DNA of 64,000 nt from Pedobacter suwonensis. Its GTDB lineage: Bacteria; Bacteroidota; Bacteroidia; Sphingobacteriales; Sphingobacteriaceae. Below, in pieces: positions 1 through 64,000 of the stretch. The translations under genes and the position numbers were made by a program. Positions within the stretch are counted from its first letter, which is position 1. The number at the start of each line of letters is the position of its first letter. The stretch is from NCBI RefSeq assembly GCF_900111825.1, contig NZ_FOJM01000016.1, forward strand, positions 62,001 through 126,000, given 5' to 3'. The notes under the pieces were generated by a model. It was not told the DNA's origin. It saw only the letters and a list, made by a program, of their open reading frames with translations, and made no database searches.

Positions 1-637
1 CACTTTGTGTTTTAATAAATTCATCGGCCGCGGTAAGGTTGCTGGCGACACAAATCTGAGTATTGGGTTTGCAGCTTTTCAATACTTCTTCAAAAAGCTG
101 GTTATTGCGGAAAGGTGTTTCAATAAATATCTGGGTTTGTTTATAACGGCTGGCCGATAAATCCAGATCTTTAATGCGCTTCGTACGTTGTTCTTTATCA
201 ATAGGCAAATAACCCCAAAAGACGAAACTTTGTCCGTTAAAGCCAGAGGCCATTAAAGCCAGTAAAATGGAGCTTGGCCCTACCAATGGCACTACTTTAA
301 TCCCGCGTTTGTGTGCTTCGGCAACAATATCAGCCCCAGGATCGGCAATACCCGGGCAACCCGCTTCGCTCATTAAACCAACGTCTTTGCCGGCGGTAAG
401 CTCCCCAAAAAACTGTCCCAGATCTGTCCGGTTATGTTTGCCGTAATCGTGTACGATTAAATCTTTCTGTGGTATTTTTAAACCTGCCTCTTTTAAAAAA
501 CGGCGTGCTGTTTTACTATTCTCTACGATATAGGTATCAATCTGATTAATCGTATCGACCAAATAAGGAGTAAAAGTTTTATGTGCTACCTCCTCGGCCA
601 GTGGTACGGGAATAAGGTATAAAGTGCCTTTTTGCAT
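1..637 (-). CDS. RsmI-like SAM-dependent methyltransferase (3' part outside window)
   Basis: Minus-strand frame that starts with MQKGTLYLIPVP at 637 and runs open off the left edge, so about 212 residues are visible and the C-terminus is missing. Residues around 90-130 carry EAGCPGIADPGADIV followed by VPLVGPSSILLALMASG. This is the signature of the tetrapyrrole-methylase fold as found in RsmI, which 2'-O-methylates C1402 of 16S rRNA. Bacteroidota carry a short RsmI-like paralogue beside the full-length enzyme, so the exact substrate cannot be fixed. The upstream gene at 916 is divergent, so the two share the 638-915 spacer. The family is clear; the RNA target is inferred. Confidence 0.8.
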   Translation of the reverse strand, partial: MQKGTLYLIPVPLAEEVAHKTFTPYLVDTINQIDTYIVENSKTARRFLKEAGLKIPQKDLIVHDYGKHNRTDLGQFFGELTAGKDVGLMSEAGCPGIADPGADIVAEAHKRGIKVVPLVGPSSILLALMASGFNGQSFVFWGYLPIDKEQRTKRIKDLDLSASRYKQTQIFIETPFRNNQLFEEVLKSCKPNTQICVASNLTAADEFIKTQS

Positions 638-915
638 GTTACAAAAATACGTACAATAAATAGAATTTAAGTTCTAAAACTTATGGAAATGGCAGTATAA
701 TCTCTTTCATGTACAGAGGTGTAGCAAATTTTATTTTTAACTGACTTCTTTTCTACACAATTAAACTTGGTGTAAAACGTTAAATATTAGTCAAATATGC
801 CTTGTAATGCAATATTAAAAGGAAAATGTAAAAACTATGCTTGCATATTAAACCTTCAGCATTTTTGGTTCTCTAATTGATACACACACATTAGGTTATT
901 AAAATAAACACACAA

Positions 916-2601
916 ATGAAAACACTGAAATCTACGGCACTTGTGCTGGGGCTATTTTCGCTCCTTGCCGGAACCACAACCCTTGTCAGGGCACAAGACT
1001 ATCAAAATGATTACCAGTCTGATGGTTACAGTACCGGCAACATTTCTTTACAGACTTTTTACGATGAACTTTCGCCTTATGGCACCTGGATTCAGGATCC
1101 ACAATACGGTTATGTTTGGCGACCAGATGTAGATCAAAGTGAATTTCGCCCATATTATACCAATGGACGTTGGGCCATGACTGAATATGGTAATACTTGG
1201 GTTTCCAATTACGATTGGGGCTGGGCACCTTTCCACTACGGCCGTTGGGTAATTAACAGTTACCGGCAATGGATTTGGTTGCCTGACACTAATTGGGGAC
1301 CAGCCTGGGTAGATTGGAGAAGCGGAGATGGCTATTACGGATGGGCACCCATGGCGCCAAGCATCAGTATTAATTTAAGTTTTGGCCGCCGTTATGTAGT
1401 GCCTTCTTTCTGCTGGAACTTCATTCCTCAACGTAATATTTATATCAATTCTTTTCCAAGATATGATTATGGACGTAATAACGTGTATATCCGTAATACT
1501 ACCATTATCAATAATACTTATGTGTATAACAGAAGAACTTATTATGGAGGTCCAAGGGTTGAAGATATCAGGCGCGCAACCAACAGGGATGTAACGGTAT
1601 ATCGTTATGCTGAAAGTTCGAGACCAGGTGCAAGCCGCATTGGCGGTAGAGAGGTGGCAATTTACCGGCCAAGACCTGAACGTAATGCAGTGGTAGACAA
1701 CCGTAATGCCGCGCCACGTAGATTTGAGCAAGGCAATGCTGGCATTAGCCGAGGCGGAAGAAATGAAGGATACACTAACCGCGATCAAAGAGGTAATACT
1801 CCAGGCGTTGGCGATAACCGCTTTGGATCGAGAGATAGCCGAAATGTAGGCCGGGATAACAATAATCAGCCAAATAACAGGGGAGAAGTTTATAACCGGG
1901 ATGTAAACGGACGTATTAGTCGCGGTGGTGCCAATGGGATTGATAATGGCAACAGACAGGATAATGCAAATCGTGTTCAGGATCAGCAACGTGGGGATCA
2001 GATCAGGCAACAACGTAATCAAGACCGTATGGGCATAGATCAACAACGTGGTCAACGTGATATGCAGCCACAGCGAGGTCAGGATGATCAACGTGCTCAG
2101 ATGGATCAACAAAGGGCGCAACGTAATGAGCAAATGCAACAGCAACGTGCACAACAAGCTCAGCAACAGCAGCAAGAAAGGGCACAGCGCGATGTACAGA
2201 TGCAACAACAGCGTAATGAGCAAATGCAACAGCAACGTGCACAACAGGCTCAGCAACAGCAGCAAGAAAGGGCACAACGCGATGCGCAGATGCAACAACA
2301 GCGTAATGAGCAGATGCAGCAGCAACGTGCGCAACAGGCACAGCAACAGCAGCAAGAAAGGGCACAACGCGATGCGCAGATGCAACAACAGCGTAATGAG
2401 CAGATGCAACAGCAACGTGCGCAACAAGCCCAGCAACAGCAACAGGAAAGGGCTCAGCGTGATGCGCAAATGCAGCAACAGCGTAATCAGCAAATGCAAC
2501 AAAGACAGGAACAAAGAAGGATGGAAGCCCCGCAACAGCGCGGTGGCGGAGGTGAAAGAGGTGGCGAAGGTGGAAGACCGTCAAGAGGTGGCAGAGGATA
2601 A
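916..2601 (+). CDS. Secreted aromatic- and Gln/Arg-repeat protein of unknown function
   Basis: 561 residues. Residues 1-26 are a signal peptide ending near VRAQ. Residues 35-150 are very rich in Trp, Tyr, Gly and Pro (FYDELSPYGTWI, YGYVWRP, WGWAPFHYGRW), a pattern common in exported Bacteroidota proteins of unknown function. Residues 180-390 are Asn/Arg-rich. Residues 403-522 are four near-identical 30-residue units (RNEQMQQQRAQQAQQQQQER plus ten more residues), predicted to be helical or disordered. The tail is RGG-rich. The high Arg content of the second half suggests binding to polyanions, but this is inference. It is monocistronic and ends at a strong shared terminator. No enzyme motif is seen. 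Confidence 0.85.
   Translation: MKTLKSTALVLGLFSLLAGTTTLVRAQDYQNDYQSDGYSTGNISLQTFYDELSPYGTWIQDPQYGYVWRPDVDQSEFRPYYTNGRWAMTEYGNTWVSNYDWGWAPFHYGRWVINSYRQWIWLPDTNWGPAWVDWRSGDGYYGWAPMAPSISINLSFGRRYVVPSFCWNFIPQRNIYINSFPRYDYGRNNVYIRNTTIINNTYVYNRRTYYGGPRVEDIRRATNRDVTVYRYAESSRPGASRIGGREVAIYRPRPERNAVVDNRNAAPRRFEQGNAGISRGGRNEGYTNRDQRGNTPGVGDNRFGSRDSRNVGRDNNNQPNNRGEVYNRDVNGRISRGGANGIDNGNRQDNANRVQDQQRGDQIRQQRNQDRMGIDQQRGQRDMQPQRGQDDQRAQMDQQRAQRNEQMQQQRAQQAQQQQQERAQRDVQMQQQRNEQMQQQRAQQAQQQQQERAQRDAQMQQQRNEQMQQQRAQQAQQQQQERAQRDAQMQQQRNEQMQQQRAQQAQQQQQERAQRDAQMQQQRNQQMQQRQEQRRMEAPQQRGGGGERGGEGGRPSRGGRG
2122..2481 (+). repeat. Four in-frame 90-bp tandem repeats
   Basis: The unit beginning CGTAATGAGCA recurs at 2122, 2212, 2302 and 2392, with a partial fifth at 2482. 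The period is exactly 90 bp (30 codons), so copy-number change keeps the frame. The units differ mainly at synonymous positions (for example GCA, GCC, GCT and CAA, CAG swaps). Confidence 0.95.
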
Positions 2602-2605
2602 AATG

Positions 2606-2633
2606 AAGAGTCCCGATGAAAATCGGGACTCTT
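2606..2633. terminator. Bidirectional terminator between convergent genes
   Basis: A perfect 12-bp stem (AAGAGTCCCGAT / ATCGGGACTCTT) closed by a GAAA tetraloop lies between the convergent genes ending at 2601 (+) and 2637 (-). T-rich sequence follows on the plus strand, and on the minus strand after the stem. Confidence 0.85.
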
Positions 2634-2636
2634 TAT

Positions 2637-3272
2637 TTATAAATAGTCAGACTGCCCCGCTACTGCGTGAAGACTACTTAAATCAGTTCCTTTGAAAGTG
2701 CTTTCAGCATTAGGATGCAGGTTTTCAGGATCTAGCAAAAAAGTAGTTATCCCCAGTTCCAGGCCAAATTTAATTTCCGATTCGGCATCATCGCCAATAA
2801 TCAGAATATCGTCTTTGTTCAGTTGATGCTGATCGATCAGCATTTCAAATCTTTCTTTCTTATTGGTGCTTGAAACATCCACCACATGTACTTCTTCAAA
2901 ATCATTGGCAATGCCCAGCATTTTTACCTTTGACAGTTGTTGTTTTGGAAAACCTGCTGTTACAATAAATTTTCGGCCGGTTAAGCTTTTAATATAATGG
3001 TAATCATCGCTGGGTTTCAGCGGCTGGGTTACAGACCTGTTTTCAAGATAGGAAATCACTTCAGGCATCACCTTTTCGTTAAAACGATACTTTTTAGCTA
3101 CTTTTAAAAAAGGTGTCCTCAACATTTCCTGTTTGGCTAACTGAAAATCAGCCTGGCTGATGCCTAAATCTAAATTTTCCAGGAAACGGTATAACTCCCC
3201 CATCAACTGTTCTTCGTTCTGCCCGGTAAAATAAATGGTATTGTCTAAGTCTATAAAGAATATTCGTTTCAT
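2637..3272 (-). CDS. HAD-family hydrolase
   Basis: 211 residues from MKRIFFIDLDNTIY. A longer in-frame reading starting at 3530 would run antisense through the 3352 gene and adds unrelated sequence, so 3272 is chosen. HAD motif I is DLDNT with Asp8 (nucleophile) and Asp10. Motif II is the IVTAGF threonine, and motif IV is IIGDDAESEI near residue 165. The layout fits a pyrimidine 5'-nucleotidase or phosphoglycolate-phosphatase-like HAD enzyme acting on a small phosphorylated metabolite in the cytoplasm. The substrate cannot be read from the sequence. It is convergent with the 916 gene. Confidence 0.85.
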   Translation of the reverse strand: MKRIFFIDLDNTIYFTGQNEEQLMGELYRFLENLDLGISQADFQLAKQEMLRTPFLKVAKKYRFNEKVMPEVISYLENRSVTQPLKPSDDYHYIKSLTGRKFIVTAGFPKQQLSKVKMLGIANDFEEVHVVDVSSTNKKERFEMLIDQHQLNKDDILIIGDDAESEIKFGLELGITTFLLDPENLHPNAESTFKGTDLSSLHAVAGQSDYL

Positions 3273-3351
3273 TATGGATTGGTTTTTGTAAGATGAAAAA
3301 AATAAAAACACCTGTGGGTTAATTATGTTTAATAAGTAAATCACTAAGACC

Positions 3352-3579
3352 ATGAAAAAAGAAACAAAAATCATAGTAGGCGTATTAGCCGGAGCAGCAT
3401 TAGGTGCAACTATCGCATTGGCATTATCATCAGATTCGACCAGCGATCTTAAAAATAAAGTGTCGGATTTTTTTGCTGATCTTTTAGATGCTTCGAAAGA
3501 TAAACTGGCAGGTTTGGCCGATAAAGCCACAGATGTTGCCGATAAGGTTAAAGATAAGGTAGCAGAAATAAACGCGTAA
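3352..3579 (+). CDS. YtxH-like small membrane-anchored protein
   Basis: 75 residues. Residues 7-26 form a Gly/Ala-rich hydrophobic segment (IIVGVLAGAALGATIALALS). An Asp/Lys-rich amphipathic helix with repeated A-D-K-A and V-K-D-K patterns follows. This is the architecture of YtxH/gas-vesicle-GvpP-like proteins, small stress-associated membrane proteins of unknown mechanism. It is preceded by a divergent HAD gene and followed at once by its own terminator, so it is monocistronic. Confidence 0.8.
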   Translation: MKKETKIIVGVLAGAALGATIALALSSDSTSDLKNKVSDFFADLLDASKDKLAGLADKATDVADKVKDKVAEINA

Positions 3580-3590
3580 CGAATTGAAAG

Positions 3591-3616
3591 TGCCGGAAAT
3601 ATTCCGGCATTTTTTA
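3591..3616 (+). terminator. Rho-independent terminator of the YtxH gene
   Basis: An 8-bp stem (TGCCGGAA / TTCCGGCA) with a 3-nt loop is followed by a run of six T. It lies between the YtxH gene and the metallo-hydrolase start at 3644, which argues against the longer in-frame start of that hydrolase at 3584. Confidence 0.85.
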
Positions 3617-3643
3617 GCTATATATGCGCTAACCAATATATTG

Positions 3644-5044
3644 ATGAACATTGCTTTTCATGGTGCGGCCCGTACGGTTACGGGAAGTAAGCACCTTATT
3701 ACCTTAAAAAACGGCACCCGGATTTTATTAGATTGTGGCTTGTTCCAGGGGATGGGCCATGTTACCGATAAACTAAACGATTATTTTGGTTTTGATCCAA
3801 AAAAAATCACTTACCTCATTTTATCTCATGCACATATAGATCATTGCGGCCTGTTGCCCAAATTGGTTGCTGAAGGATTTGAAGGGCAGATTTTCTGTAC
3901 TTCGGCTACAATGGACCTGGCACGCATTTTAATGATGGATTCTGCCAAGATCCAGATGCAGGATGCTGAATATGCCAACCGTAATCTGAGAGAAGGCGAA
4001 GAGATGGAAGAAGCTCTTTACACGGAGGAAGATGTGACCAAAACGGTTGGCCAGATGAAAATTGTGGAATATGAAGAGGATTTTAAAATCGAAGAGGGGA
4101 TTCTGTTAAAATTTACTGACGCAGGCCACATTTTGGGCAGCGCTGCTGTTCATCTTAGTATTACAGAAGATGGAAAAACCACGCGCATTACCTTTTCTGG
4201 CGACGTTGGCCGTTATGGCGACTTGTTACTAAAAAGTCCGCAAAAATTTGACCAGGCTGATTATATCCTGATGGAATCAACTTATGGCGATTCGCTACAT
4301 AAAAATCTCGATCCGATCGAAGATATGCTTTTTGAGGTCATCAATAATACCTGTAAAATTAAAAAAGGAAAGGTAATTATTCCTGCTTTCGCAGTTGGCC
4401 GTACGCAGGAACTCCTTTATGCTTTAAATGGCCTAGAGTTGAAAGGTAAACTGCCTGATGTTCCCTTTTACGTAGACAGTCCTTTATCATCAAAAGCCAC
4501 TCAAATTCTTAAAAATCATCCCGAGGTATACAATAATGGGGTTAAAGAAATTTTAAAGGTAGATCATGATATTTTTGGGTTTAAAGGCTTGCGTTTCGTC
4601 GAAAGTGTAGAAGAATCAAAAGCCTTAAATGCTGATCCAAGACCTTGTGTAATTATTTCTGCATCAGGTATGGCTGAGGCCGGCAGGGTAAAACATCACA
4701 TCAGGAACAATATCAGCAACCAGAAAAACACCATTTTAATGGTAGGTTATTGCGAACCGAATTCGCTTGGTGGAAGACTGATTGCCGGAGATAAGGTGGT
4801 TGAAATTTTTCGCGATGAATATGAAGTTAAAGCCGAAGTGCAATCCATCAAATCGATGAGTGCACATGGCGATTATGAAGATTTATTGCATTTTTTATCA
4901 GGCCAGGATCCGGCTCAGGTAAAACAGTTGTTTCTGGTACACGGAGAATACGAAGTACAGCAAAGTTTCGCTACTAAATTAAAAGATAAAGGGTTTAAAC
5001 ATGTAGCTATACCAGAATACCATCAGGTATATGATTTGGAGTAA
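3644..5044 (+). CDS. Beta-CASP metallo-beta-lactamase-fold RNA-processing hydrolase
   Basis: 466 residues from MNIAFHGAARTVTGSKH. The start at 3644 is preferred because a start at 3584 would place a terminator inside the gene. The zinc motif SHAHIDHCG has His62, His64, Asp66 and His67. Further conserved parts are the DAGHILGSAA loop, GRTQELL in the beta-CASP domain, SASGMAEAGR, and a C-terminal MSAHGDYEDL. This is the CPSF-73/YSH1-like bacterial group of exo- or endoribonucleases. The likely role is cytoplasmic RNA processing, with two Zn ions for phosphodiester hydrolysis. It is monocistronic with a palindromic terminator. Confidence 0.9.
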   Translation: MNIAFHGAARTVTGSKHLITLKNGTRILLDCGLFQGMGHVTDKLNDYFGFDPKKITYLILSHAHIDHCGLLPKLVAEGFEGQIFCTSATMDLARILMMDSAKIQMQDAEYANRNLREGEEMEEALYTEEDVTKTVGQMKIVEYEEDFKIEEGILLKFTDAGHILGSAAVHLSITEDGKTTRITFSGDVGRYGDLLLKSPQKFDQADYILMESTYGDSLHKNLDPIEDMLFEVINNTCKIKKGKVIIPAFAVGRTQELLYALNGLELKGKLPDVPFYVDSPLSSKATQILKNHPEVYNNGVKEILKVDHDIFGFKGLRFVESVEESKALNADPRPCVIISASGMAEAGRVKHHIRNNISNQKNTILMVGYCEPNSLGGRLIAGDKVVEIFRDEYEVKAEVQSIKSMSAHGDYEDLLHFLSGQDPAQVKQLFLVHGEYEVQQSFATKLKDKGFKHVAIPEYHQVYDLE

Positions 5045-5075
5045 AATTGTTGTGCAAAACTGTTATAAAAATCGT

Positions 5076-5104
5076 AGGTCTGGATTTGTAATCCAGACCT
5101 TTTT
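5076..5104 (+). terminator. Terminator made of a dispersed GGATT-TGTA-ATCC palindrome
   Basis: An 11-bp perfect stem (AGGTCTGGATT / AATCCAGACCT) with loop TGT is followed by TTTT. A second, related palindrome (CGGGATT GTA AATCCCG) lies at 5147-5163. A degenerate relative is seen near 11500-11555. The terminator therefore seems to be a copy of a dispersed repeat family. Confidence 0.8.
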
Positions 5105-5146
5105 GCTCTATTACAATAAGGATTAATAATCTTGGGCGCTTTAGGA

Positions 5147-5163
5147 CGGGATTGTAAATCCCG
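5147..5163. repeat. Second GGGATT-GTA-AATCCC palindrome
   Basis: A 7-bp inverted repeat with a 3-nt spacer shares the GGATT..AATCC core with the terminator 60 bp upstream. It has no T-run, so it is listed as a repeat rather than a terminator. Confidence 0.6.
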
Positions 5164-5237
5164 ACCAACTTTATGCCTGTTACCTCAGTATAGAATTTCC
5201 ATCTCCCATCATCCATTTATACATCTTCCCTTTTCCC

Positions 5238-5245
5238 TATCTTTG
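5238..5245 (+). promoter_or_regulatory. Bacteroidota -7 promoter box TATCTTTG
   Basis: It matches the Bacteroidota consensus TAnnTTTG exactly and ends only 4 nt before the ATG at 5250. Transcription would start at or very near the start codon, implying a leaderless or nearly leaderless mRNA. No convincing -33 TTTG box is visible. Confidence 0.55.
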
Positions 5246-5249
5246 TGCT

Positions 5250-5936
5250 ATGGATGTTTTTGGTAAAGCGCTAACAGATATTTACAGAACGGGCGAGGCG
5301 GATACCCTTTGGTTACACAATTCTTACGGAGAACCGGAAGAAATGCCACTGGAATTCTTCTTCCGTGATGATGAAGATATGCCCGTTTTAGAGCTTCAGG
5401 CTTTGCATATGTGTAATGGAAAGGTGCTGGATATCGGCGCCGGTGTGGGGAGTCATGCTTTACTGCTACAAGCATTTAATATCGATGTTACCGCTATAGA
5501 TATTTCGGAAGCTGCGGTAAACATTATGAAAGACCGTGGAGTAAAAAAAGCATTTGTACAGGATATTTTTACTTATCAAGAGAAATTCGACACCATCATC
5601 ATGCTCATGAACGGTATCGGTTTAGCAGGAACTTTGCCAGGTTTTAAAGCTTTTTTAATCAAATTAAAAGACCTGATCAATCCCGGCGGACAGGTCATTT
5701 TTGACTCATCTGATATTGCTTATTTATATGAAGATCTGCCTAAACCACAAAACCAGTACTACGGTGAGGTATCTTACCAGTATGAATATAAAGGCGAAAA
5801 AGGCAATTGGTTCAACTGGATTTATATAGATGAAGAAACCATTAAACAGATTGCTGCAGAAACGGGATGGAATGCTGAATTGATTTTTGATGATGGCGAA
5901 GATCAGTATCTGGTTAGACTAACGTTAACGCAATAA
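5250..5936 (+). CDS. Class I SAM-dependent methyltransferase
   Basis: 228 residues. Motif I VLDIGAGVGSHA at 59-70 is the SAM-binding Gly-rich loop. VTAIDIS (motif II acid) and VIFDSSDIAYL further on fit a Rossmann-fold methyltransferase. No signal peptide or extra domain is seen, so it is a cytoplasmic small-molecule or unknown-substrate enzyme. It has its own -7 box just before the ATG and is followed by an intergenic inverted repeat, so it is probably transcribed alone. Confidence 0.85.
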   Translation: MDVFGKALTDIYRTGEADTLWLHNSYGEPEEMPLEFFFRDDEDMPVLELQALHMCNGKVLDIGAGVGSHALLLQAFNIDVTAIDISEAAVNIMKDRGVKKAFVQDIFTYQEKFDTIIMLMNGIGLAGTLPGFKAFLIKLKDLINPGGQVIFDSSDIAYLYEDLPKPQNQYYGEVSYQYEYKGEKGNWFNWIYIDEETIKQIAAETGWNAELIFDDGEDQYLVRLTLTQ

Positions 5937-5950
5937 GCTAATCTCTCATA

Positions 5951-6020
5951 CTGAACGCAGTGAAGAATCTTCTGATGACAGCAAACTAAATCTGCGCAAA
6001 GACTCTTCACTACATTCGGA
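5951..6020. repeat. Intergenic imperfect inverted repeat
   Basis: The arm at 5951-5971 (CTGAACGCAGTGAAGAATCTT) is the imperfect reverse complement of 6000-6020. The pair could form a long hairpin between convergent genes. It belongs to the same general class of hairpins as those at 43633-43732 and 51007-51103. Confidence 0.65.
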
Positions 6021-6029
6021 ATAAGGTAG

Positions 6030-8804
6030 TTAAAAACTGAAGAACGTTTGTCTTCCGCCAACTTTTTGACCGAAGTTTTGGATGTTATAAGTAAGTGTAA
6101 GCATGCCGTACCTGCCCAGGTTATTGCTTTGTGCATCAATAACACTATTACCTATAATCTGTATATTCCTTCTTACGTTGCTCTGCAGAATATCGTTTAC
6201 CGAAAATTTTAATTGGGCCCGATCATTTTTCATAAACAGGTAAGTAAGGCCGGCATTCCAGATTTTAATGTTATTGTTAAAGCCTGCAATTTTTTGTTCG
6301 TTAATGGTTAAAGCATAACTCGTTTCGAAAACCACTTTTTTAGGATAACGGATAATCAGCTCAGATGTACTCTGATGGGTATTGTAGCTAATGTTGGTAT
6401 AAAAACTATCATCGTATTTGCTACGGTTTAAATTGATGTAGTATGATTGATTGATTTCCACTTTATCGTTCAGGTTCAATCTGATGCTACCATTTGGTCC
6501 AACATAGAAAACATTGGCATTGCTTTGAATATTGTTAACAATAACAGGCGTATGATCGAAATTAGCCCAAAAACCCATCCCAACCTTCAAGCTTGTTTTA
6601 TCTTTCCGGAAATCTTTTGAAACATTCGCCCCGCCCTGAAAATTATAAATACCGCTCATGTTAATGGGATTAACCGTTTGAACGCCATTATTGATCGTAA
6701 CGGTGTTAATTATGCCGTTTTTGGTGAAATTTCCATAGCCATATAAATTATAATTAATAAGGTTTTTAGGGTCATATTTGTACATATACATGCTTAAACT
6801 CTGCCTACGGGCTGGCAATAAATTAGGGTTTCCATTTCTGATATAAAGCGCATTTGTATTGTCGGCCACTGGCTGGAGATAACTCACGTTAGGCTCTGTA
6901 AAACTGGCAGTATAATTAAAGCGGAATATTTTATAAGTCAACTGAAATGTCGGCCACATAAAATGATAACGTTGATCAACAGCTGCTCCATTTGTGAAAC
7001 GGTTGTTCAATGAAATATAATTATGTACCAATCCGGGTTGAAGGTAGAAATCTTTAGTTACTTTATATCCGAGGCTGATGTTTGTGTTGGTTTTGAATCC
7101 ATTCTGTTTAACTGTTTGCGATAAGTTCGGTACTACAATATCATACAGCTGGTTAGCCGGATTACGGTAAAATGTACTTAATGCATTTTCGCTATTGATG
7201 ATATTTCCATTGATATCAGCTTTAAATTTCAGTTTTTTGCTGATCGGCTCAGCATAGTTGCCATAGAGGTAAGATCTGAAGTTATCTATACTATTTTGTC
7301 GTAACTGGTCAATTTCTGAAGTTGATGGTGTGAGGTAAAAAATGCTGGTGCTTTTGTTATAATTATTAACGGGGTTTGGGCTCGCAGAAATATCGGCACC
7401 AAGGTTTAAAGATCTTCCGGGCTTTTTAAAATCTTTATTAAAATCGGCCCTTAGCTGATATTTATTGCTGGAGCTGTTTCTATCATTCAAATTTTCGAGT
7501 GCATTGATTAACTGGTTATTGACGTTGCTATTGTTAGATGACACTTTGCTTATCGAATTATTGGAATTTAATACAATTGAGGGTTCGATGGTAAGCTGTG
7601 TTAAAGAATCGATCTGCCAGTCTAGTTTTCCACCAATATTATGCTTTAGAATAATAGAAGCAGTATTTTCATTGGCATTGGTAATTAAGCGATCTGTGCC
7701 AAGGGTCTGGTTGTTGTTGGAAAGCTTTTCTAAAAGATTATTTGATTTTCCGAAGAAATACTGCGTATTAAATTTGATCCCTTTTTTATTGATGGTGTTA
7801 AAATTAAAACCTCCGCCTGATGAAGTTTGAACACCGTCATTACTTCCGCCAAAATTGATGCCGTTAAACTCGAAATAACCGCCCGAACTCATCATCATCG
7901 AGTTAATCCCACTTCTGTTAAATCCACCTATCCGCTGAACATCACTGGGGTTAAAACCAGGCTGATTGATATTGTTGCCGTAAGCCAAAACACTTACCTG
8001 CGTAGTATCCCTGAAGAAGTTCATTAATCCACCAGCCTGATACAGATCCTTTAAACCTCCTCCCGCATATAGTTTACCGAAAGCACCTTTTTTTATGGCT
8101 TTCTTGAGCTTTAGATTAATAATTTGTGGGATTTCTGCTTCTGTTAAATCAGGAGCCCGTCGTTTAGCCTGCTTATCATCCACTACCTGTACTTTATCTA
8201 TGATATTTGCCGGCAGATTTTTGGTTGCAATTTGCTGGTCGCCACCAAAAAACTCTTTTCCATCTACCAAAATTTTACTAACTGATTTGCCGTTAACCTG
8301 TATAGAACCATCGGCTGCAATGGCAACACCAGGAAGCTTTTTTAGCAGATCTTCTACCACTGCGGATGGCAGGGTTTTAAAAGATTCGGCATTAAACTCA
8401 ATGGTATCTTTACGCACAATTACGGGCGGGCGCTCTGCAGATATGACCACTTCATTTAAGTCATTTGCTTTGGTGGAAAGGTAAAGTGTGCCAAGGTTTA
8501 AACTCGGATTGGCTGTGCTGAGTTCTACTTCTTTTCTAAAAGTTCCATATTGCCAGGCGGTTACTACTAACCGGTATTTTACATCCGTGGCCAGACCATT
8601 GATTTTAAAAACGCCTTTATCATCAGACAGTTTATAAGTAGCTAATGCACTATCACCAACTTTATAAACCGAAATAGTAGCATAATTTAATGTGGTTTTA
8701 TGGTTTGCACTATCAGCTAATATTCCGGTGATGCTTCCATTTTTTTGTGCAAACAGGCTAAAGATAATTAGGCTGAAAGTGAGAGAAAGTAAGAGTTTTT
8801 TCAT
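6030..8804 (-). CDS. Outer-membrane beta-barrel protein with carboxypeptidase-like N-domain
   Basis: 924 residues. Residues 1-19 are a signal peptide (ending LFAQ). Residues 20-115 are a carboxypeptidase-regulatory-like beta-sandwich (GSITGILADSANHK..). Residues 120-225 resemble a TonB receptor plug (LLKKLPGVAIAADGSIQVNG, then KILVDGKEFFGGD). The rest is a long beta-barrel of the OMP_b-brl_3 type, very rich in Asn and aromatic residues. It ends in a Phe, as expected for BamA-inserted proteins. It probably moves or binds a large or unknown substrate in the outer membrane. It stands alone with no SusD partner, so the substrate cannot be guessed. Confidence 0.88.
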   Translation of the reverse strand: MKKLLLSLTFSLIIFSLFAQKNGSITGILADSANHKTTLNYATISVYKVGDSALATYKLSDDKGVFKINGLATDVKYRLVVTAWQYGTFRKEVELSTANPSLNLGTLYLSTKANDLNEVVISAERPPVIVRKDTIEFNAESFKTLPSAVVEDLLKKLPGVAIAADGSIQVNGKSVSKILVDGKEFFGGDQQIATKNLPANIIDKVQVVDDKQAKRRAPDLTEAEIPQIINLKLKKAIKKGAFGKLYAGGGLKDLYQAGGLMNFFRDTTQVSVLAYGNNINQPGFNPSDVQRIGGFNRSGINSMMMSSGGYFEFNGINFGGSNDGVQTSSGGGFNFNTINKKGIKFNTQYFFGKSNNLLEKLSNNNQTLGTDRLITNANENTASIILKHNIGGKLDWQIDSLTQLTIEPSIVLNSNNSISKVSSNNSNVNNQLINALENLNDRNSSSNKYQLRADFNKDFKKPGRSLNLGADISASPNPVNNYNKSTSIFYLTPSTSEIDQLRQNSIDNFRSYLYGNYAEPISKKLKFKADINGNIINSENALSTFYRNPANQLYDIVVPNLSQTVKQNGFKTNTNISLGYKVTKDFYLQPGLVHNYISLNNRFTNGAAVDQRYHFMWPTFQLTYKIFRFNYTASFTEPNVSYLQPVADNTNALYIRNGNPNLLPARRQSLSMYMYKYDPKNLINYNLYGYGNFTKNGIINTVTINNGVQTVNPINMSGIYNFQGGANVSKDFRKDKTSLKVGMGFWANFDHTPVIVNNIQSNANVFYVGPNGSIRLNLNDKVEINQSYYINLNRSKYDDSFYTNISYNTHQSTSELIIRYPKKVVFETSYALTINEQKIAGFNNNIKIWNAGLTYLFMKNDRAQLKFSVNDILQSNVRRNIQIIGNSVIDAQSNNLGRYGMLTLTYNIQNFGQKVGGRQTFFSF

Positions 8805-9027
8805 GTTTGGTTTAAATAAGGAACCTAAAATTATCGGCTATTTTTTTATAAATTCAATAAATGTGATGAACGGGACTAAAAATGTGATGGACCAGGGGTT
8901 TGTTTAAAAGGCAGACACACAATTCTTTAAGATGTTGCATAAAAGGCGAATAACTAATTTGTTAGTTTAAAATTAGTCCGTTTATGTTGAATTTGCAAAC
9001 AGCAGTGGAAAAAATTTGCGAACTTTT

Positions 9028-9060
9028 AAAAAAAAAGCCCCCATGCAAGGCAAGGAGGCT
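9028..9060 (-). terminator. Rho-independent terminator of the DUF5694-like gene
   Basis: Read on the minus strand, AGCCTCC and GGGGGCT form a GC-rich stem (one mismatch) around an 11-nt loop and are followed by nine T. It lies just downstream of the gene ending at 9080. Confidence 0.8.
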
Positions 9061-9079
9061 CTGGAACGTATGTTAAATT

Positions 9080-10153
9080 TTAGTGTATATCGTTATAGTT
9101 AATCATTTTTACATCTGGGTTTTTTGCTAAAATTTCTTCCATCCACTTCCGGTGCGATGCACCAACTCCTACTACAACCCTTTTTGCTTTTTTAGCTTTC
9201 GCCTGTGCGATGATATTTTTACACATCCCTTCATTTCTCAGGGTCCACTGCGCTATCATTTCCTTTACCGTTTCAGTCGGAAATCCCGCATATCCATAAA
9301 AGTGCGATCCGCCATAAAAGTTCCAGGCTTCATCTAAAACACCATATTTTACTGTATTCATACCTGCATAAGGGTCAGCATTAAATACACTTGCTTCATC
9401 TTTACTGTAAGACCAGTATTTTTCTATAGCTTTAACAGTAGCAGCTTCCTGCGAGCTGCTGTCGGCCTTTGCTTTGCCGATTAAAATCTTATATAACGAG
9501 TCTGTTTTATTCCAGGCTTCGCCCCAGGGTTCATCATAGGTCTGGCAATCCATATTATAAATCCGATCTTGTTTCAATTGGTAAATAAGGGGGAAATAGA
9601 TTTTGCTGTATTCACTTCCCGGTCTGTAAAGACCCATCTTTTTTAACGAATCTACACTACCAAACATCTTTTTATAGGTGGCAAGTTCTTCTTTGCCAAA
9701 ACTCTGTTTCATATAGTTCTCTAGCACAAAGATTTGATACTCAGTATTTCCTCTATCCCAGTTTTTAGCATAATTAACCGCTAAATTCATCCTCGTTTGA
9801 TGATAGTAAGCAAATTTTGCAAGTGCTTTTAGGTCTTTTTTAATCTGTGCATCTATGTTTTCAGGAGACTCGGGATTTAATTTTTGCAGGTAGTCACGCT
9901 CCTTTTTAAACAATTCTTTTGCCCAGTTACTTTCTTCCAGTTTAGCATAATTGTCCTGTGGCAGGTATTCACCAAACACCATATCAGGCTTAAAATTTTT
10001 AAGTTTATCAATTATGGCCTGAAAATTTATGGTTGATTTAGCGTTATCATGTGCGGAACCTACGATAACAATTTCGATTTGATTTTGTGCACTCAGTTTA
10101 AGTGTAAATGCCACCAGTAGTAATACCAGATTAAGTTTTTGTATAGTTCTCAT
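9080..10153 (-). CDS. Secreted TraB/ChaN-superfamily-like protein (DUF5694 type)
   Basis: 357 residues from MRTIQKLNLVLLLVAF, a typical signal peptide. An in-frame start at 10207 would bury it, so 10153 is chosen. Near the N-terminus is VIVGSAHDN followed by MVFGEYLP. Near the C-terminus is VVVGVGASHRKWMEE. The two Gly-x-His elements at the two ends, with an acidic residue after the first, resemble the TraB/Tiki/ChaN fold, whose members include metal-dependent proteases and haem-binding proteins. The family name DUF5694 is recalled, not searched. The product should be periplasmic or secreted. It is a single gene between its own terminator and a divergent-free spacer. Confidence 0.7.
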   Translation of the reverse strand: MRTIQKLNLVLLLVAFTLKLSAQNQIEIVIVGSAHDNAKSTINFQAIIDKLKNFKPDMVFGEYLPQDNYAKLEESNWAKELFKKERDYLQKLNPESPENIDAQIKKDLKALAKFAYYHQTRMNLAVNYAKNWDRGNTEYQIFVLENYMKQSFGKEELATYKKMFGSVDSLKKMGLYRPGSEYSKIYFPLIYQLKQDRIYNMDCQTYDEPWGEAWNKTDSLYKILIGKAKADSSSQEAATVKAIEKYWSYSKDEASVFNADPYAGMNTVKYGVLDEAWNFYGGSHFYGYAGFPTETVKEMIAQWTLRNEGMCKNIIAQAKAKKAKRVVVGVGASHRKWMEEILAKNPDVKMINYNDIH

Positions 10154-10327
10154 AATTCGTTTCGTTTTTGTTGATTCAAAGATGAGTATACAAGCCTTAC
10201 TACTCAATTTAATTATCCCAAAGGCTGATAATATTATCCCAATCGGAAAAACGGGGATTTAGGGGTTGATTATGGATAATGGGGTGTTTGAATAGCGGTT
10301 TATCGTTTTGGTCCTAAAAAAATGCAA

Positions 10328-11467
10328 CTATATCATTAATTTCTGATTAAAACCGACAATTAGTTTAAACAGATCTTTGTATTTGGTAAGGGGTAAGGTT
10401 TCAGGTTTATCGAATATATCATGATAGGCAGAGGGACCTCCCTGGGTATAAATAAAAAATGCGGGAACACCTTTTTCCGTGAAGAAATAATGATCACTAT
10501 TGGCTGCTTTACCTCTCTGATTGATTTTTGAGATGTAATGGTGTTCATTATTGATGGCATTTAGCTGTGCAAAGGCTTTGGGGTAAACTGAAGCATTAAC
10601 CACTGTCATGCCTGACTCGCCTGTGCCTACCAAATCGAGGTTGATGAGGAATTTTATATTACCTAATAGAACAAGAGGGTTTTCTACAAAATATCCTGAT
10701 CCTACTAATCCGGCTTCTTCGGCTGCAAAACAGATAAAACCAATAGAGTAGGGCTGGGGATTAGCGGCGTAATATTTGGCCAGACTCAATAAAGTGGCCA
10801 CACCAGCTGCATTATCATTTGCACCGGGGAAATAGGTAGTTGCCCCCATTCCGCCCAGGTGGTCGTAATGTGCAGTGATGATCAATAAGGAATCAGGATA
10901 CCGAGTGCCTTTAACCAAACCGCAAATATTGGCTGCCTGAAAATCGGGGATAAATTTGTTTTCAATGTCAACGCTTATTTTTTTCGGTAGGGTGTTAAGG
11001 CTCTTTTTATTGAGTTGTATAGTCGTAATATCCCCAACTTCGGTAGCTACAGACCAGGTTAGTTTATCTTTTAGTAAAACTTGTATCGAAGGTTTAGCCT
11101 GGAAGTGAAGGCTGTCAACCGGAGTTAGTTCGGCTATTTGTTTAATGCCCGGACTTTCATTATTTACGATGAAATCTTTTCCTGGTATGAGTTTTTCGCC
11201 ATTAACGGTTACCACCATTTTTCCCGGGAACGTATTTACAGGGAAACTAAAGGTCTGTTTATAGGCTGTACCCATTGGCAGTAAGCCGATTTTTTGATAC
11301 GCATCTGCAATATAATCGCCCGCTTTTTTCATCCCGTCTTTGGTATAACCTCTGCCCCAGAAAGCTTTTGACGTAAGGGTATTGATGATCCCTCTGGTAT
11401 AAGTAGAGTCCTGTGCAAAACTGTTGATTGCACAAAACAGCAAAAGGGAGAATCCGAATTTTTTCAT
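10328..11467 (-). CDS. Secreted M28-family metallopeptidase
   Basis: 379 residues with a signal peptide (ending NSFAQ). The two-zinc M28 site is visible: TAHYDHLGG (His), PGANDNAAGV (bridging Asp), FAAEEAGLVGS (catalytic Glu pair), LDLVGTG (Asp) and AYHDIFDKP (last His). It is an aminopeptidase/glutaminyl-cyclase-like enzyme probably acting on peptides in the periplasm or outside the cell. A second, longer M28 peptidase lies at the right edge of the window. This one has no PA insert, so the two are not close copies. It is flanked by spacers and is probably monocistronic. Confidence 0.88.
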   Translation of the reverse strand: MKKFGFSLLLFCAINSFAQDSTYTRGIINTLTSKAFWGRGYTKDGMKKAGDYIADAYQKIGLLPMGTAYKQTFSFPVNTFPGKMVVTVNGEKLIPGKDFIVNNESPGIKQIAELTPVDSLHFQAKPSIQVLLKDKLTWSVATEVGDITTIQLNKKSLNTLPKKISVDIENKFIPDFQAANICGLVKGTRYPDSLLIITAHYDHLGGMGATTYFPGANDNAAGVATLLSLAKYYAANPQPYSIGFICFAAEEAGLVGSGYFVENPLVLLGNIKFLINLDLVGTGESGMTVVNASVYPKAFAQLNAINNEHHYISKINQRGKAANSDHYFFTEKGVPAFFIYTQGGPSAYHDIFDKPETLPLTKYKDLFKLIVGFNQKLMI

Positions 11468-11678
11468 GCCGGAATTTAGTAAAATAAAATAATTGTTAGT
11501 CTGGATATGTAATCAGGATGTAGAGTAATTCTTTAGCTGGATTACAAATCTACAATTCATTGATACGAGATGGCAAATCTTGAGTAAAGGTGGGAGCAAC
11601 TGGCACCCTGATCCCATAGTTAGTGATCGGATTTCTTTCAGTATCTTACCAGATGGAAGGGATTCAATATCACAGTGA

Positions 11679-12896
11679 TTAATGGTATTGTGGCAAATTT
11701 TTCGTGGCTGAGTGATTTTTGTTCTTTTTCTTTTTGCCCCACCAAATGATAAATCCGGTTATAGGTAAACTGGCAGCAATTAAACTTGCGAAAAATGCCA
11801 TTACTTTCCCTGGAAGTCCTAAGATAGCGCCAACATGGATATCGTAGTTCATGCCGATAAGTGCTTCACCTGCATTTTTATCACTTTGATTTTTACGGGC
11901 CAGCAATTTACCTGTGTACTGGTCGAACAGCAAAACATCGAAATTCCAATAGGTTTCTTTCCCGCTGTAACCAGTTGCGTAAATGGTTGCCGTACCACCC
12001 TCGGCAGGCGACATTCCAATGCGTTCGACATTTTTAAATAACTTTTGTGCGGTTTCGAAAGCTACATCAAACGGAATCGCCTTAACAGATTTAGTTGAAT
12101 CTGATTGGGCCATAATTTGTTCCGGAGGCGAAATACTGCCCGATGCCACTACATATATAGTGTTCTGGAACCATTGGAAAGCCCACACCAGGCCGGTTAG
12201 TGCCAGCATCAGGCAAATAATCATCACATAAAAACCAAGTACATTATGCAGATCATAATTGATACGTTTAAATTTGGCTTTCCATTTAATTTTGAAGCTT
12301 TTATCGAAGTTCGATTTTTTAAGATTTTTAGGCCACCACATGATCATACCAGAAATCAAAAGAAAAACAAATATGAAGGTACACCAGCCTATAATCTGCT
12401 GTCCGATGGGATGGTTGATGAGAAAACTCCAGTGCAGCATTTTAATGATACTGAAGAATTCGTATTTATAATCAGAAACCAATGTGACCTTGCCTGTATA
12501 GGGGTTAATCAACACAATGTCGTAATAATCTATCGAATCAAAATACCAGAATGCTTTAGGATTACCAGGCTTGTAAGCACCAAACTCCCATGCGCGATCA
12601 GCTTGCCTATAACTCGAGATGAAGGTAACCTTTTTCTTGCCGCCAAAGGTTTTTTCGGCTGTTGCTTTTAATATGCTTAAAGGAATAGTTTTTTTATTTG
12701 CCGGTACCTCAACAAAAAACTCTTTTCTATGGATAAATTCAGTAATTTCTTTCTGAAAGGCAAAAATGCAGCCGGTAATGCCCAAATGAAAGACCACAAG
12801 ACCAGATGTTATACCCAGCCACAAGTGCAGCCAGTCATTGATTTTTCTTATACGCGATTTCTTTGTTTTTTTATGTATGGCTTTGGTTGGCGACAT
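11679..12896 (-). CDS. PepSY-associated transmembrane protein, iron-uptake operon
   Basis: 405 residues. There are four hydrophobic segments: near residues 25-50 (LHLWLGITSGLVVFHLGITG), near 165-195, near 220-245 and near 365-390. PepSY-type periplasmic domains lie between them. The conserved GITGCIFAF and WAFQW patterns are typical of PepSY_TM proteins, which accompany siderophore receptors and include ferric-siderophore reductase relatives. It is the last gene of a three-gene minus-strand unit with the DUF4198 protein and the TonB siderophore receptor. The likely role is an inner-membrane step in iron release or uptake. The function is inferred from family and context. Confidence 0.82.
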   Translation of the reverse strand: MSPTKAIHKKTKKSRIRKINDWLHLWLGITSGLVVFHLGITGCIFAFQKEITEFIHRKEFFVEVPANKKTIPLSILKATAEKTFGGKKKVTFISSYRQADRAWEFGAYKPGNPKAFWYFDSIDYYDIVLINPYTGKVTLVSDYKYEFFSIIKMLHWSFLINHPIGQQIIGWCTFIFVFLLISGMIMWWPKNLKKSNFDKSFKIKWKAKFKRINYDLHNVLGFYVMIICLMLALTGLVWAFQWFQNTIYVVASGSISPPEQIMAQSDSTKSVKAIPFDVAFETAQKLFKNVERIGMSPAEGGTATIYATGYSGKETYWNFDVLLFDQYTGKLLARKNQSDKNAGEALIGMNYDIHVGAILGLPGKVMAFFASLIAASLPITGFIIWWGKKKKNKNHSATKNLPQYH

Positions 12897-12969
12897 TGGG
12901 CTTTATTAAATAGAAGAACCAATTGACGATTTTACACGCCAATTGGTTAACAACTTTTAACTAATCTGT

Positions 12970-13680
12970 TTATTGAACTTCGGTGGTATAGGTTACCAAA
13001 TGCCAGGTTTTTTCGTAATCTTTTCCGTTCAGTTGGCCTGGTGTTTTATCTTCGGTAAAAACTTCAAAAAAGTAGTTTCCTTTTTGTGCTGGTTTGAAAG
13101 TGAATTTCCCTTCTGCATCGGTTTCAGTAGGTTGTGCTTTTCTTTCAGCATTTACAACCGTTAACTTTTGTTTTGCGAAAGGAGTTTTGTTGTAGATGAC
13201 CTGATGAACTGAGGTTTCACCCATTTTTAAGGCATGTTTATCGGGTCTGATGGTTAATGCTGCAGTTGCAGGGAAAACCGTGTTTATTTTTGCATTTCCT
13301 ATGGCTACATCTGCAAAGGCGTAATATTCAATTTTAGCTTTTTCATAGATGTCAGCAACCTCATGAACTACAGAAAGTTTATAAGTGCCATCCTGATCTG
13401 GAGTGAAGCTTGCTTTAAAGAAACGTACAGCCGGAGCGCTGGTTAAAACCCTGGTTTTTCCGTTTGGAGCGGTTAACACCAGGCTGAATTCTTTTAAATT
13501 GCTAAACCATTTTGCGGCTGAGTCGGGCTCGTTACTCTCATATTCTCCGAAGAAAACTTTCACTTCCTGTGCTTGTCCTTTTTTGCCTGTTGAAGCTGTT
13601 TCTATCCATAAAGCATGTGCAAATGCACTCGAAATGCCAAAGGCTAGAAAGAAAAATAGTAATGAGATTTTAGTTTTCAT
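12970..13680 (-). CDS. DUF4198-family periplasmic protein of the siderophore operon
   Basis: 236 residues. A signal peptide ends at SSAFA and is followed directly by HALWIE, so the mature protein would start with His, a pattern seen in metal-related DUF4198/NikM-like proteins. The rest is beta-rich with an Ig-like C-terminal region (TETDAEGKFTFKPAQKGNYF). It lies 60 bp downstream of the TonB siderophore receptor and 73 bp upstream of the PepSY gene. A role in periplasmic handling of iron or its chelate is likely, but this is inference from family and context. Confidence 0.8.
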   Translation of the reverse strand: MKTKISLLFFFLAFGISSAFAHALWIETASTGKKGQAQEVKVFFGEYESNEPDSAAKWFSNLKEFSLVLTAPNGKTRVLTSAPAVRFFKASFTPDQDGTYKLSVVHEVADIYEKAKIEYYAFADVAIGNAKINTVFPATAALTIRPDKHALKMGETSVHQVIYNKTPFAKQKLTVVNAERKAQPTETDAEGKFTFKPAQKGNYFFEVFTEDKTPGQLNGKDYEKTWHLVTYTTEVQ

Positions 13681-13740
13681 GTTTTCTGGGTTTTGACAAG
13701 AGTGGCAGCTGATCTGATCCAGATGCTCCTGTTTGTTTTA

Positions 13741-16182
13741 TTAAAATTTATAAGTTACACTACCGGTAAAAGTTCTTAAATCCTGAGGATTCATCGTGCT
13801 ATAACCAGTCCAGTATTTTTGATTGGTAAAATTGTCTACTTTGGCACCGATTCTGAACCTTGGATGATCATAAAATACCGAAGCATTAAAAACTTCGTAA
13901 GCAGGCAGGATAAATACGCCCTGGCTTACACTGTTTACAATTTTGTTATCACTGGCATAATTACCACCCGCACCTAAACCAAAGCCTTTTAAAGCACCCG
14001 CCGCCAACTTATAACTAATCCATAAGTTTGCCGAATAAGGAGCAGCTGAATAAGCATCACGTCTTCCTTCAACATCCGGAGAAGTATTTTGCAAACGGTT
14101 ATCGTTATAGGCAAAACCTGCAATAATGTTTAAACCATTTAAAGGGTTGGCTACAATTTCTGCTTCTATACCTTTGCTGATTTTGTTGCCATCCTGGATC
14201 TGTGCATTCGGATTAGACAGATCGCCATTATAACCCCTTACAATATCTTTCACTTTGATGTAGTAATAAGATACCGATCCGGTTAATTTGCCGCCAAACA
14301 GGTTACTTTTTACACCGCCTTCTATCTGGTTAGCTTGCTCGGGCTTAAATGCTTCACCTTTATAATCTATGCCGTTAAGATTGTTAAATCCATTTTGATA
14401 ATTGACAAACAATGATAACTGATCTTTTATAGGCTGAAATACCAGGCCAAATTTAGGAGAGAAAACCGTTTGTTTATAAGCCCCTTTTGGTGCCGAACCT
14501 GCTCGGTCAGAATTACCTTTGTTGTCAAAACGGTCTACTCTAATGGCCGCTAAAGCAATTAACCTTTCGGTTAGGTTAATCACATCAGAGGCATAGGCAC
14601 TGTAAGTATTGGTCTTAAAATGATAAGGATATTTAGGGACGTTAGGCATTGCTGCATAAAAGGCTGCTAAATTAGTTTCTGTGAAGTTGTAATAGTTAGC
14701 ACCTGTTCCGTTTTTATTTGTTAGATCGAAACTGTCTGTTCCATAAAACAATTGATCGGAGTTTTGACGTAAATAGTCAAGACCCAAAACCATCCTGTTT
14801 TTTATTGAACCCAGGTTAAAAGTCCCGTTGAAATTTTGTTGGATTTCGTAGTTATAAAGTTTGCTGTTGTCTGTTGATTGATCTGCCCTTGAAATGAGAT
14901 CGGCGCCCGGAGCAGCATTTGGGTTACCTAGTGGAGGATAGTTATTGGGAACTAAGAACAGGTAGGTTCCACGGCCATTAGAAAAACTATAGCTGGATGA
15001 AAAGCTGGTATGTGATGACCAGTTCTCATTAAATTTATAATTGGCCTGGCCAAAGAAAGTTGTACTGTTGTATTTTTGCTTCATCACATCACCTGTAAAC
15101 GATTTATCGTAAGGTATGCCAGACTGGTCTGCCCGATCAAAACCAAGGTCTTTCACCGGAAAATAAAAGAAAACAAATGGTTTTAAGGTATTCTTACCAT
15201 TGGCGATTTCGGCATCAAAAGTAAAATCCAGCTTGTCGTTTACTTTATAGGCTAAGCTTGGTGCCACAAAGAAACCCCTGTCGAATACGTTTTGCTGGAA
15301 AGAGCCTTTATAATTATAAGATGCATTGATACGGGCGTAAATGTGGTTGGCTTTATCAACAGGGAAATTAAAATCGGTACTTACCCGGTTTAAATCATAG
15401 CTACCTGCCGAATAGGTTACCTCACCGCCTAAGCCCTCGAATGGTTTTTTGGTAATGCGGTTGATTAAACCTCCATAAGAAGTTAAAGTGCTGCCAAATA
15501 AAGTAGCCGACGGGCCTTTAATTACTTCCACACTTTCGATGTTGGCTGCATCATTACGACTGGTTATATTACCTGCAATTCCGTTTCTTAATTTCGACTG
15601 TACAATAAAGCCCCGCGACGCATAATACGCGCCACCATCTCCACCACGTCCGGTTGATTCCCACATTTTCTGAATACCAACGGCATTACGTGTAGCATCA
15701 TCTACAGAAAATATCAGTTGGTCATTAAATGTCTCTTTGGTAATCGTGGTATAAACCTGAGGGTTCTCCAGGTTACTAATAGGCATTTTAGCTACATAAT
15801 CGCTTTTTTGGGCGCCATATTTATTGGCTTTAACTTTATTGATATTAACCTCATTGAGCTGGTTTGAATTCTGGTTGATTACGAAATCAACCGTTTTATT
15901 TTCACCTGCATTGATTATAACTGATTTTTCTACGCTTTGGATGCCAACACCTGATACGCGTACGATATAAGAACCTGGTTTAACCCTTGGTATCTCAAAG
16001 GTACCTTTATCATTGGTGACGTTTCCTAAGCCTTTACCCTTCAAACCTACTGAAAGATAAGCTGCTGGTTTTCCATCAGATGTGGTAACTGTACCAGTAA
16101 TGGTTGAAAACTGTTGGGCAAAGCATAATAAACTGGCAAAAGTGAACAGGAAAGTAAAACTAAAAAGTTTGATTTTAAACAT
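13741..16182 (-). CDS. TonB-dependent siderophore receptor
   Basis: 813 residues. A signal peptide ends at CFAQ. Residues 25-110 are a CarboxypepD_reg-like domain (TITGTVTTSDGKPAAYLSV). A plug domain follows, with IESVEVIKGPSATLFGS and GGLINRITKKP, the typical wording of siderophore receptors. The remaining 580 residues are a beta-barrel ending in TGSVTYKF with terminal Phe. It imports ferric siderophores across the outer membrane using TonB energy. It is the first gene of the operon with DUF4198 and PepSY genes. A Fur-like inverted repeat lies about 70 bp upstream. The ligand is not determinable. Confidence 0.9.
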   Translation of the reverse strand: MFKIKLFSFTFLFTFASLLCFAQQFSTITGTVTTSDGKPAAYLSVGLKGKGLGNVTNDKGTFEIPRVKPGSYIVRVSGVGIQSVEKSVIINAGENKTVDFVINQNSNQLNEVNINKVKANKYGAQKSDYVAKMPISNLENPQVYTTITKETFNDQLIFSVDDATRNAVGIQKMWESTGRGGDGGAYYASRGFIVQSKLRNGIAGNITSRNDAANIESVEVIKGPSATLFGSTLTSYGGLINRITKKPFEGLGGEVTYSAGSYDLNRVSTDFNFPVDKANHIYARINASYNYKGSFQQNVFDRGFFVAPSLAYKVNDKLDFTFDAEIANGKNTLKPFVFFYFPVKDLGFDRADQSGIPYDKSFTGDVMKQKYNSTTFFGQANYKFNENWSSHTSFSSSYSFSNGRGTYLFLVPNNYPPLGNPNAAPGADLISRADQSTDNSKLYNYEIQQNFNGTFNLGSIKNRMVLGLDYLRQNSDQLFYGTDSFDLTNKNGTGANYYNFTETNLAAFYAAMPNVPKYPYHFKTNTYSAYASDVINLTERLIALAAIRVDRFDNKGNSDRAGSAPKGAYKQTVFSPKFGLVFQPIKDQLSLFVNYQNGFNNLNGIDYKGEAFKPEQANQIEGGVKSNLFGGKLTGSVSYYYIKVKDIVRGYNGDLSNPNAQIQDGNKISKGIEAEIVANPLNGLNIIAGFAYNDNRLQNTSPDVEGRRDAYSAAPYSANLWISYKLAAGALKGFGLGAGGNYASDNKIVNSVSQGVFILPAYEVFNASVFYDHPRFRIGAKVDNFTNQKYWTGYSTMNPQDLRTFTGSVTYKF

Positions 16183-16565
16183 TACAGTATTTATTTGGAT
16201 TAATTCTAAACAGACGCAAAATAACGTCAGAAATTTTTATAATCCAAATTATTTTGAACTATTCTAAATTGGGAAAATCTTTTAGAGAATATCCTCATAC
16301 AAATTATTACCCATCTGTTAACAATGATGCATGTTATAATTAAACAAACATTCTAATGTATAATTTAAAAGGTAATTGCTGTATAAATATGTTAATATAT
16401 AAGTAGTCTGGGTTAAAATCGAACTGAAATATATGTCGAAAAAAGCTTTAATTTGATGCAGGCCTTGTAAACCTCAGTATACAATACTATTATAATGTTT
16501 TAACTTTAATAAAGTCCCAATTCAGCAAAAATGCATAAACTAACATTTGTTTAAACACAATCTTT
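16183..16565. other. Divergent promoter spacer, no gene seen
   Basis: A 383-bp AT-rich spacer between the divergent siderophore receptor and the first 12-cysteine protein. It holds the candidate operator and, from 16395 on, an upstream element shared with the second 12-cysteine gene. No open frame with plausible coding content was seen. Confidence 0.6.
16252..16268. promoter_or_regulatory. Candidate iron-regulator (Fur-like) operator
   Basis: TTTTGAA CTA TTCTAAA is a 7-3-7 inverted repeat with one mismatched pair, placed 70 bp upstream of the siderophore receptor start. A further TTCTAAA half-site lies at 16204-16210. The position suits a repressor of the iron operon. The Fur assignment is a guess from context. 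Confidence 0.3.
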
Positions 16566-17033
16566 ATGAAATTAACATCTATTATTTCGTTCTCCTTAAT
16601 TTGTATTCTCTTCTTTTCCTGTAAAAAAGAAGAAGATGTGAATTATAAGGTAACAGAGGCTGTTTCCTTGTTTGAAAACGCCAAATCACTTAATACTTTA
16701 GCGAGTAGTACAACAGGAAATTATGTGAAAGTCTGCCCAAATGGGTATACGGGCTGCGGAGCTACAGCAGGAATTGTTTGTGAATCGTCACAACAACCAT
16801 GTGTGATACCGGTAGTTATACTACGGAAATATCCTTGTCCTGGTTCGAATTTATACGGATGTAAGTCTGGTCTTCAAACAGGCGCTATATGTGAAACTGC
16901 TCAGGTATGCGCTGGAGAAAATCATCCATTACCTTGTAATTATGGAGGTATTGCCTTTGGTTGTTTTGCAGGCGCTCCCATTAGCGGACCAAGTTGCGGT
17001 ACATTAGTAAATTGCGAAACACCACCAGACTGA
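16566..17033 (+). CDS. 12-cysteine lipoprotein, copy 1
   Basis: 155 residues; family not recognised. A signal peptide ends in a lipobox FFSC with the Cys followed by KK, as in Bacteroidota lipoproteins. After a 35-residue spacer come 12 cysteines in three successive four-Cys units. Each has the form C-x6/8-C-x7/10-C-x5/6-C and contains a Gly-Cys second cysteine (GYTGCG, NLYGCK, IAFGCF). This suggests a disulfide-stabilised extracellular domain with six disulfides. The gene at 17214 is a tandem paralogue with all 12 Cys kept. A thioredoxin-like lipoprotein lies downstream. The function is unknown. Confidence 0.8.
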   Translation: MKLTSIISFSLICILFFSCKKEEDVNYKVTEAVSLFENAKSLNTLASSTTGNYVKVCPNGYTGCGATAGIVCESSQQPCVIPVVILRKYPCPGSNLYGCKSGLQTGAICETAQVCAGENHPLPCNYGGIAFGCFAGAPISGPSCGTLVNCETPPD

Positions 17034-17213
17034 TCCTATCAATCTTTTAGAAAAAAAATGTTATCGCTGTATTCATGTGAGGACATATAAATAGTCGTAG
17101 TTGAAAATCTCAAGTAAAATGTGTCAAAATAGGCATTAATTTGAATAAGATAATGGTGATTCAGACTAATAATTCCTATCACAATATATTCATTAACGTA
17201 TAAATAGAATTTT

Positions 17214-17675
17214 ATGAAAATTGCATCTATTGTCTCTCTCTTCTTAGTAGGTATTCTATTATTTTCTTTTAAAAAGGAAAATGTTGTGAATTATAAAGTC
17301 AATAAAGCAGAGTTGCTGTTGCAGAGTTCAGAATCAGCTTCAAAGTCAGCTTTTGTTAAAGGAAATTATGTAAAAACCTGCCCTGATGGTTTTTCAGGTT
17401 GTGGTGGTACATCAGGCCCGGATTGTAATGGGCAGGGTAATTGTAATCCAAGTCCTGTTAATCGTCCGTATGCGTGTCCTGGATCTCAAGAGTATGGTTG
17501 TAAAACTGGTATCCAATCTACACTTGTGTGTCAAAATGTAAAGATATGTCCTGGAGAAAATCACCCTGTTCCATGTAACTATGGTAGTATCAGCTTTGGC
17601 TGTTATCAAGGGGCGCCGATTGGTGGTGGGCCAAGCTGCGGTGCTCTAATTAATTGCCAAACGCCGCCCAACTGA
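17214..17675 (+). CDS. 12-cysteine secreted protein, copy 2, lipobox Cys lost
   Basis: 153 residues and a clear paralogue of the preceding gene. All 12 cysteines and the motifs CPGENHP, PCNYG and GAPI are kept. Where copy 1 has the lipobox FFSCKK, this copy has LFSFKK. The aligned codon is TTT instead of TGT, a one-base change. The protein should therefore not be lipidated and may be released, or remain anchored by an uncleaved signal helix. The spacing of the three four-Cys units matches copy 1 within one or two residues. This conservation beside loss of the anchor suggests a functional shift rather than decay. Function unknown. Confidence 0.8.
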   Translation: MKIASIVSLFLVGILLFSFKKENVVNYKVNKAELLLQSSESASKSAFVKGNYVKTCPDGFSGCGGTSGPDCNGQGNCNPSPVNRPYACPGSQEYGCKTGIQSTLVCQNVKICPGENHPVPCNYGSISFGCYQGAPIGGGPSCGALINCQTPPN

Positions 17676-18028
17676 CCTCACGGAAATATTTTATCTAAAT
17701 GGTATTAAGTTACCATTAACTTTTACGTTGTGTTCAAATTTTTTTCAAATGGATACACTGTTGCTTTTGTGTAGCCGGTATCTTTGATATCTGTTTGCAA
17801 CAGTGACCCTTAAGTTCCGTTAAATATGCCACAGATTCCTGCGATGTAATCTTAAATTTTAGAGGCTTGTTCTTAAATATCTGAAATTAAGCAAAGCTTT
17901 ATGTGATGTTTTGCACAAAGCCATACTATACTATCGTAGAAAATTATTACGCCTTGGCGAATAATCTATCCATCGAAGGTCTATTGGTATATTAATAAAT
18001 TTTGAAATGCCACTAAGCAATGTAACCT
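17676..18028. other. Spacer before the DUF4221-like gene
   Basis: A 353-bp AT-rich spacer. No coding frame, third cysteine-rich copy or strong terminator was found. Confidence 0.5.
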
Positions 18029-19261
18029 ATGTTTAAATTTTTCAGCACTTTCTTTTTTTTGTATTTGAGCTTCTTTTGTTTTGTTTCTTGTAAAAATAAA
18101 AATCAAGATTACTACATCATAAAATCAAAATTAGCTAAAGACGCCTCGAAATATCAGATAAAGATAGACTCTATCAAAATACCTGTAAAGCAAGGATATG
18201 CAAATGCGTACTTTACCTATACGCAATATAGCGAACACAATGTAGATTATCTTTTAGGGTATAACCCTAACACATTGAGTATTGATATCTTCGATCTAAC
18301 AAATCGAATCTTATGTAGGCAATTAAGCTTAGTTGGAAAAAAGTTATCTTTAAAGAATCTGGACAGGAAGGACTTAGATAAAAATAGGAGTATTGCAGAC
18401 ATTGGTATAGTAAATTTTGATTCAATTTTATTAAACTATAGCAATGATCGGTTGATTGTGATTGATACAAACCTGAATAAGAAAAAGGATATTTCCATGG
18501 ATAGTATTTCAAATAGAAATAATTTCTTTGGAAAATTACTCTCATATAGCCATGAATTTAAAATGTTTTTTTTTGATGGCAAGCTTATTTTTAATCCAAT
18601 ATATTCTAATTTTAATTGGGACAGAAAAATGCCTGCTTTTGCTTCTTTTGATTTAAATGGTGGACGACTTGAATTCCTTCCGATATCTTATTCTGATTAT
18701 CTTTATAAGATTAAAGGTAATGCAGGATTTCTAACCTCTATTGTAACGAGTGAACACCAGAAACCGGGGGTTTTAACTTATGGCTACTTGTATGAATCGA
18801 ATATTTATCAATACGACCCAAAACGCGCAACCATCACTTGTTATGGAGCGGCTCCTTTAAAAGGAAAAAGTTTAGCTGATTCTGTTTCTTATACTAAAGG
18901 AGATGACCCAAAAAAATGGGTAACCCATCACATTGAGAATACCCAGTTCTTTAATGTGATGTATGATAAGTATAGAAATATTTATTATAGATTTAGTTTG
19001 CGAAATATAAATCAAAAAGATGGTAAATATTTTAATTCTATTTTAGATAAACCTTTGGTATTAATGATTTTTAATGAAAAATTTGAGGTAGTAAAAGAAA
19101 TAGATTTACCTAAGTATAGATATTCACCGAATACGTGGTTTATTACTAAAGAAGGTTTATTCATTTCTCCTAACCATAGAAAAAATAGGTTCATAGATCC
19201 ACTACATTTGAAATTTGACATTATTAAAGTTGACAAAGTAAATTCCAATGAAAAAATATAG
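18029..19261 (+). CDS. DUF4221-like lipoprotein (probable beta-propeller)
   Basis: 410 residues. A signal peptide ends with lipobox FVSC followed by KNK. The rest is beta-rich with repeated short segments of the kind seen in six-bladed propeller lipoproteins of Bacteroidota (LGYNPNTLSIDIFDL, YSNDRLIVIDTNL, KPLVLMIFNEKFEVVKEIDL). The DUF4221 name is from memory of similar proteins. It overlaps the next gene by 14 bp, so the two are translationally coupled. It lies downstream of two 12-cysteine proteins, which suggests a surface role connected with them. The base composition is more AT-rich than the nearby receptor genes. Function unknown. Confidence 0.6.
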   Translation: MFKFFSTFFFLYLSFFCFVSCKNKNQDYYIIKSKLAKDASKYQIKIDSIKIPVKQGYANAYFTYTQYSEHNVDYLLGYNPNTLSIDIFDLTNRILCRQLSLVGKKLSLKNLDRKDLDKNRSIADIGIVNFDSILLNYSNDRLIVIDTNLNKKKDISMDSISNRNNFFGKLLSYSHEFKMFFFDGKLIFNPIYSNFNWDRKMPAFASFDLNGGRLEFLPISYSDYLYKIKGNAGFLTSIVTSEHQKPGVLTYGYLYESNIYQYDPKRATITCYGAAPLKGKSLADSVSYTKGDDPKKWVTHHIENTQFFNVMYDKYRNIYYRFSLRNINQKDGKYFNSILDKPLVLMIFNEKFEVVKEIDLPKYRYSPNTWFITKEGLFISPNHRKNRFIDPLHLKFDIIKVDKVNSNEKI

Positions 19262-19718
19262 CATTATCTTTATCTTCTTATTAACTATCATAGCATGTAA
19301 TAAGCGTAAATTATCCGAAGATGAAGAGCACCTTAACATGTATTTCAATGAAAAGCAGCACACTGATTTATCAAAACTGAATAATTACTTTATTGTTGTG
19401 ATATCTGGTAATTGTGGCTCTTGTACTGAAAAAACCATCAAATTTCTAAAGCAATTAGGCGACAGAAAGAATTATAAATTTAGTGACTACAAAAAGATAG
19501 TTATCATTCCCAGGAATAATTCTGAAGTTTTAGACTCAATGAAAAATACAAATATTGAGTTTATTGTGGATGAAGGTTTTGAATTAGAAAAATATGGAGT
19601 TAATTTTCAAAGAAATGCTTTCTTTGAATTTAAGAAGTCGCAACTTTTCTACAAAGATTGGCTATATCTGGATAATGTTGATACAATATCAAAAAAATAT
19701 GGTTTTATTTTGAAATGA
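19248..19718 (+). CDS. Thioredoxin-like CGSC lipoprotein
   Basis: 156 residues. A signal peptide ends in a lipobox IIAC followed by NKRK. The core has VVISGNCGSCTEKTIKFLK, a strand followed by a C-x-x-C helix start as in thioredoxin folds (Cys-Gly-Ser-Cys). Later strands IVIIPRNNS and IEFIVDEG fit the fold, and the position before FFEFK could supply the cis-Pro strand but has Asn-Ala instead of Pro. It is probably a periplasm-facing redox protein. Its start lies inside the end of the DUF4221-like gene. Proximity to two 12-cysteine proteins suggests a role in their disulfide formation or use (inference). Confidence 0.65.
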   Translation: MKKYSIIFIFLLTIIACNKRKLSEDEEHLNMYFNEKQHTDLSKLNNYFIVVISGNCGSCTEKTIKFLKQLGDRKNYKFSDYKKIVIIPRNNSEVLDSMKNTNIEFIVDEGFELEKYGVNFQRNAFFEFKKSQLFYKDWLYLDNVDTISKKYGFILK

Positions 19719-20341
19719 TAATCATCACTTAATGCAATTATAATGTATTCAATCTTAAGAGATGCGTTATTGAGTATATTATTACTTCACGTGATTGTAA
19801 ATATGCGTTAATTCAGCAACAAATTTTCATTATTAAAGTGTCTTAGCCTAATTTGTAATTTTCATCAATATTTTTAACTATTGCTTTTACTTTACTTATA
19901 AAACATTTCAGGTGGATAATATTTTTTTGCCTTTTATTCGTTCACGTTTTTCTTAAAAGCGCTCAACCCACTAAGCTACTTTGAATTTTGGCTGATCACA
20001 AATCGACCGTTCTATTTTTGTCCTGCCTTGATTGTGAATGATTTTATATATTATGGATGCTGATGCATGTAGGGTATAAGATCTCGGTTTAACTTTGTAT
20101 TTCCATAGTATTCTGATAGACAAATTGTAAAGTAAAACTGGAAAATTTAATTTTAAGTATCTCTGTGTTTATTAGTTTAATTCTAAAATGAAAAATCTCT
20201 GCTTATTTAAGCACCTTTTGTTTTCAGTATGACTTAACGTGGGTTATGGGTTTAATATTTGATTATCAATATTTATGATAAATATAGAATGTTGACAACC
20301 ATGATATTAGGGGATTTCAGTTGTCCAACTAAACCAATACC
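19719..20341. other. Gene-poor AT-rich stretch
   Basis: About 620 bp with stops in all frames and no recognisable RNA. It separates the cysteine-rich locus from the transposase remnant and may be decayed DNA. Confidence 0.5.
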
Positions 20342-21195
20342 ATGATCATTAGCGAATTAAAGGTAATCAATCTTTTCTGTGAACTGGATGATTTTGTTAC
20401 CGCTTTTGATAAAAAAATGGCTGATCATTCCATTCATGCCCTATCCCCAAGTCTGTAAACCAACCAAAAATAAGCGTCTCTAAAATGATATGTTTAGAGA
20501 TACTTTGTCACAATAGCGGCTATGAGTGTTTCTAGTTTTGCTACCGTCAGGAAGTAGAAAAGGATATCTCGACAGTTATTTCCCTGCTGCTCCCAGTCAC
20601 GGAATGTTTGTGCAATTAAAACGCCGGATGCTTACCTATTTTGTACTTTATCTGAACATTTGCAGGCTGGGTCAACTCTGTGGGAATACTATGCGATTCA
20701 GCCGTATTAATGGTATGCAATAACAGGAGGGTCCGCAGCCACAGGTTATTCAAAAACCAGGCTGCAAGGGGAAAAAGCTCAACAGGATGGCTCCATGGCC
20801 TTAAACTGCTCCCGGTCCTCAATGCCTTTTGCGAAATCATCAAGCTTTTTTTACCCTGGGATGTGTCAGACAAGAACCTATAAACAATGGTTAAACTCTT
20901 TGGGAAACTCAAAGGCCATGCTTTTGTAGACAAAAGCGTTTATCAAAGCAAAAGCATTAGAAAAGCTGATGGATAAGGAATTGTTCATCAGAGGGTTGAA
21001 TAATATGAAAAACAAGCTCTTTGTCATGGAACGTAAAATGCTCCTGAAAAAAAGGGGACTAATAGAATCGGTAAGTGGAATTCTAAAAACTGTGTGTATA
21101 TGGGACAGCCAGGCATAGAAGCCCAATCAACAAATGGGCAAATCTTATGCGGGCCTCCGTTCATATTATTGGTTAGGCAGAAACCGATTATATTT
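20342..21195 (+). pseudogene. Decayed IS982-type transposase
   Basis: Fragments in several frames match what is known of IS982-family transposases. The N-terminus MIISELKVINLFCELDDF is at 20342 and is stopped at 20458. A middle part containing ARGKSSTGWLHGLKLLPVLN spans 20680-20883. The C-terminal GLNNMKNKLFVMERKMLLKK, then RGLIESVSGILK, is read near 20990-21118. At least three frame changes and several stops separate them. The conserved order and spacing argue that this is one element inactivated in place. Terminal inverted repeats and target duplications were not identified by eye. Confidence 0.7.
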
Positions 21196-21548
21196 TAACT
21201 ATGACTTATAGTCCATGTTAACTTATTTACTAAGACATTAGTTTATCGTTTTAGATGGCGCTACAGAGAGATTTTTTCTGGCATTACCCGTTAAAATCTG
21301 ATTGCTAATTAATTAGCAATATGTATTCTGAAAAATAACGAAAATAAGACTTAATTTAATTGATATAGGCCATAGAAATAACGCAAAGGCATATTTTGGA
21401 TAAATAGAAGATATACTTTGGTAAGTAAATGTTAATTAATGTTAAATTTTTAAGTTAAAATATGGTTTTAGTTAGCTAAAAATTAGTTAACCCTCGGGTA
21501 AAAATGTTGATACTTTTAAATATTATCAAACTAACTAACTAAACATCA
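21196..21548. other. Promoter spacer upstream of susC
   Basis: A 350-bp AT-rich spacer after the transposase remnant. It contains many TTAA-rich segments near 21420-21540 but no TAnnTTTG box that could be trusted, and no gene. Confidence 0.5.
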
Positions 21549-24500
21549 ATGGAAAAAATTTCTACAAGACATTGCTATGTAAAATTTTTAACGGCAACCT
21601 TATTTTATCTACTGATCCCTTGGCTGGCCTTCGCGCAGAAAACAATTAAAGGAACAGTTGTAGATCAAACCAACACACCAATACCCGGCGTTTCGATTAT
21701 TGAAAAGGGTACCAAAAATGGTACGGCCACCAATGCTGAGGGAAAATTCTCCTTAACTGTTCAAAAAGAGGGTGCAATTGTTACCGCCAGAATTGTAGGC
21801 TATCGATCGGTAGAGAAAACGGTTTCTGCGAGCGGTACAGTAAATTTTTCTTTGGAAGAAGATAATAATACGCTGAACGAGGTGGTTACCATCGGTTATC
21901 AAAAAATCACCAGAAAGAAAACTACGGCAGCAATTTCCAGTATTTCTGGTAAAGAACTGGCCAACTTACCTGCTGCAAGTTTTGATCAGTTGCTGCAAGG
22001 CCGTTTATCAGGTGTAAACGTTCAAAACTTTACTGGCCAGCCAGGTGTGGCACCAACGGTATCGGTAAGGGGTAACTCAACAGGTAGCACAGGTTATGAT
22101 CAGTTTAATGTTATCAGATCGCCTCTTTATGTGGTAGATGGTGTTCCCCAATCATCTGATGATCTTGTGCCACCAGGAACAGGTACAGGAACCAACTATA
22201 TGGCCGGTCTTAATCCGAGTGATATCGAATCTATTGATGTATTAAAAGATGCTTCAGCAGCGGCCATTTATGGTTCAAGAGCTGCTAATGGTGTGATTTT
22301 AATTACAACCAAAAAAGGTGTAGGTGGCGATACTCGAGTGACGTTTAACTCTTATTATGGGATGGTGCAACGCCCTAATTTAAGACAGGCTACCATGGGT
22401 ACCACAGAGCGTAGGCAAAAAATGGAAGTGCTTCAAAGGCAGCTGAGTTACGATCAGCGCGTGCAACTGCCTTACATCCTTACCGACAGCTTAAATCCGG
22501 CATTCAATGGCCATACCGATTGGCAGGATTTATTTTATCAGACGGGTAAAATCAATGATAATAACCTCAGTATAAGCGGTGGTACTGATAATGGAACAAC
22601 TTATCGCTTTAGTGGAGGTTATTATGATGAAGATGGTATTGTAAAAGGAACGGGCTTTAAACGTTATACCACGCGTTTAAATCTTACTTCAAGGGCAATG
22701 AATAAAAAATTAATGATCAACCCGATATTTTCTTATTCAAGTGCCAGTAGAGGAAGAGGGAACGAAGATCCAAACGATCCATCTAAGCCTACAAAAGTTG
22801 GTTCAGGGAATTTGCCCTCCTCGTTATTTAATATATCTCCCGAAAAATTGGATTATTTCGTCAGTAAAGATGGTGAAAATTTAAACAGAAATGTGTCGAA
22901 CCAGTTTTTAGCTAACCTCAACCTGGCCTACGAATTTAACAAACACTTTACCTTAAATTCACAATCTTCCTATACTAATAACAATAACCGCAGGGATGTA
23001 AGTATGAGCAATTTGTTAAACAACGGTTTTGGCAACAGCTCTTCTAGTTTCTCCTCAACTGATATGGGCTTGAGAACATCAAACTATCTCGCTTATAATG
23101 GTTCTATTAAAAAACATTCTTTTAGTGCAGTAGCGGGTCAGGATATAGAGTATAGTTTGTTTCAATCTACCCAGGCATCTGGCTATGGAGGCGCTTCAGA
23201 CAATATTCAAACGGTTACAGGTTTTAAACAACAGAATATTTTTGCTTATTCAAATTACATCGCACACGGGCTGGTAGCTTATTACGGTCGCTTTAATTAT
23301 GATTACGATAGCAAGTACCTTTTATCGGGAACGATCAGAACGGATGGCTCATCTGGTTTTGGTGAAAACAACAAATATGGCGTATTCCCTTCCATTTCAG
23401 CAGGATGGCTTCTTTCAGAAGAAAACTTTATGAAAAACTTATCCAATAATCCTTTTACACTCATTAAAATAAGAGGAAGTTATGGCGTGACAGGAAATGA
23501 GGATAAAAGAAATGCTTATGTACAATATAATACCTACCAGGTTAACAATGGTTATTTTAGCGGGAATGGAGGAGCAACCTCATATAATGGTGTAACCGCA
23601 ATTACACCAAACTTTAGAAATGGTGTGGCTCAAAAGGATTTAAGCTGGGAGAAATCTACACAATGGAATATCGGTACCGATATGGAAATAGATAACGGTA
23701 GATATGCCATTTCATTTGATGTGTATAATAAAGAAGTAAAACAAAAACTTTTCAATGTTGATTTGCCGGTTACATCAGGCTATGACAATGCTTTCACCAA
23801 TGCATTTGCAGTTCGTAATGCAGGTTTGGAGTTGACTCTAACCGCTAATCCTTTACGTAAGGAATTTAAGTGGAATAGCTCTTTTAATATTTCTTATAAT
23901 AAAAATCAGATCATGAGTTTGCCGAACGGTGGCCGTGATATTATTTTGAGCGGAGATCGTTTTGATAAAAACCACGTGCTTTCTGTAGGTAGTCCACTAA
24001 ATGCTTTTTATTTATATCGTACAAAAGGCGTATTTTCTACTTCAGCAGATATTCCCCAGAATCCTTACACTGGAGAAAGATATCGAAACAGTAATGGAAC
24101 ATTTAGTGCAGGTGATTTTTATCTGGCAGATTTGGATGGAGATTATTTTATAGATATTTTTAATGATGGTATCAATCCGGATAAGGCTCCAATTGGTGAT
24201 CCTAACCCACGTTTTACCGGTGGCTGGACCAATAACTTTTCTTACAAAAACTTTAGCTTAAGTGTTTTTGTAAACTTTACACTTAAACGTGATGTACTCA
24301 ACCTATTTGATTCAGATCGTTTTACGAACGCAACTGATGCTAATGCCGTATATAATTTTGCTAGTGTTTCTTCACCGGATCTAAGTCGCCTGAACATCTG
24401 GAGAAACCCTGGAGATCAAGCCGAATATGCAAAACTCGATTTGGGATCCTATCGATATTATTATACAGCTGCACAATCTTTTTTCCTAGAAAAAGGTGGT

Positions 24501-24728
24501 TATGCAAGGATCAGAAGTATCAATTTTAGTTATGATTTTAGTCCTAAAGCCGTAAGAAAATTAGGCTTAAGTCAGCTGAAATTATACGCCGTTGTTGATA
24601 ACGTATATATGTTCCAGCAATCAAAAAAATTACCAGATGCAGAAGCTGTTAACGGATATGGAGAATATAATGGAACCGGATATCCTATTCCAAGAAAATA
24701 TACTTTAGGTGTACAAGTTCAATTTTAA
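21549..24728 (+). CDS. SusC/RagA-type TonB-linked outer-membrane transporter
   Basis: 1059 residues. A signal peptide ends at AFAQ. Residues 32-115 are the CarboxypepD_reg-like domain (TIKGTVVDQTNTPIPGVSII). The plug has LQGRLSGVNVQNFTGQPG, SPLYVVDGVP and IESIDVLKDASAAAIYGSRA, which are hallmark SusC segments. The barrel fills the rest. It imports a nutrient captured by the SusD partner, powered by TonB. It is first in an operon with susD, a fasciclin lipoprotein and a DUF5007 lipoprotein. No glycoside hydrolase or peptidase is in the operon, so the substrate cannot be read. Confidence 0.93.
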   Translation: MEKISTRHCYVKFLTATLFYLLIPWLAFAQKTIKGTVVDQTNTPIPGVSIIEKGTKNGTATNAEGKFSLTVQKEGAIVTARIVGYRSVEKTVSASGTVNFSLEEDNNTLNEVVTIGYQKITRKKTTAAISSISGKELANLPAASFDQLLQGRLSGVNVQNFTGQPGVAPTVSVRGNSTGSTGYDQFNVIRSPLYVVDGVPQSSDDLVPPGTGTGTNYMAGLNPSDIESIDVLKDASAAAIYGSRAANGVILITTKKGVGGDTRVTFNSYYGMVQRPNLRQATMGTTERRQKMEVLQRQLSYDQRVQLPYILTDSLNPAFNGHTDWQDLFYQTGKINDNNLSISGGTDNGTTYRFSGGYYDEDGIVKGTGFKRYTTRLNLTSRAMNKKLMINPIFSYSSASRGRGNEDPNDPSKPTKVGSGNLPSSLFNISPEKLDYFVSKDGENLNRNVSNQFLANLNLAYEFNKHFTLNSQSSYTNNNNRRDVSMSNLLNNGFGNSSSSFSSTDMGLRTSNYLAYNGSIKKHSFSAVAGQDIEYSLFQSTQASGYGGASDNIQTVTGFKQQNIFAYSNYIAHGLVAYYGRFNYDYDSKYLLSGTIRTDGSSGFGENNKYGVFPSISAGWLLSEENFMKNLSNNPFTLIKIRGSYGVTGNEDKRNAYVQYNTYQVNNGYFSGNGGATSYNGVTAITPNFRNGVAQKDLSWEKSTQWNIGTDMEIDNGRYAISFDVYNKEVKQKLFNVDLPVTSGYDNAFTNAFAVRNAGLELTLTANPLRKEFKWNSSFNISYNKNQIMSLPNGGRDIILSGDRFDKNHVLSVGSPLNAFYLYRTKGVFSTSADIPQNPYTGERYRNSNGTFSAGDFYLADLDGDYFIDIFNDGINPDKAPIGDPNPRFTGGWTNNFSYKNFSLSVFVNFTLKRDVLNLFDSDRFTNATDANAVYNFASVSSPDLSRLNIWRNPGDQAEYAKLDLGSYRYYYTAAQSFFLEKGGYARIRSINFSYDFSPKAVRKLGLSQLKLYAVVDNVYMFQQSKKLPDAEAVNGYGEYNGTGYPIPRKYTLGVQVQF

Positions 24729-24740
24729 TATCGTCAATAA

Positions 24741-26258
24741 ATGAAAAATATAATCACAAAAATCGGTGTTCTTATCGCTTTGGGCATAGCAGTTACCGTA
24801 AGTTCCTGTAAAAAATTGTTATATGAAGAACCTAAAGACGCACCTTATGAGCAAACCTTCTGGCAATCGTCCAGGGATGTAAGAAGTGCCATCGCCGGTA
24901 ATTATGCCATGATGCGTAGTGCGATTACCAACAAAAACAATCGTTATTTTATGTATGGTGATGCGATTGCCAAAAACTATTTTACCATCCAATATTCCGG
25001 AGACGGTTTAGAAGGGATTCAGGGTGGGGATTTTACCTTTCAATACAATATCAATACGCTGGCAAATTATACTTTATATTATAAAAGCATTGCCATGTCT
25101 AATCTGATTTTGAAGAAAGTTAATGCGATGAGCGATACACAATTATCTGGCGAAGACGATCCTACACAATTCCGGAATTCGGTGATTGGCCAGGCTTATT
25201 TTCTCCGCGCACTAAGCTACTTTATGATGGTAAGGGTATGGGGCGATGTACCGTTGGTTACAGAAGCTTACGACGATCCAATCAATGCGCCTCAACTGCC
25301 AAGAAGTTCAAAATCGGAAGTGATGAAACTGATTGAAAATGATTGCCATAAAGCCATTAATCTATTAAGCTGGAATTATACCAATACTGGCGACGCCAAA
25401 GTTACGGCAAATAAAGGCTCAGTATACGCCCTTTTAGCCCATTTGTATCTTTGGAGAGCGACCATGTCTGACGTTTCAGTAGATGCGCCTAATTTGACTG
25501 ATGTGAACAATGCCGATACGACCATAAATACATTAATTAACAAAGGAGGTTATGCATTAACCGATACCGCTAATTATAAAAATACTTTTATTGGTCGTTC
25601 TTCTGAAGGCATATTTGAAATTAACATCAGCGAAAATACATTGGAAGGTTCCAATAGTTCGATAGGTTCTTATTTTTTAAATGAGAGTTATATTAAAGGT
25701 TATGGAAACAATCCACGTTTTTATACCACGCCTTTGTATCTTAATAATCATTTCGAAACCACCACAGATATCCGTTATAAAAAGGGCTTTGACCTCACCA
25801 ATCCGAATAAACCAATGAGTATAAAGTACAGTAATGTTACGTACAGAAATCCTGGGCAAAAATTAGACCCTTATCTGAGCAATAACATTATCATTTTCAG
25901 ACTGGGTGATATGAAACTTCTTAAGGCGGAGATTGCACTTTACAAAAAGGATGCTGCTACAGCTATCGGTATTATCAATGATTTCAGAAAAAGAAATGAC
26001 CCTGATCCGGTTTTAATTCCAGCGGGAAGTTCCGTAGATCAGGTAATGGATGAATATGCGTATGAGCGTGGCAAAGAAATGTACCTGGAAGGACATTTGT
26101 TTTATGATTTGCTCAGAACCAGAAGATACGGTCTTATCGTAGATTGGCTTACGGAAAGCAGGTTTAGAAGAGAAGGGTTTTATTGGCCTGTAGACCCTGC
26201 GTTGTTTAGAAACAATCCGTTATTGAAACAAACACCATATTGGTTGGGTAAAGTATAA
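24741..26258 (+). CDS. SusD/RagB-family nutrient-binding lipoprotein
   Basis: 505 residues. A lipobox VSSC followed by KK marks a surface lipoprotein. The N-terminal TPR-like helices hold QAYFLRALSYFMMVRVWGDV, a strongly conserved SusD segment. The C-terminal part has AYERGKEMYLEGHLFYDLLR and ends with PYWLGKV. It forms the lid on the SusC channel and binds the substrate at the cell surface. It starts 12 bp after susC. Confidence 0.93.
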   Translation: MKNIITKIGVLIALGIAVTVSSCKKLLYEEPKDAPYEQTFWQSSRDVRSAIAGNYAMMRSAITNKNNRYFMYGDAIAKNYFTIQYSGDGLEGIQGGDFTFQYNINTLANYTLYYKSIAMSNLILKKVNAMSDTQLSGEDDPTQFRNSVIGQAYFLRALSYFMMVRVWGDVPLVTEAYDDPINAPQLPRSSKSEVMKLIENDCHKAINLLSWNYTNTGDAKVTANKGSVYALLAHLYLWRATMSDVSVDAPNLTDVNNADTTINTLINKGGYALTDTANYKNTFIGRSSEGIFEINISENTLEGSNSSIGSYFLNESYIKGYGNNPRFYTTPLYLNNHFETTTDIRYKKGFDLTNPNKPMSIKYSNVTYRNPGQKLDPYLSNNIIIFRLGDMKLLKAEIALYKKDAATAIGIINDFRKRNDPDPVLIPAGSSVDQVMDEYAYERGKEMYLEGHLFYDLLRTRRYGLIVDWLTESRFRREGFYWPVDPALFRNNPLLKQTPYWLGKV

Positions 26259-26283
26259 GTTGTTTTTATTAAGAGATTAAAAT

Positions 26284-26970
26284 ATGAAAAATAATATATT
26301 AGTATATCTTTCATTACTATTACTGGCACTAACTGCTTGTAAAAAAAATGATTATAAAAGGGATGGCGGCCCAAGTGATCCCAATGTGAATTTAAGTACT
26401 TACGATTACTTAAAGTCTAACCGCAATTTCGATTCCTTAGTGAAAGTGATAGACCGGGCTGGTTTAAAGGATGTAGTAAATGGTAATGTAACCCTTTTTG
26501 CAACTACAAATTATGGCATAGCGGAGTATGTAAAGGCCAAGAAGTATCAGAAATCTCTCCAACTTGGGAAGGAAAATTTTGATTTTGGGATCAAAGATAT
26601 TCCATCACAGGAGCTGAACGATTCATTAAAGACTTATTTATTTGCGGGTAAGATCAACAGAGACCAAATGACCGTTAGCGGTAAGCTTTATAACAGTTTA
26701 TTAGGGGCTATTCCAAATGTTCAGTACCTGATCAAATTGAGGCGTTCTTATGAATATACACAGTATCTTAATTATGTGGATTATGTAACGTATACCAAAG
26801 TAATCGGAACCCGTGATGATCAGGAGACGGATCAAAGTACTATTCCCGATTCACAAAAAGATAAGGCTGTGGATTGTCAAACATCTGGAATCGTCACAAC
26901 CAATGGTATCGTTCATGTGCTTAGTGGATACCACAGGTTATTTTTTAATGCACAGTCTTTGGGCAATTAA
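26284..26970 (+). CDS. Fasciclin-domain lipoprotein
   Basis: 228 residues. A lipobox LTAC followed by KK is at 17-23. The remainder is one fasciclin (FAS1) domain: TYDYLKSNRNFDSLVKVIDR at the start, VTLFATTNYGIAEYV (the H1-like box) and GIVTTNGIVHVLSGYH (the H2-like box) at the end. FAS1 domains mediate binding to surface carbohydrate or protein. It lies 25 bp after susD in the same operon and is probably a further surface component of the uptake complex. Confidence 0.8.
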   Translation: MKNNILVYLSLLLLALTACKKNDYKRDGGPSDPNVNLSTYDYLKSNRNFDSLVKVIDRAGLKDVVNGNVTLFATTNYGIAEYVKAKKYQKSLQLGKENFDFGIKDIPSQELNDSLKTYLFAGKINRDQMTVSGKLYNSLLGAIPNVQYLIKLRRSYEYTQYLNYVDYVTYTKVIGTRDDQETDQSTIPDSQKDKAVDCQTSGIVTTNGIVHVLSGYHRLFFNAQSLGN

Positions 26971-26987
26971 TTTAATCGCAATTAATT

Positions 26988-27971
26988 ATGAAAATTAAAT
27001 ACATTTTAGGATTATTACTCTTGTTAAGTGTAGTGGCCTGTAAAAAAATACAGAATGGTTTTCTAAGTGATGCCATTCGATATAAAGACAATAATATTTA
27101 TGCAAAAAGAGGCTTGACTCTTTTTCAGTCAGATAGAATCAATGCAGATGGTTCTACACCACCTTTTACCTATAAATTGCTCAATTTGAGAAAAGAAGAT
27201 GGTTCTCCTGCGCCTGCAGAGTTTTCGAAGGAATATGAAATTACTGTTTTTAAGACAGGTGCCAATTTTGATCCTGAAACAGATGTAACCCTCGAGCTTC
27301 TGAATAAGAAAAGGGAAGTTGTTAAAAAGAAACCAATGGAGTTTAATGAATTAAGCGGACAGCTTACCTTTAACAAAGCATCTGGTTTCTTACCCTTAGG
27401 AAGATATGTATATGATGTAGAAATGACTAATGGTACTGGTACCAAGTTATTTCCTAAATTAGCAACAATTAATGTGGTAGATCCCACTATAGATGACCTG
27501 TTTGAGATTACTGATAATGTTGCTAACGGCTTTAATGATGTTACCGGTGCGGTAACGCCAATGAAAAACCCAATCATTACCTGTACAAAAATTTCATCTG
27601 TAGGTGCAAGAGCTATACTGAAAATGGTAGATAAAAATGGAAATGTCTTTAATCCTAAAGCAAAAGAAATTATAGCAAGGGGAGATAGACCAATTTTTGA
27701 AAACTATGCGAAATTTAATCCAGTTATTCAAACTGATACCGCTATGATCTGCGATTTTGAGGTAGCACCGTTTCCTTTAACAAAATATATTACACCAACT
27801 ACCGACTGGGGTTTCTTAATGTATTACAGAATACCGAGTACCTTTATAAAATCAATAGATGGATTTCCAACATCACCAGGTTTCTCTGTAAACCCAAGGT
27901 GGTCTTGGAGACTTAAATTAGAAGGTACTTATGTCATTCAGGTAAAATTTACTGATGTAACTAGAAAATAA
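26988..27971 (+). CDS. DUF5007-like lipoprotein of the SusCD operon
   Basis: 327 residues with a lipobox VVAC followed by KK. The mature protein is beta-rich and has the early motif DAIRYKDNNIYAKRG. It resembles DUF5007 proteins that follow fasciclin genes in Pedobacter-type SusCD operons; the domain name is recalled and not searched. It is the last gene of the operon and ends before a strong convergent terminator. A role as an additional surface binding protein is inferred. Confidence 0.65.
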   Translation: MKIKYILGLLLLLSVVACKKIQNGFLSDAIRYKDNNIYAKRGLTLFQSDRINADGSTPPFTYKLLNLRKEDGSPAPAEFSKEYEITVFKTGANFDPETDVTLELLNKKREVVKKKPMEFNELSGQLTFNKASGFLPLGRYVYDVEMTNGTGTKLFPKLATINVVDPTIDDLFEITDNVANGFNDVTGAVTPMKNPIITCTKISSVGARAILKMVDKNGNVFNPKAKEIIARGDRPIFENYAKFNPVIQTDTAMICDFEVAPFPLTKYITPTTDWGFLMYYRIPSTFIKSIDGFPTSPGFSVNPRWSWRLKLEGTYVIQVKFTDVTRK

Positions 27972-28076
27972 AAAAATAGCAGCTGTAGAATAAATCTAGA
28001 ATTCATCCTGAGCCTGTTGAAGGATCTAGCATATACTTTCTTAATCATGATACAGTTATAATTTTTACTACAACTG

Positions 28077-28109
28077 AAAAGGCAATTTTCGATTCGAAAA
28101 TTGCCTTTT
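28077..28109. terminator. Bidirectional terminator
   Basis: A 14-15-bp stem (AAAAGGCAATTTTCG / CGAAAATTGCCTTTT) with a tiny loop and T-runs on both strands lies between the SusCD operon (+) and the DUF4397 gene (-). Confidence 0.85.
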
Positions 28110-28137
28110 TTATGAAAGTTGAAAACTAAAATCTTTC

Positions 28138-28839
28138 TTATTTGATCATTATAACCTGTAAACTCAATGGTCTTTCGGTATCATTTGCCGGTGTTACCAA
28201 ACCACCGCAAATAATATCATAATGATAACCTGCTGTAAAGCTGGTGCTCTCGGAAGTAGCTTTAACTGCTCCGGATGATGTTTCTTTAGCATCCAATGTA
28301 TAAGTCCCCGCATCTACAGCAATGAAACTGCTTGCTGTTTTGAAGGCTTTATTGGTAACCAATGAGGTAGTCGCACTGGTTTTGGCCAGGTATAAAGCAG
28401 GCGCATCGGGCGATAGGTTGATAAAGCGGATATAGGCTTTATCGGTTGATGGAATAGAAAGATCGTCGCCAATAGTATAAATATCTAGTGCACCGGGTTT
28501 ATTGATTAAATAAGATGAGTAATAGGTGCTTGCGTTTAAAGTGATATTTTTGGTCAACAAACTTTCTGCACTGCTGGCGGTGGTAAATTTTAAACTGTAA
28601 GTGCCAGCGGGAGATGAAAGATAACTAATGGCGCCTCCGAATGGCAAAGCTGCTGAATTAACCATATTGCCATTGAAGTATGTATTATAAGTTGCCAAAG
28701 ATGGTGACGCATTAATTACCCTTAAATACGATATGGTAGGATCGACAGTGTCGGTTTTTTTACATGAAGTTAACGCTGTTAAAGCAATTAGGAAAAATAA
28801 AGTGATCGGTTTGAAATGAAATGACGTAAAATTCTTCAT
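28138..28839 (-). CDS. DUF4397-domain lipoprotein
   Basis: 233 residues. A signal peptide ends in lipobox LTSC followed by KK. The mature part starts with SYLRVINASPSLATYNTYFN and later repeats YIRFINLSPDAPALYLAKTS, the two characteristic strands of DUF4397 proteins (a pair of Ig-like domains). It should be anchored to the membrane or cell surface. The function of the family is not known. It is monocistronic and convergent with the SusCD operon. Confidence 0.82.
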   Translation of the reverse strand: MKNFTSFHFKPITLFFLIALTALTSCKKTDTVDPTISYLRVINASPSLATYNTYFNGNMVNSAALPFGGAISYLSSPAGTYSLKFTTASSAESLLTKNITLNASTYYSSYLINKPGALDIYTIGDDLSIPSTDKAYIRFINLSPDAPALYLAKTSATTSLVTNKAFKTASSFIAVDAGTYTLDAKETSSGAVKATSESTSFTAGYHYDIICGGLVTPANDTERPLSLQVIMIK

Positions 28840-29410
28840 ACGGTTAAAATTTGATTTAATAATTAAGGAGTACCCATAAAACGATCATTCAATCGTATTC
28901 GCTACAGGCATGTAAATATTGCATTTAAACACTATCTGAAGATGTTAAATGATGTTAAGCAGATGTTAAAAATTAGTGCCTTTTTTAACAAAATTTGAAT
29001 TGACAATTAGAATGATAAACCTCAATGTTAAGTGATCGCTTATTTTTAAATTACATAAGCGCTTGCTTCAGTCAGAATAATCCAATAAAACAGAAAACTT
29101 AAAATAAAAAAAATACAATATTATTGCGTAACTCGATTTTTATTTAAACCTTTGCACCTCAATAGAGTTAAAGCCGTTTTAATACGCAAGAAATGATTAA
29201 ACCAATTTTACATAAACTTTCAGTTTCCAATGCACAAACCGTGTCTGGAAAAGGTTTGTTTATTAATCATTTTCAATCCGTGTTTTATTATCCCACAAGC
29301 CGGCAAAATTTCACTCCACGTATTTAGTACTCAACTAAACGTAACGAGGAATTGATCCTCTCTAAAAACCCAATTAACAAGAATACTTATAATTTTTCGT
29401 TAGAAAACGA
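28840..29410. other. Long leader region of the arginine cluster
   Basis: 570 bp upstream of the first arginine gene. It contains repeats of ATGTTAAA (28930-28975) and, from 29193 to 29327, a 44-codon open frame starting MIKPILHKLSVSNAQ. This could be a leader peptide, but it lacks an arginine run. No clear -7 box or ArgR-type operator was recognised. Confidence 0.4.
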
Positions 29411-30109
29411 ATGGATATTAACGAATTTATAGTGCAGGTTGCACTTCCTGAACATCGTGTATTTGCAGAAGAAATTGTAACCGAGATGGCCGAATCTGCG
29501 AAAGCTCGTGGTACAGGCATCGCAAAACGCTCTCCTGAATACATCTCTAATAAGATGCAAGAGGGCAAATCGGTTATTGCTTTCCACAAAGATGGTTCAT
29601 GGGCAGGGTTTTGCTATATCGAAACCTGGAGTCACGGACAATTTGTAGCCAACAGTGGTTTGGTGGTAAGCCCTAAATACCGTAAAGCCGGGTTGGCTAA
29701 GGCCATTAAAAATGAGATTTTCGGCTTATCGAGAAGGTTGTACCCCAAAGCAAAAATATTTGGGTTAACAACAGGTTTGGCCGTAATGAAGATAAACTCA
29801 GATTTGGGCTATGAGCCGGTAACCTACAGCGAACTTACACAGGATGAAGAATTTTGGAAAGGTTGCCAGAGCTGCGTAAACTTCGAAATTTTGAAAATGA
29901 AGGAACGTAAAAACTGCATGTGCACGGCTATGCTTTATGATCCGGCAGAGAAAAAGCACGAAGTAGCCAAACAATTTGCTGAAGAACTGCAGAAAAAACC
30001 CAAATTATATGAGCGCTTTATGCGCATTAAACAACGTTTGGTTGTTAAACAAAAGCCGAAAACCGGCTTAAAAGCCATTTTATTTTTATTTACCCTTTTA
30101 TTCAAATAG
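29411..30109 (+). CDS. GNAT acyltransferase heading the arginine cluster
   Basis: 232 residues with a GNAT acyl-CoA-binding region in the middle (LVVSPKYRKAGLAKAIKNEI, the R/Q-x-x-G-x-G/A-like loop). The C-terminal extension is Cys-containing (CQSC, KNCMC). It sits 1 bp before argG. In Bacteroidota a GNAT gene in this position is the candidate for the first step, N-acylation of glutamate, because no ArgA or ArgJ is present in the cluster. Whether it uses acetyl- or succinyl-CoA cannot be read. The first-step role is inferred from position and family. Confidence 0.75.
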   Translation: MDINEFIVQVALPEHRVFAEEIVTEMAESAKARGTGIAKRSPEYISNKMQEGKSVIAFHKDGSWAGFCYIETWSHGQFVANSGLVVSPKYRKAGLAKAIKNEIFGLSRRLYPKAKIFGLTTGLAVMKINSDLGYEPVTYSELTQDEEFWKGCQSCVNFEILKMKERKNCMCTAMLYDPAEKKHEVAKQFAEELQKKPKLYERFMRIKQRLVVKQKPKTGLKAILFLFTLLFK

Positions 30110-30110
30110 C

Positions 30111-31298
30111 ATGAAAAAAGTTGTTTTAGCATTTAGCGGAGGATTAGACACCTCATTTTGTTGTATATACCTGGCGAAAGACCGTGGATTGGAAGTACAC
30201 TCGGTGATTGTAAATACCGGTGGTTTTTCTGATGAGGAGTTACAGGAAATTGAGAAAAGAGCTTATGCTTTAGGGGTAAAATCGCATGCGGTAGTAGATG
30301 AAACAGAGGGCTACTATGCTGACTGTATTAAGTACCTGATTTTCGGAAACGTATTAAAAAATGCAACTTATCCACTTTCTGTTAGCGCAGAACGTGTAAG
30401 TCAGGCTACCGCAATTGCTAATTATGTAAAGAAAATCGGCGCTGATTATGTAGCGCATGGCAGTACAGGCGCAGGTAACGACCAGGTTCGTTTCGATATG
30501 ATCTTCAATATCCTGATTCCTGGTGTTGAAATTATTACGCCAATCAGGGATTTGAAATTATCACGCGAAGCTGAAATTGAATATTTAGCCGGTTATGGTG
30601 TTGAATATAGTGCCGAGAAAGCAAGATATTCAATCAATAAAGGTTTATGGGGTACTTCAGTAGGCGGTAAAGAAACATTAACTTCCAACGAAACCTTACC
30701 AGAAAGTGCATGGCCAACACAGGTTTCAGAAACCGGGTCGCGTAAAATTGAACTTACTTTTGAAAAAGGTGAACTGGTAGCGCTTGACGGCGAAAAATTG
30801 GCGCCGGTAAAAGCCATCCAGAAATTGCAGGCCATTGCGCAACCTTTCGGCATTGGTCGCGATATCCATGTGGGCGATACCATTATCGGTATTAAAGGGC
30901 GTGTGGGCTTTGAGGCGGCAGCACCGGTTTTAATTATTAAAGCACATCATACTTTAGAAAAACACACGCTTACGAAGTGGCAGTTAAGCTGGAAAGAACA
31001 GTTATCTTCTTTCTATGGTAACTGGTTGCATGAAGGTCAGTTCCATGATCCCATCATGCGGAATATTGAAGCATTTTTAGCCGATACGCAGAAATTTGTG
31101 AGCGGTAAAGTTTTTGTTGAGCTATTGCCATACCGTTTCCAGATTATCGGCATTGAATCTGGCCACGATTTAATGAGCAACAAATTTGGCAGCTATGGTG
31201 AAATGAACAATGCCTGGAGCGGTGAAGATGTAAAAGGTTTTTCTAAAATCTTCGGCAACCAGGTAATGATTTGGCATAAAGTAAATAATGAGGCATAG
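30111..31298 (+). CDS. argG: Argininosuccinate synthase
   Basis: 395 residues. The ATP pyrophosphatase P-loop AFSGGLDTSF is at residues 7-16. GSTGAGNDQVRFD and EYSAEKARYSINKGLWG are further conserved segments. It joins citrulline and aspartate using ATP. The start is 1 bp after the GNAT stop, so the two are co-translated. The spacer to argC holds an inverted repeat. Confidence 0.95.
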   Translation: MKKVVLAFSGGLDTSFCCIYLAKDRGLEVHSVIVNTGGFSDEELQEIEKRAYALGVKSHAVVDETEGYYADCIKYLIFGNVLKNATYPLSVSAERVSQATAIANYVKKIGADYVAHGSTGAGNDQVRFDMIFNILIPGVEIITPIRDLKLSREAEIEYLAGYGVEYSAEKARYSINKGLWGTSVGGKETLTSNETLPESAWPTQVSETGSRKIELTFEKGELVALDGEKLAPVKAIQKLQAIAQPFGIGRDIHVGDTIIGIKGRVGFEAAAPVLIIKAHHTLEKHTLTKWQLSWKEQLSSFYGNWLHEGQFHDPIMRNIEAFLADTQKFVSGKVFVELLPYRFQIIGIESGHDLMSNKFGSYGEMNNAWSGEDVKGFSKIFGNQVMIWHKVNNEA

Positions 31299-31303
31299 CC
31301 TCG

Positions 31304-31382
31304 AGGTTTAAGGTTTAGGGCGAAATGGCGTAAGGTTATCCGCCCGGCCCCTAAACCTTATACCCTACACCCTTAAACCTTT
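31304..31382. repeat. Empty inverted-repeat element in the argG-argC spacer
   Basis: Left arm GAGGTTTAAGGTTTAGGG (31304-31320) pairs with right arms CCCTAAACCTTATACCC and CCCTTAAACCTTT (31349-31382). The same arms flank the four-helix-bundle gene at 32401. Here nothing is enclosed except a short loop. Confidence 0.65.
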
Positions 31383-31388
31383 AAAAAA

Positions 31389-32366
31389 ATGATTAAAGCA
31401 GGAATAATCGGTGGTGCAGGTTACACTGGCGGAGAAATGCTGCGTATTTTGGTTCACCATCCAAATGTTGAAATTGCTTTCGTAAATAGTACCAGTAATG
31501 CCGGAAATTTAATTTCTGATGTACATACCGATTTAATCGGGGATACTGATTTACGCTTTGTAAACGATATTCCGCAAGATATTGATGTGCTTTTCCTTTG
31601 TGTCGGCCATGGTGATGCGAATAAGTTTTTAGCCGCTAATCCCATTAACGATAATGTTAGGATTATCGATTTATCGCAGGATTTCAGGTTGCATAAAAAA
31701 TCTACATTCGAAAAGCGTGAATTTATTTACGGCCTCCCTGAATTAAACCGTGATAAGATCAAATCAGCAGGTAATATTGCAAATCCTGGCTGTTTTGCAA
31801 CCTGTATTCAGTTGGGCTTACTACCGTTAGCGGCAAAAGGGTTGATCCAAAATGAGGTTCACATTAATGCCACTACCGGATCAACCGGCGCCGGACAGAG
31901 TTTGGCCACAACTTCTCATTTTAGCTGGAGAAATAATAACCTTTCTGTTTACAAGGCTTTCGAACACCAGCACCTGAACGAGATCAGCGAAAGTTTATTG
32001 CAATTGCAACCATCACTTACTGAAGCTTTAAGTTTTATCCCACAGCGTGGCGCTTTTACCAGAGGTATTTTGGCCGCTATGTATCTGGAAAGCGCACTTA
32101 CTTTAGAGGAAGCCCAAACCATTTACGAAGATTATTACAGCGCGCATCCTTTTACGCATGTGAGCCGGAAAAATATCGATTTAAAACAGGTTGTAAATAC
32201 CAATAAAGCACTGGTACACATCGAAAAACACGGTGGTAAATTATTTATCATCAGTATTATCGATAACCTTTTGAAAGGCGCCAGCGGACAAGCGGTTCAG
32301 AATATGAATTTGATGTTTGGCTTTGATGAAACAGCAGGACTTAAGTTAAAGGCAGCAAATTTTTAA
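31389..32366 (+). CDS. argC: N-acyl-gamma-glutamyl-phosphate reductase
   Basis: 325 residues. The Rossmann start is AGIIGGAGYTGGEMLRIL. The catalytic cysteine lies in NPGCFATCIQLGLLPL. HHPNVEIAFVNS and GSTGAGQSLATTSHF are also typical. It reduces N-acyl-glutamyl phosphate with NADPH, the third step of arginine synthesis. It is the third gene of the cluster. Confidence 0.95.
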   Translation: MIKAGIIGGAGYTGGEMLRILVHHPNVEIAFVNSTSNAGNLISDVHTDLIGDTDLRFVNDIPQDIDVLFLCVGHGDANKFLAANPINDNVRIIDLSQDFRLHKKSTFEKREFIYGLPELNRDKIKSAGNIANPGCFATCIQLGLLPLAAKGLIQNEVHINATTGSTGAGQSLATTSHFSWRNNNLSVYKAFEHQHLNEISESLLQLQPSLTEALSFIPQRGAFTRGILAAMYLESALTLEEAQTIYEDYYSAHPFTHVSRKNIDLKQVVNTNKALVHIEKHGGKLFIISIIDNLLKGASGQAVQNMNLMFGFDETAGLKLKAANF

Positions 32367-32370
32367 TTAA

Positions 32371-32803
32371 GGTAAAGGGTTTAAGGCGTAAGGTAAAACC
32401 ATGAGAGATTACAAAAAACTTGAAGTATGGAAAAAAGCACATGAGTTGAATATGTTCATCAAAAAGAATATTGCGACTCAATTTCCAAAAGAAGAGCGAT
32501 TTGAATTAACCTCACAACTTACCCGTGCTTCATTATCTATACCCTTGAATATTGTTGAAGGATGTGGAAGATTTACAGATAAAGATTTTGCACATTTTCT
32601 TGATAATGCTTTAGGCTCTGCCAACGAGATAGATTATTGTTGTTTATGTGCTTCAGAGTTGAAGTATATAAGTGAAGATGATTATCTAAAAGTAAATCAG
32701 TTAATTAGCGAAGTTAGGGCAATGCTAATTTCATTTTTAAAATTTTTGAGAAGTGCAGGAAAAAAACCTTAAACCCTACACCTCAAACCTTATACCTCAA
32801 AAG
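32371..32803. repeat. Inverted repeats flanking a four-helix-bundle gene
   Basis: The left copy, GGTAAAGGGTTTAAGGCG (32371-32388) plus TAAGGT, is matched in reverse by ACCTTAAACCCTACACC (32766-32782) and CCTTATACC. The gene at 32401-32772 lies exactly between them. The arms match the empty element at 31304-31382. Confidence 0.6.
32401..32772 (+). CDS. Four-helix-bundle protein (S23/Avd-like), copy 1
   Basis: 123 residues starting MRDYKKLEVWKKAHEL, the signature of the 23S-rRNA intervening-sequence protein family. LTRASLSIPLNIVEGCGRFT and FAHFLDNALGSANEIDY complete the family pattern. The protein should form a four-helix bundle, perhaps a pentamer like Avd, and bind nucleic acid. It is not an arginine enzyme. 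It sits between argC and argD inside a pair of inverted repeats, which suggests it arrived as cargo of a repeat element. Confidence 0.88.
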   Translation: MRDYKKLEVWKKAHELNMFIKKNIATQFPKEERFELTSQLTRASLSIPLNIVEGCGRFTDKDFAHFLDNALGSANEIDYCCLCASELKYISEDDYLKVNQLISEVRAMLISFLKFLRSAGKKP

Positions 32804-33937
32804 ATGCAACTATTCGACGTTTACCCACTTAATGATATAGAAATTACCAAAGCAGCCGGCAGCAATGTTTGGGATGCTAACGGACAACAATATTTAGATT
32901 TATATGGCGGACATGCTGTAATTTCTATTGGGCATACCAACCCCCATTATGTAAGCCGTTTAACCGATCAGTTAAATAAGGTTGGCTTTTATTCCAACTC
33001 GGTTAAAATTCCTTTGCAGGTACAACTAGCTGAACAGCTGGGCGAAGTATCGGGGAAAAAAGATTTCCAATTGTTTTTATGTAATTCTGGAGCAGAAGCC
33101 AACGAAAATGCACTTAAACTCGCTTCGTTTTACAACGGCAGAAAAAAGGTAATTGCTTTTACCGGTGCTTTCCACGGACGTACCTCTTTAGCCGTTGCGG
33201 TAACCGATAACCCAAAAATTGTAGCGCCGGTTAATCAGACCGAAAACGTGATCTTCCTGCCGCATAATAATGAGGTGGCTTTAGAAGAAACTTTTAAAGC
33301 GCAGGGCAATGAGATTTCTGCGGTAATTATCGAAGGTATACAGGGTGTTGGCGGAATTAAAGAAGCATCAAAAAGTTTTCTTCAAAAAATCCGTTCACTA
33401 TGCGATGAGTATAATGCTGTTTATATTGCTGATTCAGTGCAATGTGGTTATGGCAGAACAGGTTTGTTTTATTCGCACGATTGGGCAGGCGTAGAGGCCG
33501 ATGTATATACCATGGCAAAAGGTATGGGCAACGGTTTTCCGGTAGCCGGAATTGCTATTGCACCTAAATTTAAACCTTGGCACGGAGAGTTGGGTACAAC
33601 TTTTGGAGGCAACCATTTAGCTTGTGCTGCGGCATTGGCTGTGCTGGAGGTTATGGAAAAAGACAACCTGATGAAAAATGCCGAAGAAGTTGGAACCTAT
33701 TTAATTGCTGAATTAAAGAAATTTGAGCAGGTAAAGGAAGTTCGTGGCCGTGGTTTAATGATTGGTATTGAATTACCGGAAGAACTGGCGCATGTTAAAA
33801 AAGAGCTTTTGTTTAAGCACTTCATTTTTACCGGCGAGGCCAAACCCAATGTAATCCGTTTACTGCCGGCGTTAAACTTAACCAAAGCACATGCTGATGA
33901 GTTTTTAGCTGCGTTTAATCTTGTGCTGAAAGCTTAA
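32804..33937 (+). CDS. argD: N-acylornithine aminotransferase
   Basis: 377 residues from MQLFDVYPLNDIEI. A longer reading from 32753 would begin inside the repeat, so 32804 is used. It is a class III PLP aminotransferase: SGAEANENALKLA, AFHGRTSLAV, QCGYGRTG and the PLP lysine in TMAKGMGNGFPVAGI. It makes N-acylornithine from the semialdehyde and glutamate. In this pathway the acyl group is probably succinyl. Confidence 0.92.
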   Translation: MQLFDVYPLNDIEITKAAGSNVWDANGQQYLDLYGGHAVISIGHTNPHYVSRLTDQLNKVGFYSNSVKIPLQVQLAEQLGEVSGKKDFQLFLCNSGAEANENALKLASFYNGRKKVIAFTGAFHGRTSLAVAVTDNPKIVAPVNQTENVIFLPHNNEVALEETFKAQGNEISAVIIEGIQGVGGIKEASKSFLQKIRSLCDEYNAVYIADSVQCGYGRTGLFYSHDWAGVEADVYTMAKGMGNGFPVAGIAIAPKFKPWHGELGTTFGGNHLACAAALAVLEVMEKDNLMKNAEEVGTYLIAELKKFEQVKEVRGRGLMIGIELPEELAHVKKELLFKHFIFTGEAKPNVIRLLPALNLTKAHADEFLAAFNLVLKA

Positions 33938-34064
33938 AGATTAAAGCTGAAAGCATGACTTTTGTATTTGTGAGTTTAATTTAAACAAATAAAAGCTAGA
34001 TTAGTATCATCCCTATTTTCGAATAGAAGGGCCCGGGCCTTTCTAGTTTAACTTTTAAACTAAA

Positions 34065-34427
34065 ATGAAAATGAGAGACTACCGAAAACTAGATGTTTGG
34101 AAAAAGGCACATGTAATGGTATTATTTGTTTATTCAGATATATTACCCATGTTTCCCGTATCTGAAAGAAATGATTTACATAGTCAGGTTAAACGGGCTG
34201 CTTACTCAGTGCCACTCAATATCGTTGAGGGCGCTGGTCGAAATTCGGATCAAGATTTTGCACGGTTTTTAGATATGGCATTAGGATCTTGTCATGAAGT
34301 TGAATATGCTTGTTTACTTGCTGCTGATTTGAGGTACTTGAACGAAGAGAAGTATCTGGAGATAAATAATAAAATAAATGAAGTTAAGGCAATGCTTATA
34401 GGCTTGCTGAAACGTTTAAGACGATAA
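34065..34427 (+). CDS. Four-helix-bundle protein (S23/Avd-like), copy 2
   Basis: 120 residues; the homologous start may be the second Met at 34071 (MRDYRKLDVWKKAHVM). RAAYSVPLNIVEGAGRNSDQ and FARFLDMALGSCHEVEYACL match copy 1 at 32401 closely in motif but differ at many positions. The two are therefore family members rather than a recent duplicate. It lies between argD and argF'. A GGCCCGGGCC palindrome is found just upstream (near 34032). No reverse transcriptase that would make it a DGR accessory gene is in the window. Confidence 0.85.
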   Translation: MKMRDYRKLDVWKKAHVMVLFVYSDILPMFPVSERNDLHSQVKRAAYSVPLNIVEGAGRNSDQDFARFLDMALGSCHEVEYACLLAADLRYLNEEKYLEINNKINEVKAMLIGLLKRLRR

Positions 34428-34510
34428 CTGTTTAAGGTTTAGATTTTGTATCCTGTTTAAAACTTGGCAGGAGCTTTAGTCTTTAAGCTTTAAACTTTAA
34501 GCTTTAAAAA

Positions 34511-35482
34511 ATGAAACTTTTCACTTCCGTACATGATGTTCCGAGCATCAAACAATTTGTAAATGATGCATTGGCATTAAAAGCCAACCCTTATGGACAT
34601 CAGCATTTAGGTAAGAACAAAACCCTGGGTTTGGTTTTTATGAACCCCAGCTTACGTACGCGTTTAAGCACGCAAAAAGCAGCCTTAAATTTAGGGATGA
34701 ATGTGATGGTGATGAACCTGGATAAAGAGGGCTGGGCATTGGAGACACAGGATGGTGTGGTGATGAATGGTTCTACAGTAGAACATATTCGTGAGGCTGC
34801 TGCGGTTATGGGACAATATTGTGATATTTTGGGCTTGCGTTCTTTTCCGAAACTGAATAACCGCGAGGAAGATTATAGTGAAGATTTTTTTAACAAGTTT
34901 GTAAAATACTGTGCTGTGCCGGTAGTGAGCCTGGAGAGTGCAACACGCCACCCTTTGCAGAGTTTTGCTGATATCATTACCATTCATGAAACCTGGACAA
35001 AGAAACCTGACGGCCGAAAACCCAAGGTAGTTTTAGCATGGGCACCTCATGTAAAGGCTTTGCCCCAAGCCGTTCCTAATTCTTTTGCCGAGTGGATGTG
35101 TAAAGCGCAGGCAGAAGGAATGATCGATTTTACGATTGCGCAGCCAGAAGGTTATGAACTTGCCGAAGATTTCACACCAGGTGCAAAGATTGAATACAAT
35201 TTAGAAGAAGCCCTGGTTGGTGCCGATTATGTGTATGTGAAAAACTGGAGCAGCTACAAAGAATACGGAAAGGTTTTAACTTATCCGGACGGCTGGATGA
35301 TGAATAACGAAAAGTTAAAAATCACCAACGATGCAAAGGTGATGCATTGCTTACCTGTGCGTCGTGATCTGGAATTATCGTCAGAAATTTTGGATGGTCC
35401 AAACTCATTGGTAATTCATGAGGCGGGAAACCGCCTATGGGCAGCACAAGCTGTGATTAAAGCCGTGCTGGAAGAATTATAA
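34511..35482 (+). CDS. argF': N-succinyl/acetyl-ornithine carbamoyltransferase
   Basis: 323 residues. The carbamoyl-phosphate loop is NPSLRTRLSTQKAALNLGMN at 45-64. ATRHPLQSFADIITIHE, WAPHVKALPQAVPNSFAEW and MHCLPVRRDLELS match the Bacteroides-type ArgF'. Compared with that enzyme (recalled), the specificity position 90, Pro in the succinylornithine enzyme and Glu in acetylornithine enzymes, is Val here (GSTVEH). The lack of a glutamate argues for N-succinylornithine as substrate. It converts the acylornithine to acylcitrulline in the cytoplasm. Confidence 0.9.
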   Translation: MKLFTSVHDVPSIKQFVNDALALKANPYGHQHLGKNKTLGLVFMNPSLRTRLSTQKAALNLGMNVMVMNLDKEGWALETQDGVVMNGSTVEHIREAAAVMGQYCDILGLRSFPKLNNREEDYSEDFFNKFVKYCAVPVVSLESATRHPLQSFADIITIHETWTKKPDGRKPKVVLAWAPHVKALPQAVPNSFAEWMCKAQAEGMIDFTIAQPEGYELAEDFTPGAKIEYNLEEALVGADYVYVKNWSSYKEYGKVLTYPDGWMMNNEKLKITNDAKVMHCLPVRRDLELSSEILDGPNSLVIHEAGNRLWAAQAVIKAVLEEL

Positions 35483-35494
35483 TCATAATTTTGA

Positions 35495-35577
35495 ACTGGA
35501 TTAACCACAGATAAAAAGGATGAACACAGATACTTTTATATTTATAATCAGTTTATCTGTTCAAATCTGTAGTTAAA
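35495..35577. repeat. Dispersed CCACAGATAAAAAGGATGAA-type spacer repeat
   Basis: The spacer after argF' holds GGATTAACCACAGATAAAAA, then GGATGAACACAGAT and a degenerate return arm CAAATCTGTAGTTAA. Such sequence is widely dispersed between genes of Bacteroidota (recalled). It is noncoding. Confidence 0.5.
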
Positions 35578-35602
35578 CTACTAAAATATATTAAAGCCTC
35601 GA

Positions 35603-35665
35603 TTCGTGTGCTCACGAACCGAAATCATTAAAATAAAAATTAGGGTAGTTCGTGTATACATGAAC
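35603..35665. promoter_or_regulatory. Two related palindromes upstream of argB
   Basis: TTCGTG TGCT CACGAA (35603-35618) and GTTCGTGTATACATGAAC (35648-35665, one mismatched pair) share the half-site TTCGTG and lie 45 bp apart. The second ends 15 bp before the argB start. They could be operators or repeat remnants. Confidence 0.35.
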
Positions 35666-35679
35666 CACGGCGAACGTAC

Positions 35680-36513
35680 ATGATGAAGCAACTTACAATC
35701 ATAAAAATAGGTGGAAACGTAATCGACAATTCAGAAAACCTGCATCGGTTTCTACTGGATTTTACGGCATTGCCGGGAGATAAAATTTTAGTGCATGGCG
35801 GGGGGAAAATTGCAACTGAACTAGGAGAATCGCTAGGCATTGAAGCCAAAATGGTTGAAGGCAGAAGAATTACCGATATCGAAACCCTCCGCATTGTAAC
35901 GATGGTTTATGCCGGACTAATCAATAAAAATATGGTTGCCCAATTGCAGGCCAAGGGTAGCAATGCCATCGGGTTAAGCGGTGCTGATGGCAATGTGATC
36001 AAAGCAAAAAAGCGCCCGGTGAGTACCAAAACTTATGGCGCTGAAAGTGGGCCGATGGCTGGAGCGGTAATTGATTACGGTTTTGTTGGTGATCTGGATG
36101 AAAATTCTGTGTCTGCAAAAACTTTAGATAGTTTGCTGAATGCCGGTTTGGTGCCGGTTTTATGTGCGATTACACATGATGGCGATACGCAACTTTTAAA
36201 TACCAATGCCGATACTATTGCTTCGTCTGTAGCGGTGGCGATGTCAGCCTTATACGAAACACAATTGGTATACTGCTTTGAGAAAAAAGGAGTATTAAAG
36301 GATGTGAATGATGATGCCACTGTGGTACGGGAAATTAAGGCAGACGAGTTTGAGGGGCTAAAGGCTGATGGAACGGTAGCCGGTGGGATGATTCCAAAAC
36401 TGCACAATGCTTTTGAAGCCATTAAAAAGGGTGTTTCTGCCGTCTATATTGGAAAAGCTGATGAACTTGCTGAATTGGCTACAGGTACTTTCGGTACCAA
36501 AATGCTGAAATAA
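35680..36513 (+). CDS. argB: N-acylglutamate kinase
   Basis: 277 residues (or 276 from the second Met). IIKIGGNVIDN, ILVHGGGKIATELGESLGI and LSGADGNVIKAKKRP are the kinase nucleotide and substrate loops. NTNADTIASSVAVAMSA is also conserved. It phosphorylates N-acylglutamate, the second step of the pathway. It is separated from argF' by about 200 bp with palindromes, so it may have its own promoter. Confidence 0.93.
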   Translation: MMKQLTIIKIGGNVIDNSENLHRFLLDFTALPGDKILVHGGGKIATELGESLGIEAKMVEGRRITDIETLRIVTMVYAGLINKNMVAQLQAKGSNAIGLSGADGNVIKAKKRPVSTKTYGAESGPMAGAVIDYGFVGDLDENSVSAKTLDSLLNAGLVPVLCAITHDGDTQLLNTNADTIASSVAVAMSALYETQLVYCFEKKGVLKDVNDDATVVREIKADEFEGLKADGTVAGGMIPKLHNAFEAIKKGVSAVYIGKADELAELATGTFGTKMLK

Positions 36514-36728
36514 GGCGGAAACTAGTAAGTTGAAGGCGGGGCGTTGAGGTATTGCATGGAAATTAACCGATAATATGCTGTGATTGCCCTATAAACCTGA
36601 TAGTAGCGAACACGGAGTGCAACGAAGTAAAGCGAATAGCAGGAAATGCCGTTAAATAGCCTTACTGAAATTGCTTTACAAAAAATGAAAAAGCTGTATT
36701 AACAATCTGAAACAAACCATAATCAACC

Positions 36729-37541
36729 ATGAATAAAAAAATAGCCATCATTGGTAGCGGGAACATCGGTTTATCCTTAGCGAAAGGTTTGGTTAAAGCC
36801 AGCTTTGCCCAGGCTGCCGACATTACACTTACCCGTAGAAATACCGACCATTTAAAGTCTTTTGCCGAAGCCGGCTTTAAAGTTAGTAACAATAATAAAC
36901 AAGCTGTGGTTGATGCAGAGGTGGTAATCCTTGCCGTTCTGCCCCAACAGTTAAACACGGTTTTAGACGAAATTCAAACTTCAATTGTTCAGGCGAAGCA
37001 TTTAGTTATTTCGGTAATTTCAGGTGTGAGCTGTGCGGCTGTGAGGGAAAAATTAGGAGAGGGTGTTGAAGTGGTGCGCGTAATGCCAAATACAGCAATC
37101 GCGATCGGTCAATCTATGACTTGCATGGCGAGCGATAATGCATCAGCAGAAAATATGACTGAAGTAACCAAAATGTTCGAAACTGTTGGGGCTGTTGTGA
37201 AGATTAACGAAGATTTAATGACTTCTGCAACAGCACTTTGTGCTTGCGGTATTGCTTTTTTCTTAAGGGCCATAAGGGCTGCATCGCAAGGTGGTGTTGA
37301 AATTGGTTTTCATGCAGATGAAGCTTTAAAAATGGCTGTTCAGACCGCCAAAGGTGCAGCCGATTTGCTTTTATTACATGGAACACACCCGGAATCAGAA
37401 ATAGATAAAGTAACTTCGCCGAAAGGTTGTACCATTGCCGGCTTAAATGAGATGGAACATAATGGTTTTAGTTCATCGTTGATAAAAGGCATTAAACTTT
37501 CGGCTTTAAAAGCTGGGAATTTATATAATAAAGAGAGCTAA
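36729..37541 (+). CDS. proC: Pyrroline-5-carboxylate reductase
   Basis: 270 residues. The NADPH-binding start is IAIIGSGNIGLSLAKGLV. VVRVMPNTAIAIGQSMTCMA and TSPKGCTIAGLNEMEHNGF are ProC signatures. It makes proline from pyrroline-5-carboxylate. Its place inside the arginine cluster fits the shared glutamate-semialdehyde chemistry and occurs in other Bacteroidota. The preceding 215-bp spacer is noncoding and repeat-like. Confidence 0.92.
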   Translation: MNKKIAIIGSGNIGLSLAKGLVKASFAQAADITLTRRNTDHLKSFAEAGFKVSNNNKQAVVDAEVVILAVLPQQLNTVLDEIQTSIVQAKHLVISVISGVSCAAVREKLGEGVEVVRVMPNTAIAIGQSMTCMASDNASAENMTEVTKMFETVGAVVKINEDLMTSATALCACGIAFFLRAIRAASQGGVEIGFHADEALKMAVQTAKGAADLLLLHGTHPESEIDKVTSPKGCTIAGLNEMEHNGFSSSLIKGIKLSALKAGNLYNKES

Positions 37542-37611
37542 AAGCTGAAAGACCAAAACTTAAAGCGAAGTAAAAGTATTGCTTGATACTTGATACTATA
37601 TACTTGATACT

Positions 37612-38685
37612 ATGTTTTTAGAAAATATACAAAAGGAAAGCCTGGAATTATTGCGACAATTGATTCGCATCCAGTCTTTTAGTAAAGAAGAAGACCGGAC
37701 TGCTAATTTAATAGCCCAGTTTTTAGAAGAGAGAGGGGTTAAGACCCAGCGGAAGATGAATAATGTTTGGGCCTACAACAAGCATTTTGATGCCAATAAG
37801 CCGACTTTATTGTTAAACTCACACCACGATACGGTTAAACCAAATTCGGGTTATACCCGTGATCCATATGACGCCGCAATAGAGGGGGATAAGCTTTTTG
37901 GCCTGGGAAGTAATGACGCTGGCGGTTGTTTGGTTTCGTTAATCGGAACATTTTTGTATTACTACGAGCAGGAAAATTTAAAATATAACATCTGTTTGGC
38001 CGCCACAGCCGAGGAAGAAATCTCAGGCAATAATGGCCTGGAACTGGTACTGCCTGATTTAGGTGAGCTTGAATTTGGTATTGTAGGCGAACCAACAGAA
38101 ATGAATTTAGCTATCGCTGAGCGCGGTTTGCTTGTGTTGGATTGTGTATCGCACGGAAAGGCCGGACATGCAGCGCGGGAAGAAGGGGAGAATGCCATTT
38201 ATAAGGCATTAAAAGATATCGAATGGTTCAGGAATTATCAGTTTCCTAAAGTGTCGGAAGTTTTTGGCCCGCTGAAAATGACTGTGACGATTATTAACGC
38301 GGGTTCACAGCATAATGTGGTGCCGGCCAATTGTACTTTTACAGTTGACGTACGCGTAACCGATGCGTATACCAATGAAGAAGTGTTAGAAATTATCCGC
38401 GCAAATGTAGATTGTGATGTCACTCCACGGTCTATCCGTTTAAAGCCTTCATCTATTGATAAAAACCATCCTGTTGTGCAGGCTGGGGTAGCATTGGGCA
38501 GAACCACTTATGGCTCACCTACTACTTCCGATCAGGCTTTACTGGATATTCCATCGGTAAAATGTGGCCCCGGTTTTTCGGGTCGCTCACACATGGCCGA
38601 TGAATTTTTGTTTGTTAGAGAAGTTGCAGAAGGGGTAGAGGGATATATAAATATGTTAAAACCAGTTGTTCAAGGTTTAGGGTAG
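37612..38685 (+). CDS. argE: M20-family N-acylornithine deacylase
   Basis: 357 residues. The M20 zinc site is visible: LNSHHDTVKPNSGY (His, Asp), GLGSNDAGGCLVSL (bridging Asp), ATAEEEISGNNGL (catalytic Glu pair), GEPTEMNLAIAERG, and SHMADEFLFV near the C-terminus (last His). In this cluster it should remove the acyl (probably succinyl) group late in the pathway. The gene name follows role and context. Annotators often call it M20 metallo-hydrolase. Confidence 0.85.
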   Translation: MFLENIQKESLELLRQLIRIQSFSKEEDRTANLIAQFLEERGVKTQRKMNNVWAYNKHFDANKPTLLLNSHHDTVKPNSGYTRDPYDAAIEGDKLFGLGSNDAGGCLVSLIGTFLYYYEQENLKYNICLAATAEEEISGNNGLELVLPDLGELEFGIVGEPTEMNLAIAERGLLVLDCVSHGKAGHAAREEGENAIYKALKDIEWFRNYQFPKVSEVFGPLKMTVTIINAGSQHNVVPANCTFTVDVRVTDAYTNEEVLEIIRANVDCDVTPRSIRLKPSSIDKNHPVVQAGVALGRTTYGSPTTSDQALLDIPSVKCGPGFSGRSHMADEFLFVREVAEGVEGYINMLKPVVQGLG

Positions 38686-38811
38686 AGGGTTTTAAGGTGT
38701 AAGGCTTTATACTTAACTTAAATATCGAATGCCTTATGTTCTCTGTGGAAAACTCGGTATACGCTGTGGTAAAATGGCTGTTGCTTTGTGCTTTGCGAAC
38801 AACTTAGAACC

Positions 38812-38825
38812 CTTTGCGGTTAAAT
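38812..38825 (+). repeat. CTTTGCGGTTAAAT element, copy 1
   Basis: The 14-mer CTTTGCGGTTAAAT, preceded by CTTTGCGAAC-like sequence, recurs at 39446-39459 and 55953-55966 in front of other genes. An inverted relative (ACCGCAAAG) lies at 55485-55493. Confidence 0.6.
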
Positions 38826-38846
38826 GAAAAAGCTTTAAATAATGTT

Positions 38847-38854
38847 TATATTTG
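38847..38854 (+). promoter_or_regulatory. -7 box TATATTTG of the DUF433/DUF5615 module
   Basis: An exact TAnnTTTG match ending 4 nt before the ATG at 38859, so the module would be transcribed from its own, nearly leaderless promoter, independent of the arginine genes. Confidence 0.5.
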
Positions 38855-38858
38855 GGAT

Positions 38859-39080
38859 ATGAACACCTATGCTAATTTTATCGAAATTAATGCAGATAAA
38901 CGGTTTGGTAGGCCATGTATAATCGGGACTAGAATTGCTGTTTATGATGTTTTAAACTGGTTTGCGAACGGAATGACCCTCGAACAGATTTTGGAAGATT
39001 TTGATGAATTGACCGAAGCGCAGGTTTTAGCCTGTTTGGCCTATGCTGCCGATCGGGAACATAAAATACGCGTTGCCTAG
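38859..39080 (+). CDS. DUF433-family antitoxin
   Basis: 73 residues from MNTYANFIEINADKRFGRP; the in-frame ATG at 38814 would overlap the promoter. GRPCIIGTRIAVYDVLNWFA and LTEAQVLACLAYAADREHKI form the DUF433 winged helix-turn-helix. It pairs with the DUF5615 gene that begins at its stop (TAGTG overlap). The pair is a predicted type II toxin-antitoxin module. It binds DNA and probably represses its own promoter. A second pair lies at 56619-57203. Confidence 0.85.
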   Translation: MNTYANFIEINADKRFGRPCIIGTRIAVYDVLNWFANGMTLEQILEDFDELTEAQVLACLAYAADREHKIRVA

Positions 39081-39412
39081 TGAAATTACTATTTGATCAG
39101 AATATTTCTTTCCGAATTATTAAGCTTAGTCAGTTAGCTTTCCCGCAGAGTGAACAGATTAGGAAATTAAATCTGAAGAATAAATCGGATAAAGAGATCT
39201 GGACATTTGCTGGCCAAAATGGCTTTACGATTGTTACTTTTGATGCCGATTTCTATGAGTTTTCTAATTTGTATGGACACCCTCCGAAAATAATTTGGCT
39301 CAGAACGGGCAACAACACAACGCTATCGATATCACATATACTTCTAACAAAAAAAGAATTAATAATAGAATTTATAAAACAAGCAGAATTTTCTTGTTTA
39401 GAAATTCAATAA
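39080..39412 (+). CDS. DUF5615 PIN-like toxin
   Basis: 110 residues beginning at GTG (MKLLFDQNISFRIIK). The Asp of LFDQN, WTFAGQNGFTIVTFDADFYE and WLRTGN match the PIN-like DUF5615 family, with acidic residues for a metal-dependent RNase site. The GTG start overlaps the antitoxin stop by one base. It is one of two such modules in the window. RNase activity is predicted from the family. Confidence 0.82.
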   Translation: MKLLFDQNISFRIIKLSQLAFPQSEQIRKLNLKNKSDKEIWTFAGQNGFTIVTFDADFYEFSNLYGHPPKIIWLRTGNNTTLSISHILLTKKELIIEFIKQAEFSCLEIQ

Positions 39413-39445
39413 AACTCAGCATGCTTTGCGAAAAGCCTTAGCGCT

Positions 39446-39459
39446 CTTTGCGGTTAAAT
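39446..39459 (+). repeat. CTTTGCGGTTAAAT element, copy 2
   Basis: Identical 14-mer, 8 bp before the argH start codon, preceded by CTTTGCGAAAAGCCTTAGCG. Confidence 0.6.
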
Positions 39460-39467
39460 AAATTAAA

Positions 39468-40799
39468 ATGAAAATTTGGCAAAAAAATATTGATGTAAAT
39501 CAGTTTGTAGAACGTTTCACTGTAGGTAAAGACCGTGAGCTTGATCTGCAAATGGCAAAATTTGATGTACTGGGTTCACTGGCGCATACTGAAATGTTGG
39601 AAACGATAAATTTGCTTACCGCAGAAGAGTTAAAAACCGTTCAGCAGGAATTGAAAAATATTTACGCTGAGATTGAAGCGGGTAACTTTACGATTGAAGA
39701 TACGGTGGAAGATGTACACTCGCAGGTAGAATGGTTGCTCACACAACGCATAGGCGAAGCAGGTAAAAAAATCCATAGTGGCCGTTCACGTAATGATCAG
39801 GTTTTGGTCGATTTAAAGCTGTTTTTCCGTGCCTGTATTGAAGATATGGTTAACCAGACGGCTAAGTTGTTTAATCAGTTAATCAGGCTGAGCAATACGC
39901 ATAAAGATAAATTATTGCCAGGTTATACGCATTTACAGATTGCTATGCCTTCCTCATTTGGCTTATGGTTTGGTGCTTATGCCGAAAGCCTTGCCGATGA
40001 TATGGAACTGATGCTGGCTGCCTGGAAAATCACCAATAAAAATCCATTAGGCTCTGCAGCAGGTTACGGCTCATCATTCCCATTAAACAGAACATTAACT
40101 ACCCAACTGTTGGGTTTTGAAAGCCTAAACTATAATGTGGTTTATGCACAAATGGGGCGTGGTAAAACCGAAAGAATCCTGGCGCAGGCCATGAGCGCTG
40201 TTGCCGCAACGCTGGCAAAAATGGCTATGGATGTTTGCCTCTTCATTAACCAGAATTTCGGCTTTATTAGTTTTCCGCCTGAATTGACAACAGGTTCGAG
40301 CATTATGCCACACAAAAAGAATCCTGATGTTTTCGAGCTGATCCGTTCGCGCTGTAATAAAATTCAGGCTTTGCCAAATGAAATTGCGATGATGATTACC
40401 AATCTGCCATCAGGCTATCACCGCGATTTACAACTATTAAAAGAAAATCTTTTCCCTGCCATTACTTCGCTTAATGAGTGTCTGGAAATCGCCACCTTTA
40501 TGTTTCAGAACATTACCATAAAGGATGATATTTTAAAAGATAAAAAATACGATTACCTGTTTAGTGTTGAAGTGGTTAATGACCTTGCGTTAAAAGGCGT
40601 GCCATTTAGAGAAGCTTATAAAATAGTTGGCGAGCAAATTGAAAGTGGTACATTTGCCCCATCTAGCCAGATACATCATACACACGAAGGAAGCATCGGT
40701 AACCTTTGCAATGAGCAGATTTCGGCAGCAATGCAGGATGTTCTGTCTCAGTTTGGTTTTGAAAAAGTGAATAAAGCGATTGAAGATTTGGTTAAATAA
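39468..40799 (+). CDS. argH: Argininosuccinate lyase
   Basis: 443 residues. EDVHSQVEWLLTQRIGE, GRSRNDQVLVDLKLF, LPGYTHLQIAMPSSFGLWF and the signature GSSIMPHKKNPDVFELIRSR near residue 285 define the fumarase/ASL superfamily lyase. It releases arginine and fumarate, the last step of the pathway. A CTTTGCGGTTAAAT element precedes the start. The DUF433 module separates it from argE. Confidence 0.95.
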   Translation: MKIWQKNIDVNQFVERFTVGKDRELDLQMAKFDVLGSLAHTEMLETINLLTAEELKTVQQELKNIYAEIEAGNFTIEDTVEDVHSQVEWLLTQRIGEAGKKIHSGRSRNDQVLVDLKLFFRACIEDMVNQTAKLFNQLIRLSNTHKDKLLPGYTHLQIAMPSSFGLWFGAYAESLADDMELMLAAWKITNKNPLGSAAGYGSSFPLNRTLTTQLLGFESLNYNVVYAQMGRGKTERILAQAMSAVAATLAKMAMDVCLFINQNFGFISFPPELTTGSSIMPHKKNPDVFELIRSRCNKIQALPNEIAMMITNLPSGYHRDLQLLKENLFPAITSLNECLEIATFMFQNITIKDDILKDKKYDYLFSVEVVNDLALKGVPFREAYKIVGEQIESGTFAPSSQIHHTHEGSIGNLCNEQISAAMQDVLSQFGFEKVNKAIEDLVK

Positions 40800-40805
40800 T
40801 TTTGC

Positions 40806-40813
40806 TAATTTTG
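40806..40813 (+). promoter_or_regulatory. -7 box TAATTTTG of the RelE-type module
   Basis: An exact TAnnTTTG match 5 nt before the ATG at 40819, with TTTG at 40787-40790 in the -33 region (15-bp spacing). It lies partly at the end of argH. Confidence 0.5.
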
Positions 40814-40818
40814 TAATT

Positions 40819-41007
40819 ATGACAACTTTAACAATAGAAATTAAGGATAAAGATGCAGGTTTCGTAAAAGAGTTCCTTAGTAAAATCGGAGCAAAAGTTA
40901 AGTCTGAACCAGCAAGTCAGATAACTACTGAGATTTCGCAGGCCTTAAAAGAGATTAAGGAAATGCAGCAGGGGCAACGGAAGCCTTTGAGTTTAAAAGA
41001 TATTTAA
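40819..41007 (+). CDS. Predicted antitoxin of a RelE/ParE module
   Basis: 62 residues from MTTLTIEIKDKDAGFVKEFL; an in-frame ATG at 40780 lies inside argH. It is small and acidic/basic mixed, with a beta-like N-terminus and a C-terminal stretch EIKEMQQGQRKPLSLKDI that could wrap a toxin. Its stop overlaps the toxin start (TAATG). The antitoxin role is from size and gene order; the family is not recognised. Confidence 0.65.
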   Translation: MTTLTIEIKDKDAGFVKEFLSKIGAKVKSEPASQITTEISQALKEIKEMQQGQRKPLSLKDI

Positions 41008-41339
41008 TGGCTAATGCAATTATCTATTCGGCTGTTTTTATAAAAAAAGCCAAAATCTATAAAAAGAAATATCTTTCTTTAGTTGAAGATCTTTATGAAC
41101 TTGAAGAGAAACTTCTGGAGAATCCGCAACTGGGGAATGATCTAGGTGCAGGCCTGTATAAAATCAGACTGGCTATAAAAAGCAAAGGAAAAGGTAAAAG
41201 CGGTGGATTTAGAGTAATAACTTATTTAGTCGCCAATATATCTACGGGTACAGTTATCAATATGTTAACCCTTTATGATAAATCGGAAGAAAGTAGTATT
41301 GATAAAAAGGAACTCCAAAAATTAATAAAAGCATTATAA
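41007..41339 (+). CDS. RelE/ParE-superfamily toxin
   Basis: 110 residues. IIYSAVFIKKAKIYKKKYLS, then LGAGLYKIRLAIKSKGKGKS, GGFRVITYLV and INMLTLYDKSEESSI fit a RelE/HigB-type fold, with the basic KSKGKGKSGGFR segment as the likely RNA-binding part. It starts at the last base of the antitoxin stop. The module sits between argH and an aminotransferase. Confidence 0.82.
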   Translation: MANAIIYSAVFIKKAKIYKKKYLSLVEDLYELEEKLLENPQLGNDLGAGLYKIRLAIKSKGKGKSGGFRVITYLVANISTGTVINMLTLYDKSEESSIDKKELQKLIKAL

Positions 41340-41372
41340 ATTGCGATCAACCGCAATTCAAAATACAACTAC

Positions 41373-42626
41373 ATGAAAGTTTCAGTAATAGCCAATTCAT
41401 TAATTGGATCAGAAATTATAAAAATTGGTAACGAAGTTAACGAAATGAAGCGCAAAGGTGCATCTATCGCTAACCTGACCATTGGCGATTTTGATTCAAA
41501 TATTTATCCAATCCCAGCTGAGTTAAAAGCGGGAATTGTGGAAGCTTATAATGCCAACCAAACCAATTATCCACCTGCAGATGGTGTTTTGCAATTACGA
41601 GAAACCGTTTCTGAATTATTAAAAGACAGATTTGGATTAGCGTATAATGCCAATAGCATTTTAGTTTCAGGCGGTTCGCGGCCTTTAATTTATGCTACTT
41701 TTCTGGCATTGATTGATCCGGGTGATACTGTAGTGTTTCCTGCACCATCATGGAACAATAACCACTACTGCCATTTAACGTCGGCAAATGCCATTGCAGT
41801 TGAAACCGACGCAGCGCATAACTTTATGCCAACTGCGGCACAGTTAAAACCGCATTTAAAAGGGGCAACATTATTGGCCCTTTGTTCGCCTTTAAACCCA
41901 ACGGGTACCATGTTTGATGCTAATGCCCTGGCTGAGATTTGTGATGCTGTTTTAGGGGAAAATGCAACAAGGGGAGCAGACGAAAAGCCGCTTTACCTGA
42001 TGTACGATCAGATTTATTCTCTTTTAACTTTTGATAAAGAACATGTAAATCCGGTTTCGCTACGCCCGGAAATGAAACCGTTTACCATTTTTGTAGATGG
42101 TAGTTCTAAATGCCTTGCTGCCACAGGTGTACGCGTAGGTTGGGGCTTTGGTCCGGAAGATATTGTAAACCGCATGAAAGCATTGGTCGGTCACATGGGC
42201 GCCTGGGCGCCCAAAGCAGAGCAGGTTGCAATGTCTAACTATTTTAACGATAAGCCCCAGGTTGATGCTTTTTTAACCAGTTTTAAAGCACAGATCCAGG
42301 ATAGTTTAAATGCACTCTACAATGGTTTTAATGATTTAAAGGCTGAAGGTTTTAATGTAGACGCAGTAGAACCTATGGGCGCCATTTATCTGACCATTAA
42401 AATAGATTATATTGGTAAAACAACCGAAGATGGTCAGCTTTTAAAAGATAGTGCAGATGTTAACTTTTATTTAATTAAAGAAGCCGGAGCTGCTCTGGTG
42501 CCGTTCTCTGCATTTGGAAATGAGCATAGTATGCCATGGTTCCGGGCATCAGTAGGGGCTTGTACTTTACAGGATATAAAAGACATGCTGCCTAGAATAA
42601 AACTGGCATTAAGCAAATTGAAATAG
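41373..42626 (+). CDS. Class I/II PLP-dependent aminotransferase
   Basis: 417 residues. NQTNYPPADGVLQLRETVSE, LVSGGSRPLIYATFLAL and LCSPLNPTGTMFDANAL are typical. The PLP lysine is in DGSSKCLAATGVRVGWGFGP. It is a fold-type I aminotransferase of the aspartate/aromatic group. The substrate cannot be stated. It follows the RelE module and ends at a hairpin. Confidence 0.88.
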   Translation: MKVSVIANSLIGSEIIKIGNEVNEMKRKGASIANLTIGDFDSNIYPIPAELKAGIVEAYNANQTNYPPADGVLQLRETVSELLKDRFGLAYNANSILVSGGSRPLIYATFLALIDPGDTVVFPAPSWNNNHYCHLTSANAIAVETDAAHNFMPTAAQLKPHLKGATLLALCSPLNPTGTMFDANALAEICDAVLGENATRGADEKPLYLMYDQIYSLLTFDKEHVNPVSLRPEMKPFTIFVDGSSKCLAATGVRVGWGFGPEDIVNRMKALVGHMGAWAPKAEQVAMSNYFNDKPQVDAFLTSFKAQIQDSLNALYNGFNDLKAEGFNVDAVEPMGAIYLTIKIDYIGKTTEDGQLLKDSADVNFYLIKEAGAALVPFSAFGNEHSMPWFRASVGACTLQDIKDMLPRIKLALSKLK

Positions 42627-42631
42627 AGAAT

Positions 42632-42672
42632 CTGAACACTCCATCAAACAAATTGAATGATGGAGTGTTCAG
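42632..42672. terminator. Long hairpin after the aminotransferase gene
   Basis: A perfect 15-bp stem (CTGAACACTCCATCA / TGATGGAGTGTTCAG) with an 11-nt loop. It has no T-run, so terminator function is possible but not certain. Confidence 0.5.
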
Positions 42673-42696
42673 ATAAAAATCTCATTTCGCGCTTAT

Positions 42697-43548
42697 ATGG
42701 AACCAAAATACACGCCTCAGGGTTACGCTTCTACCTCAGCTATTCTTACTACACTTGCCATTGGTATATTGGCATCACTCATTCTTCCGGTTTTCTACAT
42801 TATCCTCGGAAGGCTTATTCCCAATATTTGGTTCATTGCCATTATTGCTTTTCTTTTAGGTCTGGGTTTAGGGTTTTTTATTGATCTTGGGGTTAAGATC
42901 GGAAAACTCAGAAATAAAAAAATCGTTACCATTATTGCTATCTTTTGCGGGTTATTTGCCTTTTATATTCAATGGGTGTTGTTTGATACTTTAGCCTATA
43001 GTAGGAAAGGTTTTACTTTTAACCTGAATGGCAATGATTTGAAGTTTTTAGCTCAAGACTTCTTTTTCCTTTTTACGCATCCCCATATTTTGGTCCAGGA
43101 AATTGTTAATATGAATGAAATAGGTACATTCCGCATTGAAAGCATAGGTATCATTAGCGGCTTATTATTGTGGGTGATTTGGGCGGGTGAATTTATCGTT
43201 ATTCTTGGGGGTGCAATATTTGGCGTTTTAAATGGTCAGGTCATTCATCCCTACTCTGAAATTAATGACAACTGGATGAAAAGGCGAAAAATTACCCATC
43301 GCATTCCACTGGTAGAAAATAAAGAAACAATTGTAGAAGCATTAAATCAGCGAAATTTTACGGTTTTACAGGATCAGCCTTCATTAATAAATGCAACTGA
43401 TTATTCCGAAGTACTGATTTTTGAATCCACCGGCGATCCAACCAAGTACATCAGCGTGATAAATGTATCAAACCCTACAGGAAAGGCGAAAGATAAAAAA
43501 CTAAAAAGCATACTGAAATTTTATCCTCTCGAGAACGCTAACATTTAA
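42697..43548 (+). CDS. Multipass membrane protein of unknown function
   Basis: 283 residues. About four hydrophobic helices lie in residues 12-190 (ILTTLAIGILASLILPVFYI; IWFIAIIAFLLGLGLGFFID; IVTIIAIFCGLFAFYIQWVL; IGIISGLLLWVIWAGEFIVI). A soluble C-terminal domain of about 90 residues follows. The Gly-rich helices resemble bacterial membrane proteins of unknown role; no family was recognised. It is probably monocistronic. Confidence 0.75.
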   Translation: MEPKYTPQGYASTSAILTTLAIGILASLILPVFYIILGRLIPNIWFIAIIAFLLGLGLGFFIDLGVKIGKLRNKKIVTIIAIFCGLFAFYIQWVLFDTLAYSRKGFTFNLNGNDLKFLAQDFFFLFTHPHILVQEIVNMNEIGTFRIESIGIISGLLLWVIWAGEFIVILGGAIFGVLNGQVIHPYSEINDNWMKRRKITHRIPLVENKETIVEALNQRNFTVLQDQPSLINATDYSEVLIFESTGDPTKYISVINVSNPTGKAKDKKLKSILKFYPLENANI

Positions 43549-43852
43549 TTAAAAAAATCTGAACTTTTTGATCATGCACACTCAATTAATAGAGTGAACT
43601 TAAAAAAAATCAGAAGATATATTCAAGAAGCTGTCGTCACCCTGAACCGAGCCTTAGTGAACTCACCGAAGGTAATTTATTTCAGGGTCTATGCCGCGGA
43701 TAAAGGATGCTGAAATAAATTCAGCATGACGTTTAGGTTCTGAATAGTACCACGATTAATCATAGCATGTATGTGTTAATCAAGCTCTGGTTTATTAGAA
43801 AATCCCATTTCAAATTTAAAATCAGATTTCTTTTGTTGGAAAAGACCTAAAA
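43549..43852. other. Spacer with a dispersed repeat
   Basis: A noncoding spacer before the rtcB terminator; its main content is the inverted repeat at 43633-43732. Confidence 0.6.
43633..43732. repeat. Dispersed inverted repeat ending in CGTCA..TGAA
   Basis: GTCGTCACCCTGAA at the left and TTCAGCATGACG at the right form imperfect arms, with nested TTATTTCAG / CTGAAATAA inside. It resembles the intergenic hairpins at 51007-51103 and 5951-6020. Confidence 0.6.
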
Positions 43853-43880
43853 AACCTCGCAGGTTTGAACCAGCGAGGTT
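43853..43880 (-). terminator. Terminator of the slipin-HEPN-rtcB operon
   Basis: On the minus strand AACCTCGC and GCGAGGTT form an 8-bp stem followed by TTTTTT, 37 bp downstream of the rtcB stop. Confidence 0.8.
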
Positions 43881-43916
43881 AAATTAGATTTTAGACTAAG
43901 AACTCCCAACTCAAAA

Positions 43917-45341
43917 CTAATCCTCCCTGCTTCCATCATCCGCCATTCTTACCATTTTAGGCTCGAATTTGGCCACTACATCAACCAGTTCGGTTTGGGC
44001 CGCCATTACTTTATGGATGTCTTTATAAGCCATTGGGGCTTCGTCAAGTCCTGCTCCAATTAAGGTCACGTTGTGGTCTTTCAAAATGGCTTTCATGTCC
44101 GATTTGGTGATCGATTGGATCGCTTTCGTCCTGCTCATTTGTCTGCCGGCACCATGTGATGCCGAATTGATTGCGCTGGTTTCACCTTTACCTCTAACCA
44201 GAAATCCTGGAGCGGTCATACTTCCCGGTATAATCCCCATTACACCTTTACCAGCAGGCGTAGCGCCTTTACGGTGAACAATTACTTCCTCGCCATTGAT
44301 CAACTCCTTCCAGGCAAAATTATGGTGGTTTTCTACCTTGGCTAAAACTTTAGCACCAATGGCTTTGGTTAATCTTTTATGAATCACCTCATGACAGGCC
44401 GAAGCATAATCACCAGCTAAGTTCATGGCAATCCAGTACTCTTGCCCTTCGGCGGTATTCAGGTCTAAATAAGCCAGGTTTGCGGCCTCTTTAGGGAGTT
44501 TGCAAATCTCTTTAGCCAGTTTGGTATAATGACCGGCGATGGTAGCGCCCAAACCACGTGAACCAGAGTGGGTTAACAAAGCTACATAACGACCTTTATC
44601 AATATTTAAAACTTCGTCGCGGTCGGCAAAATCAATAATTCCCCATTCTACAAAATGGTTACCCCCGCCCGATGTACCCAATTGTGCCCAGGCTTTCCCA
44701 TGTAAATTTTTCAGAAAAGTGGTTGAGTTGAAAGCTTCGTGATCCAATACTTCGTGTTCGGCTCTTTCCAAACCCCTAAACTCTCTGCCTGCTCCGAATT
44801 TAGTAAAAGCAATCAGTTCCCGTTTGTACATGGCATCTTTACCGAAATAATGTTTTTCCGGAATATCAAAAATGCTCAGGGCCATTCGGCAGCCAATATC
44901 AACACCTACACCATAAGGAATAATGGCATTTTTTGTAGCCAGTACACCACCTATAGGCAAACCATAACCTTGATGTGCGTCGGGCATTAAAGCACCTGCT
45001 ACCGATACCGGTAATTTCATGGCAATATCCATTTGGTTTCTGGCACCTTCTTCAATATAATCAGAACCAAATACCGCGTAGGGTCTGGCATGGTTTACCA
45101 GTTCAATGGTTTCGTCTTTTGGTATATTGGCCTCCTCAATCATCGCTGTAGCCAATGGTTTTAAAACCGGATCATCCAAAAAACTTTCCGGGTAATCTTT
45201 AACTTTTTTAAATAAAGCCAGTAATTCTTTTTCTTCTGTATCTGTGAAATTTGCCTTCAAAATCTCCAAGGCCAGGCCTAGTATTTTCCCTTCGGAATAA
45301 CCTATTTCGATCAGGTTGCTTCCTGTTATGTTGTTTTTCAT
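43917..45341 (-). CDS. rtcB: RtcB-family RNA ligase
   Basis: 474 residues. MPDAHQGYGLPIGGVLAT, GVGVDIGCRMALSIFD, LGTSGGGNHFVEWG, LTHSGSRGLGATIAGHY and SASHGAGRQMSRTKAI are the metal-binding and guanylylation segments of RtcB; the guanylylated His lies in the ASHGAGR element. It joins RNA 2',3'-cyclic phosphate (or 3'-phosphate) and 5'-OH ends. It is the last gene of the operon slipin, HEPN, rtcB, 10 bp after the HEPN gene. The regulator is likely the divergent WYL protein. The predicted role is repair of cut tRNA. Confidence 0.93.
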   Translation of the reverse strand: MKNNITGSNLIEIGYSEGKILGLALEILKANFTDTEEKELLALFKKVKDYPESFLDDPVLKPLATAMIEEANIPKDETIELVNHARPYAVFGSDYIEEGARNQMDIAMKLPVSVAGALMPDAHQGYGLPIGGVLATKNAIIPYGVGVDIGCRMALSIFDIPEKHYFGKDAMYKRELIAFTKFGAGREFRGLERAEHEVLDHEAFNSTTFLKNLHGKAWAQLGTSGGGNHFVEWGIIDFADRDEVLNIDKGRYVALLTHSGSRGLGATIAGHYTKLAKEICKLPKEAANLAYLDLNTAEGQEYWIAMNLAGDYASACHEVIHKRLTKAIGAKVLAKVENHHNFAWKELINGEEVIVHRKGATPAGKGVMGIIPGSMTAPGFLVRGKGETSAINSASHGAGRQMSRTKAIQSITKSDMKAILKDHNVTLIGAGLDEAPMAYKDIHKVMAAQTELVDVVAKFEPKMVRMADDGSRED

Positions 45342-45351
45342 TTTTATAATT

Positions 45352-46191
45352 TTAGTTCATTCCTAGAAATTTTAAATCATCTTCATCAAAAATACATTGC
45401 ACCACATGTAATGAAAATGAATTAAAATAATTGATGAAACTTGCATATTGTTCATTATTCGGTTGAAGTCGCTTAAGACCAAACTCATCTTTGTTCAATG
45501 AGAAGTGTCTTTGAAATATATCTTTTGCTCTAGATTTTATTTCATTTTGAGTATCAGAACTGACGATAGTTCCCTGATGGGCAATTACATTTCTTAAAAT
45601 TGAAATCAATTCGAAAAAATCTCCCCATTTGGTGGCTAAATCGATATTCATTTTACGCTCTAGAAATGAAGTAACATTAGATGATTTGCTTCTTAAAAAT
45701 TGAATAATATGTCTATTGTTCTTTGTGTCTACTTTCAAATTATGATTTAATAAGTAAGTTTTTATATCAATATTTAATTTATCAGTGGCTTTTTTACTTC
45801 CTACCGCATGCTTATTTTCCATGAAATATCTAATATGGATTGCTTGTAGGATAAAATTTTCTAAAGCATTGTATATTTTCAAAGTTGCAAGGTTAGATAT
45901 CCAAGAAATAAAATCATTCTTGTCAATTTCAAGATTATCTGTTTTAATTAAGCGACTTATTTTGTGTCCTTTCAAATGTCCATCTTCATGCTTAGAACTA
46001 TATTCATACACATAGAATCCAGCTTCGTATAATCCAACTTGAGTTGGATTGTTCGCTTTATAATTATTTATTGAAGTCTGTAAAAATGATTTCCAAAAAC
46101 TCAAATCAGTATCTGTTGTAAAAACAGTGTTTTTATATATTTCAAATGCATTTAATATTCTATTATCGCTCTTAACTTTATATTCTTCCAT
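45352..46191 (-). CDS. HEPN-like protein in the rtcB operon
   Basis: 279 residues, mostly helical, family not firmly recognised. ISILRNVIAHQGTIVS near residue 205 contains R-x4-H, the active-site motif of HEPN ribonucleases. The gene is clearly more AT-rich than slipin and rtcB, and its codon use favours A/T third positions, so it may be a later insertion in the operon. It lies 10 bp before rtcB and 60 bp after slipin. It could cleave or bind RNA whose ends RtcB repairs, or be an inactive RNA sensor. The nuclease role is inference. Confidence 0.6.
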   Translation of the reverse strand: MEEYKVKSDNRILNAFEIYKNTVFTTDTDLSFWKSFLQTSINNYKANNPTQVGLYEAGFYVYEYSSKHEDGHLKGHKISRLIKTDNLEIDKNDFISWISNLATLKIYNALENFILQAIHIRYFMENKHAVGSKKATDKLNIDIKTYLLNHNLKVDTKNNRHIIQFLRSKSSNVTSFLERKMNIDLATKWGDFFELISILRNVIAHQGTIVSSDTQNEIKSRAKDIFQRHFSLNKDEFGLKRLQPNNEQYASFINYFNSFSLHVVQCIFDEDDLKFLGMN

Positions 46192-46205
46192 TGTTTTCTT
46201 TTAAT

Positions 46206-46237
46206 CCCCGGCAGGTAACATTCACCTAACCGAGGGG
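46206..46237 (-). promoter_or_regulatory. Hairpin between slipin and the HEPN-like gene
   Basis: CCCCTCGG and CCGGGG (minus strand) form a GC-rich stem with an inner AGGT/ACCT pair. There is no T-run, so it may be an mRNA processing or stability element separating slipin from the downstream genes. Confidence 0.45.
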
Positions 46238-46251
46238 TTTCTAAATTTAAT

Positions 46252-47349
46252 TTATTTCACGAAGATTTGCTTCAATTGATCCACAATTTGGCCGCTACCC
46301 GATAAGCTGATGTTATTGATCTTTTCTGCGATTTTCTCCACATATTCCATCTCCTTCAACTTATACAGCATCGAATTTTCTTCCATTAATTTAGCTGTAT
46401 TTAGCAAACTTCTGGTCGAAGCCGTTTCTTCTCTCCTGGTAATGATATTGGCTTGCGCTCTTTTCTCAGCAATTAATACCTGGTTCATAATCTCCTTCAC
46501 ATCGCCTGGCAAAATAATATCTTTAACACCGCAGTTAATTAATTTTACACCCAAATCGGTTGCTTTAGCTAAAGTTAAATCCATTACTTGTGCGGCAATT
46601 CTCTCTTTGCCTTCCATCAACTCATCAAAGGTCATTAAGCTAACTGATTCCCGTAAGGCCAATTGCATCGTAATATACAATTGCTTATCAAAATCTTTGT
46701 TTTCCAATAAGGCTTTGATAATGTCATCAACTTGATATTGAATGCTGAAGTTTACCCTCAATTGTGCTTTATCCTTAGTTAAGATCTCTTGTCCGATAAT
46801 CTCCATATTCAATTGCCTCATATCGGTTTTTAAAACTTGAATCGTAGTGGCATTTTTCCAGTAAACATAATTTCCTGCTTCCATTACCCTTTCAAATTTG
46901 CCATCAATAAATAACAAGGCTTTTTCGAAAGACTCCACTTTGAAAGCCCTGATATAATTTAATAAAGGTGCTTTCTCTAACAAATTTTTATCAACCGTCT
47001 CATCAATGTTGATGTTACTAATATCAACTATAACAAAGTGATAGGCAGACAAACCTTTCCAGATGGCATGTTTGCCCGCAGTTAACGCACTTTTGAAATT
47101 TCCATTTCTGTAAACCAATACCAACTCATTATCGGCTACATCTACTACATGCACCAGGTTAGTAAAATCAGTGTTTGTTAACAGTACTTCTAGTTCTGCA
47201 AGGGTGAAAAAATACTCTTTTCCCATATCGAACAAAGTGATATCTTCTCCAAAACCTAACCAGTAGGTTCCTGCAGTTAATACGTTTTTTAATTTTCCTC
47301 TTTTAAACACCAATCCAACATCATTGGTGTTAATGGTTACTCTTTTCAT
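46252..47349 (-). CDS. Slipin-type SPFH/band-7 protein of the RNA-repair operon
   Basis: 365 residues. It starts MKRVTINTNDVGLVFKRGKL and has no N-terminal membrane segment. Residues 145-290 are an SPFH domain (VLKTDMRQLNMEIIGQEILT, LRVNFSIQYQVDD, ALRESVSLMTFDELM, AQVMDLTLAKATDLGVKLIN). A coiled coil follows (EKRAQANIITRREETASTRS). Slipin-like genes beside rtcB are known from comparative genomics. The protein may form a scaffold or ring for the repair complex (inference). It is the first protein gene downstream of the tRNA-like RNA, with a 318-bp leader. Confidence 0.85.
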   Translation of the reverse strand: MKRVTINTNDVGLVFKRGKLKNVLTAGTYWLGFGEDITLFDMGKEYFFTLAELEVLLTNTDFTNLVHVVDVADNELVLVYRNGNFKSALTAGKHAIWKGLSAYHFVIVDISNINIDETVDKNLLEKAPLLNYIRAFKVESFEKALLFIDGKFERVMEAGNYVYWKNATTIQVLKTDMRQLNMEIIGQEILTKDKAQLRVNFSIQYQVDDIIKALLENKDFDKQLYITMQLALRESVSLMTFDELMEGKERIAAQVMDLTLAKATDLGVKLINCGVKDIILPGDVKEIMNQVLIAEKRAQANIITRREETASTRSLLNTAKLMEENSMLYKLKEMEYVEKIAEKINNISLSGSGQIVDQLKQIFVK

Positions 47350-47667
47350 GTTTTTTGATGTTAAGATTTATAATTATTTAATTGTTTTGCTTACAAAGCC
47401 TTGTAAAAGCACATTCATCTGGTTTTTGCGGAAATAAATTGAATCCTGATGTGTTTAAGAGTGAAATTATTTTTTCAGTTAGCTGAAATCCGGGGATTGA
47501 TTCTAACGTTTAAATAACCTGACTTTTAAATCAGTTCGTTTATCGTTTTATTTTCAAAGCAAAAGCAAATTTGCCTTTCAGGAACATAAAAGAGCCATTA
47601 AGCAGAATGTGGTTTTACAAGGTAGTTTTTTGAGTAATTTGAAAAGTTACCCTTCTTTTTTTGTTTT
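47350..47667 (-). other. Leader between the tRNA-like RNA and slipin
   Basis: About 320 bp without a gene. It holds a 6-bp hairpin (TTTCAG TTAG CTGAAA, 47475-47490) and AT-rich sequence. A second promoter for slipin may lie here, but no exact TAnnTTTG was found. Confidence 0.5.
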
Positions 47668-47827
47668 GGATTTTGAGCCCTAAACGCTTACCAATTAGCT
47701 ATTCCAACACCTTGGAAGCAGGATTCGAACCTGCATATTTGGTTGTTACTCTAACCCCTGAGTTATTCCGGATTGCTCCGGAAGTGGGATTCGAACCCAC
47801 GACACACAACGTGTTAAGACAAAAACC
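47668..47827 (-). ncRNA. Tandem circularly permuted tRNA mimics (YrlA-like RNA)
   Basis: Read on the minus strand. Unit A (47810 down to 47742) has, in order: GTTGT, GTGTC, T arm GTGGG-TTCGAAT-CCCAC, TTCCGGA, tetraloop GCAA, TCCGGAA, TA, D arm ACTC-AGGGGTTA-GAGT, A, ACAAC. The acceptor (7 bp), D (4 bp), anticodon (5 bp) and T (5 bp) stems all pair perfectly. U8, A14, G18-G19 and TTC are present. Unit B (about 47740-47680) repeats the order with T arm GCAGG-TTCGAAT-CCTGC, acceptor TTCCAA/TTGGAA and D arm with GG. GGTTTTTG (47827-47820) and CAAAATCC (47675-47668) could close the whole in 7 of 8 pairs. There is no anticodon or CCA end. YrlA-type Y RNA likeness is from memory. Confidence 0.8.
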
Positions 47828-47922
47828 AGCACAATCCTGACCAGTACATTCCATGCTATCGCACGAATACTTTGGGGATATACAGAAACCCTCAACTGCG
47901 ATCAGTGTTATGTAGTATTGCC

Positions 47923-48055
47923 ATTCCGGTTATTACCGGAATTTCTTTATAGGTAATGATTTACTTAAACTATTTAATTGCTGCCCTTAACCCTGTTCCG
48001 CAGATCCGGAACAGGGGGCTTCGTAATAAAGCGCTACTCAGAAAACGAGCAGCGC
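47923..48055 (-). other. Three strong hairpins upstream of the tRNA-like RNA
   Basis: ATTCCGGT-TATT-ACCGGAAT (47923-47942), CCCTGTTCCG-CAGATC-CGGAACAGGG (47991-48016) and a 9-pair stem at 48031-48055. In the last, the minus-strand RNA has a G-U pair where the plus-strand RNA would have an A-C mismatch. This supports transcription in the slipin direction. They may be part of a longer noncoding RNA or a 5' leader. Confidence 0.5.
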
Positions 48056-48276
48056 CGTGAGAGCGCGTATTCTAAAGCAGTTTAATTTCTTGTAAATCAG
48101 TTATTATTATTGATTTTTTTCAAAGAACTTCATTATCGACCGGCGACATGACAAAGATGCCACCATCCCTGCGCGGAGGAATTACGCAGTAAATAAAATT
48201 TTAATGAATTTTAATCAAAATATTGTTTGTCAGTATTTTAAAATTTATTTTTGATAGTTTTCATATTTTAAGCATC

Positions 48277-48303
48277 CAATTGCGCAATTGTATTGCGCAG
48301 TTA
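48277..48303. promoter_or_regulatory. Palindromic operator candidate upstream of the WYL gene
   Basis: CAATTGCGCAATTG (48277-48290) is a perfect 14-bp palindrome, followed at once by TATTGCGCAGTTA, which repeats the TTGCGCA core one helical turn away. It lies 82 bp before the WYL start in the divergent spacer, suited to regulator binding. Confidence 0.5.
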
Positions 48304-48371
48304 TCGGTAACTTAGTTATCTTTAACCGAAGCATAAACACCAGATTTTTTAACCACGCTAATTACCTCAAA

Positions 48372-49412
48372 ATGGCCATCAATAAATTAGCCCTTATTCG
48401 TTACAAAACTATCGATGACTGTCTGAGAAACCGCTTTCGCAAATGGACCCTAGATGATCTGATTGAAAAGGTCGCCGAAACGCTGTACGAACTGGAAGGC
48501 ATAACCAGCGGCGTGAGCAAACGCACCATCCAGGCAGATATTCAGTTGATGAGGAGTGATAAACTGGGTTATAACGCACCTATTGTGGTAAAAGACAGGC
48601 GGTTTTATGCTTATGAAGACCCCGGTTTTAGTATTACAAAAACACCGATCAACCATGCTGATGTTGATAAAATGAAAGAAATTGTCGGGGTGCTGAAGCA
48701 GTTTAATGCTTTCAATTACTTCGACGAGATGAGCGATATGATTGCCCGTTTGGAGAATAACCTTTATAAATCGACCAAACAGAGCGGAAACAACATTCAG
48801 CTGGAAAGTAATAAGCTGGTGAAGGGCCTGGAATGTATTCCGCCGCTTTATCAGGCGGTTCTAAATAAACGGTCATTGCTGATTGAATATAAATCGTTTA
48901 AGGCACAACAGGCACAGCAAGGCATTTATTTCCCCTACCTGTTAAAAGAATACCGTAACCGCTGGTTTTTGATCTGTAAGGCAAAAAAGCGGCCCGGAAT
49001 ATTAAATTTAGCACTCGACAGGATAGTTGAATTTCAGGAATTACCAAACGAACCGTTTATTGCTTATGAAGGAGTGGATTTTGACCGTTATTATGACGAT
49101 TTAATCGGGGTAACCAAAAGTGAGAGAGACCGGCCACAAAAAGTGATTCTGGAATTTACGAACGATCATGCACCCTATGTCGTTACCAAACCTTTGCATA
49201 CCTCGCAGGTGGTATTGAACAAAACTGATAAAACTACCGTTTTCAGGATTGATGTAGTGCTGAATTATGAACTGGAGCGCGAAATACTGGGTTTTGGCGA
49301 ATGTGTTAAAGTGCGTTCACCAAGGCTGCTGATTGCTAAAATTAAGCGTCGTTTAGAACAGACCTACAAACAATATGAAATAGCAGAAGAAAAAAAAGAA
49401 TCGAAGACTTGA
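48372..49412 (+). CDS. WYL-domain transcription regulator, divergent from the RNA-repair operon
   Basis: 346 residues from MAINKLALIRYKTIDDCLRN; the in-frame start at 48288 overlaps the palindrome and adds odd sequence. Residues 10-75 are a helix-turn-helix domain (KWTLDDLIEKVAETLYELEG, SKRTIQADIQLMRSD). Residues 155-260 are a WYL domain (LIEYKSFKAQ.., RNRWFLICKAK, with W-F-L for W-Y-L). A C-terminal dimer domain follows. WYL domains sense nucleic-acid or nucleotide ligands. It probably regulates the slipin-HEPN-rtcB operon, analogous to RtcR, which is not in the window. Confidence 0.85.
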   Translation: MAINKLALIRYKTIDDCLRNRFRKWTLDDLIEKVAETLYELEGITSGVSKRTIQADIQLMRSDKLGYNAPIVVKDRRFYAYEDPGFSITKTPINHADVDKMKEIVGVLKQFNAFNYFDEMSDMIARLENNLYKSTKQSGNNIQLESNKLVKGLECIPPLYQAVLNKRSLLIEYKSFKAQQAQQGIYFPYLLKEYRNRWFLICKAKKRPGILNLALDRIVEFQELPNEPFIAYEGVDFDRYYDDLIGVTKSERDRPQKVILEFTNDHAPYVVTKPLHTSQVVLNKTDKTTVFRIDVVLNYELEREILGFGECVKVRSPRLLIAKIKRRLEQTYKQYEIAEEKKESKT

Positions 49413-49482
49413 GGATTGTAATTTAGTTAAACGTTTTAGTGATTGGGTTTTTATCTGTATTTTAAGGGCTTAATAACCAAAT

Positions 49483-51000
49483 ATGAGCAGAACCAAATAT
49501 ATCTTATCTATCTTGATGGCTTGTTCTTTGAGCATATCCGCACAGCAAGCTACTCCTCAATGGCGACCCAATTATCATTTTACCGCACCAACTAATTGGC
49601 TTAATGATCCTAATGGATTAATTTATCTCAATGGCGAATACCATTTGTATTACCAGTATAATCCCTTCGAAAATAAATGGGGGCATATGAGTTGGGGGCA
49701 TGCAAAAAGCAAAGACCTGGTTAATTGGGAACACCTGCCCGTTGCAATTCCAGAAAAAATAACCAAAGACACCACCACCATGATTTTTTCTGGTTCGGCG
49801 GTTCTGGATAAACAAAATGTGAGTGGTTTAGGCAAGGATAAAGCACCTATTCTGGCCTTTTATACGGCTGATTTACCTAAACAGCATAACGAATCGCAGT
49901 ATATGGCCTATAGCAACGATGACGGTTTAACGTTTACCGATTATACAAAAAATCCAATTATCGATTTAAATAAAAAAGATTTTCGCGATCCGAATGTATG
50001 GTGGCACGACGCTTCTAAGCAATGGATCATGACGGTTGCGATGGTTGATGAGCACCAGGTTAGGTTTTATGGCTCAAAAAACCTGAAAGACTGGGCCATA
50101 CTGAGCGATTTTGGTAAACAAGGTAATCAGGGCAGCGGATGGGAATGTCCTTTTATTGTTCCGCTGGCGGTAGATGGAAATAAGAACAATACAAAGTGGG
50201 TACTCATGATCTCGTTGTTTGGTCCAAAAGGACCTACCATGCAATATTTTGTGGGCGATTTTGATGGCAAAATCTTTAAAAATGATAATGACGGTCAGTT
50301 AACGCTACTGGTGGATGATGGCGATTCATTTTATGCAGCTATTCCCTGGAACAATGCACCAAATGATAAACGCATCTTATTGGGTTGGTTGCAACCGGGA
50401 GGTAAGGAAACCTTTCCATGGAAAGGGCAGATGTCTATTCCGAGGGATTTAACTTTAAAAACTATGCCCGATGGCGTAAGATTGTTTCAGCAGCCGAGTT
50501 CGGTTATTGCAAACAATCTTAGAAAACTGGCTCAAAACCGGGTTATTTCCAAACAAAATCTGGTTGTTAGCGGCGAATTGAAACTGGGTGAAATTATTAA
50601 TGCAAACTGGATTGAAGCAGAATTTGATTTGAGTAATGCTAAAAATTCAGGTTTTAAGCTGGCCCAGTTAAAAAATGGACAAGGGAAAGTGATTAAAGAA
50701 ATTGAAGTAGGTTATCGGGCCGACAAAAATGAGCTTTATGTAGATTGTTCGCGTTCAGAAAAAGGTATTAAAAACGATAAAAATATCATTCAAACGGCTA
50801 AAATAAATCCTATTAATGGTAAAGTGAAAATTCAGATCCTGATTGATAAATCATCACTCGAAGTTTTTGGAAATGGTGGTGAAAAGGTTATTTCTACCAT
50901 GATTTTCCCGGATGAAAAGGCTACTGGAATTACAGCATTTTCAAAAGATGGAAAAAGTGCGCTGAGTAGTTTAAAAATATGGGATTTGAGTAAGAAATAG
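49483..51000 (+). CDS. GH32 fructan beta-fructosidase
   Basis: 505 residues. A signal peptide ends at SISAQQ. The GH32 site is complete: nucleophile Asp in NWLNDPNGLIYLNGEYHLYY, transition-state Asp in KDFRDPNVWWH and acid/base Glu in GWECPFIVPL. A C-terminal beta-sandwich (LEVFGNGGEKVISTMIFP) is typical. It hydrolyses levan, inulin or sucrose in the periplasm or outside. No SusCD pair or fructokinase lies beside it, so it is an isolated gene. Confidence 0.92.
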   Translation: MSRTKYILSILMACSLSISAQQATPQWRPNYHFTAPTNWLNDPNGLIYLNGEYHLYYQYNPFENKWGHMSWGHAKSKDLVNWEHLPVAIPEKITKDTTTMIFSGSAVLDKQNVSGLGKDKAPILAFYTADLPKQHNESQYMAYSNDDGLTFTDYTKNPIIDLNKKDFRDPNVWWHDASKQWIMTVAMVDEHQVRFYGSKNLKDWAILSDFGKQGNQGSGWECPFIVPLAVDGNKNNTKWVLMISLFGPKGPTMQYFVGDFDGKIFKNDNDGQLTLLVDDGDSFYAAIPWNNAPNDKRILLGWLQPGGKETFPWKGQMSIPRDLTLKTMPDGVRLFQQPSSVIANNLRKLAQNRVISKQNLVVSGELKLGEIINANWIEAEFDLSNAKNSGFKLAQLKNGQGKVIKEIEVGYRADKNELYVDCSRSEKGIKNDKNIIQTAKINPINGKVKIQILIDKSSLEVFGNGGEKVISTMIFPDEKATGITAFSKDGKSALSSLKIWDLSKK

Positions 51001-51006
51001 TTGAAA

Positions 51007-51103
51007 TCGTCATTATAAGGAGGAACGACGAAGCAATCTTTCAAGCTAACGATTGTTCCCATAACGATTGCTTCGTCGGCTGAAAAGCCTTCTCGCAATG
51101 ACG
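51007..51103. repeat. Dispersed inverted repeat CGTCATT..AATGACG
   Basis: The outer arms CGTCATT and AATGACG and the inner arms AACGACGAAGCAATC and GATTGCTTCGTCG form a long hairpin between gene ends. It is the clearest of three related intergenic hairpins in the window. Confidence 0.65.
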
Positions 51104-51120
51104 GAAGTATATTATACATA

Positions 51121-51156
51121 AAAACCTTTTCTAAAAACTTAGAAAAGGTTTTTTGC
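51121..51156. terminator. Bidirectional terminator
   Basis: A 14-bp stem (AAAACCTTTTCTAA / TTAGAAAAGGTTTT) with loop AAAC and a T-run serves the convergent GH32 and prfC genes. Confidence 0.85.
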
Positions 51157-51174
51157 CTTTATAGACTTCCGACT

Positions 51175-52758
51175 TTAAGATTTAAATTCACTTGTTTTAT
51201 GAAATTCGATATCCGGATAATCCTGTTTGGTTAAATTAATCATATATTCACTATCTGCCAGATAAACAGGATTGGCTTCTTTATCAAAGCCGATGTGCTG
51301 TTGCTTGCGTTTTACAAACTCATCCAATTTCTTTCTATCGGTAGAAGTTACCCAGCTCGAACGGGTATAACTTAACGTACGGAAACGGCATTTAGCTCCA
51401 TATTCATGCTCTAAACGGAAGTTGATTACCTCAAACTGAAGTTCACCTACTGCGCCAATTACTTTCCGGTTTCCGGGCTGCATCACAAATAATTGTGCTA
51501 CCCCTTCGTCAGTTAATTGTTCAATTCCTTTTTCCAGCTGTTTGGTGCGCATCGGATCCATATTCTCTACCTCTTTAAAAATAGAAGGAGAGAAACTTGG
51601 AATTCCTTTAAACTGTAGTTTTTCACCTTCAGTTAAAGTATCGCCAATTTTAAAGTTTCCGCTATCATACAAACCCACTACATCACCTGGCCAGGCTTCT
51701 TCTACAATGCTTTTCTCGTTGGCCATAAAATCCATCGGGTTAGAGAATTTTAGTTTTTTATCCTGACGGGTATGGTAATAGAATTTATTGCGTTCAAATT
51801 TACCGGAGCAGATCCTCAAAAATGCAATCCGATCGCGGTGTTTAGGGTCTAAGTTTGCGTGTATTTTAAATACAAAACCACTAAAGTTTTTTTCTTCTAC
51901 CAGTACATCACGTTCTTCAGCTTCACGGTGACGAGGACTAGGAGCGATATCAATAAAGGTATCTAAAAGCTCTTTAATCCCGAAATTATTAATTGCACTG
52001 CCAAAAAATACAGGCGCAACTAAACCATCGGTATATAAATCTTTATCAATTTTGCCGTAAATACCATCAACCAATTCAACATCATCTTTCAGCGTGTTGA
52101 TTTCATTTTCTTTGAGGTAATCCAGGAGCGAGGTATCGTTCAGGTCATTAACGGCAATAACCGAATCGGTTACCTTGGTTTTATCCGAGTTAAATAAATT
52201 TAAATGCTTGTTATAAATGCTGTAAACCCCTTTAAAGGTATGTCCCTGTCCAATAGGCCAGGAAAGCGGGCAAAGGCTGATGTTTAGTTTCTCTTCAATT
52301 TCATCCAGTAAATCATAAGCTTCTTTACCTTCACGGTCCATTTTATTGATGAAGATAATTACAGGCGTATTCCGCATGCGGCAAACCGACATGAGCTTTT
52401 CTGTCTGTTCCTCCACACCCTTAACACAATCAACTACTAAAATCACGCTATCCACAGCAGATAAAGTACGGTAGGTATCTTCGGCGAAATCTTTGTGACC
52501 CGGAGTGTCCAGAATATTAATACGCTTACCGCTGTATTCGAAACCCATTACCGAAGTTGCAACCGAGATACCCCTTTGCTTTTCAATTTCCATAAAATCG
52601 GAGGTATTGCTCTGGTTGGCCTTATTTCTTTTTACTGCACCAGCGGTGTTGATGGCACCACCAAAAAGCAGAAATTTTTCTGTCAGTGTGGTTTTACCGG
52701 CATCGGGGTGACTAATAATGGCAAAGGTTTTACGTTTTTCTATTTCAGGGTTAAGCAT
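51175..52758 (-). CDS. prfC: Peptide chain release factor 3
   Basis: 527 residues. The GTPase motifs are clear: G1 [19 protein letters not shown]3 [15 protein letters not shown]4 [33 protein letters not shown] is the switch I region. It recycles RF1/RF2 from the ribosome. The promoter has a TATCTTTG box at 52847-52854. It is monocistronic. Confidence 0.95.
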
Positions 52759-52846
52759 AATAAAATTTTGGGTATAAGAGATGATGAAACCTTATTAAAG
52801 GAATTTAACAGCGATAAGATTTGAATATTGTTGTTTCATCAGGCTG

Positions 52847-52854
52847 CAAAGATA
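52847..52854 (-). promoter_or_regulatory. -7 box TATCTTTG of prfC
   Basis: An exact TAnnTTTG match on the minus strand, giving a leader of about 85 nt. Confidence 0.55.
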
Positions 52855-53139
52855 GGGAATTTGGTTAACTGTTTTAAGTGGTTAATTGTTTAATTGAAAA
52901 CTGATTGCAATTTTTAAGATTGAAAAGCAGTGGCAGTGGTTCTTTTGTTATTACAGCCCTGCCATACACTATAGCTCCGCTTGTAGAAATCGGAGGCTGC
53001 CGTTCCTGTCCAGGTTTATATTGCTTCTGGGGCAGTTCTATCAAGGCTTTTGGGTTCGCCAATTCAGAAATTATTGCTTAATTAAAGGTTTAGACCAAAA
53101 ATATCAACTTAAAATTAAAATTTCTCACCAATGATTCTT
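52855..53139. other. Spacer with a short GC-richer patch
   Basis: It holds GGTTAA-TTGTTTAA microrepeats at 52862-52898 and a GC-richer stretch (52925-53065). A 62-codon minus frame there is not convincing as a gene; it may be a remnant or dispersed repeat. Confidence 0.4.
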
Positions 53140-53147
53140 TAGTTTTG
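53140..53147 (+). promoter_or_regulatory. -7 box TAGTTTTG of the helicase gene
   Basis: An exact TAnnTTTG match 60 nt before the ATG at 53207. Confidence 0.45.
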
Positions 53148-53206
53148 TGCTAAAATGTTTAGCTTTATTTATCCTCCCTGTTTAGCAAACTAAAATTTTA
53201 TTGCAG

Positions 53207-55477
53207 ATGCCTACATTAGAAGAAACTTCTATGCCCGCTGAGATCGCGGCTAAATTTGTGAATTATACCTCTAAACACGTTTTTTTAACCGGAAAAGCGG
53301 GAACAGGTAAAACGACCTTTTTGCGGAAACTGATTCAGCTTACGCATAAAAAAGCGATTATTTGTGCGCCAACAGGTATAGCGGCGATTAATGCTGCCGG
53401 GGTTACGATCCATTCTCTTTTTCAGCTGCCTTTTGGTGCTTTTTTCCCTGATGCAGCCGGAAATATTATCAATCAGCAGATTAGCTTCAACTTTAATACA
53501 CCACGTACCCTGGCCAAGCATTTAAATATGCAGGGCAATAAAAGGCGCCTGATTCAGGAACTGGAACTGTTGGTAATTGATGAGGTAAGTATGCTGAGGG
53601 CGGATATGCTTGATGCCATTGATTTTGCCCTGCGCTACATCAGGAGGAGTAAAAATGTACCGTTTGGGGGCGTACAGCTTTTATTTATTGGTGATTTACA
53701 CCAGTTGCCGCCTGTGGTTAAACATGACGAATGGCGGGTAATGGCCGGATTTTATAAGAGTATTTATTTTTTTGATGCGCTGGCATTGCAAGATAATCCA
53801 CCGGTATATATCGAGCTGGATAAAATTTACCGCCAGGATGATGCTGTTTTTATTGACCTGTTGAATAACTTGCGGAATAACCAGATTACCCCGCAGGACA
53901 CGGCATTATTGCAACAGCATTTTATCCGTGATTTTAAGCCGGCAGCAGATGACAATTACATCACCTTAACGACGCATAATCATAAGGCTGATGGCATTAA
54001 CCGCGAAAGGTTAACTCAACTGAAAACGAAATCGTATTTTTTTGAAGCCAGGATAACAGGCGAATTTAATGAACATGCTTATCCTAATGATAGGAGCCTG
54101 GAACTGAAAGTTGGTGCGCAGATTATGTTTATCAAAAACGATATGACCGCCGAAAAACGCTATTACAATGGGAAAATAGGAGTGGTGCACCACATTGAAA
54201 AAGATCTGGTAGAAATTGAATTGCAAGAAGATAAAACGGTAATCCAGATTTCGCCTTATACCTGGGAAAACGTAAAATATAAACTGAACGAGGCCACGAA
54301 TGAAATTGAAGAAAATGTAGCAGGTTCCTTTGTGCAATATCCAATTAAACTGGCCTGGGCCATTACGGTGCATAAAAGTCAGGGTTTAACCTTTGATAAA
54401 GCCATTATTGATATTGGTGACGCTTTTGCCCCGGGGCAGGCTTATGTGGCGCTTTCACGCCTTCGCTCGCTTAAGGGGTTGGTGTTAACGTCGCACCTGC
54501 GCGAAAGCGGTTTGCAGCAAGACCAGAACATCCATTATTTTTCTAAAACCAAACAGCCTACAGAAGTACTCGACCAGCAGATCAGTGCTGAGAGCTATGA
54601 TTTTATCAGGACTTATCTGTTATCAGCTTTCGATCTGAATATGGCACGCTATTATTTTAAGGAACACATGCAAACTTTTGATAAGAGTGAGGCTAAATCG
54701 ACCAAACAGCGCTATGATGATTGGACGATGGATCTGTATAAAGATTTCCAGAAAATCACTGCAACGGCTGATACTTTTGTAAACCAGCTTAAAAACTTGT
54801 TTGCCCAACAAACCGAGCATACATTGTTCAATGTGTCCAAGCGGGTACAGGCCGCGGTAAAATATTTCAGTCCGCTGATTAAGGAGGTGTCAGATAAATT
54901 CCTAGCCCAAATTGAAGCCATAAAAGAAGAAAAACAGATTAAAACTTACCTGACTGAACTGCTTGAACTGGAAATTGTGATTTATGAACAGCTGAAGAAA
55001 ATTCATAAAAGCAAAGCATTGCTGGAAGCCATTATTGATGGAAAAGAGTTTAGTAAGGCCGATACCGATGCACTTTTAAATGCGGTAGAAAGAGAGGCGC
55101 AATTAAAAAAGGCGATTACGCTTAAAGGCATGGCGCTAAAAGTAAGAACTGCTACAGAGAAAAAAAAGAAAGAGCCGAAGCCCGATACCAAGCTGATTAG
55201 TTTTGAATTATACAATGCGGGCAAAACGTTAGATGAAATTGCAAAGGAGCGGGGCTTATCGGTTGGTACTATTGAAGGCCATTTGGCATATTATGTTTCT
55301 ACACAGCAACTGGATGTAACGAAGTTGGTTAAGGCCAATAAAATCCGCAATATTACAGATGCCGTTGAAAGCCAGAAAACAAAATCGATGGCTACCATCA
55401 GGGAGTTTTTAGGCAAAGATTACTCTTTCGGCGAGATAAAAATGGTACTGGCGTCGCTGTTCCCAACAGAAGAATAA
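53207..55477 (+). CDS. Pif1-like superfamily 1 helicase with C-terminal HTH
   Basis: 756 residues from MPTLEETSMPAEIA. A TTG two codons earlier is also in frame, but ATG is preferred. Walker A is LTGKAGTGKTTFLRKL, Walker B LVIDEVSMLRADMLD, and motif III QLLFIGDLHQLPPV. AWAITVHKSQGLTFDKAIID and YVALSRLRSLKGLVL are motifs V and VI of the Pif1/RecD group. The C-terminal 100 residues are a helix-turn-helix (YNAGKTLDEIAKERGLSVGT). The predicted role is 5'-3' DNA unwinding at stalled or structured DNA. Confidence 0.9.
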   Translation: MPTLEETSMPAEIAAKFVNYTSKHVFLTGKAGTGKTTFLRKLIQLTHKKAIICAPTGIAAINAAGVTIHSLFQLPFGAFFPDAAGNIINQQISFNFNTPRTLAKHLNMQGNKRRLIQELELLVIDEVSMLRADMLDAIDFALRYIRRSKNVPFGGVQLLFIGDLHQLPPVVKHDEWRVMAGFYKSIYFFDALALQDNPPVYIELDKIYRQDDAVFIDLLNNLRNNQITPQDTALLQQHFIRDFKPAADDNYITLTTHNHKADGINRERLTQLKTKSYFFEARITGEFNEHAYPNDRSLELKVGAQIMFIKNDMTAEKRYYNGKIGVVHHIEKDLVEIELQEDKTVIQISPYTWENVKYKLNEATNEIEENVAGSFVQYPIKLAWAITVHKSQGLTFDKAIIDIGDAFAPGQAYVALSRLRSLKGLVLTSHLRESGLQQDQNIHYFSKTKQPTEVLDQQISAESYDFIRTYLLSAFDLNMARYYFKEHMQTFDKSEAKSTKQRYDDWTMDLYKDFQKITATADTFVNQLKNLFAQQTEHTLFNVSKRVQAAVKYFSPLIKEVSDKFLAQIEAIKEEKQIKTYLTELLELEIVIYEQLKKIHKSKALLEAIIDGKEFSKADTDALLNAVEREAQLKKAITLKGMALKVRTATEKKKKEPKPDTKLISFELYNAGKTLDEIAKERGLSVGTIEGHLAYYVSTQQLDVTKLVKANKIRNITDAVESQKTKSMATIREFLGKDYSFGEIKMVLASLFPTEE

Positions 55478-55484
55478 TCTATTG

Positions 55485-55966
55485 ACCGCAAAGAACGCGA
55501 AGAAAAGAAACGCGAAGTTTGCAAAGTTAATTTGAAGATTATGAATGAGAATGAATTATCAAGAATTGTAATCGGATTGGCAATAGATGTACATAACGCT
55601 TTGGGACCAGGATTATTGGAAAGTGCTTATAAAGAATGCTTGTTTTATAAAATTGCTAAAACTGGTTTATTCGTTGAAAAGGAAAAGAAAATGCCTTTGG
55701 TTTTTGAGGATGTTAGATTAGAGTGTGGTTATAGAATAGATATACTGGTAGAAAATAAGTTAGTATTAGAGTTGAAAAGTGTCGAGATGCTAAATGATGT
55801 TCATCTTGCCCAAACTTTGACCTATATGAAATTGGGAAATTATAAGTTAGGCTTATTAATGAATTTCAATGTTTCCCGCTTAAAAGATGGATTAAAGAGA
55901 ATTGTTAATGGCTTATAACTTTTCTTTATTTCTTTGCGAAAAACTTTGCGAACTTTGCGGTTAAAT
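55485..55966. repeat. Inverted CCGCAAAG/CTTTGCGG repeats flanking the GxxExxY gene
   Basis: Left arm from 55485 (ACCGCAAAG, then CGCGAAG and CGCGAAG steps) is the reverse of the right arm ending at 55966 (CTTTGCGAAAAACTTTGCG, then AACTTTGCGGT). The GxxExxY gene lies between. The right end is the 14-mer also seen at 38812 and 39446. Confidence 0.6.
55541..55918 (+). CDS. GxxExxY-family protein
   Basis: 125 residues from MNENELSRIVIGLAIDVHNA; a TTG three codons upstream is less likely. The naming motif is GLLESAYKECLFY at 28-40. LECGYRIDILVENKLVLELK (Asp, Glu and Lys on strands) resembles a PD-(D/E)XK nuclease core, and the family has been grouped there. The biological role is unknown. Its inverted-repeat flanks suggest it moved as a unit. 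Confidence 0.85.
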   Translation: MNENELSRIVIGLAIDVHNALGPGLLESAYKECLFYKIAKTGLFVEKEKKMPLVFEDVRLECGYRIDILVENKLVLELKSVEMLNDVHLAQTLTYMKLGNYKLGLLMNFNVSRLKDGLKRIVNGL

Positions 55967-56573
55967 GGAGAAAGTTAAAGTTTTAGCGCAATACATGCCT
56001 GCAGAGGCCGCCCCGCTAATTGCCAGGTGGATTGATTATTTTCAATGCGAATTCAAAATCGCTAAAACACGTTCTACCAAATTAGGCGATTATCGCCATC
56101 CATTCCGTGGCAAAGGCCATCGTATTTCAGTTAATTTTAACCTCAACCATTATGCGTTTCTAGTGACCACAGTGCACGAATTCGCCCATTTGCTAACCTG
56201 GAATGATTTTAAGAATAAAGTAAAGCCACACGGAACCGAATGGAAGAAAAACTTTCAGCGGATGATGGTTCCTTTCTTTGATATGAATATTTTTCCGCAG
56301 GATATCCATCAGGCGATAGACAATTATATGTCGAATCCTGCGGCCTCAAGCTGTTCTGATTTACATTTATCGCGGGCCTTAAAAAAATACGACAGCAATA
56401 AAAGCGAAACTTTACATGTAGAGCAACTGCCAATTAATACCAACTTTAAAATCAAAGATGGCCGTCGCTTTACCAAAGGCGAACAGATTAGAAAGCGATA
56501 TCGCTGTATTTGTTTAGATGATAAGCGGATTTACCTGTTTAATCCGCTTGCTGAAGTGTTTTTGTTGGATTAA
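55965..56573 (+). CDS. SprT-like zinc metalloprotease-domain protein
   Basis: 202 residues. The zinc motif HEFAH is in TTVHEFAHLLTW near residue 70. The N-terminal strand region with HRISVNFNLNHYAF and the basic RRFTKGEQIRKRYRCICLDD tail fit SprT-like proteins, bacterial relatives of SPRTN. The substrate is unknown. Its ATG overlaps the 14-mer repeat end. Confidence 0.82.
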   Translation: MEKVKVLAQYMPAEAAPLIARWIDYFQCEFKIAKTRSTKLGDYRHPFRGKGHRISVNFNLNHYAFLVTTVHEFAHLLTWNDFKNKVKPHGTEWKKNFQRMMVPFFDMNIFPQDIHQAIDNYMSNPAASSCSDLHLSRALKKYDSNKSETLHVEQLPINTNFKIKDGRRFTKGEQIRKRYRCICLDDKRIYLFNPLAEVFLLD

Positions 56574-56603
56574 CTTTCCAAATTATCAAAAGATAAACTA
56601 ATT

Positions 56604-56611
56604 GGTTAACT
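56604..56611 (+). promoter_or_regulatory. Near-consensus -7 box TAACTTTA
   Basis: It differs from TAnnTTTG at one base and ends 7 nt before the ATG of the second DUF433 gene, the same layout as at 38847. Confidence 0.35.
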
Positions 56612-56618
56612 TTACATT

Positions 56619-56855
56619 ATGGAACAGATTTTCGATCGTATTTATATTGATAGTGATATTTGTAATGGAAAGCCAATTATAAGGGGAAAGAGAATTACGG
56701 TACAGACTGTAATGGAATTTTTATCTGCAGGTGAAACAGCCGAGGAAATTTTAAATCAGTATCCTTCACTTGAACCTGAAGATATTACCGCCTGTATGCG
56801 CTATGCGACAGAATTAATGAATCATAGTTTCATTATTAAACGGGCGGTGGCTTAA
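56619..56855 (+). CDS. DUF433-family antitoxin, second module
   Basis: 78 residues. DSDICNGKPIIRGKRITVQT followed by VMEFLSAGETAEEILNQYPS is the DUF433 helix-turn-helix pattern. It is abutted by the DUF5615 gene with no gap. It differs strongly from the antitoxin at 38859, so cross-talk is unlikely by sequence. Predicted DNA-binding antitoxin. Confidence 0.85.
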   Translation: MEQIFDRIYIDSDICNGKPIIRGKRITVQTVMEFLSAGETAEEILNQYPSLEPEDITACMRYATELMNHSFIIKRAVA

Positions 56856-57203
56856 ATGGAGGAATGTAGATTTTTAGTAGACGTTAACCTTCCTCGTTTT
56901 TTCTCACTTTGGAACAATGCTCAATACATTCATCAGGCCGATTTAGGTGATGAATGGTCTGATACGATGATTTGGCAATATGCTAAGGCTAAAAATTTGA
57001 CCATTATAACGAAAGACAGCGATTTTTCTTCCAGAATACTTTTACATACTCCGCCACCTAAAGTGATTCATATTAGATTAGGTAATATGAAAATGTCTCA
57101 ATTTCACGATGCAATTAATATTTTATGGCCCGAGGTTATCTCTTTGAACAAAAATTATAAGTTAGTTAATGTTTTTGCTGATAGGATAGAAGGTGTTATG
57201 TAG
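56856..57203 (+). CDS. DUF5615 PIN-like toxin, second module
   Basis: 115 residues. FLVDVNLPRFFSLW (Asp), SDTMIWQYAKAKNLTIITKD and SDFSSRILL (Asp) with VIHIRLGNMK match the PIN-like family. It starts right after the antitoxin stop and ends 1 bp before the convergent adenine deaminase gene. Predicted ribonuclease toxin. Confidence 0.82.
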   Translation: MEECRFLVDVNLPRFFSLWNNAQYIHQADLGDEWSDTMIWQYAKAKNLTIITKDSDFSSRILLHTPPPKVIHIRLGNMKMSQFHDAINILWPEVISLNKNYKLVNVFADRIEGVM

Positions 57204-58841
57204 TTACATCAACCTAAACTCATCACCATCAAATAAACCTTTATCACTCAGTTTCAAATGCGGAATAACCAAAAGTGCCATAAAAGAAAGTGTCATAAAA
57301 GGAGCAAGCAGGGTTGACCCCAGGTCTTTTGCAAACTGATCGATAGCAGTATAACGTGCAGCAACCTCGTAACCATTGTGGTTACTCATTAAGCCAGCAA
57401 CAGGTAGCGGTAGAACCTCTTCCTTTCCGTTTCCTAAAGCGACAACTCCACCAGTTTCCTGAATCACCATATTTACCGCCGCACAAATGCTTTTGTCATC
57501 AACACCCACGGCAATAATATTATGACTATCATGCGCTACACTGGAGGCAATTGCGCCCTTTTTTAGACCAAAGTTCTTAACAAAGGAAATGGCAATGGGC
57601 GCATCGTGATAGCGGTTAACCACCACCATTTTTAGCATATCATTTTCTACATCGCTCACCATGTTTCCGTTTTCAACTTTTGGTTTTATATGCAGTTTAT
57701 TGGTGATCAACTGACCATCCAGGGCTTCAATAACCGGAATCTCCTGTTCGTTTTGATAGGGTAAGATAAAATCTTCTTCGTTTTTCAAGCTGCAATCAAA
57801 ATGGTTAATTGATTCTTTACTAGCTGAATGATTGATCCAGTTGCCTACCATTTTACCGTTTTCTGCTAGTAAAAGCCCATTAATATAGGTTTGTTTTACC
57901 TTAAAATTAATCAGGTTTTCAATCACAATAAAATCAGCATCATCGTTTACCTGTAACGCACCAACTTCAAGCTTATAATGTAAGATGGGGTTAATGCAAG
58001 CCGCGCGAAGCACTTTAAAAACATCGATTCCTTTGGCCACTGCCCTGGCACAAATTTCGTTAATGTGGCTTTCAACTAAACTATCAGGATGTTTGTCGTC
58101 ACTACAGAACATCATCATTTCGGGCCAATCCTGGAGTAAATGGATTAAAGCCTCAAAATTTTTGGCTGCGCTACCTTCCCGGATCAGGATCTTCATGCCA
58201 CGCTGTAGTTTATCCAGTGCTTCTTCGGCAGTAAAACATTCATGGTCGGTAGAAATACCGGCATCTATGTATTTTTGGACGGTATCTCCACGTAGGCCCG
58301 GCGCGTGTCCGTCAACAGGTTTACCGAGCTCGTGGGCAGCAGCAATCTTTTTTAAAACTTCTTCATCTTTATACAGCACGCCCGGAAAATTCATCATTTC
58401 GCTGAGGTATTTAATCTCCGGGCGTTCTAAAAGTGCCTCAACATCATCATGATTTAACTCAGCGCCTGCAGTTTCGAAGGTAGTAGCCGGTACGCAGCTT
58501 GGTGCACCGAAATTGAATTTAAAGGGTACGGTGTTGCCGTTTTCAATCATAAATTCAACCCCTTCCATCCCGCATACGTTTGCAATTTCGTGCGGATCAC
58601 TAATGGTCGCCACTGTACCGTGCACCACCGCTAACCTGGCAAATTCGCTCGGAATGAGCATGCTGCTTTCGATATGTACATGGCTATCAATAAAGCCCGG
58701 CGTAATGAATGTGCTGCCTGGGCGTTCATCCGAAATTTGGGTAATCGATTTTATCTTTCCGGCTTCAACCGTTATTTCGCCAAAGAAAATATGACGTGCT
58801 ACGATATTAACTATATTTCCACTGACCTTGAAAGTGCCCAT
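57204..58841 (-). CDS. ade: Adenine deaminase
   Basis: 545 residues. [20 protein letters not shown] has the metal Hx[33 protein letters not shown] and [10 protein letters not shown] complete the metal site. [20 protein letters not shown] is typical of the C-terminus. It converts adenine to hypoxanthine in purine salvage. It is convergent with the TA module with no intergenic gap. Confidence 0.93.
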
Positions 58842-58937
58842 GTTGCTTGAATGTTTAACTGGTTAATCGTTTAAACCGGTTAATTGTTTAGGACACACAG
58901 TTAACCAATTTAAACAGTTTATACAATTAACCTCTGT
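58842..58937. repeat. GGTTAATTGTTTA low-complexity spacer
   Basis: A spacer made of TTAACTGGTTAATCGTTTAA-type units and reverse copies (CAATTAACC). A similar stretch is at 52862-52898. Confidence 0.45.
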
Positions 58938-60914
58938 TTAATATTTTAATAATTTATCAATTATTTCTGCTAATCTGGCTTTAGCCAGAAAATCATCTTC
59001 CAGCACCTTGCTCATCGGAATGGCAGTATCTAAACTTGCACAACGCATTACAGGTGCATCCAGGTATTGGAAAAGATGCTCGCCAATCCAGGCAGAAATT
59101 TCAGCACCGAAACCATTGGTCAAGGTATCCTCATGTAAAACCAGCACCCTTCCGGTTGCTTTTACAGCTTCCTTCACTGTTTCCTGATCCCATGGCTGTA
59201 ACGTACGCAGATCAACCAGGGTGGCTGCTTGTTCAGGATGGCTGCTTAAATGTTCTAAAGCCCAATGTACACCTAAACCATAGGTGATAATCGTAAACTG
59301 ATCTCCTGTTTTTAAAGTAGCGGCTTTTCCTATTTCGGTAGTATAATAGCCATCGGGTACCAACCCGGTTAGGCTTCTATAAAGGTATTTATGTTCAAAG
59401 TAGATTACGGGATTGGGATCGGCTATGGCAGACAAAAGCAAACCCTTGGCATCTTCAGGAAATGCGGGGTACATAATTTTCAATCCCGGTGTTTTAGTAA
59501 ACCAGGCCTCATTACTTTGCGAATGGAACGGGCCAGCTCCTGTTCCAGCGCCGGTAGGCATACGTACAACTACATCTGCCTTTTCGCCCCAGCGGTAATG
59601 CGTTTTGGCCAAATTGTTTACAATCTGGTTAAAGCCAGCGCTTACAAAATCGGCAAACTGCATTTCTACAACAGCTTTGTAACCGTTTATAGAAAGCCCT
59701 AAACCTGCGCCCAAGATGGCCGATTCGCAAATAGGTGTATTGCGCACCCGGCTCTTGCCATATTTAGCTATGAAGCCATCTGTAATTTTAAATGCCCCGC
59801 CATAACCGGCAATATCCTGCCCCATTAAAACCAGGTTAGGATATTTTTCCATTGCGAGATCGAGTGTATCACTAATTGCATCCAGATACCTTTTTTCAGT
59901 AGCAGATTCGCCTGGTTGAATAATTTCGGACTGGTAAGGGAAGTACATGTCCCTTTCTTCTCTCGCTTGATCTGCAATGGGTTCTGGCTCTTCAAAAGCT
60001 TCTTCTACTGCTAACTCAATATCTAGCTTGAACTGAATCTTAATATCCGTAATGGTATCTGTTGTTAAAATACCTTGCTCAATTAAATAGGCCTCATAAT
60101 TGTTTAAAGGGTCTTTCTTTTCCCACTGGTCAAAAAGTTCCTGCGGAACATATTTCGTACCTGATGCTTCTTCATGGCCACGCATCCTGAAAGTCATGCA
60201 CTCAACCAAAACAGGTCTTGGATCTTTTCGGATTTCCATGGCCAGCTGGTTAATGGTATCATAAACTTCTAAAATATTATTTCCGTCGATCTGAACACCC
60301 TCTATTCCATAACCAATGGCTTTATCAACCAGGTTTTTGCATCTGTATTGTTCTGCTGTTGGGGTTGACAGTCCATAGCCGTTGTTTTCGATCAGAAAGA
60401 TAACAGGAAGGCCCCAAACTGCTGCCACGTTTACGGCTTCGTGGAAATCGCCCTCACTGGTGGCGCCTTCGCCGGTATAAACCAGTGTAGCCTGTTGTTT
60501 ATTAGCCAAAAGATCGGCCAGGGCGATGCCATCGGCTAGAGCCATTTGTGGCCCTAAATGGGAGATCATGCCCACAATTTTATAATCTTGGGTCCCAAAA
60601 TGAAAGGAGCGGTCGCGGCCTTTGGTAAAGCCGGTTAACTTGCCCTGCCATTGGGCCATTAATTTCTTTAGCGGAATACTACGTGAGGTAAAAACACCTA
60701 AATTGCGATGCATGGGTAAAATGTACTCACCTTTCTGCATGGCCATGGTACTGCCCACAGCAATGGCTTCCTGACCAATACCCGAAAACCATTTCCCTAT
60801 ACGTCCCTGCCGCAATAATTTAAGCATTTTATCCTCTACCATTCTGGGATAAAGTAGTTTTTTATATAAATTCAATAAGAATTCATCGTCTTTATCTCTT
60901 CGGTTGAAATGCAT
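58938..60914 (-). CDS. Fused alpha/beta 2-oxoacid dehydrogenase E1
   Basis: 658 residues in which both subunits are fused. Residues 1-320 are E1-alpha with the thiamine diphosphate motif (YTGEGATSEGDFHEAVNVAA to LIENNGYGLS). Residues 330-658 are E1-beta (LVLMGQDIAGYGGAFKITDG, GAGTGAGPFHSQSNEAWF). This fusion is common in Bacteroidota for the branched-chain type. It decarboxylates 2-oxoacids and feeds E2. The genes for E2 and E3 are not in the window. It lies 30 bp downstream of the LutB-like gene. Confidence 0.88.
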   Translation of the reverse strand: MHFNRRDKDDEFLLNLYKKLLYPRMVEDKMLKLLRQGRIGKWFSGIGQEAIAVGSTMAMQKGEYILPMHRNLGVFTSRSIPLKKLMAQWQGKLTGFTKGRDRSFHFGTQDYKIVGMISHLGPQMALADGIALADLLANKQQATLVYTGEGATSEGDFHEAVNVAAVWGLPVIFLIENNGYGLSTPTAEQYRCKNLVDKAIGYGIEGVQIDGNNILEVYDTINQLAMEIRKDPRPVLVECMTFRMRGHEEASGTKYVPQELFDQWEKKDPLNNYEAYLIEQGILTTDTITDIKIQFKLDIELAVEEAFEEPEPIADQAREERDMYFPYQSEIIQPGESATEKRYLDAISDTLDLAMEKYPNLVLMGQDIAGYGGAFKITDGFIAKYGKSRVRNTPICESAILGAGLGLSINGYKAVVEMQFADFVSAGFNQIVNNLAKTHYRWGEKADVVVRMPTGAGTGAGPFHSQSNEAWFTKTPGLKIMYPAFPEDAKGLLLSAIADPNPVIYFEHKYLYRSLTGLVPDGYYTTEIGKAATLKTGDQFTIITYGLGVHWALEHLSSHPEQAATLVDLRTLQPWDQETVKEAVKATGRVLVLHEDTLTNGFGAEISAWIGEHLFQYLDAPVMRCASLDTAIPMSKVLEDDFLAKARLAEIIDKLLKY

Positions 60915-60944
60915 ATCTGGTTGGTTTGACTAATGATTCTGGAC

Positions 60945-62330
60945 TCAGGACTCCCGGCTCTTCTTTAATTCCTCAAACTGTTTGGCGAATGATTTATCAG
61001 CAACCTTTGGCATTTCACGGTATTTGCCCCAACTCTTTTTAAAGAAGGTTTTGAGCATAAAGTTTTTAAATTTTCCGCCGAAGAAATCCATCCATTTGCG
61101 TTTTTGCATCATCTTGCTGAACATGCTCCAGCCGATTTCTTCCTGTTTGCCGTTCTCATGACCAGCTGCAGCATCTCTTCTGTTAAGCAGCAGCATTTTA
61201 TGGATATCGATTTTTACCGGACATACTTCTGAGCATTTTCCGCAGAGACTGGAAGCATAGCTCAAATGCTTAAACTCTTCCATACCTTTTAAATGTGGCG
61301 TAATTACCGAGCCAATTGGACCGCTATAGGTGGTATTATAAGTGTGTCCACCGATATTTTTATATACCGGGCAGGCATTTAAACAGGCACCACAACGAAT
61401 GCAGTACAAACCTTGTCGCTGATCCTTTTGAGCCAGTAAATTGGTGCGGCCATTATCCAGCAGGATCACATACATTTCTTCGGGTCCATCCGTTTCATTT
61501 GGCTGCCGCGGTCCGCTCAGGATACTATTGTAAACCGTTAGGTTTTGTCCGGTACCATGCGAAGCCAACAAAGGCCAGAACAGGTCAAGGTCGGCCATAG
61601 AAGGGATAACCTTTTCAATACCAACAATGGCAATATGTATTTTAGGAAAAGTAGTGCTTAACCTGGCATTGCCTTCATTTTCGGTAATGGCAATACTGCC
61701 GGTATCGGCAATCAGGAAATTCCCTCCGCTTATACCAATATCGGCATTCAAATATTTGTCTCGGAGTAGTTCCCTAGCTTTTTGCACCAGCTGCGGTGGT
61801 GTAGCATCAATTGGAGTTCCAAATTTATCGTGGAATAACTGCGCAATATCAGTAGCACTTAAGTGCATGGCAGGGGTAACAATATGGTAGGGCGCCTGGC
61901 CCAATAATTGCACGATATATTCTCCCAGATCGCTTTCCAGCGATTCAATATTATTCTGCTCCAGGAAATCGTTCAGGTGAATTTCTTCGGTCGTCATCGA
62001 TTTAGATTTGATGACCGTTTTTCCATTGTTTCTTTTAATGATATTGAGGATTTCTGCCTGGGCTTCTGCAGCATCATTTGCCCAGATCACCTTACCGCCG
62101 CGACGCTGAAAATTTGATTCGAATTCTGGTAAGAACTTGTCGAGATTTTCCATTACACGCCATTTAATTACATGGGCTTTTTTCTTAGAAGCCTCGAGGT
62201 TTTCGAATTTCGATAAGCCCCGTTCAACCGCCGCATTGTATTTACCAATATTATAATTTATGGTTTTACGGTGCGGCAAATCGAAAGCTTTCTCATCTGA
62301 CTTTTCTAAAAATTCCTCGGCAGTTTTCAT
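60945..62330 (-). CDS. lutB: LutB-like iron-sulfur protein
   Basis: 461 residues from MKTAEEFLEKSDEKAF; a TTG start 9 bp upstream is less likely. Residues 60-290 are a LUD domain (KSMTTEEIHLNDFLEQNNIE, LSATDIAQLFHDKFGTP, GGNFLIADTGSIAITENEGN). Residues 305-390 hold two 4Fe-4S sites: CIRCGACLNACPVY and CGKCSEVCPVKIDIHK. It belongs to the L-lactate utilisation LutABC group. The other lut genes are not next to it here. Confidence 0.88.
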   Translation of the reverse strand: MKTAEEFLEKSDEKAFDLPHRKTINYNIGKYNAAVERGLSKFENLEASKKKAHVIKWRVMENLDKFLPEFESNFQRRGGKVIWANDAAEAQAEILNIIKRNNGKTVIKSKSMTTEEIHLNDFLEQNNIESLESDLGEYIVQLLGQAPYHIVTPAMHLSATDIAQLFHDKFGTPIDATPPQLVQKARELLRDKYLNADIGISGGNFLIADTGSIAITENEGNARLSTTFPKIHIAIVGIEKVIPSMADLDLFWPLLASHGTGQNLTVYNSILSGPRQPNETDGPEEMYVILLDNGRTNLLAQKDQRQGLYCIRCGACLNACPVYKNIGGHTYNTTYSGPIGSVITPHLKGMEEFKHLSYASSLCGKCSEVCPVKIDIHKMLLLNRRDAAAGHENGKQEEIGWSMFSKMMQKRKWMDFFGGKFKNFMLKTFFKKSWGKYREMPKVADKSFAKQFEELKKSRES

Positions 62331-62398
62331 CAATAGCAATTTATTATAGGGGTAACGAAGAATAACCGCTTTTAGTTTGGTGTTACTTCGTCAAAAAC

Positions 62399-62406
62399 CA
62401 AAGATA
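62399..62406 (-). promoter_or_regulatory. -7 box TATCTTTG of the lutB-E1 operon
   Basis: An exact TAnnTTTG match on the minus strand, about 68 nt before the lutB start. Confidence 0.5.
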
Positions 62407-62437
62407 GGAATTTATGCAGGTGCCAAAAGTAATGTGT

Positions 62438-62467
62438 AGAAAAAAGCCCCAACATTTCGTTGAGGCT
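62438..62467 (-). terminator. Terminator of the M28 peptidase gene
   Basis: On the minus strand AGCCTCAAC and GTTGGGGCT (one G-T pair) form a 9-bp stem with loop GAAAT, followed by TTTTTT. It lies 15 bp after the peptidase stop. Confidence 0.85.
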
Positions 62468-62481
62468 GAGTATTTTGAACA

Positions 62482-64000
62482 TTATTTCTTTGGATTCCCT
62501 TTTCCGTCCATGTCTACAACCGGACGCTTGGCTCTGTTGGCAAGTTCCCATGCAGTAAAGTAGGTGAGTTTTGCTCTTTTTGACAATAAAGGGAAGTTGA
62601 TTTTGCTTACTTCATCACCTGGTTTATGGTAATCCTGCTGTAACATTCCATCATAATAAAAGATAATCGGAATGCCTAATTTAGCAAAGTTATAGTGGTC
62701 TGAGCGATAATAAATTTGCTCAGGGTCTTTAGGGTCATCATATTTATAATCCAGTTTCATTTTAGTATAGGTAGCGTTTACCTGCTCACTTAAATTGGCG
62801 AGGTCGCTACTTAACATCCTCGAACCTACTGAATAAATGTAGTTTGCCGAATCAGGTTTGCCCAAATACTCTTCACCTATACGGCCAATCATATCGGTAT
62901 TTAAATCAGCAATGGTATTGGCAACAGGGAAAACAGGATGCTCAGAATACCACTCAGATCCCCACAGTCCTTTTTCTTCTCCAACAACAGTCATAAATAA
63001 GATACTGCGTTTAGGACCTTTACCTGCTTTTTTGGCATCAGTAAAAGCTTTTGCCATTAGTAAAACACCGGTAGTACCCGATCCATCGTCGTCGGCACCG
63101 TTGTTTACTTTATCTTTCGCGTTAGGGTCAGTTTCTAAACCAATATGATCGTAGTGACCGGTTAAGATTAATACTTCTTTTTTAAGTACGGGATCTGATC
63201 CTTCTAAGTAACCCAAAACGTTTTCGCACCTAACCGATGCTTCGTTTTTGGCAGCACTTGCCGAAAAAGGAACATTTATTACCTGCGAAGCAGGTGTAAG
63301 ACTTTCTGTAATTTTCTTTTGTAAGTCGGCTGCTGTAGTATTTGCTGATTTTAACAGATCGTTGGCTAAGGCCACAGAGATAGAGATGCGTGGGATCTCA
63401 TTCTGTTTCTGGGCCTCAATAGCCGCATTTGTTTTGACCATTACACGGCCGTTGTTTTGAGCCTGTTTGGTATTTTCTGTAATTCTATCCACACTTGGAT
63501 CGATCAGGATAATAGCTTTTACATTATTTTCAGCAAAATATTTTGCCCGGCTTTCTAACATGGCGCGGTAAGCAGCCCTATCAATGCGGGTACCAGGTTT
63601 AATGGTTGGGTCGCCACCGTTAAACATCATCACCACTTTGCCTTTAATATCTGTTCCTGCAAAATCGTTATAGCTGTCTTTTTTTATTCCGTAGCCGACA
63701 AATACAATCTGATCGGTAGAGAAGGTAAAACCGTTATCACTGATTAGGCTCGGAGAAACCACATAATCTTTCTGATACTCTTTCGGCTGACCGTTAACAG
63801 TTACATGGCTTTCTTTCAAGGTAACATTTACGAGGTTGATTTTCTGGAAATAGCCTCCATCAACCGGGCCTTTTAAGCCAATTGATTTAAAATAATCGCG
63901 GATATAGTCTGCAGCCATCCAGGCGCCTTTTGTTCCTGTCTCGCGTCCTTCATATTCGTCGGATGCTAAAATGGAAAGGTGTTTATATGCATTATCAGGA
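62482..64000 (-). CDS. M28-family metallopeptidase with PA domain (5' end outside window)
   Basis: The frame runs open off the right edge. The first visible residues include HLSILASDEYEGRETGTKGA, so the N-terminus and signal peptide are cut. About 505 residues are visible. A PA-like insert holds ADYIRDYFKSIGLKGPVDGG and KGKVVMMFNGGDPTIKPG. The two-zinc site is LTGHYDHIGL, NNGADDDGSGTTGVL, VVGEEKGLWGSEWY (Glu pair), NTDMIGR and YRSDHYNFAKLGIP. It is a secreted aminopeptidase. It is distinct from the shorter M28 enzyme at 10328, which lacks the insert. Confidence 0.88.
   Translation of the reverse strand, partial: PDNAYKHLSILASDEYEGRETGTKGAWMAADYIRDYFKSIGLKGPVDGGYFQKINLVNVTLKESHVTVNGQPKEYQKDYVVSPSLISDNGFTFSTDQIVFVGYGIKKDSYNDFAGTDIKGKVVMMFNGGDPTIKPGTRIDRAAYRAMLESRAKYFAENNVKAIILIDPSVDRITENTKQAQNNGRVMVKTNAAIEAQKQNEIPRISISVALANDLLKSANTTAADLQKKITESLTPASQVINVPFSASAAKNEASVRCENVLGYLEGSDPVLKKEVLILTGHYDHIGLETDPNAKDKVNNGADDDGSGTTGVLLMAKAFTDAKKAGKGPKRSILFMTVVGEEKGLWGSEWYSEHPVFPVANTIADLNTDMIGRIGEEYLGKPDSANYIYSVGSRMLSSDLANLSEQVNATYTKMKLDYKYDDPKDPEQIYYRSDHYNFAKLGIPIIFYYDGMLQQDYHKPGDEVSKINFPLLSKRAKLTYFTAWELANRAKRPVVDMDGKGNPKK

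Follow-up and report, generated by a model that had tools for sequence, protein, structure and literature searches.

Tandem twelve-cysteine proteins of Pedobacter suwonensis apparently occupy the peptide position of a recurrent cassette with DUF4221 and thioredoxin-like lipoproteins

The window analysed here, a 64,000-nucleotide stretch of Pedobacter suwonensis DNA, contains two adjacent genes encoding predicted exported proteins with twelve conserved cysteines (12-Cys proteins), followed by genes for two lipoproteins, one of the DUF4221 family and one thioredoxin-like (Trx). We refer to this group as the module (Table 1). Both 12-Cys reading frames are open and the copies are 53% identical when aligned, in accord with the tandem pair of the preliminary description. 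They correspond to a tandem duplication in which the DNA direct repeats (D1 and D2) are 75–78% identical, with a dN of 0.36 and a dS of 1.55 between the copies. The dN/dS ratio of the 12-Cys genes is about 0.2–0.25 (where computable), indicating that purifying selection acts on them and that they are genuine genes.

Table 1. Coordinates in the window of the module and of its neighbours.
Feature	Coordinates	Strand	Basis or details
TonB-dependent receptor, left flank (context, not module)	13741–16182	-	Pfam
12-Cys protein copy 1, 155 aa	16566–17033	+	ORF, alignment
Copy 1 twelve-Cys region	16734–17015	+	Units C57–C79 (16734–16802), C91–C115 (16836–16910), C124–C150 (16935–17015)
12-Cys protein copy 2, 153 aa	17214–17675	+	ORF, alignment, direct repeats D1 and D2
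Copy 2 twelve-Cys region	17379–17657	+	Units C56–C77 (17379–17444), C88–C112 (17475–17549), C121–C148 (17574–17657)
DUF4221 lipoprotein, modelled as a beta-propeller (partner)	18029–19261	+	PF13970, 3s9j match, AF2 model
Thioredoxin-like lipoprotein, CGSC at residues 56–59 (19413–19424) (partner)	19248–19718	+	Alignment, weak profile match
SusC, SusD, fasciclin-like, DUF5007 operon (context; possible functional partner)	21549–27971	+	Pfam

The twelve shared cysteines all lie beyond residue 50, and they are also invariant in the homologues from P. psychrodurus, P. alluvionis and M. roseus described below. In both copies they form the pattern C-x6-C-x7-C-x5/6-C, C-x7-C-x9-C-x5-C, C-x8-C-x10/11-C-x5-C, and the intra-unit gaps (6/7/5–6, 7/9/5 and 8/10–11/5) agree with those noted at the outset, as does the glycine ahead of the second cysteine in each unit (i.e. 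before Cys 2, 6 and 10). Copy 1 has two further cysteines, at positions 13 and 19, the latter being its lipobox cysteine. The proposal of three four-cysteine repeats is supported by a period of four in the cysteine spacing and by the recurrent glycine, but not by demonstrable homology between the loops of the units. A period of four fits better than shuffled gaps in five sequences (P = 0.022, 0.010, 0.015, 0.020 and 0.0004), these being related sequences whose P values are not independent, and periods of 2, 3 and 5 are no better than shuffling. Residue similarity between the loops is in most tests no higher than after shuffling and shows no consistent likeness, and profile alignment of one unit to another gives weak matches (E ~0.007 for units 1–2 and 2–3), so that the term 'three repeats' rests on cysteine spacing. 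A three-unit architecture is likely; an ancestral triplication behind it is not proven.

Every gap between cysteines is 5–13 residues and there are no CxC or CxxC motifs, so disulfides are expected rather than metal clusters. The high cysteine content, along with the TonB receptor and DUF4198 gene that adjoin the module in the window, could also be taken to reflect metallothionein-like proteins that pass metal on to the TonB/DUF4198 or SusC/D transporters flanking them. We consider this highly improbable and reject it on the cysteine spacing; moreover, the TonB receptor is also found next to SusC in genomes lacking the module, no such receptor was seen adjoining the module in M. roseus, and disulfides are favoured by the oxidising conditions of the periplasm and by the Trx partner. 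An AF2 model of the 12-Cys protein built with five homologues has a pLDDT of 41 and is uninformative on the fold, and we therefore propose neither a fold nor a disulfide pairing.

Neither 12-Cys protein matches any family in Pfam, NCBIfam, PHROGs or PADLOC, bacteriocin and defence families included, and searches of PDB sequences gave chance matches only; the earlier statement that the pattern belongs to no named family thus holds. Searches of 201 and of 400 related genomes, together with a pattern scan across GTDB, identified one homologue each in Pedobacter psychrodurus (57% identity), P. alluvionis (56%) and Mucilaginibacter roseus (34–36%), and no further clear 12-Cys homologues. The window genome, of the same genus as two of these three, has the two copies and no more, and the module has no match on plasmids. 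Weak order-wide profile matches (E 0.001–0.006) in genomes G022, G146, G194 and G044 were set aside as homologues: two contain stops, one aligns over the signal-peptide region alone, and that in G044 is partial (62 residues).

Copy 1 has a signal peptide with the lipobox LFFSC followed by KKEED (residues 15–24). The sequence C-X-K-(D/E)2 has been shown in Capnocytophaga to be a surface export signal of lipoproteins (PMC5080379), and the C-K-K-E-E-D of copy 1 fits the signal as defined in that genus. From its sequence copy 1 is predicted to be a surface lipoprotein, rather than simply a secreted protein as had been supposed. Copy 2 has a signal-peptide-like start in which the lipobox cysteine is replaced by Phe (SFKKEN). 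The P. alluvionis protein has the lipobox (FFSC-KKE, as in copy 1) whereas those of P. psychrodurus and M. roseus lack its cysteine, indicating that this protein occurs in a lipid-anchored and an unanchored form. The window presumably encodes both forms, copy 1 lipid-anchored and copy 2 not.

The first partner gene encodes a member of the DUF4221 family (PF13970), with an E-value of 1.1e-17 and 65.1 bits against a cut-off of 23.4. By sequence profile it matches the solved member 3s9j (BVU_1028) with an E-value of 9.4e-66. Its AF2 model (pLDDT 84.6) compares to 3s9j with a Z of 33.0 and to the Bacteroides exported protein 4raa with a Z of 17.2; as modelled, the DUF4221 partner is a beta-propeller. 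The profile of the third gene matches thioredoxins weakly (E 0.0026), and the lipobox cysteine and both CxxC cysteines are invariant in the window protein and 22 cassette homologues. In all four genomes with 12-Cys genes this lipoprotein is 156–158 aa long and contains GNCGSC, and the window Trx subgroup lacks a 'YP' motif found in most other Trx partners. The DUF4221 and Trx genes have a GC content of 27–29% in the window, compared to 40% for the 12-Cys genes and 38.5% for the window as a whole. Outside the window, too, most DUF4221 genes have a higher AT content than the DNA around them.

The gene order 12-Cys, DUF4221, Trx is present in all four of the genomes with the family. In the three genomes with a single copy, ~10 bp separate the 12-Cys gene from DUF4221; in the window the distance from copy 2 to DUF4221 is 353 bp. 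In the window and in P. alluvionis the module lies exactly between the TonB receptor and SusC; in P. psychrodurus it is at the opposite end of the SusC-SusD-fasciclin-DUF5007 operon, after DUF5007, and likewise in M. roseus. Five related Pedobacter genomes (G167, G061, G154, G182 and G215) have ~450–560 bp between the receptor and SusC and no module, the G061 receptor at this empty site being a more distant one (28% identical), which indicates that gain or loss affects the module as a whole. Many Pedobacter genomes have the operon conserved, whether or not they carry the module, for which it is either a favoured partner or a favoured place of insertion.

One explanation for this arrangement is that the 12-Cys protein is an accessory surface protein capturing ligand for the adjacent SusC/SusD/fasciclin/DUF5007 transporter. 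The constant SusC/D neighbour, on differing sides of the module in the four genomes, would suit ligand capture, as would the surface signal of copy 1 and the C-K-K with which the SusD beside the module also begins. However, the operon is common without the module and other DUF4221 cassettes adjoin unrelated genes, and we regard this explanation as unlikely.

The association of DUF4221 with small exported proteins extends beyond the 12-Cys loci. For DUF4221 loci drawn from the family and the phylum, every DUF4221 gene was compared with every other ORF of at least 300 aa in those loci, scoring a signal-peptide-like ORF of 40–175 aa with at least three cysteines, on the same strand and no more than 400 bp upstream. 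Such a Cys-rich ORF precedes 24 of 49 DUF4221 genes and 12 of 161 others (Fisher P 6e-10), and among the DUF4221 genes it is found with 20 of the 26 that have a Trx neighbour versus 4 of the 23 that do not (P 4e-5), 19 of these 23 thus being without it; both P values overstate independence because the loci are related by descent and the four with 12-Cys genes are among them. Of the 12 background cases, several are NVEALA or NVEALA-like peptides encoded ahead of genes other than DUF4221, in part propeller genes, making the contrast between DUF4221 and background a conservative one. Two 12-Cys proteins and another peptide were also caught by the first Trx profile, probably owing to the lipoprotein signal peptide that they have in common with Trx, and the profile was subsequently cleaned; the counts stand since those loci also contain a true Trx gene.

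The typical cassette peptide is 55–115 aa long with four to six cysteines, and the peptides are so dissimilar to one another that it is the slot that is conserved and not the sequence. Rather than being orphans, the 12-Cys proteins apparently occupy the peptide slot of a recurrent cassette. Both the 12-Cys form and the three-gene link with DUF4221 and Trx appear to be undescribed in the open-licence papers searched.

Additional genes accompany some of the other cassettes. An O-antigen ligase-like gene (Wzy_C) lies beside the peptide-DUF4221-Trx genes in L033, L035, L038, L039, L041 and L045, assigned by Pfam in L039 and L041 and by profile similarity in L033, L035, L038 and L045; the L039 protein has TPR matches, and a relative in L156 is also near a four-cysteine peptide. 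Glycosylation of the cassette peptides is possible. An obligate Wzy_C/TPR partner was rejected, there being no homologue in the window genome and many such genes away from cassettes. RND pumps (ACR_tran) adjoin cassettes or related Wzy_C clusters in L044, L046, L100, L103, L153 and L154, with an HlyD protein in L044 and an S26 signal peptidase in L154 (L046 being judged by near identity with L044). The co-occurrence of Wzy_C, RND/HlyD and S26 genes may point to peptide processing and export; none of Wzy_C, RND, HlyD or S26 signal peptidase is seen beside the window module. Just upstream of the cassette in L036 (G237:C101:42000-53000) there is a 446 aa Cys-rich protein, radical SAM/SPASM-like by eye, as well as a 507 aa TlpA-like protein. 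In L093, L094 and L095 two to four DUF4221 genes are in tandem, without Trx or a Cys-rich peptide.

On balance we favour the view that the 12-Cys proteins serve as the exported peptide of an envelope cassette of three genes, the other two being DUF4221 and Trx. The cassette would run from a Cys-rich exported peptide through a DUF4221 propeller lipoprotein to a CxxC thioredoxin-fold lipoprotein, its first slot being filled in the window by three four-cysteine units, duplicated in tandem, and in most cassettes by a single peptide of the typical kind. The 12-Cys protein would be exported by Sec, after which its twelve cysteines would form six disulfides, with the Trx lipoprotein presumably forming or proofreading these in the periplasm. 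The propeller may then bind the folded product and present it at the outer membrane, copy 1 being held at the surface by its predicted lipid anchor and copy 2 having none. Candidate end uses are as an interbacterial toxin, as a signal, or in capturing ligand together with the SusC/D pair nearby.

The first of these uses could account for the whole module, as an interbacterial antimicrobial in which the 12-Cys protein is a disulfide-stabilised toxin, DUF4221 its immunity protein or carrier, and Trx a folding factor. The 12-Cys genes diverge faster than their partners between Pedobacter species (dN 0.22–0.37 versus 0.09–0.17), and this would fit a toxin or a molecule involved in recognition, as would the patchy distribution and the presence of tandem copies; the mutually dissimilar peptides in the slot, the empty site, and the RND pumps and HlyD protein near other cassettes also point in this direction. 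We nonetheless think an antimicrobial rather unlikely, as there is no match to a toxin or bacteriocin family, no RND or HlyD exporter is seen beside the window module, and a dN/dS of about 0.2 reflects constraint and not diversifying selection.

The favoured three-gene cassette may, more tentatively, be part of an undescribed phylum-wide system that makes and displays disulfide-rich exported peptides through dedicated propeller and Trx lipoproteins, with the 12-Cys proteins as one extreme form and the rapidly changing peptides as variable cargo serving communication or competition. If so, a signal peptidase, an RND pump or an enzyme resembling O-antigen ligase would be added to it in other genomes. 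In the literature searched no function is given for DUF4221, NVEALA or the propeller families related to them, all of which are envelope genes of Bacteroidota. The regular occurrence of a Cys-rich exported peptide and a CxxC lipoprotein with DUF4221 provides a hypothesis that can be tested for all three. Being Cys-rich and naturally paired, one copy with a predicted lipid anchor and the other without, the 12-Cys proteins lend themselves to disulfide mapping and studies of interactions.

In NVEALA systems (PF14055) a small exported cysteine protein likewise lies just upstream of TolB-like or six-bladed propeller lipoproteins (PF15869, PF17170); in places a Trx-like lipoprotein follows, and in L037 and L099 these genes are in the same cluster as DUF4221. 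The 12-Cys proteins differ in having neither the motif nor a match (none to PF14055 in Pfam up to an E of 1), in having 12 cysteines rather than about 2–4, in being about twice as long, and in having DUF4221 as the partner; no NVEALA protein is over the cut-off anywhere in the window genome. Three PF14055 peptides over the cut-off are present in L037, each ahead of a TolB-like propeller, and a four-cysteine 'EVEALG' peptide is directly ahead of DUF4221. This cluster (L037:178-10119) also includes several propellers and both intact and broken DUF4221 and Trx genes, and has the appearance of a single type of cassette that was duplicated several times and partly decayed.

Unnamed peptides of four to six cysteines upstream of DUF4221 (for example in L033, L034, L042, L044 and L106) share with the 12-Cys proteins the slot, a signal peptide and a four-cysteine unit of similar spacing, but contain a single unit and have no detectable similarity to them beyond the cysteines. 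The tie between the two is thus one of position, size class, signal peptide and cysteine spacing. The cassette peptide of L045 matches DUF6520 (PF20130) weakly, with 19.6 bits against a cut-off of 25.4, and the 12-Cys proteins do not match it. The open-licence papers searched make no mention of NVEALA or DUF4221, and no published DUF4221 function or link to a peptide was found in them. A small exported cysteine peptide with a propeller lipoprotein nevertheless already appears in the databases, though solely under NVEALA and DUF names. In four genomes the 12-Cys genes show this arrangement, with the exported protein upstream of the propeller lipoprotein, and the repeated occurrence of a peptide upstream of DUF4221 indicates that they fill the slot held elsewhere by NVEALA-type peptides.

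What the first reader, a model, noticed from the sequence alone, without database searches (positions are those of the whole stretch)
47668..47827. Two tandem circularly permuted tRNA mimics at the head of an rtcB operon
On the minus strand the tRNA parts occur in the order T arm, 3' acceptor strand, tetraloop, 5' acceptor strand, D arm. Unit A keeps all canonical stem lengths (7/4/5/5), a 5-nt variable loop and the tertiary landmarks (U8, A14, GG in the D loop, TTCGAAT). A GCAA tetraloop replaces the natural ends. Unit B repeats the same order with different stem sequences, so a chance deletion between tandem tRNAs is unlikely. The order matches what is known of YrlA-type bacterial Y RNAs (recalled). 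A tandem pair heading a slipin-HEPN-RtcB operon seems undescribed. The RNA could be a decoy, a substrate tether or a sensor of tRNA cleavage.
Basis: partly seen in the sequence, partly recalled or inferred. Interest (0 to 1): 0.95.

Follow-up and report, generated by a model that had tools for sequence, protein, structure and literature searches.

The report
tRNA-mimic RNA of slipin repair operon
Upstream of a bacterial RNA-repair operon lies a conserved structured RNA that copies transfer RNA twice with its parts in rotated order and ends in an imitation anticodon loop; it recurs across the Bacteroidota and suggests that this repair system uses a stand-in tRNA to sense or handle tRNA damage.

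Summary
On the minus strand, two tRNA-like units lie in the rotated order T arm, 3' acceptor strand, loop, 5' acceptor strand, D arm, upstream of slipin, a HEPN-like gene and rtcB. The pair recurs at the same place in nearly every same-genus slipin locus I read, and in 75 of 80 slipin loci across the Bacteroidota. Stems covary massively: 36 of 40 pairs show double changes, and 95.6% of cells pair. Normal-order pairing fails (57.5%).

Unit A is also closed by an anticodon stem. Unit B carries a complete anticodon arm, usually a 7-nt loop with U33 and a purine at 37. Its triplet differs between lineages (Leu, Lys, Asn, Phe, Gln), and several loops are letter-identical to host tRNA loops. The RNA extends about 130 nt further 5', also with covariation.

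It shares the tRNA-like core with YrlA Y RNAs but lacks their basal stem, and its genome has no Ro60; sister genomes carry Ro60 plus Y RNAs in the equivalent operon. A 'novel tRNA-like molecule' linked to SPFH/Band-7 repair systems was, as I recall, reported in 2016 (paper not held): hence a new variant of a known kind. Function, bait or scaffold, is inferred.

The parts
47742..47810 (-). Unit A: permuted tRNA-like domain closed by an anticodon stem (GTTGT 47806-47810 with ACAAC 47742-47746)
   Evidence: sequence; helix 1 covaries in 5/5 pairs over 80 sequences
47784..47800 (-). T arm of unit A, GTGGG-TTCGAAT-CCCAC
47766..47783 (-). Acceptor stem of unit A closed by a GCAA loop
   Evidence: 6/6 modelled pairs with double changes
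47748..47763 (-). D arm of unit A, ACTC-AGGGGTTA-GAGT
47663..47734 (-). Unit B: T arm, acceptor hairpin, D arm, anticodon arm
47718..47734 (-). T arm of unit B, GCAGG-TTCGAAT-CCTGC
47702..47717 (-). Acceptor hairpin of unit B, TTCCAA-GGTG-TTGGAA
47686..47699 (-). D arm of unit B, GCT-AATTGGTA-AGC
47663..47685 (-). Anticodon-arm mimic of unit B, loop CTCAAAA (triplet CAA, Leu-like), core 47666-47682
   Evidence: 64/81 homologues have a 7-nt loop; of those 60 have U33 and 56 a purine at 37
47817..47948 (-). 5' structured domain: hairpin 47923-47942, closing stem GGCA/TGTC, inner stem CTGATC/GGTCAG, hairpins 47873-47893 and 47843-47871
   Evidence: 33 pairs, 19 with double changes, 95.9% paired
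47632..47652 (-). 3' hairpin GGGTAA-CTTTTCAAA-TTACTC, conserved in position in relatives
   Evidence: alignment and sequence
46252..47349 (-). slipin (SPFH/Band 7 protein), first gene of the operon
   Evidence: Pfam Band_7 E 3.9e-28
45352..46191 (-). HEPN-like protein by its conserved RN[VI][VI]AHQ motif only; accessory
   Evidence: no Pfam, NCBIfam, PADLOC or PDB hit; four homologues aligned; fold model poor
43917..45341 (-). RtcB RNA ligase
   Evidence: Pfam RtcB E 3.1e-79
48288..49412 (+). Divergent WYL-domain regulator
   Evidence: Pfam WYL 8.4e-10, WCX 2.4e-9; found in 50 of 80 slipin loci

Best explanation
What it is (shown by comparison): a conserved structured RNA, encoded in the leader region of slipin/RNA-ligase repair operons in the Bacteroidota. 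It is built of two, sometimes three, tRNA-like modules chained so that each acceptor stem is a local hairpin. The last module shows a complete anticodon arm. How it most likely works (inferred): it is the RNA partner of the slipin/RtcB repair system and serves as a stand-in tRNA. The elbow and acceptor parts let the repair machinery, or a slipin assembly, bind it like a tRNA. The exposed anticodon loop, copied from tRNAs of the kind that anticodon nucleases attack, is cut when such a nuclease is active. The cut yields 2',3'-cyclic phosphate and 5'-OH ends, which RtcB can rejoin. In this leader the cut would also part the 5' RNA from the slipin-rtcB message, so the RNA could report damage and be reset by its own ligase. 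Steps shown: fold, conservation, linkage, lineage-to-lineage swapping of the anticodon triplet. Steps inferred: transcription, binding, cutting, rejoining, feedback.
For: Conserved fold: for covariation; model R1 finds it upstream of slipin in 75 of 80 loci (E at most 1e-10) and scores 137.7 bits in the window. Linkage to RNA repair: rtcB in 62 of 80 loci and RlaP in 16; a T4-type RNA ligase plus Pnkp beside a single unit (L148); RtcB and PrfH in L234, RNA 2'-phosphotransferase in L208. Anticodon mimicry: after the last D arm comes, in most loci where a perfect arm is called, a 1-nt spacer and then a 5-bp, 7-nt arm. Of 81, 64 have 7-nt loops; of those 60 have U33 and 56 a purine at 37. Triplets: Leu 24, Lys 11, Asn 8, Phe 5, Gln 4, others. 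Loops CTTTTAA, CTGTTAA, CTGAAAA and CTTAGGA equal those of tRNA-Lys, -Asn, -Phe and -Leu(UAG) of this genome. 69 such arms against 1.9 expected, and 13 loci with two or more. tRNA 5' fragments with cyclic phosphate are the signal that switches on the RtcB operon in Salmonella (PMC7790460). Anabaena TrcR represses rtcB, a slipin gene and a spare tRNA operon together (PMC10272220). No terminator-like site on this strand between element and slipin.
Against: No transcript, binding or cleavage data exist here. In Salmonella the YrlA tRNA-like domain was not cut by the tRNA-cutting nuclease (PMC7790460), so a mimic need not be a substrate. Window-type unit B has an imperfect anticodon stem (A.A mismatch, G.U closing pair), and some homologues have 6- or 8-nt loops. 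The sequence conserved at the elbow suits a scaffold role equally well. Five of 80 slipin loci have no element at E at most 1e-10 (one of them is cut by a contig end), and some loci with the element have no rtcB within 5 kb.
Confidence: 0.4

Rival explanations
1. Scaffold or tether, without cutting: the RNA stays intact, binds slipin (a ring- or cage-forming SPFH protein) through its 5' domain and docks tRNA-handling enzymes through its tRNA-like modules, as Y RNA tethers PNPase to Ro60.
For: The same genus has a parallel operon in which Ro60 plus Y RNA replaces slipin plus tandem element beside rtcB, so slipin and this RNA may pair as Ro60 and Y RNA do. Burroughs and Aravind 2016 proposed this kind of scaffold (recalled). 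The 5' domain covaries.
Against: It does not explain why a complete anticodon arm is kept and why its triplet is swapped between lineages and duplicated.
Confidence: 0.35
2. Cis-regulatory leader only: tRNA-like folds are read by a tRNA-binding factor or by RtcB itself to control translation or stability of the slipin-rtcB message (autoregulation).
For: Same strand, a few hundred nt upstream of slipin in the loci read; no terminator found between them.
Against: No ribosome-site sequestering or terminator switch was found; single units also accompany other first genes (Ro60 loci); several tRNA-like modules are more than a leader switch needs.
Confidence: 0.15
3. Permuted tRNA precursors: RtcB circularises a unit, and RNase P and tRNase Z open the acceptor loop to give a working tRNA, as in algae and archaea.
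For: Unit A has the 3'-half/5'-half order and an anticodon-loop junction, and intervening sequences of 1-74 nt are known (PMC3978253); RtcB is the joining enzyme in archaea (general knowledge).
Against: Loops mostly of 3-8 nt without CCA; no conserved anticodon would arise for unit A; acceptor loops are often stable tetraloops (GNRA, TTCG); unit B needs no joining to complete its anticodon arm.
Confidence: 0.04
4. Remnants of two or three ordinary tRNA genes fused by deletion.
For: T and D arm sequences are tRNA-like; the Rfam tRNA model matches a part at 29.7 bits; tRNA arrays flank some homologues.
Against: Normal-order acceptor pairing is kept in only 57.5% of cells and shows no excess of double changes, against 95.0% and 94.3% for the two local hairpins; conserved across the Bacteroidota.
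Confidence: 0.02

Closest known systems
SPFH/Band-7-associated tRNA-like RNA of RNA-repair systems (Burroughs and Aravind 2016, Nucleic Acids Res 44:8525, recalled abstract)
   Same: tRNA-like RNA beside a Band-7 gene and an RNA ligase; the Ro60/Y RNA system is its counterpart.
   Different: I could not read the paper. I do not know whether it reported rotated order, two to three chained units, or the variable anticodon arm.
YrlA bacterial Y RNA (Rfam RF02553)
   Same: T arm, acceptor, D arm in permuted order, closed by the stem that replaces the anticodon stem.
   Different: Chained units; only a 5-bp closing stem; no basal Y stem; no Ro60 in the genome; adds an anticodon arm and a 5' domain.
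Circularly permuted tRNA genes (Cyanidioschyzon, Thermofilum; PMC3978253)
   Same: 3' half precedes 5' half.
   Different: No CCA, short stable loops, tandem, not expected to give a charged tRNA.
tmRNA and other tRNA mimics
   Same: tRNA-like domain in a longer RNA.
   Different: Different order, no tag reading frame, linked to RNA repair.

Membership tests
YrlA / bacterial Y RNA | tRNA-like domain in the order T arm, acceptor, D arm | tested here: met
   YrlA model 35.1 bits over its full length; covariation
YrlA / bacterial Y RNA | Score above the Rfam gathering cut-off (69 bits) | tested here: inconclusive
   35.1 bits, but single units in Ro60 loci of relatives also score only 36-45
YrlA / bacterial Y RNA | Basal stem from 5' and 3' ends that binds Ro60 | tested here: not met
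   Ro60-linked units carry conserved TGTCGTA...AAGAG / CTCTTTTTGCC..TTAC flanks; the window element has only GTTGT/ACAAC and then unit B
YrlA / bacterial Y RNA | Ro60/TROVE protein in the genome | tested here: not met
   no PF05731 match in the genome; the control search works
SPFH/Band-7-linked tRNA-like RNA (2016) | tRNA-like RNA next to a Band-7 gene of an RNA-ligase system | tested here: met
SPFH/Band-7-linked tRNA-like RNA (2016) | Same sequence and structure as published | not testable with these tools
   paper not held
Ordinary tRNA gene | Acceptor strands pair in normal order | tested here: not met
   57.5% of cells paired; ARAGORN none
Circularly permuted tRNA gene | 3' half upstream of 5' half | tested here: met
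Circularly permuted tRNA gene | Splicing motif at the junction and a mature tRNA with CCA | not tested
   no CCA seen in the short acceptor loops; no junction-motif scan and no RNA data
HEPN ribonuclease (middle gene) | R-x4-6-H motif | tested here: met
   RN[VI][VI]AH in all four homologues
HEPN ribonuclease (middle gene) | HEPN profile or fold | tested here: inconclusive
   no Pfam hit; model pLDDT 44

The most novel reading that the evidence does not exclude
The leader is a fuse: a chain of tRNA modules ending in a replaceable bait anticodon loop. Anticodon nucleases cut the bait, which changes expression of the slipin-ligase operon, and RtcB rejoins it. Lineages have swapped or added bait triplets (Leu, Lys, Asn, Phe, Gln, Met) as the attacking nucleases changed.
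Probability: 0.22. Interest if true: 0.9.

Novelty: new variant of a known kind. Interest (0 to 1): 0.7.

Why it matters
RtcB-type repair operons are widespread, but what their partner genes and RNAs do is open. This RNA gives a concrete, testable link: a tRNA mimic that copies not only the elbow, as Y RNAs do, but also the part of tRNA that ribotoxins cut. Within one genus, Ro60 with Y RNA and slipin with this RNA head interchangeable versions of the same operon, so it also bears on what Y RNAs are for. A slipin-nucleotidyltransferase operon is found in 1617 of 5426 complete E. coli genomes, with at least one T-arm and acceptor hairpin upstream of slipin in the record read, so tests may be possible in a laboratory species.

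Tried and rejected
The paper that most likely describes the family is not held, nor are the main Y RNA papers; searches for 'bacterial vault-related RNA' found nothing. Model R1 also reports tandem ordinary tRNA genes, mostly at about 22-50 bits (some to about 79) with spans near 190-240 nt; I ignored those and used hits at E at most 1e-10 upstream of slipin. No slipin of this type was found in viral contigs. The AlphaFold model of the HEPN-like protein is too poor to use, so no fold search was run. Energy folding of the single sequence is significant (z -3.15) but mispairs the ends; I relied on covariation instead. Bait loops were first sought with a simple scan that picked other hairpins; the count used is from the alignment and an independent scan with shuffles.

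Full report
The observation. ARAGORN finds no tRNA gene in the window. Rfam finds YrlA over its full model length at 35.1 bits, E 5.9e-5, under its gathering score of 69, and a partial tRNA at 29.7 bits. The locus is single copy in the genome.

Conservation. Slipin relatives occur in 72 of 145 same-genus genomes, about 55 of them close ones. In nearly all of the roughly 50 upstream regions I extracted, the tandem pair lies about 380-550 nt before slipin. I aligned 37 of them and wrote down the permuted structure. Of 41 pairs, 15 show changes on both sides against 7.1 in shuffles, and 95.4% of cells pair against 31-51% when the partner is slid. A covariance model (R1) then found the element in other genera and families of the class. 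In 80 slipin loci with named organisms, 75 have it upstream at E at most 1e-10. These include Pedobacter, Sphingobacterium, Emticicia, Taibaiella, Chitinophaga, Roseivirga, Imperialibacter, Aquimarina, Cellulophaga, Aequorivita and Allomuricauda. On the 81 best matches (80 distinct), 36 of 40 pairs show double changes, 95.6% of cells pair (shuffles 70.7%, slides 40-47%) and the covariation score is 0.699 against 0.225. This alignment was fitted to the model and so leans towards it, but the size of the effect and the slide control leave no doubt. The rival normal-order acceptor pairing reaches 57.5% with no excess of double changes.

First, unit A is closed by a further helix, GTTGT with ACAAC, exactly where the anticodon stem would be, next to a 5-nt variable loop; all five pairs covary. 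So unit A is a tRNA opened in its anticodon loop, the YrlA topology. Second, unit B continues after its D arm into an anticodon arm, usually after one nucleotide (the place of position 26) and with five pairs. In 64 of 81 homologues the loop has 7 nt; 60 of those have U at position 33 and 56 a purine at 37. The triplet differs between lineages: Leu (TAG, CAA, TAA, GAG, AAG), Lys, Asn, Phe, Gln and others. Several loops are letter-identical to loops of tRNAs in this genome: CTTTTAA (Lys), CTGTTAA (Asn), CTGAAAA (Phe), CTTAGGA (Leu). An independent scan finds 69 such arms against 1.9 expected after shuffling, and 13 loci carry two or more. Third, about 130 nt upstream form another covarying domain (33 pairs, 19 with double changes), and a further hairpin follows downstream. 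The conserved RNA thus covers about 47632-47948. In Sphingobacterium some loci have three units.

Surroundings. The operon is slipin (Band 7), a 279-aa protein, RtcB, with a WYL regulator on the other strand. The middle protein has a conserved RN[VI][VI]AHQ motif that fits HEPN but no family hit, and homologues were found in only three other genomes read; in other loci its place is empty or taken by RlaP nucleotidyltransferases. Within the same genus an alternative rtcB operon carries Ro60 (TROVE), one or two single Y-RNA-like units and RlaP genes. Those single units have conserved flanks that form a basal Y stem; the window element has none, and its genome has no TROVE protein. In L148 slipin and a single unit accompany a T4-type RNA ligase and Pnkp instead. 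All this ties the RNA to RNA repair, with slipin plus tandem element standing where Ro60 plus Y RNA stands elsewhere.

How it may work. That it is a structured RNA linked to slipin/ligase repair is, in my view, at least 90% sure. The role is inference. In Salmonella, tRNA 5' fragments with cyclic phosphate ends switch on the rtc operon (PMC7790460), and RtcB joins such ends (established enzymology). An RNA that copies the tRNA elbow and offers a genuine anticodon loop would be a natural bait or stand-in substrate; swapped and duplicated triplets look like adjustment to changing attackers. Against this, the Salmonella YrlA tRNA-like domain was not cut by the tRNA-cutting nuclease, and the authors suggested a competitive inhibitor instead. 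The scaffold alternative (slipin with its RNA as Ro60 with Y RNA) is almost as likely. Being a permuted precursor of a working tRNA is unlikely: loops are short, lack CCA and are often stable tetraloops.

Known or new. From memory, the abstract of Burroughs and Aravind 2016 names SPFH/Band-7 modules with 'a novel tRNA-like molecule' among RNA-repair systems. I could not read it. A 2026 preprint cites it for bacterial vault-protein homologues sharing operons with RtcB and ncRNAs (PMC13404743). I therefore rate this a new variant of a known kind. The rotated and chained layout with a variable anticodon arm may be new, but that must be checked against the paper.

Beyond the Bacteroidota. Distant slipin genes on records of Citrobacter, E. 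coli and a Clostridia member also have a T arm plus acceptor hairpin upstream, and Photobacterium has two degenerate normal-order tRNAs there (weak scores, not tested by covariation). This hints that the chained form arose from tandem tRNAs by exchanging acceptor partners.

Noticed in passing
L209, L217, L221, L234, L239, L240 (Aquimarina, Cellulophaga, Allomuricauda): 11-16 ordinary tRNA genes stand in a row on the same strand upstream of the element and slipin, like the spare tRNA operon co-repressed with rtcB and a slipin gene in Anabaena.
   Followed up: partly
L107, L109-L111, L189, L216 (Sphingobacterium and unnamed same-family genomes): Three chained permuted units instead of two.
   Followed up: partly
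L208, L209, L211, L217, L221, L227, L235, L236, L239: A second anticodon arm with another triplet follows the first (for example Lys then Leu).
   Followed up: partly
L289 (Citrobacter), L291 (E. coli), L287 (Subdoligranulum), L290 (Photobacterium): Distant slipin operons, next to RtcR and/or a nucleotidyltransferase where annotated, have T-arm plus acceptor hairpin or degenerate tandem tRNAs upstream; the E. coli slipin-nucleotidyltransferase pair is in 1617 of 5426 genomes.
   Followed up: partly
L148: Slipin and a single permuted unit with a T4-type RNA ligase and Pnkp: the RNA is not tied to RtcB alone.
   Followed up: no
window 48281-48300 and 48169-48189: Two similar palindrome-like sites (CTGCGCAATACAATTGCGCA and CTGCGTAATTCCTCCGCGCAG) lie in the region between the WYL gene and the element; possible WYL operators.
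   Followed up: no
L234 42-1523; L208 8626-9171: RtcB with peptide chain release factor H, and an RNA 2'-phosphotransferase, lie near the element: further RNA-repair genes.
   Followed up: partly
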